This document shows positions 1 through 44,215 of a stretch of DNA of 44,215 bases, one piece after another. Below the pieces are notes generated by a model that was not told the DNA's origin, ran no database searches, and saw only the letters and a list, made by a program, of their open reading frames with translations. Position numbers and translations under genes: made by a program. Source of the DNA: Deltaproteobacteria bacterium (lineage in GTDB: Bacteria > Desulfobacterota > DSM-4660 > Desulfatiglandales > B25-G16). Numbering within the stretch: the stretch's first letter is position 1; each line of letters starts with the position of its first letter. The stretch lies in assembly GCA_020351915.1 (NCBI GenBank), contig CP070673.1:3650284-3694498 (forward strand). Reading direction: 5' to 3'.

Positions 1-406
1 ATGATCATATTTCAGCCGCTGAACAATTCGATGACGTGACCATGATTGCAATGCGGCGGAAAACCGGATATTGAGGATGGGGATGGGTCAGGTAAGGAAC
101 AGGCGCACAGCGACCTGTAAAGCCAATTCGCGACCATAACCAGCCACCCGCAGTGTCGATTAAGTAAAGGGGGCCGCCCCCAGAAAAACTGAGTTGACGA
201 AGTGAGCCGGGTCAAATCTTTACTTTTGACGTTTTCGGGATCGGACTTGTTTTGACTCAATCACTCTTGACGTTAAGATAAAGCCTAGGATCAGAATAAC
301 TGTGGGGCATTTTTTCCAAAGTCCAGCTACCAAGGGCACCCAGAAAGGGAGTAATGAGTTCTTGGTGCCACAGAGACAAAAACCACTCCTTCCGATTTGA
401 GGAGGT
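1..406. other. left-edge intergenic region with repeat remnants
   Basis: No convincing gene was found in this stretch. The open frames on the minus strand lack a good ribosome site and are built largely from repeat sequence. It contains a G/C-rich inverted stretch near 168-190 that resembles the 24-bp unit described at 2945, followed by copy A of the dispersed repeat (209-270). It lies downstream of the OmpA-like gene, which ends at 407. Confidence 0.6.
209..270 (+). repeat. dispersed intergenic repeat, copy A
   Basis: This copy begins GGGTCAAATCTTTAC, continues CTTTTGACGTTTTCGGGATC and ends TTTTGACTCAATCACTC. The same succession of blocks recurs in the same orientation at 10769, 12520, 13301, 15515 and 17212. 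Copy A has lost the CCTCC end present in copies B, C, E and F. Confidence 0.75.
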
Positions 407-1879
407 CTACTGCCCCGTTTGGAGCCGCGGCATGATGAGTACATCGATTCGCCGGTTGATAGCACGGCCTTCTGCGGTTTCGTTTGATGCCAAAGGCTGC
501 TCGGATCCGTAACCAATGGCAGAGATTGCGTCATATGTTAAGGTGCCATTTGCCACAAAGTATTCGCGAACAGCTTCTGCTCGTTGCGGAGATAAGTGTT
601 CGTTTATTGCGTCTGAACCTGTGCTGTCCGTATGCCCTTCAATAATAACATCTGGCTCAGCGAAAGCGCGAATAGCTCGCTGAACCTTGCTAAGCAGTGC
701 ATAATTGGTTGGCATGATAAAGTCCTTGCCAACGGGAAATTGAATGCCTCTTAAACGGATAACCAGCCGATTTCCCTGTTTGTAGACTTCCGCCTCTTCC
801 GGGCTAAAGTAGCCTTGGACTTCACTGAACAATTGTTGAAACCGCCGTTCTGCCGCCAGGCGTTCTTTTGCAGCTTGTTCTTTGCGGGTCTTTCCCTCCA
901 GGGTGGAAATCTGTGTGTGCATGTATTCCAGGTCTGCTTGCTGAGTCTTCACTTTACGGACCATGAATTCGCGATCTTCCTGCAGGGCGGTAACTGAGCC
1001 GAGGATGTTTTCGACTTGCGTCTCGAAAGCTTGGTCACGCATATCCGGAGCAGACAGCTTCTTGGTCGTCCTATGCAGCATTCCTTCGAACCAGAGCGTG
1101 ATCTGCTCGGGCTGCATCGTTTGAATTTTCTTGCCCTGCTGTATCACTTGAAGAAGTCGGCGAGCCTGAAAGAGCGCCTCGTTGACCTGTTCATGAATCT
1201 TTTGTTTTTGGTAACGGTGCTCGGAAATAAATGCATCAACATCCCGCAATTTGTCTTGTGCAACTTTGAACGTGTTTGGCGCAATTTTTTTTGCACCGCT
1301 CTTTTCTCCTTCATTAATGAGCTTACGGATCTCGTCGAGGACCCCTTTGATTGCTCGCAACTCAAGTTCGTCAAAAGCTCTGATGACTTTTACCCTATTT
1401 TTTTGGGCCCAACGCAGGTTGTTTTTCTCAATCGCTTTCGTGAGTTCGAGGAATTGCTCCTCCGCTTCAGCATAATCCCCTCCCAAGTTGGTGGCACCCG
1501 CAGCACGAGCAAGGTCACGGGCCTTAATGACACCTGACAATTCGGTTCTCACTAGGTTACCCACCTCTTTAGCACGCTGGAGGTGGGCTCGTCCATAGGC
1601 AACGTTCTTCAAGATTTCAGAAAGCTCAGCTTCAAGCTCCAGACCTTTCTTGGCCTTATAGAGGGAGGTTTCGGCCTTGCTAAACCAGGCTGGTGCCAAG
1701 ACATTGAGTTGATTGTTTCTTGCATTTCCGATATCTTTATCCAAGCGGTTAACCTGCTCTACCGGGCTTTCTGAGGTGGCAACTGGCTCCATCTTCAACG
1801 CCTTCTCTGCACAGGCACCCAGGAAACACACTGCCGCGGTTAGCACTGCGGCGATTTCGATTTTTTTCCTAATCAACAT
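407..1879 (-). CDS. OmpA-family outer-membrane lipoprotein with long helical N-terminal region
   Basis: The predicted 490-residue protein starts with a basic n-region and hydrophobic stretch ending in a lipobox (LGAC), so it should be lipidated and outer-membrane anchored. Residues about 30-300 are Lys/Glu/Ala-rich and helical, resembling DUF4398-type helical-repeat lipoproteins. A coiled-coil stretch leads into a C-terminal OmpA/MotB peptidoglycan-binding domain containing EGHTDSTG, LSPQRAEAV and NRRIDV. The start at 1879 is chosen over the frame-consistent upstream ATG at 1897 because GGAAAGGAG lies seven bases before it and the lipoprotein signal then begins directly. It follows the Pal-like gene by 71 bases on the same strand, so the two are probably co-transcribed. 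Likely role: tethering the outer membrane to the cell wall. The family is clear; the precise role is not known. Confidence 0.88.
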   Translation of the reverse strand: MLIRKKIEIAAVLTAAVCFLGACAEKALKMEPVATSESPVEQVNRLDKDIGNARNNQLNVLAPAWFSKAETSLYKAKKGLELEAELSEILKNVAYGRAHLQRAKEVGNLVRTELSGVIKARDLARAAGATNLGGDYAEAEEQFLELTKAIEKNNLRWAQKNRVKVIRAFDELELRAIKGVLDEIRKLINEGEKSGAKKIAPNTFKVAQDKLRDVDAFISEHRYQKQKIHEQVNEALFQARRLLQVIQQGKKIQTMQPEQITLWFEGMLHRTTKKLSAPDMRDQAFETQVENILGSVTALQEDREFMVRKVKTQQADLEYMHTQISTLEGKTRKEQAAKERLAAERRFQQLFSEVQGYFSPEEAEVYKQGNRLVIRLRGIQFPVGKDFIMPTNYALLSKVQRAIRAFAEPDVIIEGHTDSTGSDAINEHLSPQRAEAVREYFVANGTLTYDAISAIGYGSEQPLASNETAEGRAINRRIDVLIMPRLQTGQ

Positions 1880-1950
1880 CGATTTACTCCTTTCCACTGC
1901 CTTGAGTCAAAAAAGAGGAAGGGGAACCGGATATTTAAATCTTGGAAGAG

Positions 1951-2571
1951 CTATTTCTCTGTAATCACGAAGTCGTCGCGTCTGTTCTTGGCCCATGCAT
2001 CTTCACTATGACCCAGGGCAAGAGGTCTCTCCTCGCCATAGCTTAGCGTCACCATCCTGTCAGGGGATACTCCGAGCGAGACCAAAAATCGTTTGGCGCT
2101 ATTAGCCCTTCTTTCTCCCAGGGCAAGATTGTACTCGTTGCTACCTCTTTTATCACAGTTACCCTCAATCCTTATGTGGATACTGGTATTATCTTTGAGG
2201 AATTCTGCCTTTTTCTCAAGGACGGACCTATATTCTTTTCTGATGGAAGACTTATCAAAATCAAAATAGATTGACTCTGCCTCAAATTTTACGGCCGCTT
2301 TCTCCTGCCACGCCTTTGCCTCAGCTTCCTGTTTCTTTGCCACCTCCAATTCCTCAAGCGTCGCAGTTCTGACCCTCTCTGCTTCCTTAGATTCCGCTTG
2401 TTGCTGATCCTTGACTACCGTCGTCTCTTTCTCAACCTTCGCTACCTCCGTGGGAGGTGCCTTGGTCTCTTTCTCTGCTGTCAGTACCTGTTTTTTGGTG
2501 CATGAGAACAGCAAAAAAACGGATGAACATGTAAGAATCACCAGTGTTGCGGTTATCAGATTCCTCTTCAT
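1951..2571 (-). CDS. Pal-like peptidoglycan-associated lipoprotein
   Basis: This is a 206-residue lipoprotein. A short signal peptide ends in the lipobox LFSC near residue 24, followed by a charged Glu/Lys-rich helical linker (about 30-90) and an OmpA-like domain. That domain begins IYFDFDKSSIR and contains the Pal-type segment EGNCDKRGSNEYN and a GERRANSAKRFL helix, which in Pal proteins bind diaminopimelate of peptidoglycan. A strong site, AGGAGG, stands seven bases before the ATG. Canonical Pal works with TolA/TolB in outer-membrane constriction, but no tol genes are in the window, so this may be a paralogue paired with the OmpA-like protein downstream. Confidence 0.9.
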   Translation of the reverse strand: MKRNLITATLVILTCSSVFLLFSCTKKQVLTAEKETKAPPTEVAKVEKETTVVKDQQQAESKEAERVRTATLEELEVAKKQEAEAKAWQEKAAVKFEAESIYFDFDKSSIRKEYRSVLEKKAEFLKDNTSIHIRIEGNCDKRGSNEYNLALGERRANSAKRFLVSLGVSPDRMVTLSYGEERPLALGHSEDAWAKNRRDDFVITEK

Positions 2572-3399
2572 GGCTCTTTACCTCCTTGATTTTAGTTTAT
2601 GTCCATGCGGTAGTTTTTTGTTCTCCGATATAACTCCGCAGATCTGCTAACATCTGCCGAATTCCCTAGTTCACGTCTTATTTGTGTAGGTAGGTTCAAA
2701 TCGGAGACCATCATTATTTTGTGATATCATTACTCTCTATACCAAAAGGTTCTTATAAGCAAGAATCATGCACAATTTGTCAGCATAGGATTATTGTGAT
2801 TTTCTCTGAGATTTCAAACTGTTAGCTTATGCTGCACCAGAAAACACATTTGGAATAGTGTGTAATTAAGCCTATAGATTGTGAAAAAAGCACCACGTTT
2901 ACGTATAAATGATACTTATTTGTTTATCAATAACCTTGTGAGGAGGCCCTCCAGAAAAATGGCGGGCAGGTCCGCCAGAATAACGGCGGACAGGTCCTCC
3001 AGAAAAAACGGTTGCCCTTTTGATTACCGGTCGAAATCCAGGCTTTGTTCGAGTTGAACATGAGGCAAGTATCATGCAATTTTCTATCACCGGTCGGACG
3101 CCCTCTGTTGTTCTCGCTGCGGAGGAGAGATGAAGATGATCAGTTTCATTACCGATCCTCGGTTAATACGGCAGATTCTTGAACATCTTGGCCTCTGCCT
3201 ACAGAAGGCTTTGGCTGCAAAACCTCAATCCTACCTTACCTCCTAACCGTTACATCGGCTTCCAAAATTACCCTCTTAACCGGTAGAGATCAATCTCGAA
3301 TCAAGAATAGAAAAAAGATTGAAGTCTTCCTGATTTGTGTTTAAGTCTTCTAAAGGTTGAAAAAGCAATTTCGTATCAACTGTTCGCTGATAGGATTGA
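2572..3399. other. intergenic region between divergent genes, with tandem repeat
   Basis: This 828-base gap separates the minus-strand lipoprotein pair from the plus-strand permease and should contain both promoters, but I could not identify a convincing -35/-10 pair. It is A/T-rich from about 2690 to 2930. The only clear structure is the 24-bp tandem repeat at 2945-3016. The short minus-strand open frame across 2899-3090 is composed largely of that repeat and is not called as a gene. Confidence 0.6.
2945..3016. repeat. three tandem copies of a 24-bp palindromic unit
   Basis: Units occupy 2945-2968, 2969-2992 and 2993-3016. Each starts GGYCC, has a central CCAGAAwAA block, and the first two end GGCGGRCA. 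Unit 2 carries a perfect six-base inverted repeat (TCCGCC/GGCGGA) around an eight-base loop; unit 1 has one mismatch in the stem, and unit 3 degenerates at its end. A single further copy lies at 12467-12490, inside the 3' end of the riboflavin-kinase-like gene. Confidence 0.85.
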
Positions 3400-4398
3400 G
3401 TGATTCATTTCAAGTCTCTGACAATGGAAAATGAAATCATAGCCGGGGATTCCAAGGCCAAACTTCAAAACAACGATACGAGCACGAGGCTCGCACGCGA
3501 GCTGGGTCTTGGCGCAGCGATGTCGGTCGGTGTCGGGGTGATGATCTGTGCCGGCATCTTTGTGTTACCCGGGATTGCCGCCAGCAAGGCCGGACCTGTG
3601 GTCATCTTTGCCTTTTCTCTCTGTGGCCTGGTCGCGGTCCTTATCGCAACGTGCATGGCCGAGCTATCTACTGGCATGCCGCTAGCTGGTGGTGGTTATC
3701 TGTTCGTGGTACGGGCCTTCGGTCCACCGCTGGGTGCTGTTATGGGGTGGTGCCTTTGGCTGAGCCTGGTGTTTGCGTCGGCCTTCTACATGGTTGAGTT
3801 CGGATACTATGTAGCGGATGTTCTGGGCATATCCCCCGTCATACTTGCCCTTACAGTAACAGCCTTGCTGACCGGGCTCAACTATATCGGCGCTAAAGAG
3901 ACCGGTGGCACTCAAAACGTCATTGTAGCAGGGCTCCTCGTCATCCTTCTCTTCTTTTTCCTCCGCGCTGTGTTCGCTCTTGATATAGAGAACTTACGTC
4001 CTCTAGTACCACCTGAGATCGGTTTCTCTGGGTTCCTCACCGTTACGCCTGTGTTATTCATAACGTTTCTGGGTTTTGCTGAAATTGCCGCTATTTCCGA
4101 AGAGATCAAGAATCCTGGACGCAACTTGCCGCTGGCGTTGGTCGGTTCGGTTATCGTAGTGACCCTGATTTACTGTGCAGTCGAGTTCTGCGTGGTAGGA
4201 ATGCTTGTCTACAACGACCCGACCATGGCGAGCGAAACCGTGCTTATGGAACTGGCGCGTACACTCATGGGGCGAACGGGCCATGTTCTGGTTCTGTTAG
4301 GAGGCATTCTTGCCACCGTTTCGTCCGCTAATGCCAGCATCATGGCTGCCTCTCGAATCAGTTTCGCTATGGGGCGCGATCACCTGATGCCCGACTAG
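3400..4398 (+). CDS. APC-family amino acid permease, N-terminal part, ended by an in-frame amber codon
   Basis: The 332 readable residues form about nine hydrophobic segments of an amino acid-polyamine-organocation permease. The first carries the family's glycine-rich unwound helix (GVGVMICAGIFVLPG), and the later segment FAEIAAISEEIKNPGRNLP is typical of the family. Reading stops at TAG (4396-4398) directly after GRDHLMPD. The same frame stays open beyond it to 5700 and continues the permease, so this is one interrupted gene. The GTG at 3400 is preceded by AGGA; an in-frame ATG at 3424 is an alternative start. Substrate unknown. A truncated permease of this kind would probably not be functional unless the stop is read through or is a sequence error. 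Confidence 0.8.
   Translation: MIHFKSLTMENEIIAGDSKAKLQNNDTSTRLARELGLGAAMSVGVGVMICAGIFVLPGIAASKAGPVVIFAFSLCGLVAVLIATCMAELSTGMPLAGGGYLFVVRAFGPPLGAVMGWCLWLSLVFASAFYMVEFGYYVADVLGISPVILALTVTALLTGLNYIGAKETGGTQNVIVAGLLVILLFFFLRAVFALDIENLRPLVPPEIGFSGFLTVTPVLFITFLGFAEIAAISEEIKNPGRNLPLALVGSVIVVTLIYCAVEFCVVGMLVYNDPTMASETVLMELARTLMGRTGHVLVLLGGILATVSSANASIMAASRISFAMGRDHLMPD
4396..4398 (+). other. in-frame amber codon splitting the permease-Usp gene
   Basis: This TAG is the only stop in a frame otherwise open from 3400 to 5700 (766 codons). Downstream residues FNQIHLRFRTPYRS continue the permease without a frame change. APC permeases commonly have Trp just after the MPD motif, so a single TGG-to-TAG change explains the break. 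Confidence 0.85.
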
Positions 4399-4476
4399 TT
4401 TAATCAGATCCACCTTAGATTCAGAACGCCCTATCGGTCAATCGCAGCAACCGGAGGACTGACGCTTATCCTGCTT

Positions 4477-5700
4477 GTGATTTTGGGATCCAGCCTCGAG
4501 CTTTTGGCAGAGGTCGCGGCCTTTCTAAGTCTGCTGCTCTATGCTCTCACCTGTCTGGCCTGCATGGTCATGAGGCACGCCGGCCCTGACTGGTATCGGC
4601 CCACATTTAGAACACCGGCGTATCCCATTGTGCCCATACTCGGACTCTTGGGCTGCAGCTTCGTCATCGTTATCACAAGCCGACCAACACTCCTCATCGG
4701 CTTTGGCATAATCTCCGCGACACTTATCTGGTATATCCTGTTCTTGCGTGGTCGGACGCAACTGGTGGGCGCATCGAACATGCTATGGCACCGGAAAGTC
4801 ATCGAGCCGCTTATCGCCAGGGCTGAAAATTACATGACCGCGCGCCGCGAGGCATTTCCCGTTATCCTGGTCCCCATGGCCAATCCTCAGACAGAACGGT
4901 CACTGCTCAAGGTTGGTGCGGCTTTGGCTAGGGAACACCGTGCGCGTCTGCACCTGGTTCACGTTTTGAGCGTGCCCACTCAGACGCCGTTGGAGGCGGG
5001 CCGCATGGAGTTCGAGGAGATGCGTCACCAAAAGGAAACGCTACTGGATGTTGCGTTGCGACGCGCGGCCGACCAGGGCGTCCGGGCGTGGGGCAACGCT
5101 TTGATCGCCCACAACGTGCCCTCGGCCATCCTGAGCGTAGCAGACATGGAGGACCCTGACCTGATTCTTATGGGCTGGCATGGTGAGGTCCGGTCCCCTC
5201 GGACCCACCGCACTAATGTGGCCAATGTGCTGAAAGTTGCGAACTGCAATGTTCTGGTGCTCAAGGACAACGGTTTGAATGAGGTCCGGCGCATCCTAGT
5301 TCCCGTTGGTAGCGGTCCGCACTCGAAACAGGGATTGAGGGTGGCCCACGAGTTGGCCAAGGAATGGGGAACCTCCATTACAGCGATGGCAGTCCAAGTT
5401 GCCCGTGGGTACTCTGCCTCCCGGTCAGACTTCGATCGCGAAAGTTTGCAGTTCTTTCAAAGGTTGGCCGAAGAATTCGTCCGCGATGCCCTGACCGAGG
5501 CTGGTGTGACCGCCGAAGTGCAGGCCGTGATCGACACCGACGTCGACCAGGCTATTATCAACGCTTCTGCGAATCAGGACCTCATAATCATTGGCGCGTC
5601 GAACAATTGGTTCTTGCGCCAGTGGCTTTTCGGTTCCCTCCCTGACCGGGTGGCCAATCGTGCATCGGCCTCGGTGTTAATGGTCCGTTCGAAGGCCTGA
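4477..5700 (+). CDS. APC permease C-terminal helices fused to two universal-stress (Usp) domains
   Basis: This is the downstream part of the interrupted gene; the same frame is open from 4399, and the GTG at 4477 is only a possible re-initiation point. It begins with about three membrane helices that complete the permease core, then two tandem UspA-type domains, roughly residues 120-260 and 265-407 of this part. The second ends with a G-x2-9-G-S-type nucleotide-binding signature (GASNNW...LFGSLPDRV); the first has a degenerate equivalent (MGWHGEV...NVANVLK). Permease-Usp fusions are known; the cytoplasmic Usp pair is thought to sense nucleotide or stress state and modulate transport. No ribosome site is evident at 4477, so independent translation is uncertain. 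Confidence 0.7.
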   Translation: MILGSSLELLAEVAAFLSLLLYALTCLACMVMRHAGPDWYRPTFRTPAYPIVPILGLLGCSFVIVITSRPTLLIGFGIISATLIWYILFLRGRTQLVGASNMLWHRKVIEPLIARAENYMTARREAFPVILVPMANPQTERSLLKVGAALAREHRARLHLVHVLSVPTQTPLEAGRMEFEEMRHQKETLLDVALRRAADQGVRAWGNALIAHNVPSAILSVADMEDPDLILMGWHGEVRSPRTHRTNVANVLKVANCNVLVLKDNGLNEVRRILVPVGSGPHSKQGLRVAHELAKEWGTSITAMAVQVARGYSASRSDFDRESLQFFQRLAEEFVRDALTEAGVTAEVQAVIDTDVDQAIINASANQDLIIIGASNNWFLRQWLFGSLPDRVANRASASVLMVRSKA

Positions 5701-6128
5701 TCTCCGCTGCTCGTTGACCACCTAGGACAATTACCCCTTCACTGACCTAAGGTTATACAAGGCGACGTTGGTTCTGAAGCAACTTAGGGGTCACGAAATC
5801 ATCCCAATGTGGTCTCTCACAAAATACTCTTATTGGCTTTGTGCCTTTCGACATAACATGATATTATGCTGTTGTTTGGTCTAATCTTGGAGCATGGTTT
5901 TGATGTAAATATGTCTTTTAGTATGTGCCGATAGTTTGTCTTAAAACCAATATCCCCTCTGAGAAGCGGAGAAGGATAAAAAACATTGAAGGGTTCTTCG
6001 TTTCACTTCGCGGCCCTATGTCATTTCTACCAAGTCCTCAGTTGTCCCTACATTTATGCTTATCGGATACGTAAGATAATGAAAATACGTGGTAATACCC
6101 ACACAATGATACTCCCGGAGAGGGAAAT
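5701..6128. other. intergenic region upstream of the radical SAM operon
   Basis: No gene, RNA or convincing promoter was found. The stretch is A/T-rich, especially 5820-5960, as expected for a promoter region of the operon starting at 6129. The open frame beginning at 5986 overlaps that operon's first gene and has no other support. Confidence 0.5.
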
Positions 6129-7280
6129 ATGGAAAGATTTCTCAAAGAAAAGACATCCCGCCGAGCATTTTTGAGAAGAGGCTGTTTGTCTTTGGCCTCT
6201 TTTGGAATTTATCATGGTTTATTTGACTTATTGACCAAAGAGGCATGTGGAAAAGAGAGCACAGTCTCTTTACGAGAGGCAATGTTTTATAAAAGGCTTG
6301 CCAATAATATTGTTCAGTGCGGGGTCTGTTTCCGTGGCTGTATGCTGAAAGAAGGGGGAAGAAGTTTTTGCCGCAATAAAGTGAATATTGATGGCCGACT
6401 CTACAATCTGGTCTACGGGAGACCCTCAGCAGTACATATTGACCCTATTGAAAAAGAGCCATCTCTTCATATGCTGCCTGGAACAAGTATCCTTTGCTTT
6501 GGAACTGCGGGATGCAATTTCCGCTGTAAATTCTGTCATAACTGGCACCTATCCCAGAGATCAATTGAGGAGATGAAATATGTCTATGACCTTTTGCCAG
6601 AAGATGCAGTGAAAATAGCCCTAAAGAAGGGTATTCCCACCCTATCTTTTACCTATAATGAGCCAACCAGTTTTTATGAATATGTTTATGATATTGCCAG
6701 GCTTTCCAAAAAGAGGGACTTAAGGATTCTCTGGCATTCTAACGGAGGAATGAATCCCGAACCCCTAAAGGAGCTCCTCAAATATACCGATGCAGTAACT
6801 ATCGATCTAAAGGGTTTTACTAAAGAATTCTATCGAGGCACCTCCTCTGCCCAACTTGAGCCGGTACTGAAGACATTGAGGATTATCAGAGAAGAAGGCA
6901 CGTGGCTTGAGATCGTAAATTTACTCATCCCCACCCTAAATGACAATCCTCAGGATGTGAAAGAGATGTGCCTTTGGATTAAAGAGAATCTGGGAGAATA
7001 TACACCGCTACATTTCTCCCGCTTTTTCCCCGCCTACAAGCTCACCAACCTCCCGCCAACGCCTATAGAGAAGTTGGAAGAAGCCCATAAGATTGGTGAA
7101 GGCGTGGGCTTAGAATATGTAACCATTGGCAATGTACCCGGCCATAAATATAACTCCACCTTCTGCCCCAATTGCGGGAAGAGGCTAATTCACCGTATCC
7201 ATTTTGCGGTTTCGAGTAATAAACTAGCAGAGGGGAAGTGTAAGTTTTGCGGCCATAAAATCCCTGGGATATGGAAATAG
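6129..7280 (+). CDS. Tat-leader radical SAM protein of the AmmeMemoRadiSam / PflA-like group (first paralogue)
   Basis: The 383-residue protein has a twin-arginine-type leader (TSRRAFLRR, residues 9-17, then a hydrophobic stretch). A cysteine cluster C64, C67, C71, C81 follows, then the radical SAM core with the cluster-binding motif C129-x3-C133-x2-C136. A zinc-ribbon-like CPNC...CKFC pair closes the protein. This architecture matches radical SAM enzymes of the AmmeMemoRadiSam type, relatives of pyruvate-formate-lyase activase. GAGAGGGA precedes the ATG. Its stop codon abuts the next ATG. A Tat leader on a radical SAM enzyme is odd, because these enzymes need reductant and SAM in the cytoplasm; it may act as a membrane anchor. 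Substrate unknown; no Memo or AMMECR1 partner gene lies in the window. Confidence 0.85.
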   Translation: MERFLKEKTSRRAFLRRGCLSLASFGIYHGLFDLLTKEACGKESTVSLREAMFYKRLANNIVQCGVCFRGCMLKEGGRSFCRNKVNIDGRLYNLVYGRPSAVHIDPIEKEPSLHMLPGTSILCFGTAGCNFRCKFCHNWHLSQRSIEEMKYVYDLLPEDAVKIALKKGIPTLSFTYNEPTSFYEYVYDIARLSKKRDLRILWHSNGGMNPEPLKELLKYTDAVTIDLKGFTKEFYRGTSSAQLEPVLKTLRIIREEGTWLEIVNLLIPTLNDNPQDVKEMCLWIKENLGEYTPLHFSRFFPAYKLTNLPPTPIEKLEEAHKIGEGVGLEYVTIGNVPGHKYNSTFCPNCGKRLIHRIHFAVSSNKLAEGKCKFCGHKIPGIWK

Positions 7281-9587
7281 ATGAGAAGATGCCTTATCTT
7301 TGCCATAGTGGTAATGGGCTTCAGTGGTATCGTTGTCCAGATTCTACTTTTGAGAGAGTTTTTAGTAGTCTTCTCCGGCAATGAACTGGCGATTGGGATT
7401 ATCCTGGCCAACTGGCTTATCCTGGAGGCCTTTGGCTCCCTATTTGTGGGCAAAAGGGTCGAGCACCTCAAAGAGAGGCTTGAGGCATTTGTTGGTCTCC
7501 AGCTTCTTTTCTCCCTATGTTTACCCCTGGCGGTTTATTCAATCCGAATCTTAAAGGAGCTTGTGGGAGTTATCCCTGGGCAAGGCCTGGGGATGATTAC
7601 TGTTCTATATTCCTCTTTTCTCGTTTTTGCTCCCCTGAGTATCACCCATGGGGCATTATTTACCTTCGGCTGTAAGCTATATTCCCTCCACTCCGTTTCA
7701 GAAGGTAAGGCGTCCTCCATTGGTAAGGTCTATGTTCATGAGACCCTGGGCACAATTTTCGGAGCAGTTGCCTTTACCTATCTGTTTGTCCCCTTTCTCC
7801 ATTCTGTACTGATAGCTCTGGGGGTAGCGCTTTTGAACAGCCTCTTATGCCTCCTTCTTCTGGGATCCTCTCTCCATAAATCTCTAACTAGCAGGGCTCT
7901 GGCAGGTGGGTCGCTAGTATGCTTAGTCCTGTGTGGCTATTTAATCTTTAGTCCAAAGGCAGACAAGATTCATCATCTTTCTATAAGCCAGCAGTGGAGG
8001 GGGCAGGAGGTAGTCCATTATCAGAATTCCATCTACGGAAATATCACCGTTACGCAAAGGGGTGAACAATACACTTTTTTCTCTGATGGGATTTCCATCC
8101 TTACTGCCCCGGTTCCAGATATAACCTTTGTGGAAGAGTTTGTTCATCTCCCTTTGCTTTCTCACCCCTTACCAAAAAAGGTGCTTGTTATTAGTGGCGG
8201 GGCAGGAGGGGTGATCCATGAGATTTTAAAACACCCGGTAGAAAAGGTTGACTATACTGAACTCGATCCCTTGCTACTAGAAGTTGTTCAGAGATTTCCT
8301 ACCTCCTTGACCGAAGCCGAGCTCGCTGACCCTAGAGTAAATATCGAATATCTGGATGGCCGGTTCTTTATTAAGGGGACCCCTCACAGATACGATCTGG
8401 TTCTGGTCGGCATCTCTAACCCCTCAACCCTACAGATAAACAGGCTCTTTTCTAAAGAGTTTTTCTCTCTGGTCAAGGGGAGGCTTGAGAAAGGTGGTAT
8501 ACTGGTTACAGTTTTACCTGGTTCTCTAACTTACTTAAGCAAGGAATTGGGAGATCTCAACGCCTGTATCCTTAATACCCTTAAGGGGGTTTATCCTTAT
8601 GTTCTTATTATCCCCGGGGATTTCAACCTGTTCTTGGCGTCAAGTTCAAGCGAGGTTTCTTTAATTAACCACACCCTACTTAGTCAGAGGCTAAATGAAC
8701 GTGGACTTGAGGTAAGCCTTTTGACCCCGTCTCATATAAAGTACAAATTAGCTTCCAGATGGGTGGATTGGTTCTCTGCCTCCATAAAGGGTGCCACTGA
8801 GAAGATCAATCAGGATTTCTCCCCTCTGGGTATGTTCTATAGCCTCGCATATTGGAATTCTCTGTTTTCTCCCCATACGAAGTGGCTGTTTAGATGGTTT
8901 GAACAGGTAGATCTAAGGCTATTAATTATTCCCCTTTCTATATTTACCCTGGTCTTTTTGATCATCTGTTTTAAGGGTTCAACAATATTTACAGAGCTAA
9001 GCATCCCCTTTGCCATTATGGCTTCCGGTTTTGCCGGGATGATATTTGACTTAGCATTGATCTACACCTTTCAGACACTTTACGGATATGTATTTCATCA
9101 GATAGGAGTTTTAGTGGCCGCCTTTATGGTGGGGATAGCAGCGGGAAGTTTAGCTATGACCTCCCTTTTGGAAAATGTCAAGAGGGATTTTGCCTCCTTT
9201 ATTGGGTTAGAACTGGCCTTAATTCTCTTTTCTGGGGTACTTCCGGCCATATTTCTCCTCTTTTCCCCTTACTTAGACCGCCCGGCGGTACTCTCTCTTT
9301 TCCGGGTGATCTTTCCTGCGCTCTCCTTAGTCTCCGGTCTTCTCATTGGTACCCAGTTTCCCTTAGCCAGCAAGATATATTTAAAGCGTTCTTCCGATCT
9401 TAGTGGTACCGCTGGTCTACTTTATGGAGCTGATCTTGCTGGCGGATGGTTGGGAGGGCTCCTTGGAGGGGTATTACTCTTACCGGTTCTAGGACTGATC
9501 CAAACTTGCACAGCAGTAGCCCTTCTGAAAATGATGAGCCTCCTTATACTTCTCGTCTCAGCTATCCTAAATAAGGAATTAAGATGA
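7281..9587 (+). CDS. polytopic membrane protein with embedded spermidine-synthase-like domain
   Basis: This 768-residue protein has three parts. Residues 1-225 hold about seven hydrophobic helices. About 235-530 form a soluble Rossmann-like domain related to spermidine synthases (VLVISGGAGG, then a TELDP strand end, then YDLVLVGISNP). Residues 560-768 hold a second set of helices ending in a glycine-rich LLYGADLAGG motif. It resembles the membrane-fused spermidine synthase family of unknown reaction. The two acidic residues normally found in the synthase motif YDxxxxDxxDP are Gly and Asn here, and GGGDG is changed to GGAGG, so polyamine synthesis is unlikely. It starts at the base after the upstream stop and overlaps the next gene by four bases, so the three genes are translationally coupled. 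Confidence 0.85.
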   Translation: MRRCLIFAIVVMGFSGIVVQILLLREFLVVFSGNELAIGIILANWLILEAFGSLFVGKRVEHLKERLEAFVGLQLLFSLCLPLAVYSIRILKELVGVIPGQGLGMITVLYSSFLVFAPLSITHGALFTFGCKLYSLHSVSEGKASSIGKVYVHETLGTIFGAVAFTYLFVPFLHSVLIALGVALLNSLLCLLLLGSSLHKSLTSRALAGGSLVCLVLCGYLIFSPKADKIHHLSISQQWRGQEVVHYQNSIYGNITVTQRGEQYTFFSDGISILTAPVPDITFVEEFVHLPLLSHPLPKKVLVISGGAGGVIHEILKHPVEKVDYTELDPLLLEVVQRFPTSLTEAELADPRVNIEYLDGRFFIKGTPHRYDLVLVGISNPSTLQINRLFSKEFFSLVKGRLEKGGILVTVLPGSLTYLSKELGDLNACILNTLKGVYPYVLIIPGDFNLFLASSSSEVSLINHTLLSQRLNERGLEVSLLTPSHIKYKLASRWVDWFSASIKGATEKINQDFSPLGMFYSLAYWNSLFSPHTKWLFRWFEQVDLRLLIIPLSIFTLVFLIICFKGSTIFTELSIPFAIMASGFAGMIFDLALIYTFQTLYGYVFHQIGVLVAAFMVGIAAGSLAMTSLLENVKRDFASFIGLELALILFSGVLPAIFLLFSPYLDRPAVLSLFRVIFPALSLVSGLLIGTQFPLASKIYLKRSSDLSGTAGLLYGADLAGGWLGGLLGGVLLLPVLGLIQTCTAVALLKMMSLLILLVSAILNKELR

Positions 9588-10717
9588 ACCGGAGAGATTT
9601 TTGTAGAAAATCTATATTAGGCAGCCTTGTTTTTGGTGCCTCCCTCCTGGGACTTGACCGTTTAGGCAGGCTATCTCCTGCCTATGCACGATCACAGGCA
9701 AAAGAGGCCAGGCATTACCAAAAGTTAGAGGACAGAAAAGTCTGGTGCCAGCTCTGTTTTCGGAGGTGTATTATTACCGAAGGTGGGCGTGGTTTCTGCC
9801 GGGTGAGGGAGAATAGAGGGGGCAAACTATACAGCCTGGTCTATGGAAAGCCTGGTGGCCTTCAAATTGACCCCATTGAACTGGAGCCGATGTATCATAT
9901 GCTTCCTGGACACCGCAATCTCTGTGTTTATACTGCCAGTTGTAATTTTAGATGCCGACACTGTCATAACTGGCATATCACTACCCAAAGCCCTGAAGGG
10001 CTAAGAAGCATGAATTACTCACCAGAAGAAGTAGTCCAAGAGACAATAAGACGAGGGTGTAAGTCTATTTCACACAGCATAAATGAACCTACCATCTTCT
10101 ATGAGTATATGTATGATATCGCCAAATTAGCTCGGGCTAAGGGCATCAAGAACCTCTTTCATACTAACGGGGCGATGAGGCCTGAACCTTTAAGGGTGTT
10201 ACTTAAGTATATGGACGGGGTTACCGTTGACCTGAAGGCATTTGATAAGAAGTTTTATAGAAAGATTTCCTCTGCTAAACTTGAGCCGGTGCTTAAGACC
10301 CTGAAAATTATCAGAGAAGAAGGGGTGCATCTGGAGATCGTAAATTTGATTATTCCAACGCTAAATGATGAGCTGGATAAGATAAAGGAAATGTGTAACT
10401 GGATTGGAGACAATCTGGGGGAAGATGTCCCCTTGCATTTTACTCGCTTCTTCCCGGCCTATAAGTTGACTAATTTACCCTATACACCAGTAAAGACCTT
10501 AGAGGCTGCAAGGAGCACCGGTCAAAAAGTAGGATTGAAATACGTCTATATCGGCAACCTTCCCGGACATGAGGGCAATAATACTTACTGCCCACAGTGC
10601 AAAACGAGACTGATTCATCGTATTCATTTTATTGTAATGAGTAGCAATATAAAAGGAGGAAGGTGCGGGTTCTGTGAATATAAGATCCCTGGTATCTGGG
10701 ATCTGGAAGAGCCTTGA
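9584..10717 (+). CDS. Tat-leader radical SAM protein of the AmmeMemoRadiSam / PflA-like group (second paralogue)
   Basis: This 377-residue protein is a clear paralogue of the one at 6129, sharing long blocks such as DPIE, CHNWH, EIVNL and RFFPAYKLTNLP. Its leader NRRDFC (residues 2-7) is followed by a hydrophobic stretch and a possible AYA cleavage site near residue 35. Cysteines C55, C58, C62 and C72 precede the radical SAM motif C120-x3-C124-x2-C127, and CPQC...CGFC pairs lie near the C-terminus. The ATG overlaps the stop of the membrane protein (ATGA), with AAGGAATTAAG upstream. Having two diverged copies on either side of one membrane protein suggests a heteromeric complex or two successive reactions; this is inference. 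Confidence 0.87.
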   Translation: MNRRDFCRKSILGSLVFGASLLGLDRLGRLSPAYARSQAKEARHYQKLEDRKVWCQLCFRRCIITEGGRGFCRVRENRGGKLYSLVYGKPGGLQIDPIELEPMYHMLPGHRNLCVYTASCNFRCRHCHNWHITTQSPEGLRSMNYSPEEVVQETIRRGCKSISHSINEPTIFYEYMYDIAKLARAKGIKNLFHTNGAMRPEPLRVLLKYMDGVTVDLKAFDKKFYRKISSAKLEPVLKTLKIIREEGVHLEIVNLIIPTLNDELDKIKEMCNWIGDNLGEDVPLHFTRFFPAYKLTNLPYTPVKTLEAARSTGQKVGLKYVYIGNLPGHEGNNTYCPQCKTRLIHRIHFIVMSSNIKGGRCGFCEYKIPGIWDLEEP

Positions 10718-11057
10718 GATGGACATTAGAGGTAAAAAATAAGGGATTACGGTTTGGGCAACAGCCTGTTTACTTTTGCCATTTTTCGAGATCAGACTTG
10801 TTTTGCCTCAATCGCCTCCTGGCTGAGCGCTGGCGAATCATTAAGCCAGCTCTTTCCGCATTTTCGTCATTGACCCCTTACCTGTCTCACAAATCTCTGA
10901 GCTGCGTGAGGCCGAGCCCCCCCACAGCCTCATCATAGTCCAGTTAAGACTCAAAAATAATTCTGGCCTCTTCCGATGCTCTGCCCAAAAACCGCAATGT
11001 CCCTTGACTCGTATTATGAGATAGAATATCAAAGTAAGAAAAATAAAAGGATCTGTT
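10718..11057. other. intergenic region with dispersed repeat B and a hairpin
   Basis: No gene was found here. It holds repeat copy B (10769-10822), which begins 51 bases after the radical SAM operon stop. A six-base hairpin follows, GCTGGC at 10829-10834 pairing with GCCAGC at 10845-10850, then TCTTT, which could be a weak terminator for that operon. The promoter for the HAD gene should lie in the A/T-rich 11010-11050. Confidence 0.5.
10769..10822 (+). repeat. dispersed intergenic repeat, copy B
   Basis: The blocks GTTTACTTTTGCCATTTTTC, GAGATCAGACTTG, TTTTGCCTC and AATCGCCTCCT appear in the order seen in the other copies. It sits in the presumed 3' untranslated region of the radical SAM operon. 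Confidence 0.8.
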
Positions 11058-11777
11058 ATGGTGACATTTCCTGCACAGAAAATAAAAGGCGTCATTTTTG
11101 ACTTGGATCAAACGCTCATTGATTCTTTGCAAGCTTTCACTGAGGCCTTTAATAGAGGAATTAAGCGCTTTGGGTTGGACCCTGTTGCTCAGGAGAAGTT
11201 GGCTTCTTTTTTGGATAAAGGCTGGCGGATGGGGGAGATGCTTTTAGAGGCTTTTCCTTCGGTCTTCAATGAAGAGGAGACCCGGAAGGCATGTCAGGAT
11301 GAGATACGGAAGGCATATCTAGAATTGGAGCCCGAGAAGGTTGTATTGAAGTCGGGAGTAAAACGAACTCTCCGCTCACTGAAAGAGAAGGGAGTCAAGA
11401 TAGGGATAGTCACTGGAAGAATGAGCAAGGGTGACGGTAAGTGGATTGAGCTTCGCAGGTTGAACATTCATCAGTATGTGGATGCCATGGTTACTGCAGC
11501 CGAAGCACCTGCTAAACCGGCTCCAGACGGTTTGATTTTATGTGTAAGAGCGTTAGGGCTTTTGGCAGAGGAATGCGTGTATGTTGGAGATTCCCGGCTT
11601 GATATCAGAGCCGGCAAGGAAGCAGGGTTGTTAACAGTAGGTATTCGGACTGGCGTCGCCGGAAAGGAGCTTCTTGTCAAGGAAGGACCTGACTACATTG
11701 TAGGTGAAGTAAGTGAACTGTTGAGTTGCCTAAGTGGATTGCAGGAAAATGGGGAGGCTTACCGTGGAAGAATATGA
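11058..11777 (+). CDS. HAD-superfamily phosphatase (phosphoglycolate-phosphatase-like)
   Basis: The 239-residue protein has all four HAD motifs. Motif I is FDLDQTL (nucleophile Asp15, acid/base Asp17), and a helical cap domain fills about 25-95. Motif II is IVTGR, the motif III Lys is in AKPAPDG, and motif IV is VGDSRLDIRAG with two acidic residues for Mg binding. This is the C1-cap type found in phosphoglycolate and related small-metabolite phosphatases. AAAGGA stands about eight bases before the ATG. It overlaps the next small gene and lies in a block with a riboflavin-kinase-like gene. Because some HAD enzymes remove phosphate from the riboflavin precursor, a flavin role is possible, but the substrate cannot be read from the sequence. 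Confidence 0.88.
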   Translation: MVTFPAQKIKGVIFDLDQTLIDSLQAFTEAFNRGIKRFGLDPVAQEKLASFLDKGWRMGEMLLEAFPSVFNEEETRKACQDEIRKAYLELEPEKVVLKSGVKRTLRSLKEKGVKIGIVTGRMSKGDGKWIELRRLNIHQYVDAMVTAAEAPAKPAPDGLILCVRALGLLAEECVYVGDSRLDIRAGKEAGLLTVGIRTGVAGKELLVKEGPDYIVGEVSELLSCLSGLQENGEAYRGRI

Positions 11778-12024
11778 AGCGCTTTTCAAGTTTGCCGCTA
11801 AGGCAGGTTCCTTGGAGGGATATCTCTGTGAAAGAGAGAAGATAGAGCCTCTTTCTAACTGGGTGAGCAATTTAGAGACGATGTATGCCAACCTTCCAGA
11901 CGAGGTAAAAGCCCAAATCAGAGACGAATTGAGCAATGTCTTGGCACGAACTCTTAATTATGGAGGAGCACTCTTGGAAGAGGAAATTAGAACACGGTTA
12001 AATAACTTACGCTCCTCACTCTGA
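11749..12024 (+). CDS. small helical protein of unknown function
   Basis: I do not recognise this 91-residue protein. It is acidic, Glu/Leu-rich, lacks a signal or membrane segment, and is predicted by composition to be nearly all helical. It overlaps the end of the HAD gene by 29 bases and ends six bases before the riboflavin-kinase-like gene, so it is almost certainly translated as part of that operon. The ATG at 11749 has AGGA unusually close; a GTG at 11734 in the same frame is the alternative. It may be a partner subunit of one of its neighbours. Confidence 0.65.
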   Translation: MGRLTVEEYEALFKFAAKAGSLEGYLCEREKIEPLSNWVSNLETMYANLPDEVKAQIRDELSNVLARTLNYGGALLEEEIRTRLNNLRSSL

Positions 12025-12030
12025 AAGATT

Positions 12031-12516
12031 ATGAAGCGTTCACCTTCTCGAAATGTCGTAATAAAAGGAACACTGGTTGAAGGAATAAAGGAATCAGGCC
12101 TTTTCATGAGTATCCCTTGGGTCAGAGAGCAATTCATAGAGAAGCTGGGCGTTGATCCATACCCAGGGACTCTTAACCTGGAGATCAAAGATTCTCAAGA
12201 CCTCGACAAGCTCACGGAGCTTAAAAGCCGAGCAGGCATTGACATACTCCCTATGGATCCAGGATTCTGTTCAGCAAAATGCTTTCATGTGTTGATATGC
12301 GGAAAGGTAAAGGGGGCAATCGTTATTCCCCTAATTGATGACTATCCCGAATCCAAATTAGAGATCATCGCCTCAGAAAGGCTCAAGGATCTCTTGTCGC
12401 TTAAGGTAGGCGATATAGTACTAATAGAAATCGATTTAGGAAATAGGTCTGAAAGAAATGGGGTCAGGTCCTCCAGGAAGACGGCGGGCAAGCCTACACT
12501 TGTGACAACATGGTAA
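12031..12516 (+). CDS. DUF120 / CTP-dependent riboflavin-kinase-like protein with repeat-derived tail
   Basis: Residues about 8-133 match the DUF120 fold of archaeal CTP-dependent riboflavin kinases (RibK), which convert riboflavin to FMN. The hallmark is DPYPGTLNLEI near residues 44-54, and the C-terminal part LEIIAS...LKVGDIVLIEI is also typical. Bacteria normally use the unrelated ATP-dependent RibF, so this archaeal-type protein suggests horizontal transfer or a different flavin-related role. The last 20 or so residues are not part of the domain: they are encoded by a copy of the 24-bp repeat unit (12467-12490) and its flank. No strong ribosome site; translation is probably coupled to the gene ending at 12024. 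Confidence 0.75.
   Translation: MKRSPSRNVVIKGTLVEGIKESGLFMSIPWVREQFIEKLGVDPYPGTLNLEIKDSQDLDKLTELKSRAGIDILPMDPGFCSAKCFHVLICGKVKGAIVIPLIDDYPESKLEIIASERLKDLLSLKVGDIVLIEIDLGNRSERNGVRSSRKTAGKPTLVTTW
12467..12490. repeat. single copy of the 24-bp hairpin unit
   Basis: It starts GGTCCTCCAGG and ends ACGGCGGGCA, matching the units at 2945-3016. It is preceded by GGGGTCA and lies inside the coding frame of the riboflavin-kinase-like gene, which it extends. Confidence 0.75.
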
Positions 12517-12519
12517 GCA

Positions 12520-12586
12520 GGGGTGCAAATATACACTTTTGACATTTTTCTGGATCAAACATTTCCTATTGTCACAATCACCTCCT
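12520..12586 (+). repeat. dispersed intergenic repeat, copy C
   Basis: The copy contains GGGGTGCAAATATAC, CTTTTGACATTTTTCTGGATC and ends GTCACAATCACCTCCTC. It directly follows the 24-bp unit, so here the two repeat types are joined, as they appear to be near 168-270. Confidence 0.8.
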
Positions 12587-12732
12587 CACTCAGTATCTAA
12601 GCATCAGGAAACCGGCTGAAAGAATACTGGGAACCTGAAGCAAATGGTTTATTTGGGTAGTCTTCAGTTGGTCTTCTTGATATGTTATACGGTAGGAAAT
12701 CAAAGCGAAGGAATTATAAACAGGAGGGGAAA

Positions 12733-13152
12733 ATGCCGAGAACACTTATCAGACCCAAAGAGCTATGGCAGCCTACTTTGACCTACACATACGGAAGCGT
12801 GGTGAAAGGGGGAAAACTTATTTTCCTGGCGGGTGCGATTGCAGTAGACAAGGAAGGTAACACTGTTGGACGGGGTGATTTAAGGGCACAGGCAAAGCAA
12901 GTAATGGAGAACATAAGAATTAGCCTGAAAGAGGCTGGTGCCACATTGAAAGATATAGTTTTCAAGAGAATCTATTGTACTGATGGGGACGCCTACATAG
13001 CGCTGGCACCATGGCTACGCCAGAATTACCCTGAAGTCTTCGGGACCTCGCCCACGAGCTACGACGCTGTGCCAGGCACCCTTGTTTATGTAGACAAGTT
13101 GGGCTATGATGGGGGAATGATAGAGATAGAAGTTGTCGCCCACACACCATAA
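12733..13152 (+). CDS. RidA / YjgF-family protein
   Basis: The 139-residue protein has the RidA (YjgF/YER057c/UK114) fold signatures: GKLIFLAGAIAVD, AQAKQVMENIRISLKEAGA, and a C-terminal IEIEVVAHTP strand. Canonical RidA deaminates reactive enamines or imines and uses an Arg in a P-x-R segment near the C-terminus. Here that segment reads SPTSYDAVP, so the catalytic Arg appears to be missing and this is probably a divergent subfamily. The start at 12733 is chosen because CAGGAGGGG stands directly upstream; the frame extends to 12682 without such a site. It stands alone between repeat copies C and D. Confidence 0.85.
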   Translation: MPRTLIRPKELWQPTLTYTYGSVVKGGKLIFLAGAIAVDKEGNTVGRGDLRAQAKQVMENIRISLKEAGATLKDIVFKRIYCTDGDAYIALAPWLRQNYPEVFGTSPTSYDAVPGTLVYVDKLGYDGGMIEIEVVAHTP

Positions 13153-13832
13153 GTTCTTCGAATTAGCCCCTCTTGCGAACTATTCTCTAAATGCCGGCTC
13201 TTCACTAATATTACAAAACGGGCCTATTTGGCTAAACGTGGGGGGAACTGTGTCATGAGTGAAGGGTGGTCTTGATTTCTGAATTCATGAGTAGGCGTTA
13301 TCTTTATTTTTTCCGTCTTTCCGGATCAAATTCCACCGCTTACCCCAATCACCTTCCCGCCTTCCAAGCCTCACCGCAATTAACCTCCTCATCTCTGTGC
13401 TTCAACCTTTCCCCAATGGCTTACCTGACATTTCCCTCAACTAAAGATCGCCCGTTGCCGATAACACCAATGAGGTTTTCTACGCCGAGACCTCATGTGA
13501 AAGGAAAGGGGACGCTCGCGCAGAAATAGGGGGGCATCAGTTTACGTGATCTGGAGTCCTTGAACTTTATTTCAGTGCTTATGCACGCTCGGCAGGAACG
13601 TGCCCAAGAGTTCACGCATCGGTATTCTGTTAGTACAAAGCTGAAGATATTCCTTTATATCGAAAGCTTTTTGGTTCCGCAAGGATGACGTCTTCATGTA
13701 AAAAGGCTTTAACAACAATATGGTGGTCGTGATGAAGTTGTTTCACAAACCACGTTTTCCTTATGTTTTTGTCTTCTAAAGGGAAGTTCTTTCGACCACT
13801 GTCACTCACCGAGATTTTGAAAGGAGAGCACT
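13153..13832. other. 680-base intergenic region with diverged repeat D
   Basis: No gene is supported here; the open frames within it lack ribosome sites and recognisable sequence. Repeat copy D (13301-13360) is the only recognisable structure. The last 100 bases before 13833 are A/T-rich and probably hold the promoter of the next gene. Confidence 0.5.
13301..13360 (+). repeat. dispersed intergenic repeat, copy D (diverged)
   Basis: The copy runs TCTTTATTTTTTCCG, TCTTTCCGGATCAAATTCC and ends CCCCAATCACCTTCCC. It is the least conserved copy but keeps block order, orientation and spacing. Confidence 0.6.
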
Positions 13833-15494
13833 GTGTCTGATGAATCCAATTCAGACTCGTTTGTGAGTGAAGTCGATAAAAGGCTGGATGATATATTTGG
13901 TGAAGAGGAAGGCGGAAGTAGCCTCTTGGAGAGTGTGACTGCTTCGCCATTGGATGAGCTCAGGGGTTTGATGCTCACCATTGACAGAGAAATCAGCGAA
14001 GAGACCATCACTGCCCTCAACACCGAAGTCAAAAAACTCGAAAGGTCTTACGCAAGTAATACACATCTGCTGGCGTTGCTCAAGATCATGTCTTTGCTTG
14101 TTGCCTACATGAAACTGGAAAAGACCGATGTTCACCCGGACACTGCCAATTTACTGAAATCGGCATTCCAGTGCATGGAAAGCGTGGTTGAGAATAAGAG
14201 CATATCGACCCATGACAAAATCACGCTGATACGCAAAGAAATTGATACATTTAACAAGTTCAAGGCCAAGATCTCACCAGGTGGGAAAGCTTCGGCCAAG
14301 AAAACGGTGCCGCGGACAGGGGAGACTGCTGCTGAAGATTCAGAACCCGAACCGACTGCTGAGCCGTCTTTAGCAACCGTACCACCGGGAGAGATTTTCG
14401 CGGCCCTTGATGATCTGCGTTCATGTCTGGGAGAGGAACTTGCCACTCTAAAAAGCGGAGTTGATGGCCTGAAAGAAGCCTTCACAAGTAGCGAAGATTC
14501 AAGGGCCCGTGTGGGCGAAGAGCTTACGGCGTTAAAAGGCCGGATGGATGATCTAAGAGGGTTGTCGGAGGATCTTGACAATGTGCGGGGTCAGCTAGGC
14601 GAAGAATTTATGACCTTAAAGGATCAGGTTACTAGTGTAAAAGGGGAGGTAAGCCGGCTTCGCGATGATCTACTCACCGCTCGTTCGGAACTTGAGGTCA
14701 TAAGGGTCGCTGTATGTCAGGTCCGGGCAGCACCTCTATCTGATGAATCTACTCAGGACGAGGCAGGGATCAAGGAAGTGGAAGAATCTCCAGAGAATTC
14801 TGAGGCCGCGGACTGGCACCTTTTGGAGCACGATATTATTGTCGACGAGCCGAGTTCAGCCGATAAACCTCAGGAACTACAAACCGATGGTGAGACGACA
14901 TCTAGGGACGAGAAATCCAGAGAGTGGGAAGAAGAAGCATCTGATTCAAATCTTGAGGAAAGAGAACCTGAAGCGGAATCCCCGACTTCAGGAAGCTATT
15001 TTCTATTCCAGATGGGGGGCAAAAAGTACGCCGTTGACGAAGGCAACGTCATCAAGACCTCAAAGGCCGACCGCCATCTACTAAAAAAGGCGAGTGATAA
15101 AGGTGAACTCAGAATGATCGATTGCAAGCGAATGTTTTCTAGCATCAAACGCGGAATCGAACCGGCGTGGAACCATCTGTCTTCCAAGGATTTGGAAAAG
15201 ACCGCGTTTCGTTTATTAACCGATGACCGGATTGATGGCCTTTTGGACACGAATGGGGGTGGAATGTTATTTCTGGGAAGCGGTGAGAAACGCTCGATAC
15301 TTTTTACGGACCAACTCCCAAAAAAGAAACGGCTTTCACGTAAGAACAAGGTGAAGAATTTATCCGGCTTGGAATATGTCTACGGGGCCATCCAAAAAAG
15401 CGGCGGTAGTGCCGAGCAATATCTCATCCTCGATGCCGATCAACTCTGCAAGAGATTGAGGGTGTCTATTCCCGCGCCATTCACGAAAATATAA
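13833..15494 (+). CDS. large acidic coiled-coil protein with CheW-like C-terminal region
   Basis: The 553-residue protein is not recognised as a whole. Residues 1-150 are helical. About 155-190 form an acidic Pro-rich linker. About 190-300 form a coiled coil with three near-repeats of the type GEELxxLKxxVDxLK. A long Glu/Ser-rich disordered stretch (about 310-385) precedes a globular end. That end starts YFLFQMGGKKYAVDEGNVIK and finishes EYVYGAIQ...QYLILDADQL, which is reminiscent of CheW-type scaffold domains, though weakly. It starts with GTG, supported by AAAGGAG six bases upstream. It stands alone between repeat copies D and E. A role as a signalling or chemotaxis scaffold is a guess. Confidence 0.75.
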   Translation: MSDESNSDSFVSEVDKRLDDIFGEEEGGSSLLESVTASPLDELRGLMLTIDREISEETITALNTEVKKLERSYASNTHLLALLKIMSLLVAYMKLEKTDVHPDTANLLKSAFQCMESVVENKSISTHDKITLIRKEIDTFNKFKAKISPGGKASAKKTVPRTGETAAEDSEPEPTAEPSLATVPPGEIFAALDDLRSCLGEELATLKSGVDGLKEAFTSSEDSRARVGEELTALKGRMDDLRGLSEDLDNVRGQLGEEFMTLKDQVTSVKGEVSRLRDDLLTARSELEVIRVAVCQVRAAPLSDESTQDEAGIKEVEESPENSEAADWHLLEHDIIVDEPSSADKPQELQTDGETTSRDEKSREWEEEASDSNLEEREPEAESPTSGSYFLFQMGGKKYAVDEGNVIKTSKADRHLLKKASDKGELRMIDCKRMFSSIKRGIEPAWNHLSSKDLEKTAFRLLTDDRIDGLLDTNGGGMLFLGSGEKRSILFTDQLPKKKRLSRKNKVKNLSGLEYVYGAIQKSGGSAEQYLILDADQLCKRLRVSIPAPFTKI

Positions 15495-16105
15495 TCGAAT
15501 GTGAGTTGGGGGTGAGGGGGGATCAAACCTTTGTGCTCGACACAATCACCTCCTTGCTGTGCCTTGATAATTGCAAAAGGCTGGCTGGAATCCCTATTTC
15601 TATTTTGTGTTTGCCCTTTTCGAAAAAGGACTTAGCTTCTCTTTCGGGGCAGGACACCCGGTTTCATTTGGTGAATTGAGATGCTTGCTGTCTTGATTAC
15701 CAAACCAAACCTGGACTCTGCCCGAGTCGAAGATCATGGTAAGAATAATCAGAAATGAAGTTGGTGCCAGATACCACAACATTTTGGGGATATGGTGCAT
15801 TCACCGCTGAAGAGTATCAGCCTGCCTTAATATCACCTTTACCGATCTCCTCCTTTATCAACGCATGCCGGTTCGATTTCCCTTTTCTCCAATGTCCTCC
15901 ACTAAAACTATGGGGACTCTTACCGAGAAATGTAAACTTATTTATCGAAAAGATAATTTTTTTACACATTTCTGGGCGGGTTTTCAGTGAGGTCAACTTA
16001 ACTATTTGAAATCTAAAGCAATATTTCAAGTGCCTAATTTTGCATGATTTTTGCAGTATATTGACTTACAAACCTATTCAAACATAAAAACAGGGTGAAG
16101 AAAGG
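15495..16105. other. intergenic region with repeat E and an A/T-rich promoter-like end
   Basis: Repeat copy E starts 20 bases after the coiled-coil gene. Nothing else is recognisable until the A/T-rich stretch 15930-16100 ahead of the small membrane peptide. A possible promoter there is TTGACT (16061-16066) with a weak CATAAA (16083-16088) 16 bases on. Confidence 0.45.
15515..15556 (+). repeat. dispersed intergenic repeat, copy E (3' half)
   Basis: The copy retains GGGGGGATCAAACC and CTCGACACAATCACCTCCTT. The 5' TTTACTTTTGAC block is missing, so this is a truncated copy lying directly in the 3' untranslated region of the coiled-coil gene. Confidence 0.75.
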
Positions 16106-16183
16106 ATGATAACTATCTTAATAGCACTCATGATCGGTTTTATTGCTGGCTTTATGACTGCTTTCATTTGGGAGCACAGTTAA
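16106..16183 (+). CDS. 25-residue single-helix membrane peptide
   Basis: The ATG at 16106 opens a 25-codon frame encoding an almost entirely hydrophobic helix (starting MITILIALMIGFIAG) with a short polar end, WEHS. AAAGG directly precedes the ATG, with GGGTGAAG further upstream, and an A/T-rich possible promoter lies just before it. Such peptides are found as toxin-like or accessory membrane subunits, but no partner is evident. The composition bias and the ribosome-site-like bases make it credible; the short length keeps confidence moderate. Confidence 0.5.
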   Translation: MITILIALMIGFIAGFMTAFIWEHS

Positions 16184-16385
16184 GCCATTGCAAAAGCCGT
16201 TAGCCCCATCACCGATAGGGCATAGTCTCCCACGGTATTTCTTGCGATGCCGCTGAGTTTGCTTGCAGGGCTATGAAGTTCATTTGAGACGTCATTACCT
16301 TCCCTTACTAAACGCCATTTCATAACGTATAGAAGCCTTTCTTTCATATCGCACTTTCTTTGCGCCTCTCATACGTATTTGGCGT
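16184..16385. other. short gap between the membrane peptide and the convergent HExxH gene
   Basis: Neither a gene nor a clear rho-independent terminator was found between these two convergent genes. Confidence 0.4.
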
Positions 16386-17030
16386 CTATATTTTTTGCCG
16401 CAAATCCCTTAAGTATACCTCTGGGTCATGTAATATCTGTTTATACAGCTCTTTTCCCAAAAATCTTTTGCTTTGTTGGGTCAGGAAATATGTTCTATGT
16501 TTTCTTACTTCCCGGTAAACTCGTTTATGTGGGGGGAGGGTTTTTCTAAAGGTACAGATTGCAACCAAATCTATAAATAGATCTTCATAACCGGATTCCA
16601 TGTCCTTGGGGGAAAACTTAATAGAGAACCATGAATGACCTAATTCATGTAAAAAGCTATACTTCCAATATTCATGTACTTTAAAATCCTTGGTAGGAAT
16701 TAGGATTTCCGCAAAAAGACTGCCATCATCCACATCTCGAAATTTCGTGCTTGTCCCACTTCCTAGCTCATCATCCACGAGTATGAAAAGATCAACGGGA
16801 TCAACTTTGATATGGTGCTCGAAACAGACTTCACTGAAAGATCGGCATAGCCCCTCAAAGGCTTTTGTCGCCGCTTCTTCATCTATCTGAAGGAGCTCTT
16901 TGACAATCGCTGCTTGTATTTGGATTTTATTGGGGCCAAAATCAAATTCGATAAACTCAACCGTGCAATCTGAATGTTTCTTTTCCAACCTTGGATTTAG
17001 AGGTCTATCTTTAAAAACTCCTTTAACCAC
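16386..17030 (-). CDS. putative HExxH zinc metallopeptidase-like protein
   Basis: I do not recognise the family. The 214-residue soluble protein has a zinc-protease-type HELGH motif at residues 128-132, preceded by the hydrophobic-aromatic helix start YWKYSFL. It is followed at residues 149-154 by an EDLFID helix that could supply the third ligand. The N-terminal 120 residues have no recognisable motif. GTG at 17030 is the start, with GGAGG seven bases upstream. It is the only minus-strand gene in the 6-19 kb stretch, and the upstream region (17040-17165) is very A/T-rich, including an alternating AT run. Proteolytic activity is inferred from the motif alone. Confidence 0.7.
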   Translation of the reverse strand: MVKGVFKDRPLNPRLEKKHSDCTVEFIEFDFGPNKIQIQAAIVKELLQIDEEAATKAFEGLCRSFSEVCFEHHIKVDPVDLFILVDDELGSGTSTKFRDVDDGSLFAEILIPTKDFKVHEYWKYSFLHELGHSWFSIKFSPKDMESGYEDLFIDLVAICTFRKTLPPHKRVYREVRKHRTYFLTQQSKRFLGKELYKQILHDPEVYLRDLRQKI

Positions 17031-17799
17031 GGCACTTCCTCCCTTACTTTCGTTCTACATTGATCCACGGGAAAGGTCAGGCTCGTTTTTCTGGCTTACC
17101 CATATTAGACATTTTTTTATCTTAATATAGGTAAATCTTTTTGTATATATATATTATAGTTAAGAGCACGGGGGTCGGGTCTTGGGCTGTGCATTGACCA
17201 GGTGCGGCTCATCTTTCCTTTTGGCATTTTTCGGGATCAGATATTGCTTTTGACACAATCACCTCCTATCTGACCTATACTGATTACGAAAGACTTGGAG
17301 AGAACCTCGATCTCGTTTTGTGGTTGCCTTTTTAGAAACAGCTAACTTCTATTCTTAGGCAGGTGGGCATGTTCCATCAAAGACGAACGGTTGATTGACG
17401 TTTTGCCTACGACAGCTAATCTATGATTCTATAAGACAGTACACTTCAGCCAGTATACCCTTCACCCAGAGTGCTACGAGGCAACACAACATATTAGAGA
17501 CCACGCCCTCTTGCGCCCGGGCATCTTTCACAAGCGTTACACCTTTATGCTTTGTGACTCTTTTTGTTTGACACAGGAGACCTATCCTTCCTATATTTTT
17601 CAAACGAGAGGTAAGTTCTTGTTGCATATTGCACCGGACGCTAGCGACGCGGCCCTACTTTCACCAGTGCGATCAGTGCCTAAATCCGATGTTCCGCTTA
17701 CCATTCCATGCACCCCATCTCTGAGAGTCTCTGGTTCAGGTGTTGGCAACGAGAACCCAGTGTAAGCTTACCGAAAAACTTTCCAGACGGAGGAGATCG
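17031..17799. other. intergenic region between divergent genes, with repeat F
   Basis: The A/T-rich segment 17100-17165 probably drives the minus-strand HExxH gene. Repeat copy F lies at 17212-17267. From about 17290 to 17790 nothing recognisable was found; the open frame reading 17740-17799 ahead of the secreted protein is not used because the ribosome site lies at 17789-17795. Confidence 0.5.
17212..17267 (+). repeat. dispersed intergenic repeat, copy F
   Basis: The copy runs TCTTTCCTTTTGGCATTTTT, CGGGATCAGATATTGC and ends TTTTGACACAATCACCTCCT. It is one of the best-preserved copies. GGGGTCGGGTCTTGG at 17171-17185 upstream may be a further eroded part of the element. Confidence 0.85.
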
Positions 17800-18711
17800 A
17801 TGCGCAAGTCGTTAGTATTCGCTTTCCTGTTTCTCACGCTGGCAACGGGCGCTTTGGGCAAAGACAATTATACCGGCACTTACATGTCTGCCCGTGAGTT
17901 CGGACCCGTCACTGTTGTCTTGAAACAGGATGCTACGGGACAGGTACAGGGCACTATGACCGGCGAAGGCATAAAGCTCCGGATTCAGGGAGCCATCGAG
18001 CCGCCTGCCATTAGCGGGACAGTGTCTGGGCACGGGATGAAGATGAGGTTCATAGCGCAGCTTCAAGGGGTCCAGCTTTTCTTCAAGCTGATCGAACTCG
18101 ACGAGTACGGGCAGCCTGATTATGAAGGAGCTGAGACGCTGGTCCTCCAAAGGCAGGGGCCCGCCACATCCCCGGCACCTGCGCCTCCACCGGATACCCC
18201 TCAGGCCGTATCAGGCGGCAAGGTCGTGATCAACGGCACCCGGCTCAGCAACGAACAGGTTAGCTCACTGGAGCAGGCATACAAGGTGAAGATCCAGGAC
18301 GGAGCCTACTGGTACGACAAGGCTTGCGGAGCCTGGGGGCTGCAGGGAGGCCCCACCGCCGGGTTTATCCTGCCCAATCTGGACCTCGGCGGCCCGTTGA
18401 GCGCCGACGCCTCAAACGGCAACACAGGTGTATTCGTGAACGGACGCCAGCTTCACATCTATGATGTTCTCGCGCTACAGCAACTACTCGGCCCCATTAC
18501 TCCCGGGTGGTACTGGCTCGATGCGCAGGGCAATGTGGGGATCGAGGGTGGACCGATGCTCTTCAACATCGTCAAACTCGCAAACGCCGCGCGGGCCCGC
18601 GGCCGGGCCGGCTCGACCTACCGCTCGAACATTACCGGCATCGGCGGGGGGAGTAGCGGCGGCACCTCGTATGTCATGGGCAAGGGCTGGTCCGTAATGG
18701 TGGGTCAATGA
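17800..18711 (+). CDS. secreted protein with two internal repeats, function unknown
   Basis: The 303-residue protein has a signal peptide (residues 1-20, likely cut after ALG). A beta-rich region (25-118) and a Pro/Ala linker (121-137) follow. Two copies of a roughly 43-residue repeat come next: 142-185 and 211-252. Both have an ING/VNG start, a central helix and a W-[YL]-D...G...GGP end. A Gly/Ser-rich tail closes it. Export to the periplasm or outside is likely. GGAGGAGATCG before the ATG at 17800 settles the start. The gene is visibly more G/C-rich than the flanking intergenic DNA, possibly a sign of transfer. I do not recognise the family. Confidence 0.8.
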   Translation: MRKSLVFAFLFLTLATGALGKDNYTGTYMSAREFGPVTVVLKQDATGQVQGTMTGEGIKLRIQGAIEPPAISGTVSGHGMKMRFIAQLQGVQLFFKLIELDEYGQPDYEGAETLVLQRQGPATSPAPAPPPDTPQAVSGGKVVINGTRLSNEQVSSLEQAYKVKIQDGAYWYDKACGAWGLQGGPTAGFILPNLDLGGPLSADASNGNTGVFVNGRQLHIYDVLALQQLLGPITPGWYWLDAQGNVGIEGGPMLFNIVKLANAARARGRAGSTYRSNITGIGGGSSGGTSYVMGKGWSVMVGQ

Positions 18712-19141
18712 GAGACAGCAAAACGGGGTAGAGTAGAGAGCTGGCGGAGTACCTTTAGGCTTTCGGTGGCTACTGCCATCCCTTTCGGAAATGACGCCTC
18801 AGTCCGACGTGCCTTGGGCCTGTTTCCAACTCCCCCTCATCAAAGCGCACGTTCAGTTTTCTCCCGCGTGGCGGGACTATCCAATCATTTTCTACCAGAG
18901 GCTTTCACAGATTGAGTCCATGGAGCGGTGGTCGGTATCTTATAGAAATCCAGCGTCGCATAGACGAATGTGTAAGAGTAAATCTTATACTCCCTGCCAG
19001 GCTTTCTGTGTTTTCGCCTCAGGTATGTCCGCACCCTTTCTTAAAGATAGTGCTATCTTTGCTGCAGTTTCCATAGTAGACATACCCGGTCCCTTCTCTC
19101 ACTAAAGGTATGTTCGGGAATTTGGAGGGCTTACGGAAAGG
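18712..19141. other. intergenic region between convergent genes
   Basis: No gene was found. It contains a perfect palindrome AAAGATAG-TG-CTATCTTT at 19043-19060, which could be an operator or a transcription-end hairpin, and nothing else that I recognise. Confidence 0.5.
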
Positions 19142-19897
19142 TTAAAAGAGGACCTCGAAATTCATGTTTCGTTTCTCTAATTCGTATATAAGCCTTGCTT
19201 TGTATTCGCGGAAGTATCTATCGGTCATTTCCCTCTGCAAACCCAGTTGATGATAAAATCCTTTTACTGAATATACGTAGTTCATCTTATCGATGAAAAC
19301 CTTGTCGACCTTTCCCTCAAGGCGTTCGGCAAGCCTTTCCGGGTTTCCCGGGAGAAGTGGTCCCACGAAGGCAAACGTCGGTATCCCTGAGGAGTGAATT
19401 ATCTCCAATGCCCTCACCCGCTCTTCTACAGAGGGTGCCCTAGGTTCAAATAATCTCGCCACTCGTTCATCATCGGTGGTTATGGTAAGTCCCACCTCGA
19501 TTGTCTCGAATTCTTGAAATATATCCACATCCCTTAATACAAGTTTTGATTTTGTCTGGATATTGACAGGAAATTGTCTTTTCGCCAGCTCCTTCAAACA
19601 ACATCTTGTCAACGAGTACGTTGCTTCCAGGGGTTGATAGGGATCACAGACCGAGGAAATCCAAACCGTTCCCTTCTTGGCCTTGTCCAACTGCTTTTTC
19701 AGAACCTCAAAGGCATTGACTTTAACGTCGACGAACTCACCCCAGGCCTCGCTATGGCCGGAATACCGTCTCATGAACAAACGGGCATAGCAGTAGGTAC
19801 AATTGATTTGGCAGCCGGTGTAAGGATTGAGGCAGTAGTCGAAGATTTTTGATCGATTGAGAAGGCTTTTCGCCTCGACTTCTTTGACTTTCAGCAC
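19142..19897 (-). CDS. SPL-like radical SAM protein (SplB-related)
   Basis: The 251-residue protein has a radical SAM cluster motif C29-x3-C33-x2-C36 in the context NPYTGCQINCTYCYA. WISSVCDPYQPLE and later GLTITTDDE, as in the widespread family annotated as spore-photoproduct-lyase-like radical SAM proteins, complete the signature. The true lyase is longer and needs a C-terminal region not seen here, so DNA repair should not be assumed; these short homologues are of unknown substrate. The start is GTG at 19897 with a GGGAGGG site upstream. It reads away from the neighbouring minus-strand gene with a 182-base gap. Confidence 0.85.
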   Translation of the reverse strand: MLKVKEVEAKSLLNRSKIFDYCLNPYTGCQINCTYCYARLFMRRYSGHSEAWGEFVDVKVNAFEVLKKQLDKAKKGTVWISSVCDPYQPLEATYSLTRCCLKELAKRQFPVNIQTKSKLVLRDVDIFQEFETIEVGLTITTDDERVARLFEPRAPSVEERVRALEIIHSSGIPTFAFVGPLLPGNPERLAERLEGKVDKVFIDKMNYVYSVKGFYHQLGLQREMTDRYFREYKARLIYELEKRNMNFEVLF

Positions 19898-20079
19898 GGA
19901 CCCTCCCTCTGTTTCATTAAATTATCAATCGAATGGGCCATACCCTTTCACCCTATTTTTACAACGTGACGGATTGCCTCACTCTTTAAATCAGGGTGGT
20001 TGACTGTCAGGAACACACAACTGGAAAGCGGGGTACCCCATGGCTTGCACTTGCCCCCTAAAAAGTAGCTTCGTATCGT

Positions 20080-20838
20080 TTACCTAGGCCAGTGTGATAT
20101 GGCAATGGAGAGGGACTCTTTCATTTCTTCACGGGAGGTCAATCCCAAAGCCAGCCCGTGTATTTGAGTATACTGTGCAATAAAGGGGAGGCTGTCACTG
20201 GGCGAAAGCGCACCCGCAGCCAAGGTTTTCTTGGCAATGACAGGCTGATCAATGGAATCCAGGATCTTTATGAGGGCATCTGGTTTGCAATCCATGAAAA
20301 TACCTTCTTGATTGAACGGAACCATAAATGCCGCTATATCGAGGCCGGATCGTACGAGGACAGGGAGAACACGGGCCGGTTTGTGGGTGACGCATCCGGG
20401 AACAAGGCCCAGATCCCTGATATCCTTCAACCACCTCTCAATGCCTTTAAGATCTAGCCTGTCTGTGACCATGGCGTGAAGGAAGACTAGCTGGGGATTT
20501 ATATCAGATGCCTGGTTGAGTTCCCAATCCCTGTCTCCAAATCCAACAGTCAAGGTACACGCAAGATCAACCCCGCTTTGCACCCTGGAGTCCCGAAAGG
20601 CATCCAGAATACGGTCTACCGCCAAAAGCTGCACACACGGCACACCAAGCTGGGCCGCATACACCATAAGGTTGACCATGTTGGCTGGATTGTCAAAGAA
20701 GAGGCTACGGTAAGTAAGCGCTCGACTTCCAAACTGACCAGCCCCGATAAAAGGCGAGGTGCCCAGACTCACGGCCGGAAGTGATCTTCCGCCAATGGGA
20801 ATGATCTTGACCTTACTAGTCTCTGATGGGCTTTCCAT
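20080..20838 (-). CDS. TIM-barrel-like protein, possibly aldo/keto-reductase-related
   Basis: The 252-residue soluble protein begins LPAVSLGTSPFIGAGQFG and ends with PVIAKKTLAAGALSP and GLALGLTSREEMKESL. These resemble the first strand and the last cofactor-side segment of aldo/keto-reductase barrels. The canonical catalytic Tyr/Lys tetrad is not obvious, so it may be a non-catalytic or different TIM-barrel enzyme. The ribosome site is weak (AGG 12 bases away). I cannot assign a substrate. It is divergent from the hydantoinase genes, so the two may share a promoter region at 20839-21143. Confidence 0.7.
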   Translation of the reverse strand: MESPSETSKVKIIPIGGRSLPAVSLGTSPFIGAGQFGSRALTYRSLFFDNPANMVNLMVYAAQLGVPCVQLLAVDRILDAFRDSRVQSGVDLACTLTVGFGDRDWELNQASDINPQLVFLHAMVTDRLDLKGIERWLKDIRDLGLVPGCVTHKPARVLPVLVRSGLDIAAFMVPFNQEGIFMDCKPDALIKILDSIDQPVIAKKTLAAGALSPSDSLPFIAQYTQIHGLALGLTSREEMKESLSIAISHWPR

Positions 20839-21143
20839 GGTTAATCGATACCTTTTATTGATGTTTTTCCATTATTATTAACATAGTCTCTTATGGGCTG
20901 GGGGTCAAATCTTTACAGGCTGTTGCCGAAATCCCCAGTCAGCGCTGATGAATTGTTGAAACAACAGTCAGGATCTTTTCATCATAGGGAATAACCGGTT
21001 CTCCTTTCCTTAGCCTTCCCCCTTATTTCTATGGCAAGAATAGATGTTGACATTGATCGTCTGGAACGCGCATGTCATTGACAAAATCACGGCAAATTGG
21101 TAGCGTATGTCTGTTGAATTTCCATAAAAACCTGGAGGTTTCC
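20839..21143. other. divergent promoter region with a repeat fragment
   Basis: This 305-base gap lies between the minus-strand barrel protein and hyuA. GGGGTCAAATCTTTAC at 20901-20916 matches the first block of the dispersed repeat (copy A) but the rest is absent. No clear promoter consensus was seen. Confidence 0.5.
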
Positions 21144-23234
21144 ATGTCTGATAAGTTCTACCGGCTAGGGTGTGATATCGGGGGAACCTTCACAGATTTC
21201 GTTTTGTTGAATGATCAAACAGGCGAGATGAAGATCAACAAGTGTTTGACCACGCCACAGGATCCTTCGGACGCGGTGGAACAGGGAATGCGGGAATTGG
21301 AGCAAAAGAGCCCGGGGTTTGTAAGACAATTGGATGAAGTGATACATGGCACTACCTTGGTTATTAATTCCATCATCGAGAGAAAAGGAGCCAAAACCGG
21401 ACTTATTACCACCGAGGGTTTCAAGGATGTCTTGGAACTTGGCAGGGAGATTCGATATGCTCCCTATGACATTTTTGCTGAATTTCCCAAACCATTGGTA
21501 CCCAGGAGATTTCGGTTGGAGGTTGATGAGCGGATAAGGAGCGATGGGACGGTACTAAGGCCTCTTGACCCAGAGGATGCGAGAGAGGTTGTAGGGAAAT
21601 TGATTGAAATGGGGGTTGAATCAATTGCCGTTTGTCTCCTCAACTCTTTCGAAAACCCAACTCACGAACTGAAAATAAAGGAAATCATACAAAAGGAGGC
21701 ACCTGACATTTCGGTCTCTATTTCTTACGAGGTATTACCCCAGATAAGGGAATATGAGAGAACCAGCACCACAGTAACGAACGCCTACGTCAAGCCTCTG
21801 ACTGGCAGGTACCTCACCAAGCTATCTGAAAGACTGGAGTCCATCGGCTCTGAGGGCAAGCTTTTCATAATGCTTTCCAGCGGTGGCATTACATCCGTGG
21901 AAACAGCTGCGGAATTCCCCGTCAGGATCATCGAGTCGGGCCCAACAGCGGCTGTTATCGCAGGCCAGTACTACGGAAAACTTTTCGATATACCGGAAAT
22001 GTTCTGTTTCGACATGGGAGGGACCACTGCCAAGTCCTGTTTGATTCAGGGGGGAGTTGCCGGTGTAGTGCCTACCTTTGAGGTAGGTCGTGTCCAGAGA
22101 TTTATGAAGGGGAGCGGACTTACAATTCAGGTGCCGGTTGTTGACTTGATGGAGATCGGGGCTGGAGGCGGCAGTATTGCCAAGGTGAGCAAGATGGGGA
22201 CCCTTCAGGTCGGACCGGAGAGTTCCGGGGCTGATCCAGGGCCCATTTGTTATAGGAGGGGAGGGAGTGAACCTGGAGTTACTGATGCCGATCTGCTTTT
22301 GGGCTACCTTGATGAGAACTATTTCTTGGGCGGAGAGATGAGGCTCGACAAGGAGGCTGCCAGGCGAGGTATTGAGGAAAAGATTGCTGGTCCCTTGGGA
22401 GTGCCCTTCATACAGGCTCTATGGGGTATACACGATCTTATTAATGAGACGATGGCCGCAGCAGCAAAGACACATATTGCAGAAAAGGGTGGAAACCCCA
22501 AGGTAGTGACTTTGGCCGCCTTTGGTGGGGCTGGTCCTGTACACGCCTATGGTTTGACCAAGAAGCTGGGAGCACCCCGGTTAGTTGTTCCGCCAAACGC
22601 AGGAGTGGGGTCTGCCCTGGGCTTTTTCACTGCACCGAGGGCATTTGACCTGATTAGGAGCCACAAGGTCGCTCTTGATGCAGCTGATTTTCATGAAATA
22701 GAAGAGATCTTTAAAGATATGGAGACAGAAGGAGCCAGGACTCTCCAGAAATCGGACACAGAGGAAGATATTAGATTTGAGAGATCGGTAGATGCTCGCT
22801 TTGTTGGGCAAGGCTCTGAAACCAATATCTCTATCCCTGAAACCGATTTTACCAAAGTGAAAAAGGAAGAGGTTCGAAGGCGCTTTGATGAGGTTTATGA
22901 GAAGCTATACGGGAGAACCTATCCTGACTCTCCAGTTGAGTTCATAAACTTCAAGGTAAGGGCCAGTCTCCCTGAACGCCTGCTCCGATTGCCGAAGGGG
23001 GAGAAGAAAGTAGGCTCTTTAATGGATGCGGTCAAGCGCGAGCGCCAGGCATACTCGGGGATCGCCAAGGGTTTTATCCCCTACACGGTTTATGACCGAT
23101 ACAAACTATACCCGGGAGCTGAATTTCAGGGCCCTGCGATCATTGAGGAAAGGGAATCTACGGTGATTGTTGGTGAAGACGCCTCTGTTTCTGTGGATGA
23201 GTTCGGGTTCTTGTGGATAGATTTAACAAAATAG
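21144..23234 (+). CDS. hyuA: hydantoinase/oxoprolinase family protein, subunit A
   Basis: The 696-residue protein belongs to the ATP-using hydantoinase A / 5-oxoprolinase family. An ASKHA-type phosphate-binding start DIGGTFTDFVLL (11-22) is followed by HGTTLVIN, the second ATPase motif FDMGGTTAKSCL, EIGAGGGSIA and GADPGPICYRRGG. The partner subunit B follows 64 bases downstream. Members open cyclic amides or, with extra subunits, carboxylate ketones such as acetone or acetophenone; motifs alone do not separate these. The ATG at 21144 is chosen because TGGAGG stands six bases before it; the frame runs back to 21072 without a site. Location near an acyl-CoA catabolic block makes a degradative role plausible. 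Confidence 0.9.
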   Translation: MSDKFYRLGCDIGGTFTDFVLLNDQTGEMKINKCLTTPQDPSDAVEQGMRELEQKSPGFVRQLDEVIHGTTLVINSIIERKGAKTGLITTEGFKDVLELGREIRYAPYDIFAEFPKPLVPRRFRLEVDERIRSDGTVLRPLDPEDAREVVGKLIEMGVESIAVCLLNSFENPTHELKIKEIIQKEAPDISVSISYEVLPQIREYERTSTTVTNAYVKPLTGRYLTKLSERLESIGSEGKLFIMLSSGGITSVETAAEFPVRIIESGPTAAVIAGQYYGKLFDIPEMFCFDMGGTTAKSCLIQGGVAGVVPTFEVGRVQRFMKGSGLTIQVPVVDLMEIGAGGGSIAKVSKMGTLQVGPESSGADPGPICYRRGGSEPGVTDADLLLGYLDENYFLGGEMRLDKEAARRGIEEKIAGPLGVPFIQALWGIHDLINETMAAAAKTHIAEKGGNPKVVTLAAFGGAGPVHAYGLTKKLGAPRLVVPPNAGVGSALGFFTAPRAFDLIRSHKVALDAADFHEIEEIFKDMETEGARTLQKSDTEEDIRFERSVDARFVGQGSETNISIPETDFTKVKKEEVRRRFDEVYEKLYGRTYPDSPVEFINFKVRASLPERLLRLPKGEKKVGSLMDAVKRERQAYSGIAKGFIPYTVYDRYKLYPGAEFQGPAIIEERESTVIVGEDASVSVDEFGFLWIDLTK

Positions 23235-23240
23235 CTCTCA

Positions 23241-23265
23241 GCTCATAGCACTAACAGCTATGAGC
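23241..23265. repeat. perfect inverted repeat between hyuA and hyuB
   Basis: GCTCATAGC (23241-23249) pairs with GCTATGAGC (23257-23265) around a seven-base loop. The flanks repeat the same word family (AGCTCTCAGC before, GAGCTATCAGCT after). It fills most of the 64-base gap between the two subunit genes. Confidence 0.75.
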
Positions 23266-23298
23266 CATGAGCTATCAGCTAATTCAGGAGATATAGCG

Positions 23299-25023
23299 AT
23301 GGGACAAAAGTTTGATCCTATAACCCTAGAGATACTCTGGCGGAGATTAATTTCCGTAGTGGACGAGGCAGACAGCACTGTTGCGCGGACGGCGTTTTCA
23401 AGCCTGCTGAGGGACGCCCACGACTACACCTGCATGTTTACTGACCGGAAAGGAAGAGAGTTGGCGCAGGGTACATTCGCAACCCCTGGCCAATCTGGGG
23501 CGATGGCACTGGGAATCAAGAATCTCGTTAAGAAGATGCCTTCAGATAGTTACAAGCCCGGGGACGTGTTCATAACGAACGATCCATGGGCTCTGGCCGG
23601 ACATTTGAATGATGTGTGTGTGATGAGCCCCATCTTTCATAAGGAGATATTGACAGCCTTTACTGCCTGCGTTTTCCATCATTCTGACATCGGTGGACGC
23701 GTATCGTCTGACAACCACGATGTGTATGAGGACGGCCTGTTCATACCGCTCGTGAAGCTCTATGAGGCTGATGTTCTCAACGAGGCTGTTATTGAAATGA
23801 TTCGCTGGAACGTTCGCACCCCTGATGAGGTTATCGGCGACATCCGTTCCCAGATAGCAGCAAATCATGTGTGTGCAGAAAAGATATGTCAGATGCTTGA
23901 TGAGTATGGCCTGGATGGCCTGGATGATCTGGCGGACGAGATTATCGGCCGCACGGAGACGAGTATGAGGGAGGCCATTGACAAGGTCCCTGATGGCGTT
24001 TATTTGGCAGAAGGGACTATAGAACAGATGGAGGGCAAGGAGGATGTGGTGGTTAAGGTTGCTGTGGAGGTGAACGGAAGTGACATAGTGGTTGACCTCG
24101 ATGGTTCCTCTCCCCAGGTGGATTGGGGTGGCAATGTTGTGTATAATTTCACCTACGCCTATGTGTTTATGGCTCTCAAAAGCATGTTTGACCCTGACAT
24201 ACCGAACAACGATGGGTGCACAGAGCCCATATCCATGAAGGCACCCGAAGGCACCGTGATCAACTGTGCGTTCCCGGTAGCTGTTGCCGCGCGAATGCAG
24301 ATCGGACATTTTCTTACTGAGATAGTGTACCGGGCATTGGCAGGGGCTGTACCTGATAGAGTTCTTGCGGGAAGTGGTGGTACTCCTGCGACGATGAATG
24401 TGTTTTACGGAAAGAGAAACAACGGAAAGCCGTGGCATTCGGTGATTATTAGGGGCGGAGGTATGGGTGCAAGCTCCATAAATGATGGTGTGTATGATTA
24501 TATATTCCCTGCCAATGGGGCCAATACGCCGATCGAAATATTCGAGAACGACACCCCACTGATTGTGGAAAAGAGGGGGCTTCTTATCGATTCTGGTGGA
24601 CCAGGTAAGATGAAGGGCGGTCTTGGGCGGCAGGTGGTCTTTAGGATCCCTGACGATGAGTATGCCCCTACCCCCCCCGTTAATCTTGGAATTCAGTCCG
24701 GGAGATATCGCTATCCTCCCGAGGGGCTCTTTGGTGGAAAGGATGGATCAAGGGCACAGTTCCTGGTCAATGGTGAGCGTGGAAATCCCTATGGCTTGAC
24801 CCAATTGAGGCCTGGCGATGTGGTTATCATGGATGCTGCGGGTGGTGGTGGATACGGAGACCCACTGGATCGTGCCCCAGAACTGGTGGAAGGTGACGTG
24901 GCCGAAGGATACGTGAGCGTAAAGGGCGCTCAGGAAAACTACGGTGTCGTGATCGATCCTGACACCATGAAGGTTGATACGGATGCCACTAGGAAATTGC
25001 GGGAGTCTCTAAAGCAGGCATGA
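23299..25023 (+). CDS. hyuB: hydantoinase/oxoprolinase family protein, subunit B
   Basis: The 574-residue protein is a typical hydantoinase B: FDPITLEILWRRLISVVDEA at the start, then AQGTFATPGQSGAMALG, NDPWALAGHLNDVCV, FHHSDIGGR and the glycine-rich end DAAGGGGYGDPLDR. With subunit A it forms the ATP-dependent hydrolase or carboxylase core; the H-x-x-D metal-type residues in HHSDIGG are present. Start: ATG at 23299 after AGGAG nine bases upstream, in preference to the in-frame upstream codon at 23260, which lies inside the inverted repeat. No third carboxylase subunit is nearby. Confidence 0.9.
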   Translation: MGQKFDPITLEILWRRLISVVDEADSTVARTAFSSLLRDAHDYTCMFTDRKGRELAQGTFATPGQSGAMALGIKNLVKKMPSDSYKPGDVFITNDPWALAGHLNDVCVMSPIFHKEILTAFTACVFHHSDIGGRVSSDNHDVYEDGLFIPLVKLYEADVLNEAVIEMIRWNVRTPDEVIGDIRSQIAANHVCAEKICQMLDEYGLDGLDDLADEIIGRTETSMREAIDKVPDGVYLAEGTIEQMEGKEDVVVKVAVEVNGSDIVVDLDGSSPQVDWGGNVVYNFTYAYVFMALKSMFDPDIPNNDGCTEPISMKAPEGTVINCAFPVAVAARMQIGHFLTEIVYRALAGAVPDRVLAGSGGTPATMNVFYGKRNNGKPWHSVIIRGGGMGASSINDGVYDYIFPANGANTPIEIFENDTPLIVEKRGLLIDSGGPGKMKGGLGRQVVFRIPDDEYAPTPPVNLGIQSGRYRYPPEGLFGGKDGSRAQFLVNGERGNPYGLTQLRPGDVVIMDAAGGGGYGDPLDRAPELVEGDVAEGYVSVKGAQENYGVVIDPDTMKVDTDATRKLRESLKQA

Positions 25024-25180
25024 CCGGGGCAAGAGGGTTCGGCACCAGGGCTCAAAATGGTGAGACCATCTCTCCTCCAATAGATTCCAGTCTATCAAAT
25101 CTATCTTTTCAGCTTCCCTCGCAGCAGCGGGGAAGAACAATACAGAATCAACCGAAAAAGCGTGAGGTGCAGTGTTTTCC

Positions 25181-26458
25181 TTATCGGGAGATTCTTCTAA
25201 TATTCTCTTGTATCGCCACGCCAAACTCCAAGCACTTGACCTCCTGAGCGCCTTCAATTTGCCGGGCAAGGTCATAGGTGACCGTTCTCTGGGCGAAGGT
25301 TTGAGTGAGCGCCTTGATAATCAGCTCAGCGGCTTCAACCCACCCCATGAAGCGAAACATCTCTACACCGGACAGAATGAGAGAGCTGGGATTCACCCTG
25401 TCTTGGCCCGCGTATTTGGGTGCCGAGCCGTGGGTGGCCTCGAAAAGGGCGCAACGATCTCCGATATTTGCGCCCGGTGCCATTCCCAGACCGCCCACCT
25501 GGGCTGCCGCCGCATCGGATAGGTAATCGCCGTTCAGGTTGGGTGTGGCTATCACCCCGAATTCTTCGGGTCGCAATAGTAACTGCTGGAACATGGCATC
25601 TGCGATCCGGTCCTTTATGACGATTACGGCGGGCTGGATTTGACCGTTAAACTTCTCGTATAGTTCCACTTCGGTTATTGTTTGTTCGGGGAACTCCCCC
25701 CGCGCGACCTGATAGCCCCAATCGCGAAACGCACCTTCTGTGTACTTCATGATATTGCCTTTATGAACGAGGGTTACGCTCGGATAGCCGTTCTCCAATG
25801 CATATTGAATTGCCCGGCGGACGAGGCGATTAGAGTTGAACTCGCTCATCGTTTTGACCCCGACCGCGCTTTCAAGGGAGACCAACTGGCTGCCAGAGTC
25901 TTTCAGTTTTTTGTTAATCACTGCGAGCACCTCTATGGCATCCCGCGACCCTGCCTCCCACTCTATCCCGGCATACACGTCCTCCGTATTTTCCCGAAAG
26001 ATCACGACGTCAACCTTCTCGGGATGGACAACGGGCGCGGGCACGCCGGGGAAATAGCGTACCGGCCGCACACAGGCATACAGATCCAATCGCTGCCTCA
26101 ACGCCACATTGAGCGAGCGGAAACCACCGGCCACAGGCGTTGTCAGGGGGCCTTTGATAGCGACCCCATACCGGGCGATATCCTCAAAGGTCTGCTCGGG
26201 CAAGGGGTTGTCTGGCCCGTAGACCCTTTGAGCCTTCTCTCCAGCCAGCAATTCATGCCAGATGATAGAGCGTTTTCCCCCATAGGCATGATAGACTGCC
26301 ACGTCAAACACGGGCTGAGCAGCAGCCCAGATATCCGGTCCAGTCCCGTCACCCTCGATATAGGGAATGATGGGATTCTCCGGCACCACAGGCCGCCCAT
26401 CAGCGTCCCACTCTATTATTTTACCGGCCTTTTCGGCCTCGTTCATCTCACTCGTCAT
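25181..26458 (-). CDS. icd: NADP-type isocitrate dehydrogenase
   Basis: The 425-residue protein converts isocitrate to 2-oxoglutarate and CO2. It matches the E. coli-type enzyme closely by eye: [14 protein letters not shown] (substrate-binding Ser and Args), [14 protein letters not shown], and [15 protein letters not shown]. The [10 protein letters not shown] segment and the later VTYD...R are NADP-preferring features in this family. It starts at ATG 26458 after GGGAG, 47 bases downstream of the aconitase stop, so the two TCA enzymes are co-transcribed. Its end faces hyuB across a 157-base gap in which I saw no strong terminator. Confidence 0.95.
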
Positions 26459-26505
26459 ATCATTTCTCCCGCAGTATAGTATGCTCTCAGTTTCTCTCCC
26501 AGACC

Positions 26506-28461
26506 CTATTCCCTTGATGATTGATCGTCCACCGCCAGTTTCCGGCGGTGAAAATTCAGGCGTCCACCTGCCAGGAGGATATTCCGTTCCTGCTTCGAAA
26601 GGTCTAGCTTGCCTTCACACGTAAGGGCCTTGCTCCTGACCCTGACGACCACAGAATCCCTTTCGGTCAATGCCGCATGGAGATCGGAGATCTCGATATC
26701 ATCACCCTCCGTTATTTGGCCGCAGCCTTCATCTCCGATCAAGAGCGGCAGAACACCGAAATTGATAAGGTTGGCCCGGTGAAGACGGGCAAAGGACTTT
26801 GCCAGTACTGCGCGGACCCCGAGGTACCGTGGCGCCAGGGCGGCGTGTTCGCGGCTCGAACCTTGGCCGTAATTCTCTCCTCCCAGAATGGCCACACCGG
26901 CTGCTGTTTTGGCCTTCTCCGCGAAGCCAGGGGATATCGAGGCGAAAACGAATTGCGAGACAGCGGGAAGATTAGACCTAAGCGGCAGCACCTTCGCTCC
27001 TCCCGGCAGAATATCATCGGTCGTAATATTGTCTCTTACCTTCAGCAACACTTTGAGATTCAGCGTATCTGGCATTGACCCCAACTCCGGCAGAGGCTTG
27101 ATATTGGGACCCATGCGTATAATAACCTCTTCCGGATGAGCAGGCGGAGGAATAATCATCGAATCATCTACAAGGAAGTTTTCCGGACTCTCCACTGTGG
27201 GCGGGGTTCCTATTTCACTTGGATGAACAAGGCGGCCGGTTAATGCTGCGGCCGCAGCTACCTGTGGACCGGCCAGGTAAACCTTTGCGTCTGGTGTGCC
27301 GCTTCGGCCTGGAAAATTCCGATTGAACGTACGCACACTGACTCCACTAGAGGGAGGTGCCTGACCCATGCCGATGCAGGGTCCGCAGGCCACCTCTAAT
27401 ATCCGTGCCCCCGCATCAATCATATCTGCCAGACTGCCGTCTTTAGCCAGCATGGATAATACCTGTCGGGATCCGGGTGCAATTATTAGGCTGACTTGAG
27501 GATGCACCTTTTTGCCCCGCAGAAGCTCGGCTGCCAGTTTGAGATCACGGTAGGATGAGTTGGTGCAGCTGCCGATTGCTACCTGATTGATTTTTACACG
27601 GGATAGCGTATGCGCCGGTTTGACGGCGTCTGGGCTGGGGGGACAAGCCACTAGAGGCTCCAGATGAGAAAGGTCAATCTCGATTACCTCGTCATACTCT
27701 GCTCCTTCACGCGCATGGATAGGGGTCCAGTTTTCTTCCCTTTTCTGGGCGGTGAGAAACTGCTTGGTCACCTCGTCTGAGGGAAAAAGAGATGTCCAGG
27801 CTCCTATTTCAGCCCCCATGTTGGTGATTGTTGCCCTCTCTGGCACGCTCAGACTTTTGACTGCTGGACCACCGTACTCAATGATCTTTCCAAGGCCGCC
27901 CCTGACGGTAAGCCTTTCTAGAAGGTGAAGAATCACATCCTTTGCTCCCACCCAAGGCCGCAGTTCTCCGGTTAAATGTATCAGGGTAACCCGGGGCACC
28001 GGCATGAAAAACGAGTCTCCAGCCATAGCAAGGGCTACGTCCATGCCTCCAGCCCCCATTGCCAGCATGCCGAGTCCTCCTGCTGTGGGCGTGTGACTAT
28101 CTGATCCCAGAAGCGTCTGTCCGGGCATGCCAAAACGCTCCAGATGCACCTGATGGCAAATACCATTGCCCGGGCGAGAGAAGTAGGCTCCGTAGCGAGC
28201 TGCTGCGGACTGCAGGAAAAGATGATCATCCGCATTCTCGAAGCCTGTCTGCAAGGTGTTGTGATCCACGTATGAGACCGAGAGATCCGTTTGTATGCGG
28301 TCAGTCCCCAATGACATGAACTCCAGATAAACGAGGGTGCCGGTCGCATCCTGGGTAAGGGTCTGGTCAATCCGAATGCCAATCTCTGTCCCTGCAACTA
28401 ACTTACCCTCGGTTAGATGCTCAGCTAGAATTTGCCCAGCGATATGATCTTTATACGCCAT
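26506..28461 (-). CDS. acn: aconitate hydratase
   Basis: The 651-residue protein isomerises citrate to isocitrate. The three [4Fe-4S] ligands are present in [13 protein letters not shown] and [11 protein letters not shown], with the substrate-binding FPGRSG and the C-terminal swivel-domain [11 protein letters not shown] and [13 protein letters not shown]. The length and domain order fit the shorter monomeric bacterial/mitochondrial-like type rather than the roughly 890-residue AcnA. The ATG at 28461 is preferred to the one at 28515, since AGGGG precedes it and homology begins at [10 protein letters not shown]. The gene is divergent from citrate synthase. Confidence 0.94.
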
Positions 28462-28838
28462 TTCATTTCCCCTTTTTCCCCATGTCCAAAAGGAAGACAA
28501 TAAGGACGATTGCAATAGCTAATAATCTTATAAATAGTTGGGTATGCCGTTAAGCATCAGTCAATTCGAGCCAGTAAAATCAGCACGTTCGAGTCACAAC
28601 TAAGTGAGCCACAAATGGATAGAGTCAATCACACCCACATTTCCAAAAGGCTCGTACAGAATAAAGGTTGATGGGGGAAAGGTTTATCCTGCATCCAAAA
28701 CCCTACTGTTTTTTTCATATTATTCTCCGAAAAGCAAAAAGATTTTGATTGAAATGGGATGGACGCATTGTTTTTGTAGCTAGTGCGGAGCAATTCTGTT
28801 ATAAACACAAACCTTAATTCAAAGGAAAGGGGCCGGAA
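28462..28838. other. divergent regulatory region between aconitase and citrate synthase
   Basis: This gap should hold the promoters for both TCA transcription units. It is A/T-rich, with TATAAA at 28800-28805 as a possible -10 box for citrate synthase but no good -35 partner. No operator palindrome was identified. Confidence 0.45.
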
Positions 28839-30128
28839 ATGGAAAAGATCGCCAAACTGATTGTTGACGGAACGACCTATGAATTACCTATTGTGACAGG
28901 ATCTGAGGGGGAAAAGGCTATTGACATTTCCAGTCTCCGTGAGGAGACTGGTCTCATCACCCTTGATCCAGGCTTTGCGAACACCGGGAGTTGCCAGAGC
29001 AGCATCACTTTTATGGACGGGGAAAAGGGCATTTTGCGGTACCGGGGGATTCCGGTGGAACAGCTGGCAGAGCATTCGAGATTTGTGGAGACCGTGTACC
29101 TATTAATCAATGGTGACCTGCCCACCGGGGAAGAGCTGGATCGCTTTTCTGCCCTGCTGAATGACCATTCCCTCGTACATGAGGATATGCGTGCCTTTTT
29201 TGAAAACTATCCCAGAGGAACCCATCCTATGGGAATTCTCTCGTCCATGGTAAATGCGTTAAGGGCATTTTATCCCGAAATCCCTGAGCGGACCGAGGAA
29301 GAAGAGATAAATAAAACCGTTGCTAGACTCCTGTCCAAGGTAAGGACCTTGGCTGCCATGTCCTACAGGATCTCCAGGGGCCATAAGGTAGTATACCCAA
29401 GGCATGACCTGCTGTACTGTGCCAACTTTTTGAATATGATGTTTGATTCTCCTGTCAAACCCTATGTATTCGACGATGATGTGGTAAAGGCCCTTAATGT
29501 CTTCTGGATCCTCCATGCTGACCACGAACAGAATAGTTCTACAGCAGCTGTTCGATTGGTGGGAAGCTCTCGCGTCAATCTTTATGCAGCCATTTCTGCA
29601 GGGATAGCCGCCCTGTGGGGTCCTTTGCACGGAGGGGCCAATCAGGCCGTTGTGGAGATGCTGCAAGAAATATATAACTGTGGTGGTGATCTGAGCCCTT
29701 TTTTGACCAAGGCAAAAGATAAGAATGATCCCTTCCGTTTAATGGGCTTTGGTCACAGGGTTTACAAGACTTATGACCCGCGAGCCCGCATCATGAAAAG
29801 AATGTGCGATAAGGTCTTGAAAAAGCTGAAGCGGAAGGATCCCCTCCTCGATATTGCGAAGAAATTGGAAGAGATTGCTTTGAAAGACCCCTATTTTATT
29901 GAACACCATCTCTATCCGAATGTGGACTTTTACAGCGGGATCGTTCTGCGGTCTATAGGTATCCCATTGAACATGTTTCCGGTCATGTTCGCCATTGGGC
30001 GCCTTCCTGGGTGGATCAGCCAGTGGAAGGAGAGTCACGAGGATCCCAACTGGAAGCTCCACCGTCCTCGTCAGGTCTACACAGGGCGAAAAGAAAGGGA
30101 TTACGTACCGATAGAAAAGAGAGGCTAA
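28839..30128 (+). CDS. gltA: citrate synthase
   Basis: The 429-residue protein condenses acetyl-CoA and oxaloacetate. It has the type II (GltA-like) layout: a beta-rich N-terminal extension, then FRYRGIP-type LRYRGIPVEQLA. HADHEQNSSTA and GPLHGGANQAV carry the first catalytic His, GFGHRVYK the second, and NVDFYSG the catalytic Asp. AAAGGAAAGGGG lies before the ATG. Together with the divergent aconitase-IDH pair it completes the oxidative branch from acetyl-CoA to 2-oxoglutarate, consistent with acetyl-CoA oxidation or glutamate supply. Confidence 0.96.
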   Translation: MEKIAKLIVDGTTYELPIVTGSEGEKAIDISSLREETGLITLDPGFANTGSCQSSITFMDGEKGILRYRGIPVEQLAEHSRFVETVYLLINGDLPTGEELDRFSALLNDHSLVHEDMRAFFENYPRGTHPMGILSSMVNALRAFYPEIPERTEEEEINKTVARLLSKVRTLAAMSYRISRGHKVVYPRHDLLYCANFLNMMFDSPVKPYVFDDDVVKALNVFWILHADHEQNSSTAAVRLVGSSRVNLYAAISAGIAALWGPLHGGANQAVVEMLQEIYNCGGDLSPFLTKAKDKNDPFRLMGFGHRVYKTYDPRARIMKRMCDKVLKKLKRKDPLLDIAKKLEEIALKDPYFIEHHLYPNVDFYSGIVLRSIGIPLNMFPVMFAIGRLPGWISQWKESHEDPNWKLHRPRQVYTGRKERDYVPIEKRG

Positions 30129-30348
30129 GGGCTCGAAAAAGGACCTCAGTAGCGAAAATGTCGGCCTCCCGATTCATCAAGATACCACAAAGGCCCGTGA
30201 GGGTGCATGAAAAGACTACGAGCGTCTTTCAAGAGGATTCGTTCAGGCTGGTTTTCTCCGGTGCGGCCCAGCTATGTCCAAGGTTAGGGCCAGGAGCTAC
30301 TATTTCTAAGTCAAGTCTGTTGCGTTTCACCCCAGGGCCTTGGTTTTC

Positions 30349-32670
30349 TTACTTCTTCCCCCTTAATGCCTCCACAATCTTCTCGGGGGTAATGGGGAGG
30401 CTCTTTATCCTGACGCCGATGGCATCATAAATAGCATTTGCAATAGCCGGGGCCGATGGAACACAGCCCGGTTCTCCGATACCCTTGGCGCCATACGGTC
30501 CATCCTGATCCATCGTTTCCACAATAACAGGCTCGACCGGTATCACGTCCTTGGCGGTAAGTATCTTGTAGTCTCTGAAGTTAGCATTCATCACCTTTCC
30601 CTTTTCCAAGATCAGCTGTTCGGTTAGGGCATATCCTGTACCCATGGCCGCTGCCCCATAGATCTGTCCTTCCAGAAGCATTGGATTGATGGCCCGCCCC
30701 ACATCATGGGCTGCTATGTATTTGATGATTTTCACCTTGCCAGTCTTCTTATCTACCTCGACTTCCACTCCGTGTGTCCCATATGCGTAAGTCTTGGAGA
30801 GGTTCCCCTTGAATTCCCGGTCTAGGTTCTCGTTGTCGGGGTCGTAGAAGTGCTCAGCCATAATCATGGTTCCGCCCTGGCTGTAATGTGCCCCGCGGAG
30901 AATCTTTCCGAGGGCGACCTTCTTTTCAGTATCCTTAACGGAGTAAACCATTCGGTCGTTGATAGTGAGGTTTGCAGGGTCTTCGTCCAGCTTGGTTTCG
31001 TGCTTATTCCCCTCTTTGTCCTTCCATCGATCTACGTATCCAGCGGCGATTTTCAGCATCTGTTCTTTTACCTTTCGCGCCGCCATCACGGCGGAGTTCC
31101 CTGCCACAAAGGTGGTCCGGCTCGCATGTACACCCACGTCCCAGGGGCAGACATCAGTATCGTTGTTGATAATATTGACATCCTCAGGCAAGACACCGAT
31201 TTCATCGGCCACCATCTGGGCGATAACCGTTTCTGCCCCTTGTCCGATATCGGTGGCTCCAGTAAATACGCTCACCGTTCCAAAGTCATCAACCTTGACA
31301 ATGGTCCCACATCCATCCGATTTGTAAACCCTGGCGCCCCCGCCCACATGAATAAGGGAGGCCATTCCGATACCTCTGCCTTCGATTCTGCCGCCCTTCA
31401 TTCGATTCTCCCAGTCGAGTCTCTTACCCACCTCCTGGATACACTCCTTCAGGCCGCACGTCGTAATCTTGAATCGCTGAGGTGTGATTTCTCCCGGCTC
31501 ATTCGCGTTGATGAGTCGGAACTCCATGGGATCGATTCCGGCCTCATAAGCAAGCCGATCGATGTTAGAGTCAATGGCAAAGGTGGCCTGGGGGTTGCCA
31601 TACCCTCTCATAGCCTGAGACCAAGTGTTGTTGGTATAGACACACTTGGCTTCATAGCGGACATTCGGCACCTTATAAAGGGAAGATATAGGCATCATCA
31701 TGACCGAAGGCGTGGTTGCTCCCCAGGATGTGTAGGCGCCATTGTCGAGGATCATGGAAACATCTCTGAAGGTAAGCTTTCCGTTTTGATCGCATCCTTG
31801 AGCAATGTCGACAATGGCTGGCTGCCTCGTTGATGTGTAGCGGAATTCCTCCTCGCGACTGTGCAAAATCTTCACCGGTTTACGTGTCATGTAGGCCAGC
31901 AGGATGGCAATATATTCAAAGGCGTATGTGTCGAGCTTACTGCCAAATCCTCCGGCAATAGTGGTCTTGATCACGCGTGCTTTGCTCCCCTTGAGCCCCA
32001 TTGCCCGCAAGGCGTCGTTAAAATCCCTTTGGGCAAGGTAAGGGATTTGGGTATTTCGATATACGGTCAGGTTGTTTCTCAGGTCGAAATCAGCAACGAC
32101 CCCTTCCGTTCCCATACAGCAATGGGTAACCCAGGTTAACTCAAAGCGATCCTCTGCCACAAAGGCAGAATCCCTTCTGGCTTGCTCCACATCTCCATCC
32201 ACCAGTTTCCATGGAAGCCTGAGAACATTGCCCTTGTTCTCCTCATGAACCAGAGGGGAATCTTCTTTCATGGCCTCCAGCGGGTCGAAGACCCCAGGCA
32301 AAGGTTCATATTCAACCTCGATCAAGTTGATGGCCTCTTCGGCGATCTCGGGATCAATAGCGGCCACAGCAGCAACCTCATCGCGGTATGACCTGACCTT
32401 TCCCGCTTTCAGGGCTGCCTGGTCTTTCATAAATCCAAAGCGCACCTCTGGAACATCTTCAGCTGTAATGACGGCGCGGACCCCCATGAGATTCTTTGCC
32501 TTTGATGTATCAATACGAATGATCTTAGCATGGGGGTATTTACTCCGCAGGATCTTTCCGTAGAGCATCCCCGGCACCTTGAGATCCTGAATGTACACAG
32601 CTCTTCCTGTTACTTTGTCAGCAGCATCCAGCTTGGGAACCCTCTTTCCAACACTACCTATTACGTCCAT
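30349..32670 (-). CDS. xanthine-dehydrogenase-family molybdopterin subunit
   Basis: The 773-residue catalytic subunit binds Mo-molybdopterin cytosine dinucleotide. Motifs in order: GKRVPKLDAADKVTG at the start, IAGGFGSKLD, QAMRGYGNPQA, DIGQGAETV, and near the end GAKGIGEPG with the catalytic Glu. The enzyme hydroxylates or dehydroxylates an aromatic, heterocyclic or CoA-bound substrate using water. GGAGG five bases before the ATG at 32670 sets the start, which lies 12 bases inside the longest frame. It is the last gene of a three-subunit set (FAD, 2[2Fe-2S], Mo), so the enzyme is complete. 4-Hydroxybenzoyl-CoA reductase is a relative, but the FAD subunit argues against that identity. Confidence 0.92.
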   Translation of the reverse strand: MDVIGSVGKRVPKLDAADKVTGRAVYIQDLKVPGMLYGKILRSKYPHAKIIRIDTSKAKNLMGVRAVITAEDVPEVRFGFMKDQAALKAGKVRSYRDEVAAVAAIDPEIAEEAINLIEVEYEPLPGVFDPLEAMKEDSPLVHEENKGNVLRLPWKLVDGDVEQARRDSAFVAEDRFELTWVTHCCMGTEGVVADFDLRNNLTVYRNTQIPYLAQRDFNDALRAMGLKGSKARVIKTTIAGGFGSKLDTYAFEYIAILLAYMTRKPVKILHSREEEFRYTSTRQPAIVDIAQGCDQNGKLTFRDVSMILDNGAYTSWGATTPSVMMMPISSLYKVPNVRYEAKCVYTNNTWSQAMRGYGNPQATFAIDSNIDRLAYEAGIDPMEFRLINANEPGEITPQRFKITTCGLKECIQEVGKRLDWENRMKGGRIEGRGIGMASLIHVGGGARVYKSDGCGTIVKVDDFGTVSVFTGATDIGQGAETVIAQMVADEIGVLPEDVNIINNDTDVCPWDVGVHASRTTFVAGNSAVMAARKVKEQMLKIAAGYVDRWKDKEGNKHETKLDEDPANLTINDRMVYSVKDTEKKVALGKILRGAHYSQGGTMIMAEHFYDPDNENLDREFKGNLSKTYAYGTHGVEVEVDKKTGKVKIIKYIAAHDVGRAINPMLLEGQIYGAAAMGTGYALTEQLILEKGKVMNANFRDYKILTAKDVIPVEPVIVETMDQDGPYGAKGIGEPGCVPSAPAIANAIYDAIGVRIKSLPITPEKIVEALRGKK

Positions 32671-32718
32671 GGTGACCTCCATGATTGTCTAATCGGTTGT
32701 TGGCGGCATGACCTATCC

Positions 32719-33189
32719 CTAGGCAGGGGTTTGAATTGCAGCCTTGATTGCCTCAATAATCTGTGCATAACCGGTGCAGCGGCAGATGTTTCCAGCAAGG
32801 GCGTGGCGAATCTCGTCTTCGGTTGGATTGGGATTCTCATCCAAGAGGCCCTTGGCAGCCATGATCATGCCAGGCGTACAGTATCCACACTGCACACCCC
32901 CGTGCTCGATAAAGGCCCTCTGCAAGGGGTGAAGCTCACCAGCCGGTTTGGCCAGCCCCTCGATGGTGGTAACCGTAGTGCCCTGGATCTCCATCACCGG
33001 GAAAATACATGAATTGATCGTCTTGCCGTTGACCAGAACGGTGCAGGCACCGCATTCTCCTGACTCACACCCTGACTTGGTGCCGGTTAGCTCAAGACGT
33101 TCTCTGAGAAGGTAGAGGAGCGTCCAGTGAGGCTCTACTTCGAGCTCCATCTGGTCTCCATTCAACACAAAAGAGATAACCTGTTTCAT
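32719..33189 (-). CDS. 2x[2Fe-2S] subunit of the molybdenum hydroxylase
   Basis: The 156-residue electron-transfer subunit has a plant-ferredoxin-type cluster (C41, C46, C49, C61 in GCESGECGACTV...C) and a second helical cluster (C101, C104, C136, C138 in CGYCTPG...CRCTGY). Both full cysteine sets are present. It passes electrons from Mo to FAD. The ATG at 33189 has GGAGG eight bases upstream; the GTG at 33198 would begin too close to it. A 19-base gap follows the FAD-subunit gene. Confidence 0.95.
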   Translation of the reverse strand: MKQVISFVLNGDQMELEVEPHWTLLYLLRERLELTGTKSGCESGECGACTVLVNGKTINSCIFPVMEIQGTTVTTIEGLAKPAGELHPLQRAFIEHGGVQCGYCTPGMIMAAKGLLDENPNPTEDEIRHALAGNICRCTGYAQIIEAIKAAIQTPA

Positions 33190-33208
33190 CACGAACACCT
33201 CCGGTTAA

Positions 33209-34078
33209 TTACCGTGCCCTTTCCATCGCTACCCTTGCCATTCTCTGAACGAGTACCTCTACCATGTCCTTGCGGTACCAGGCCTTTCCGCGTATGCTGT
33301 CCCTGGCCTTGCATTCGTTGGCGGCTGCCTTTCCGGCCTTTTCGAGCACCTCATCGTCCACCTTCTTCCCTTTGAGGATGGCCTCGGCTTTTTTTGCCCT
33401 CATGGGCGTTGGGGCCAAAACGCCGAGGCCGATTCTCGCTTCGGTGCAGGTTTGCATGTCGGTACCTAGAGAGATTTGAACGGCCACACCCAAAATCGGC
33501 AATTCCATGGCCGCCCTTCTGGTGTGCTTCCAGTAGGCTCCACCCGTACGGGGGGGGAGTTTCGGAATCACCAACTCCAGGAGGATTTCCTCTCTCTCCA
33601 AGAGGGTTTGCCTAGGGCCGGTAAAAAAGTCTTCGAGGGCCATGGCTCTCTCCCCTTTGGGCCCTCTGATCCGGACATGAGCTCCCAGGGTGATGAGTGG
33701 AATTGCACCATCAGCTGATGGCACCGCATTGACAATATTTCCACCAATGGTTGCCACATTTCGAATCTGAACAGAACCGATGTTCTCGACGGCGTCAATA
33801 AGAATAGGGAACTCCTTTCTGATGACCGGAGAGAGCTCAAGCATTCGATGGGTAACCAGAGCGCCGATTTTGAGTTCCCCCTTTTCGTAAACAATGTGGT
33901 CGAGGCCCTCACGTAGGTGTCTTAGGGAGATCAGGCATTGGGGACTGATCTTACCCTCCTTGATTTCGACCATGACATCGGTCCCGCCGGCTATATATCG
34001 TGCCCGCTCTCCATAGCTCGCGCAAAGGGAGATGGCTTCGTCAAGGGAACTAGGCGTCAGGTAATCGAACTTGTTCAC
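33209..34078 (-). CDS. FAD-binding subunit of the molybdenum hydroxylase
   Basis: The 289-residue subunit has the CoxM-type FAD-binding fold with both flavin motifs, YIAGGTDVM (about 28-36) and IGSVQIRNVATIGGNI (about 100-115). It is shorter than HcrB of 4-hydroxybenzoyl-CoA reductase and lacks the four-Cys [4Fe-4S] insertion characteristic of that protein; only scattered cysteines are seen. The enzyme is therefore more likely an oxidising hydroxylase that delivers electrons to an acceptor, by family knowledge. The gene starts 49 bases after the CoA-ligase-like gene ends. Confidence 0.93.
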   Translation of the reverse strand: MNKFDYLTPSSLDEAISLCASYGERARYIAGGTDVMVEIKEGKISPQCLISLRHLREGLDHIVYEKGELKIGALVTHRMLELSPVIRKEFPILIDAVENIGSVQIRNVATIGGNIVNAVPSADGAIPLITLGAHVRIRGPKGERAMALEDFFTGPRQTLLEREEILLELVIPKLPPRTGGAYWKHTRRAAMELPILGVAVQISLGTDMQTCTEARIGLGVLAPTPMRAKKAEAILKGKKVDDEVLEKAGKAAANECKARDSIRGKAWYRKDMVEVLVQRMARVAMERAR

Positions 34079-34126
34079 GGTAACGCTCCTTCCTGGTTTG
34101 GGTTGCCTGCTCGAATCGGCATTGCA

Positions 34127-35419
34127 CTACTTATCCCGGTTATCGAAAACTCGCTTGCTCTTTCTCTCAGATCTGGGGAGACCTCCGTAATCAACGATGG
34201 TAACGGCACCGCTCACCAGGATCTTTTTCTTGATCTCGTCCTCGAGTTTTCGTTTCAATTCCTCATCCTCTGATGGATCGGCACCATTGGCCCTTTCCAC
34301 CTTTACTGACATATAGTCCTTGCCGTCTTGTTTTCGATCAAGGATGATCTGATACTCGCTTCCCGCGCCGGGCATTTGAGAAACGATAGTGTCTACTTGG
34401 CTGGGATAGATATTAACCCCCCTGATAATAAACATATCATCGGACCTACCCAGCAGGGCATCGTGCATTGGCAGGAGTGATCCGCAGGAGCATCCCTTTG
34501 GGATAATTCTGGTGAGATCCCGCGTCCTGTACCTGATAAGAGGCGCACCCTCCTTTCTGAGGGTCGTTACTACCATCTCTCCGACTTCTCCTTGTTTGAT
34601 TTCCTCAAGGGTCTCAGGATCAAGTATCTCAAGGATGTAGTAGTCTGCCCAGTAATGGATCCCTTCATGATAGACACAATCAAGTCCCGTGCCAGGTCCG
34701 TATAGCTCTGTCATGCCAGGAATATCAAAGACATGTTCTACACCCAGAAGCTCTATGATCCGTTTTCGCATAGCCTCACTCGAGCGTTCCGAACCAAAGA
34801 TAACCTTTTTGAGATGTATTTTATCCCGTATGTTCCGTTTTTCCACCTCCTCTGCCATAAGCAGACCCATTGAGGCAGTACAGCAGAAAACAGTCGGCTG
34901 AAAATCGATGAGAAAGGTGCACTGCATGTCAATATTACCTGGCCCGGCGGGAATAGCCATGGCGCCAAACTTCTCACAACCCAACTGAAAGCCAACACCG
35001 GCTGTCCATACCCCGTATCCCACTGCAATCTGCACCCGATCCTCTTCAGTCAAACCTGCCATCTCATAACATCGGGCAAAGAAATCTCCCCAGTCGTCAA
35101 TGTCCTTCTGCGTATAGCACAACACCTTCCTTTTGCCAGTTGTGCCAGATGAGGCATGAATCCTGACAATATCTTTAAACGGAACTGACCTGAGAGGAAA
35201 GGGATAGCCGTCCTGCAGATCCTGAGCTGTAGTGAATGGCAGTCTTTTGATGTCATCTAAGGAGTGGATGTCATCAGGCTTCACGTTGGTTTCATCGAAT
35301 CTTTTTCTGTAGAAATCGGAGCCCTGGTAAGCATGGTTTACTGTCCATTTGAGGCCATTGAGTTGGAGATCTTTCAATTCTTTCTCTGTTTTAATGGTGG
35401 GCATGAAGCTCTTTGTCAT
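34127..35419 (-). CDS. phenylacetate-CoA ligase family (PaaK-type) protein
   Basis: The 430-residue adenylate-forming enzyme has the ATP-binding ASSGTTGKRKV, MTELYGPG, the hinge-like RYRTRDLT and the C-terminal lid with ...IRGVNIYPSQ. PaaK-type ligases form acyl-CoA thioesters from aryl or aryl-acetic acids, though this broad family also includes ligases for other acids. AGAGAGG precedes the ATG. Lying between the TRAP transporter and the Mo hydroxylase, it probably activates the transported acid before hydroxylation. The specificity cannot be read from sequence. Confidence 0.9.
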   Translation of the reverse strand: MTKSFMPTIKTEKELKDLQLNGLKWTVNHAYQGSDFYRKRFDETNVKPDDIHSLDDIKRLPFTTAQDLQDGYPFPLRSVPFKDIVRIHASSGTTGKRKVLCYTQKDIDDWGDFFARCYEMAGLTEEDRVQIAVGYGVWTAGVGFQLGCEKFGAMAIPAGPGNIDMQCTFLIDFQPTVFCCTASMGLLMAEEVEKRNIRDKIHLKKVIFGSERSSEAMRKRIIELLGVEHVFDIPGMTELYGPGTGLDCVYHEGIHYWADYYILEILDPETLEEIKQGEVGEMVVTTLRKEGAPLIRYRTRDLTRIIPKGCSCGSLLPMHDALLGRSDDMFIIRGVNIYPSQVDTIVSQMPGAGSEYQIILDRKQDGKDYMSVKVERANGADPSEDEELKRKLEDEIKKKILVSGAVTIVDYGGLPRSERKSKRVFDNRDK

Positions 35420-35493
35420 GTTTCAACCTCTCTTGAGGATTAGCCCCGTTAGATGTCTTCATAGGTCAAGATCTTAACGTCTATGTTAGGTTT

Positions 35494-35648
35494 TTAGATA
35501 TTTGATACTCGATAGTGGATAGATGTAAAAAGACAGCTTTTCGCACTACTGTGGTTTTTCATCCAGCATCCAATATGCAGTCCCGACTTGTCGGGATTTG
35601 CCCGTCCCCCGATGGAATCAGGGTACGGGCCGGGAAGGCGAAGCTTCC
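35494..35648. repeat. cluster of hairpins downstream of dctM
   Basis: TCCCGAC (35581-35587) pairs with GTCGGGA (35590-35596) over a two-base loop, and GGGAAG (35632-35637) pairs with CTTCCC (35644-35649) right at the dctM stop. Iterated GATACTCGATAGTGGATAGATG-like words lie at 35504-35525, partly complementary to CATCCAGCATCC near 35560. It could partly terminate transcription between dctM and the ligase gene, but no T-run follows. Confidence 0.6.
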
Positions 35649-36953
35649 CTAGTATGCTAGTCCTGGGATAACCAAGACGATTTGAGGAAAAATCATTAAA
35701 ATAATAATACAGATAATGCAAGCCAATAAAAAATAGCTTACACTTTTAAAAATAGTGCCAAGGCCTATTTCTGGTGCCAACGCCTTGACAACGTATATAT
35801 TGACACCTACGGGAGGAGTGATTGCTCCCAAGGTCGTCACCATGGTTAAGATTATAGAGTACCATATTGGATTGAACCCAAGGGCCATCCCTAGGGGGAA
35901 GAAGATCGGGATAGTAAGCACTAGAAATCCCAGGGCGTCCATAACACAGCCGCCTATTAGATAGATAAACAACACGAATGCCAAAATGACGAAAGGCGAT
36001 ACCGGAAGCGAGGCGGCAAAGTCCGCCACGATAAACGGTATTCTGGTTACTGCCAGAAACCGGCCAAAGATTATTGCTCCTGTGACAAGGACAAAGACCA
36101 TACACGATATCTTCAGTGTTTCCAGGATAGAGTTGCGGAGGCCGTTCCAGGTCAGCCTCCGGGCTAGCAGGGCCACGATGAAGGTGAAAAAGACACCGAC
36201 TGCGCCCGCCTCGGTAGGGGTAAAGAAACCAATAAACAACCCCCCGATTACCAGGACAAATATAGCTAACGCCTCAATAACCCCGGTGAGGGATTTTATC
36301 TTCTCCGTGAAACTTGTCTTCGGCCCCGGCGGACCAAACGTGGGATTGAGTCGGCAAAGAACAAGGATGGTAAGCACGAAGAGCATTCCCAAAAGGATGG
36401 CAGGAAAAATGCCTCCAAGAAAAAGCCTGGCTATGGATTGTTCTGTTTGCAAACCGATGACTATGATGACCACGCTGGGAGGCATAACGGTACCAAGGGT
36501 GCCGCCGGTGACAACAGTGCCGCTGCTTAATCTAGTGTCATACTTATATTTTTTCATTTGCGGCAAAGCTATTGCACCCATCGTAGCTGCCGTAGCGGTA
36601 TTGGAGCCACAGATAGCGGCAAAAAGTTCGTCAGCCCCTATTGTGGCGATAGCTAAACCGCCCGGCCAGTGACCCACCCACTTGTATGCGGCGTTGTAAA
36701 GCCTTTCAGCTATCCCCGCGTTGAATGCAAGATACCCCATAAAGACAAAAAGGGGTATTACGGTGAGACCATATTTGGAGAAGGTAAACCACAGGTCAGT
36801 ACTCGCCATATTAAGGGCCGCCTTGAAGGAAACGACATAACTAAACCCACAGAATCCCACAACTGCCATAGCAAAGCCCACAGGCATTCCCAGAAAGAAT
36901 AGAACAAGGAGAAGGAGCACAATTCCAATTATTCCAACCACCACCAAGTCCAT
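35649..36953 (-). CDS. dctM: TRAP transporter large permease (DctM)
   Basis: The 434-residue membrane protein is composed of about twelve hydrophobic segments and has TRAP-T large-subunit signatures such as AAICGSNTATAATMGAIALP, GGTLGTVMPPS and TPTEAGAVGVFF. It is the sodium-dependent transmembrane channel for an organic acid presented by DctP. It begins immediately next to the dctQ stop (adjacent TAG and ATG), so it is co-translated with it. Fused DctQM proteins exist; here they are separate. Confidence 0.94.
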   Translation of the reverse strand: MDLVVVGIIGIVLLLLVLFFLGMPVGFAMAVVGFCGFSYVVSFKAALNMASTDLWFTFSKYGLTVIPLFVFMGYLAFNAGIAERLYNAAYKWVGHWPGGLAIATIGADELFAAICGSNTATAATMGAIALPQMKKYKYDTRLSSGTVVTGGTLGTVMPPSVVIIVIGLQTEQSIARLFLGGIFPAILLGMLFVLTILVLCRLNPTFGPPGPKTSFTEKIKSLTGVIEALAIFVLVIGGLFIGFFTPTEAGAVGVFFTFIVALLARRLTWNGLRNSILETLKISCMVFVLVTGAIIFGRFLAVTRIPFIVADFAASLPVSPFVILAFVLFIYLIGGCVMDALGFLVLTIPIFFPLGMALGFNPIWYSIILTMVTTLGAITPPVGVNIYVVKALAPEIGLGTIFKSVSYFLLACIICIIILMIFPQIVLVIPGLAY

Positions 36954-37442
36954 CTATGACGCACCTTTTCCTTGAATGAGCACTTTCAGAAGATCAACCA
37001 GGAGAACTAGGGCAAGAATGATGCAGCCAAGGGCAACTCCATAGGTGAAGGGATAGAAAATGATTCTCAGCGTTTCTGTGATCTCCCCAGTTTTTCGCAA
37101 AACTGTCGCCCACCGGGCTATTTGCCAGCCTGCAATGGAAAAGAAAACCATACAGATGAAGTAACTGGTAGCACTGAGGATTCTTTGGATGTTTTCTGGG
37201 AATTGATTCACCACTATGTCTATTCCTATATGACCCCTCTTGATCTGCGTGTAACCAAGGGCAAAGGCGGTGACGATGGCACCGAAGAATCCCATGAGCT
37301 CAAAGGTGCCCCTGATCGGGGTCCAGATGAGGCGCAGGAATATGTTTGCGCAGGTCAAAAGGATCATTGTCACCAGGAAGACCCCAGCTATCCAAATAAG
37401 GACCTCATTCAGAAACCTGCTGATCTTATCCAATTGCTCCAT
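36954..37442 (-). CDS. dctQ: TRAP transporter small permease (DctQ)
   Basis: The 162-residue protein has four hydrophobic helices, the usual DctQ layout, including RLIWTPIRGTFELMGFFGA. The start is set at 37442 (MEQLDK), because the longer frame reaching 37508 reads into the 26-bp inverted repeat at 37455-37480; the extra residues are therefore not conserved DctQ sequence. The ribosome site is weak (AAAAAGG next to the repeat edge). DctQ is essential for TRAP transport with DctM. Confidence 0.92.
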   Translation of the reverse strand: MEQLDKISRFLNEVLIWIAGVFLVTMILLTCANIFLRLIWTPIRGTFELMGFFGAIVTAFALGYTQIKRGHIGIDIVVNQFPENIQRILSATSYFICMVFFSIAGWQIARWATVLRKTGEITETLRIIFYPFTYGVALGCIILALVLLVDLLKVLIQGKGAS

Positions 37443-37454
37443 ATCGGCCTTTTT

Positions 37455-37577
37455 GGGGTCAGGTCTTGATATTTGACATAAGATTTGCCCAATGATGCCC
37501 CTGGGCATAGGGCCTAAAGGAAAATGGTTGTCCCGCTTAATCCTCGGGTGCTATGTCAAATATCAAGACCTGACCCC
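37455..37577. repeat. perfect 26-bp inverted repeat with 71-base spacer (REP/MITE-like)
   Basis: The left arm 37455-37480 (begins GGGGTCAGGTCTTG) is exactly reverse-complementary to the right arm 37552-37577. The element fills most of the dctP-dctQ gap and stops 12 bases from the dctQ start codon. It resembles the paired GGGGTCAGG-type arms dispersed with REP-associated transposases, but no transposase is present in the window. Confidence 0.9.
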
Positions 37578-37596
37578 TTGTTACTTTCTCGTCTCC

Positions 37597-38622
37597 TTAG
37601 AATCGGGAATGATAGTCCCTGGCTACCTTTATGTCCTTTAAGATTGTGCGGGCCGGCAATCCCTTGGCCTTAGCGTCCTGAGACCACTTATCGGGTATTG
37701 GTTTGAGCAATTTGTCCCACCTCGCCAGCTCCTTTTGCGTTAGTTTAATAATCTCAATATTGTGGTTTTTCTTGGACCATTCAATGGATTTTATTACGTG
37801 CTGATCCATATAATTGCCCGTCCACCAGGCCTGCTCCGTTCCCAGACCGTCCATAACCTCTTGTACATCCTTCGGCAGCGAGTTCCATTTTTCCATATTC
37901 ATGACAACGGCAAAGGGGTACACCGGTCCATTAATCATGGTCACATACTTGCAGATCTCAGCATATTTGAAATCCATGAGCGTTTCGAGGGAGGAGACGG
38001 CACCCTGGACAACACCTTTTTGGAGTGCTTCAGGTGTTTCCGACTGCGGCATACCAACAGGGGCCGCACCTAATACCTTCAAATACTGGGCGACGCCACC
38101 GGATGCCCTGAGCTCCAAACCCTTAAGATCCTCTAAATTTCTTACCGGTTTCTTGGCATAGATGTTGGCCGGTGCGCAGGTAAACATGGTAAGAACCTTG
38201 ACCTTAGCAAATTCCTCGGGCTTTTGCTTTCTGTAGAGGTCCCACAGGGTTAAACTTGCTATGGTCGCGTCGGGAAAGCCCACGGGTAATGCAGTGGCAT
38301 TGGTAACGATAAACCTGCCTGGCTGGTAAGCCATGCACAGACAGCCAATATCGGCCTGCCCCGCAATAACACCGTCCATCATGTTCTTTGCGCCAAGCAA
38401 CGTCCCACCAGGAAAGGTCTTGATAGCAACCTTACCACCGGTTCTCTTCTCAACCTCCTCTTTCCATCGCTCCATTTGAACGCACGGAAAGGTAGGCGCT
38501 GGCGGAAAGTTCGCATAATTGAGTTTTATGGGAGCTGCAACGGATAGTGTCGGGAGAAGGCTGCCAAGGAATAATACCGATATTGCGAGTACAGCCAATC
38601 TCAAAAAGCTTTTCTTTTTCAT
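37597..38622 (-). CDS. dctP: TRAP transporter substrate-binding protein (DctP)
   Basis: The 341-residue periplasmic protein has a signal peptide (residues about 1-29, KKKSFLRLAVLAISVLFLG core, cut near SVAA). Family-typical segments follow: RWKEEVEKRTGGKV, FPGGTLLGA, ELRASGG with the ligand-carboxylate-binding Arg, and the helical P-E-A-L-Q-KG segment. GGAGGCATAAGAG before the ATG. The ligand is not predictable by eye. Its place upstream of dctQ, dctM and the CoA-ligase gene suggests the transported acid feeds that pathway. Confidence 0.93.
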   Translation of the reverse strand: MKKKSFLRLAVLAISVLFLGSLLPTLSVAAPIKLNYANFPPAPTFPCVQMERWKEEVEKRTGGKVAIKTFPGGTLLGAKNMMDGVIAGQADIGCLCMAYQPGRFIVTNATALPVGFPDATIASLTLWDLYRKQKPEEFAKVKVLTMFTCAPANIYAKKPVRNLEDLKGLELRASGGVAQYLKVLGAAPVGMPQSETPEALQKGVVQGAVSSLETLMDFKYAEICKYVTMINGPVYPFAVVMNMEKWNSLPKDVQEVMDGLGTEQAWWTGNYMDQHVIKSIEWSKKNHNIEIIKLTQKELARWDKLLKPIPDKWSQDAKAKGLPARTILKDIKVARDYHSRF

Positions 38623-38704
38623 CTCTTATGCCTCCTTATATTGTTTCGGGAATAGTTACACATCGCCTCACCAGACTTAAATTCTCACCTCCTTTCTTTT
38701 CTTC

Positions 38705-40333
38705 CTAGAATATCGATGGCTCCACAAATTCTCCGAAGATATCTCTGAACACACCGGTCATCTCACCAACAGTGGCATAGGCCTTACAGCAATCCACGAG
38801 ATACGGCATGACATTTACTTTGTCTCTGGTCGCCTTTTCTAATGCCTTCAGTGATCGGGCAACCTCCTGGTTGTTCCTGGTTCTCCTCAATTCCCTAAGG
38901 TCTTTTATCTGCTCTATGGCCGACTTATCACTGTATTCATGAAGCTCTACCTCTCCTTGTTTGCCTCCGGTATATTTATTGATCCCTATCTTTATTAGTT
39001 CTCCTGTCTGAATACCTTTTTCAAACTCATAGGCCTGCCGGGCCACCTCTTTCTGGATATAGCCCGCTGAAATGGCCTTAACCATTCCACCCATCTTATC
39101 AATCTTGGCCATCTCCTCGACAATCTTTTCCTCCATCTGCTTGGTAAGGGTCTCGATGAAGTAGGAACCTGCCAGAGGATCAACAGTGTCCCTGAGGCCT
39201 ACCTCATCCATTAAGAGTTGCAGCGTTCTCAAGGAGATCAAGGCAGAGTGAGGGGTAGGAATAGTATATGCCTCATCGTAAGAGCACAGGGCCATGGTTT
39301 GAGCGCCGCTTAAGGCTGCAGCCAGGGCGTAATAGGCGCTTCTGACAATGTTATTTTCAGGCTCTTCCTTGGTGAGGCCTCCCCCACCTCCGCCAAACAT
39401 ACCGCGCAAAAACATTGATCTGTCATTCTTGGCCCCATATTTTTCCTTGATATTTTTTGCCCAGAGCTTTCTTGCTGCTCGAAATTTTGCTACCTGCTCC
39501 CACAGATTTCCAAATACATCGAGATTAAATGAGAATCTGGCTACAAAGTCGTCAATATGATAGCCTCGATCTAACACATTATCTATATATGCATTTGCAA
39601 TCTGTATGGCGTAGGCAATCTCCTGAACCGGGGTGGCCCCTGCCTCCCTGATATGGTAACCGCAGACACTGACTGGATTGGCCCTGGGCATCTCCTTTAC
39701 GGCGTATTCAATAACATCACCAATTAAGCGAACAGCAGGCTCCACCGGAAATATCCATGCCCCCCTGCCAACGATCTCCTTTAAGATATCGTTCTGGGGG
39801 GTGGCGCTTATCTCCTGTTTGGAGAATCCATACTTTTCTGCCACGGCCTGATACATGGCAACCATGATTGAGGCAACAGCATTTATCGTCAGGCCAGAAC
39901 CAATTCTGTCAAGGGCAATGTCTTTAAAGGCGATCTCAAAATCCCTCAAAGAATCCACTGCCATACCTACCCGGCCTACCTCGCCCTCTGCCATAGGGTC
40001 ATCTGAGTCATACCCCATCTGCGTGGGGAGATCAAATGCTACATTCAGCCCGGTCTGTCCTTGAGATATAAGGAGTTTCCAACGCTCATTGGTCTCTTTT
40101 GGGGTCCCAAAGCCCGAGTATTGGCGTGTTGTCCATTCCCGGCTCCTGAATCCCAACGGATGGATTCCCCGGGTAAAGGGATATTGTCCAGAATTGCCAA
40201 GGTCTTTCTGGTAGTCAAATCCAATCTCCTCAAGATCATCCTCTGTGTAGAGAGGCTTTATATGTATTCCAGACTGCAGGATAACATCATTAATCCTATC
40301 TTTGTCGTCTTTTGTATATCTGGCTACTCCCAT
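38705..40333 (-). CDS. B12-dependent acyl-CoA mutase large subunit (methylmalonyl-CoA mutase type)
   Basis: The 542-residue protein is the TIM-barrel, CoA-binding subunit of a split mutase. The residues that in methylmalonyl-CoA mutase hold the substrate carboxylate are retained: Tyr72 in TRQYSGF and Arg190 in VGRGAW, plus the His227 of CGYH. In isobutyryl- and 2-hydroxyisobutyryl-CoA mutases the Tyr and Arg are replaced, so a carboxylated substrate (methylmalonyl-CoA/succinyl-CoA or a close relative) is favoured. The B12-binding domain is a separate gene 150 bases upstream. The AMP-ligase, TRAP and Mo-hydroxylase neighbours suggest use in a catabolic pathway producing propionyl/methylmalonyl units. 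Confidence 0.92.
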   Translation of the reverse strand: MGVARYTKDDKDRINDVILQSGIHIKPLYTEDDLEEIGFDYQKDLGNSGQYPFTRGIHPLGFRSREWTTRQYSGFGTPKETNERWKLLISQGQTGLNVAFDLPTQMGYDSDDPMAEGEVGRVGMAVDSLRDFEIAFKDIALDRIGSGLTINAVASIMVAMYQAVAEKYGFSKQEISATPQNDILKEIVGRGAWIFPVEPAVRLIGDVIEYAVKEMPRANPVSVCGYHIREAGATPVQEIAYAIQIANAYIDNVLDRGYHIDDFVARFSFNLDVFGNLWEQVAKFRAARKLWAKNIKEKYGAKNDRSMFLRGMFGGGGGGLTKEEPENNIVRSAYYALAAALSGAQTMALCSYDEAYTIPTPHSALISLRTLQLLMDEVGLRDTVDPLAGSYFIETLTKQMEEKIVEEMAKIDKMGGMVKAISAGYIQKEVARQAYEFEKGIQTGELIKIGINKYTGGKQGEVELHEYSDKSAIEQIKDLRELRRTRNNQEVARSLKALEKATRDKVNVMPYLVDCCKAYATVGEMTGVFRDIFGEFVEPSIF

Positions 40334-40483
40334 GGATCCTCCCCTGCGTAGTGTTTTTTGTGTTTGTTGGGTTCATTGAGTCTTTAGGGTCTTAACTCTG
40401 TAAGTGTCTAAAATAAACACCTCTTTAGACGTTTTTATTGAAACGAGCTCAATAAACTCAAGAGACACAACAAACTCAATAAG
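40334..40483. repeat. iterated-word region between mutase subunit genes
   Basis: The minus strand carries several variants of TTGAGTTTrTTG (for example TTTGTTGGGTTCATTGAG at 40363-40380 and ACTCAATAA-type words at 40449-40482). A hairpin GTCTAAA/TTTAGAC (40406-40412/40424-40430) lies inside. No ribosome site function is apparent except the AGGGGAGGATCC before the large-subunit ATG. Confidence 0.5.
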
Positions 40484-40885
40484 CTACTCACTACGTACGT
40501 GTTCTTTGATAAACTTTATTGATTCCTCAAACGGTGTTCCTCCGGGGAAAACCCCAGCAACCCCGATCTCTTTTAGACCAGGGATATCCTTGGCTGGTAT
40601 CACTCCACCTACTACAACAATTATATCATCTAAACCCTCTTTTTTGACCAATTCCATTATCTTCTTGGAAATTGGTATATGGGCCCCGGACATAATCGAG
40701 AGGCCGATGACATCTACGTCTTCCTCAATAGCCATTTTCACTATAGAGGGAACAGTTTGGTGGAGGCCTGAGTATATCACTTCCATGCCGGCGTCTCGCA
40801 ACGCGTGGGCCATAACCTTGGCGCCCCTGTCGTGACCGTCAAGGCCTGGTTTTGCAATAAGAAGCCTGATCTTCTTACTGGCCAT
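40484..40885 (-). CDS. B12-binding subunit of the acyl-CoA mutase
   Basis: The 133-residue Rossmann-like domain contains the base-off cobalamin motif DGHDRG (residues about 16-21), where the His replaces the lower axial base, then SGLHQT, GLSIMSGAH and VVVGGVIPAKD. It partners with the large subunit downstream. The ATG overlaps the stop of the regulator gene as TAATG, so both are translated together; in that case the regulator and mutase subunit are made in fixed proportion. Confidence 0.95.
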   Translation of the reverse strand: MASKKIRLLIAKPGLDGHDRGAKVMAHALRDAGMEVIYSGLHQTVPSIVKMAIEEDVDVIGLSIMSGAHIPISKKIMELVKKEGLDDIIVVVGGVIPAKDIPGLKEIGVAGVFPGGTPFEESIKFIKEHVRSE

Positions 40886-41637
40886 TACTTGCTCTCCTCT
40901 ACCTCTTCTTCTCCAAAGAAATATCTGGGCACGCTTATATTTCCCTTTCTGATTTCGGCAAGAACAAACTCTTTTCCTCTCAAGATGTGCTGCCTAACGA
41001 GCTTTTCTGCCTTTTTGGTCTCTCTGTTCTTTATGGCCTCTATTATCTCTCTATGATCCTTGTTTGATAGACGGGCCATATCCTCTGAATTCAGTATGAC
41101 CTTCCGAAAGAGGAAGATCTCATCTCTCAGGCTATTTACCATCTTGATCAATCTCGGGCTCCTGCTCAGGGCATACAGAAGTTCATGAAACTCGGTATTT
41201 GCCCGTGTCAATCTCTTTAAATCGCGTCTGTCCAGATATCTCTGGAATTCATCTATCTTTTTTTCCAGGGGAATCAGTTCTGCATCACTATGTCTTATGG
41301 CAGCAAGGTGTGCAGCAAAGCTCTCCAAGAGGCTCCGTATGTTAAAGGTCTCTTCAACATCGGATATGGTCAAGCCCCTCACTTCATATCCTCCCTTAGG
41401 GAGGGGTTTAAGGAATCCCTCGGCTTCCAATTTATGTACCGCTTCCCTGACAGGCGTCCTACTGATGCCCATTGAATCAGCTACTTCATTTTCTATGATA
41501 CGCGTTCCGGGGGAAATCTCACCCCGTAGGATCATTCCTTTCACCTGGTCGTAGACCTGGTTTCCGAGATTCTCCTTTTTGAGATTCCTTATTGGGAAAG
41601 GATCCCCTTGAGTTGAATGTATTTCCTCTTTTTCCAT
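40885..41637 (-). CDS. GntR-family regulator with FCD ligand-binding domain
   Basis: The 250-residue protein has an N-terminal winged helix-turn-helix (NEVADSMGISRTPVREAVHKLE, about 50-72) and a C-terminal FCD helical domain with the Asp/His metal-binding pattern (FHELLYALSRS, DHREIIEAI, HILRG). FCD regulators usually repress catabolic genes and are released by a pathway intermediate, probably an acyl-CoA or organic acid here. The start is taken at 41637 (MEKEEIH); a GTG at 41649 in frame is the alternative and neither has a strong ribosome site. Its stop overlaps the mutase B12-subunit start. Confidence 0.9.
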   Translation of the reverse strand: MEKEEIHSTQGDPFPIRNLKKENLGNQVYDQVKGMILRGEISPGTRIIENEVADSMGISRTPVREAVHKLEAEGFLKPLPKGGYEVRGLTISDVEETFNIRSLLESFAAHLAAIRHSDAELIPLEKKIDEFQRYLDRRDLKRLTRANTEFHELLYALSRSPRLIKMVNSLRDEIFLFRKVILNSEDMARLSNKDHREIIEAIKNRETKKAEKLVRQHILRGKEFVLAEIRKGNISVPRYFFGEEEVEESK

Positions 41638-41732
41638 AACCTTAGGCACTTATAATCTATGTATTGGAATTTCTACAAATCACTGAAAACACACAGCTTT
41701 TATTGAGAACCAATTTGTGCATTCCACATAGG

Positions 41733-41872
41733 GTAATGGAACGTTGGAATAGTGGAGTAATGGTTAAGAAAAACTTAAAAAAAACCATATTAATTTCTTC
41801 CTCCTCTCCTTCACTTAGTTCAGGACAAGTTCACCCATCACTCCAATATTCCACTGCTCCAATACTCCAATG
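41733..41872. repeat. long inverted pair of iterated TTGGAAT/TGGAGTA words
   Basis: The arms 41746-41763 and 41835-41852 pair over 18 bases with two mismatches. Each arm is built from variants of TTGGAATA and TGGAGTA, and the words continue outside the paired part. The spacer is 71 bases and A/T-rich. It sits between the acyl-CoA dehydrogenase and the regulator. Confidence 0.7.
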
Positions 41873-41893
41873 CGGGCGAAGCCCTTAAGTTAT

Positions 41894-43030
41894 TCATCGA
41901 AGGTATTGTCTGGCAATAGTGGTTTGCAGTACCTCGTGTGTCCCCCCACCATAGAGGAGAAAACGGTTATCCCGGTAATATCGCTGCACACTGTATTCCA
42001 TAGAATAGCCATAGGCACCGAAGATCCTGGTGGCCTCATCTGCTGCTGAACATGCGGATTCTGTCGCAAAATACTTGGCCATTGAGGCCTCATTCAAGCA
42101 GGGGATCTTCTTGTCTATGAGATGGGTAACCTTGTAGGACATGAGGTGGCCAGCTTCCAGGTTGACGGCCATATTGGCTATTTTTGCCTGAATGAGCTGA
42201 TACTCCGCTATAGGTTTACCAAATTGTACCCGCTCCTTGCAATAGCGAATGGAGTCATCCATGGCAGCTCGATGTAAGCCCAGGGCCAGACATGCAGTCA
42301 TGACCCTGATCTCAGCGAGGATGGTCAACAGAACATTGAGACCCCTGCCCAGTTCCCCGAGCATATACTCGGGGGGAACATGGCAATCGTTGAAATAGAT
42401 CTCGGACAGCGACGTCGTTCTGGTACCCAGGGTGTCAAATTTCTTGCTGTGGGCAAAACCGGGCGTGTCTGCGGGAATGAAGACGAACATAAGTCCCTTT
42501 AGCCCTTTATCAGGATCTGTCTGACAGAGGACCGTATGAAAATCGCCATAAGGGCCACTGGTGGACCATGTCTTCATTCCATCGATAACCCACCCATTCT
42601 TGGTTCTCGTGGCGCGCGTTCGAACATTGCCAAGATCCGATCCTGCCTCTGGCTCCGTAAGCTGAAAGGCCCCAATCTTTTCACCCATCAAAGCAGGACG
42701 CAGGTATTTCTCATGCATCTCCTTGGTGCCATAGAGATAGAGGCCATTGGTAGCCATAAGGCATTGCATGGCGGTGGTGGCAGCCAAGCTCATAAGTCCC
42801 CGCGCCAATTCCTCCACGCTTATACAATAGAGAGTTGTGTTTCCTCCTGAGCCCCCAACTTTCTTGGGGTACCTAATCCCGAGTATGCCCATATCGGCGA
42901 GCTTTCTGAAGAGGTGAAAGGGAAATTCACCCTTCTCATCAATTTCCCTGGCAACGGGAATTACCTCCTCATCCACAAATCTGGCCATGACCTTTCGCAA
43001 AAGCTCTTCTATATCCGAACGTACCATCAT
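41894..43030 (-). CDS. acyl-CoA dehydrogenase family protein
   Basis: The 378-residue flavoprotein has the usual three-domain layout: helical N-domain, the FAD-site segment FQLTEPEAGSDLG, the beta-domain, and helical C-domain with RVQFGKPIAEYQL and FGAYGYSMEYSVQRYYRD. The Glu normally found in the Y-E-G-T motif is Gly (YGGGTHEV). The alternative Glu of LCAD/isovaleryl types also seems displaced (LAEIR where LxxER is expected). The catalytic base may therefore be elsewhere. Its ATG overlaps the stop of the ETF alpha gene (ATGA), so the dehydrogenase passes electrons to that ETF. Confidence 0.92.
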   Translation of the reverse strand: MMVRSDIEELLRKVMARFVDEEVIPVAREIDEKGEFPFHLFRKLADMGILGIRYPKKVGGSGGNTTLYCISVEELARGLMSLAATTAMQCLMATNGLYLYGTKEMHEKYLRPALMGEKIGAFQLTEPEAGSDLGNVRTRATRTKNGWVIDGMKTWSTSGPYGDFHTVLCQTDPDKGLKGLMFVFIPADTPGFAHSKKFDTLGTRTTSLSEIYFNDCHVPPEYMLGELGRGLNVLLTILAEIRVMTACLALGLHRAAMDDSIRYCKERVQFGKPIAEYQLIQAKIANMAVNLEAGHLMSYKVTHLIDKKIPCLNEASMAKYFATESACSAADEATRIFGAYGYSMEYSVQRYYRDNRFLLYGGGTHEVLQTTIARQYLR

Positions 43031-44215
43031 GTCCCCTGCCTCGTCTTTCTCGCTTTCATTGCCCTGGTGAGTGTCGGGACGACCTCGTGGAGATCACCGA
43101 CAATCCCCCAGTCAGCTACCTCAAAGATGGGTGCCCTCTCATCCCTATTAATGGCAATCACATACCGCGAGTTTAACATACCGGCCCGGTGTTGAATGGC
43201 ACCCGATACACCGCAGGCGATGTAGAGCTCTGGTCTCACCGTCTGACCCGTTTGGCCTACCTGCCTTTCTACCGGCAGCCACCCCTCTTCGATAACCATC
43301 CGCGTTCCGGCCACCTCCCCTCCTATGACGTCAGCTAGCGAAAACAGGCATTCCAGCCCCTGCTCCGATCCTATACCTCTTCCACCGGCTACAATCACCT
43401 TAGCGTCACACAGATTTACACCCTTCTTCTTTTCCCTGACTACCTCGAGCACCTTGGTCAGTGTGTCTTTATCAAGTAGGCGAGCATCTTTTTTGGTTAT
43501 CCTACACTGAGATGAACCATTTTTCCTTTTTGCCTCCATAACCCCGGGTCTGACTGTTGCCATCTGGGGCCTGCTATAGAGGGTTTTTATGGTGGCCATC
43601 ACGTTCCCCCCGAAGGCAGGCCTTGTTTGCAAGAGCGAGCCATCATCAGGGTCTATGGTAAGCTCGGTGCAGTCTGCAGTCAGACCCAGATCAAGCCGCA
43701 TAGAGACCCGTGGCGCCAGATCACGGCCAATTGATGTCGCACCAATCAGAAAGATATTCGGTTTGTGCTCCAATACGATCTCAGAAATAACCTTTGCATA
43801 GGGATTTGTCTGGTAATGAGTCAGCAGTCTATGCTGGGCAACATAGATGTTCTGGGCACCAAATTCCTTGAGCTCTTCAGTGAGATGTTCAACCTCATAT
43901 CCGAGCAGGACAGCTGATAACTCCTGGTTAAGTTGTTTGGCAAGGGATTGCCCGAGGCCTAAGAGCTCGAAAGTGACTCTGCCGATTACGCCCTCTCTCT
44001 GTTCTGCAAATACCCATACACCCTTTCTATCACTGAAATCCGGTATCTCCTTCTCTTTTATGTCTGAGCTTATTGCCTCTACCTTACATGCATCTAGGCA
44101 GGCACCACAGGCAGTACATCTCTCGTTTAATACTGCCTTTCCGTCTTTGAGTTCTACTCCTTCATATGGACAGATCTTTACACATCTTTCACATCCGTTG
44201 CACAGCTCTTGATCA
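43027..44215 (-). CDS. etfA: ETF alpha subunit with N-terminal 2[4Fe-4S] ferredoxin domain, truncated at window edge
   Basis: The frame runs to the right edge of the window, so the true start lies outside; 396 codons are visible. The first 45 residues hold two four-Cys sets, C5-x2-C8-x2-C11-x3-C15-P and C33-x2-C36-x2-C39-x3-C43. The ETF alpha N-domain follows, then the FAD-binding C-domain with GGRGIG, GWLPVERQVGQTGQTV and YIACGVSGAIQHRAGM. Ferredoxin-fused EtfA subunits occur in anaerobes, as in the caffeyl-CoA reductase complex, and are linked to electron bifurcation. An open frame beginning at the codon for MEHKPN at 43773 would give only the C-terminal part and is rejected. Confidence 0.93.
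   Translation of the reverse strand, partial: DQELCNGCERCVKICPYEGVELKDGKAVLNERCTACGACLDACKVEAISSDIKEKEIPDFSDRKGVWVFAEQREGVIGRVTFELLGLGQSLAKQLNQELSAVLLGYEVEHLTEELKEFGAQNIYVAQHRLLTHYQTNPYAKVISEIVLEHKPNIFLIGATSIGRDLAPRVSMRLDLGLTADCTELTIDPDDGSLLQTRPAFGGNVMATIKTLYSRPQMATVRPGVMEAKRKNGSSQCRITKKDARLLDKDTLTKVLEVVREKKKGVNLCDAKVIVAGGRGIGSEQGLECLFSLADVIGGEVAGTRMVIEEGWLPVERQVGQTGQTVRPELYIACGVSGAIQHRAGMLNSRYVIAINRDERAPIFEVADWGIVGDLHEVVPTLTRAMKARKTRQGT

Follow-up and report, generated by a model that had tools for sequence, protein, structure and literature searches.

Two Tat-leader radical-SAM proteins and a membrane protein with a spermidine-synthase-like domain form a conserved gene trio: a possible extracytoplasmic relative of the AmmeMemoRadiSam system

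We analysed a stretch of 44,215 nucleotides from a Deltaproteobacteria bacterium (contig CP070673.1, positions 3,650,284 to 3,694,498 of the forward strand), hereafter called the window. Three plus-strand open reading frames, designated A, B and C, follow each other head to tail at positions 6129-10717 (Table 1). The TAG stop codon of A is directly followed by the ATG of B, with a 0-bp gap, and the ATG of C overlaps the TGA of B, giving a 4-base overlap. These junctions, initially described as overlapping or abutting, were confirmed and recur in related genera. Genomes G010 and G012 both have joined orthologues of A and B; in G010 the C orthologue overlaps the 3' end of B in the same manner as in the window, and in G012 B is cut by a contig break and the C orthologue begins another contig. 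Since the genes downstream of C in G010 are unlike those in the window, the three genes behave as a conserved unit. Comparison with orthologues from related genera gave dN/dS values of 0.19-0.31 for A, B and C, indicating purifying selection. With both junctions and constraint kept in related genera, the arrangement of the trio is not due to chance. A promoter scan gave nothing above chance, and a search of the intergenic gaps for a precursor peptide or RNA returned chance-like small ORFs only, with no Rfam match in the window. Elsewhere in the window, an APC-type amino-acid permease is seemingly split over two ORFs (3400-4398 and 4477-5700), the second of which extends past the permease part, as might result from a frameshift, a stop or a pseudogene. 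Positions 12031-12516 encode a CTP-dependent riboflavin kinase domain (PF01982), here in a bacterial genome; this family is best known from archaea.

Table 1. Features of the A-B-C locus, in window coordinates.
Feature	Position	Strand	Description and basis
Gene A	6129..7280	+	TIGR04337 radical-SAM protein, 383 aa; 338 bits, PF04055, R3 lineage
Tat-type leader of A (about residues 1-41)	6129..6251	+	SRRAFLRR; from sequence, low-confidence in model
CX3CX2C cluster motif of A (C129, C133, C136)	6513..6536	+	Invariant in 40 homologues
Gene B	7281..9587	+	Membrane protein, 768 aa; TM1-7, spermidine-synthase-like domain, TM8-14
TM1-7 of B (residues 2-223)	7284..7949	+	From model; TM1-6 homologous to TM9-14
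Spermidine-synthase-like domain of B (residues 224-541)	7950..8903	+	Predicted extracytoplasmic; Foldseek, charge bias
GGGDGG position of spermidine synthases	8196..8210	+	GGAGG in B (Asp to Ala); alignment to 1iy9, 6o65
Catalytic DxxDP position of spermidine synthases	8409..8423	+	GISNP in B, both acids gone
TM8-14 of B (residues 545-763)	8913..9569	+	Model, charge bias, repeat homology
Gene C	9584..10717	+	Second TIGR04337 radical-SAM protein, 377 aa; 337 bits, R2 lineage
Tat-type leader of C (residues 1-35)	9584..9688	+	NRRDFCRK...SPAYA; from sequence
CX3CX2C motif of C (C120, C124, C127)	9941..9964	+	Sequence; homologue alignment

A and C belong to the AmmeMemoRadiSam radical-SAM family, with TIGR04337 scores of 338.4 and 336.8 bits (cut-off 220), a match to PF04055 and the CX3CX2C motif in each; the two proteins are 54% identical. 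Across 40 homologues, 11 cysteines are invariant. The predicted structure of A (pLDDT 91.5) found its best PDB match in PflA (3cb8/8fo0, TM 0.78-0.80 on PflA), and PFLA models matched A and C weakly, with scores far under their cut-offs. The PflA-like, AmmeMemoRadiSam identity and the shared cysteine layout proposed in the initial annotation thus both stand. No viral relatives of A were found. In a careful tree, A groups with upstream partners from many phyla (clade R3) and C falls in clade R2, together with the middle gene of Bacteroidales operons in which three radical-SAM genes precede B and with the second radical-SAM gene of operons in which two follow B; the first radical-SAM gene of such operons comes from a third clade, R1. 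A recent tandem duplication was ruled out, since the clades of A and C are distinct and supported and include relatives from other phyla. By their sequences, A and C represent two old, separately kept paralogue lineages, which points to differing roles.

Both proteins start with an RRxF motif followed by a moderately hydrophobic stretch, as in Tat substrates, and the genome encodes TatC. The same trend was seen in the full-length radical-SAM proteins whose genes adjoin B: all 88 have an N-terminal hydrophobic stretch, and 80 of them carry the motif R[RK]x[FLIVY]. In the operons with a B of about 700 aa, described below, the leader motif is mostly TRKEFLK, with RK instead of RR. Leaderless TIGR04337 proteins also exist, two in the window genome (L001, L005) and eight more among 30 sampled loci taken with 1.5 kb flanks, and none of them lies beside B. 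TatC was present in 20/22 genomes with RR leaders versus 4/10 with non-RR leaders (Fisher p=0.005), a comparison of 32 classable genomes, three mixed loci being left out, that are metagenome bins, some of them incomplete, and include related, non-independent species. RR leaders have a Tat-like low hydrophobicity, and non-RR leaders are more hydrophobic, resembling Sec signals or anchors. Loci L119, L123, L129, L160, L172 and L184 come from genomes without a TatC match, and their B-linked radical-SAM leaders are Sec-like or anchor-like, not RR. The Tat leaders recognised initially on A and C are therefore conserved and co-vary with TatC, and export of A, C and the partner radical-SAM proteins is well supported by sequence. 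The non-RR homologues remain a difficulty: if Sec carried them across the membrane unfolded, cluster assembly would have to follow on the outside, and we know of no route for it there.

The membrane protein B matched PF01564 over residues 285-445 (95.7 bits) and passed NF037959, the model for fused MFS/spermidine synthases (49.5 bits, cut-off 40). It failed the speE model (102.7 vs 249.55 bits) and scored below the PRK03612 cut-off. Its AF2 model (mean pLDDT 93.3) consists of seven transmembrane helices, a spermidine-synthase fold and seven further helices, 14 in all. In Foldseek searches the domain matched the spermidine synthase structures 1uir/3anx with TM scores of 0.71-0.74 on target. The earlier description of a 768-residue membrane protein with a SAM-binding-type fold was borne out by both PF01564 and the model. 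An hhalign comparison found TM1-6 homologous to TM9-14 (probability 98.9%, E 2e-17), so that the body of B is predicted to be a 6+6 MFS-like repeat; two additional helices, TM7 and TM8, bracket the domain. Loops assigned to the inside contain on average 19 K/R against 4.6 for those assigned to the outside, and the inside density is higher in 51/51 sequences. This positive-inside bias, together with the 6+6 repeat, places the domain outside, and we infer an extracytoplasmic location.

Both DxxDP acids and the GGGD aspartate that mark SpeE are absent from the window B and its near relatives; a clade of 700-aa B proteins retains DLPDP at the DxxDP position. The acids E and D (of YxELDP and DGR), expected to hold the adenosyl part, are near-invariant in the B family, and N387/R388, beside the site, are invariant specifically in this family. 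A separate, normal SpeE is encoded elsewhere in the window genome (G000:C1:1657294). With the catalytic acids lost and a true SpeE at hand, B was ruled out as the spermidine synthase of the cell; according to the model it is spermidine-synthase-like in fold, and we do not class it as a spermidine synthase. The initial suggestion of a polyamine-like substrate is weakened. The same genome contains a large fused relative, a 1165-aa frame (G000:C1:2682357-2683826, minus strand) that combines a spermidine-synthase-like domain with a region matching the second membrane half of B.

B homologues (E < 1e-40) were detected in 137/395 genomes sampled across the phylum. One GTDB genome scan, queried with a set of closer homologues, gave 80 named B loci under about 17 phylum labels, those of metagenome bins being not fully reliable. 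From 138 distinct B loci, we counted the neighbours in the 100 with enough flank. Because the loci were drawn by homology to B, the counts describe the neighbours of B and not those of all radical-SAM genes: a radical-SAM gene lies within 600 bp in 72/100 loci, on the same strand in 69, and AMMECR1 or Memo within 5 kb in 29/100. The 28/100 loci with no adjacent radical-SAM gene indicate that B may have other partners. According to a quick tree, the partners of one B clade are TIGR04337 proteins and those of another belong to a second Tat-led radical-SAM family, which suggests that B plays a role in what radical-SAM enzymes share, namely SAM and its products. Proteins of this second family measure about 360 aa, match PF04055 and, in the member tested, no NCBIfam model (examples at L132 10314-11378, L139 10276-11364 and L142 10307-11371, among others). 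At L200, L202, L208, L212 and L217, Tat-led radical-SAM genes form divergently transcribed pairs without B, each family apparently contributing one member. SagB-like nitroreductase-family proteins adjoin B at L167 10311-10985, L181 10370-11044 and L163 191-1000, the L163 copy bearing a signal sequence, and in Spirochaetales such a protein sits between B and the second radical-SAM gene. Beyond single lineages, the B neighbourhoods contained no recurrent biosynthetic gene that would name a substrate; a glycyl-radical enzyme was neither present in the operon nor recurrent in the neighbourhoods. B and a leader-bearing radical-SAM protein co-occur in dozens of genomes, and the gene set is common to anaerobes of many phyla. 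The joint function that the initial annotation read from the tight coupling of the trio gains support, and the outcome that would have told against it, dispensable non-Tat leaders on genes that do not co-occur elsewhere, was looked for and did not appear. Our analysis goes beyond that annotation in the link to exported AMMECR1 and Memo, the outside placement of the B domain, the loss of the spermidine-synthase acids, the second radical-SAM family partnering B, and the old paralogy of A and C.

AMMECR1 and Memo were not found among the window genes scanned, and genomic matches of both families lie elsewhere. In the order to which the window genome belongs, the operon typically reads AMMECR1 - B (about 700 aa) - radical-SAM gene, and the genome holds it too (C1:4270224-4274250, minus strand, L040). 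Given this canonical operon, the window trio appears to be a second, derived copy without adjacent AMMECR1 or Memo. Other lineages have the order B - radical-SAM gene - Memo/AMMECR1 fusion, again with signal sequences, which Memo proteins beside B and a radical-SAM gene carry as well, and the AMMECR1 and Memo proteins of relatives' operons pass TIGR04335 and TIGR04336. AMMECR1 proteins adjoining B carry a hydrophobic, signal-like N-terminal stretch before the conserved domain in 13/13 loci judged by eye. In the window genome the sole AMMECR1 has a signal sequence, as does one of the two Memo proteins (L060), so that the whole system seems to lie outside. Beside B - radical-SAM - Memo/AMMECR1 genes at L090 4556-7003, L091 1273-3723 and L112 2437-4831, we observed a Tat-led DUF362-like protein and a NapG/NapH-like polyferredoxin, a possible outward electron route.

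The reading we favour, tentatively and at slightly less than an even chance, is that the trio encodes an extracytoplasmic AmmeMemoRadiSam variant in which A and C are exported by Tat and B is a membrane partner serving the cofactor side. A and C would fold and acquire their iron-sulfur clusters in the cytoplasm, and their leaders would then direct them through Tat to act at the outer surface of the cytoplasmic membrane. The MFS-like body of B and its two extra helices would hold the adenosyl-binding, spermidine-synthase-derived domain outside; B would most likely carry SAM to the exported enzymes, or take up 5'-deoxyadenosine or methionine, and dock A and C. The latter probably catalyse two steps, or act as a hetero-pair, on one extracytoplasmic substrate, for which a peptide or an envelope lipid is our guess. 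A cofactor role is suggested by the adenosyl pocket being kept while the catalytic acids are lost, by the separate SpeE and by the two radical-SAM partner families. The bolder proposition is that radical-SAM catalysis itself occurs outside the cytoplasm, the two specialised paralogues being exported together with their clusters, and that MFS-like B, with its outward SAM-binding domain, supplies them with SAM across the membrane, a dedicated route of cofactor export with no known counterpart; this is possible but on balance doubtful. Radical-SAM enzymes require SAM and low-potential electrons, which are generally believed to be available in the cytoplasm only; to our knowledge neither has an established source outside it, and polyferredoxin or DUF362-like genes adjoin B in a few loci only, which counts against an extracytoplasmic reading.

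B could instead be an extracytoplasmic transferase that attaches an aminopropyl, a 3-amino-3-carboxypropyl or some other group derived from SAM to a lipid or peptide modified by A and C, the three proteins being steps of a single surface-molecule pathway. The fold of the domain would suit such an enzyme, and the acids retained by the 700-aa clade, beside AMMECR1 and a radical-SAM gene, fit a transferase better than a carrier; N387/R388 could form a new catalytic set. We nevertheless consider a transferase somewhat unlikely, as these acids and the GGGD aspartate are gone from the window B and its near relatives, no conserved biosynthetic neighbour accompanies B and two different radical-SAM families partner it. 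An all-cytoplasmic alternative, in which the leaders are membrane anchors only and A and C work on the inner face beside B, would place them where SAM and reductant are and would agree with the plain anchor-like leaders of some homologues. The low hydrophobicity of the RR leaders and their co-variation with TatC, the signal sequences of the AMMECR1 and Memo partners and the charge bias that puts the B domain outside make it improbable. Least probable is that A and C are activases for an exported glycyl-radical enzyme, in which they would generate the glycyl radical, and that B has no part in catalysis: the fold of A matches PflA best and PFLA models do match weakly, but the scores stay far under cut-off and such an enzyme is missing from the operon and does not recur in the neighbourhoods.

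If these widely shared radical-SAM enzymes are indeed exported, cells would have to deliver SAM to the outside or draw on another source there. Within the open-access literature searched, we know of no exported radical-SAM enzyme that is established, and radical-SAM chemistry is otherwise known to us from inside cells, where cofactor and electrons are. AMMECR1 and Memo have human homologues linked to disease and a molecular role that is unsettled; an exported form would offer a handle on both, since their substrates would then be expected in the envelope or periplasm. No description of an exported AmmeMemoRadiSam form or of the B partner was found in the open-access literature. Such gene contexts may have been noticed earlier by Burroughs and colleagues, whose 2019 JBC paper, cited in PMC7159879, reportedly treats Memo gene contexts.

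Three known systems invite comparison. With PflA, A shares the fold and CX3CX2C; it differs by its Tat leader, by an N-terminal CxxCx3Cx9C and C-terminal CxxC...CxxC motifs and, unlike PflA, by having no glycyl-radical enzyme nearby. B shares MFS-like halves and the spermidine-synthase fold with the fused MFS/spermidine synthases of NF037959 and PRK03612, from which its lost catalytic acids and its genomic partnership with exported radical-SAM enzymes set it apart. The locus resembles the AmmeMemoRadiSam system (TIGR04335, TIGR04336, TIGR04337) through the TIGR04337 membership of A and C and the AMMECR1 and Memo proteins in relatives' operons. The differences are the leaders or signal sequences on its parts, the added membrane protein B and, at the window locus, two radical-SAM paralogues and the lack of AMMECR1 and Memo, which makes the trio a relative of that system rather than a complete member.
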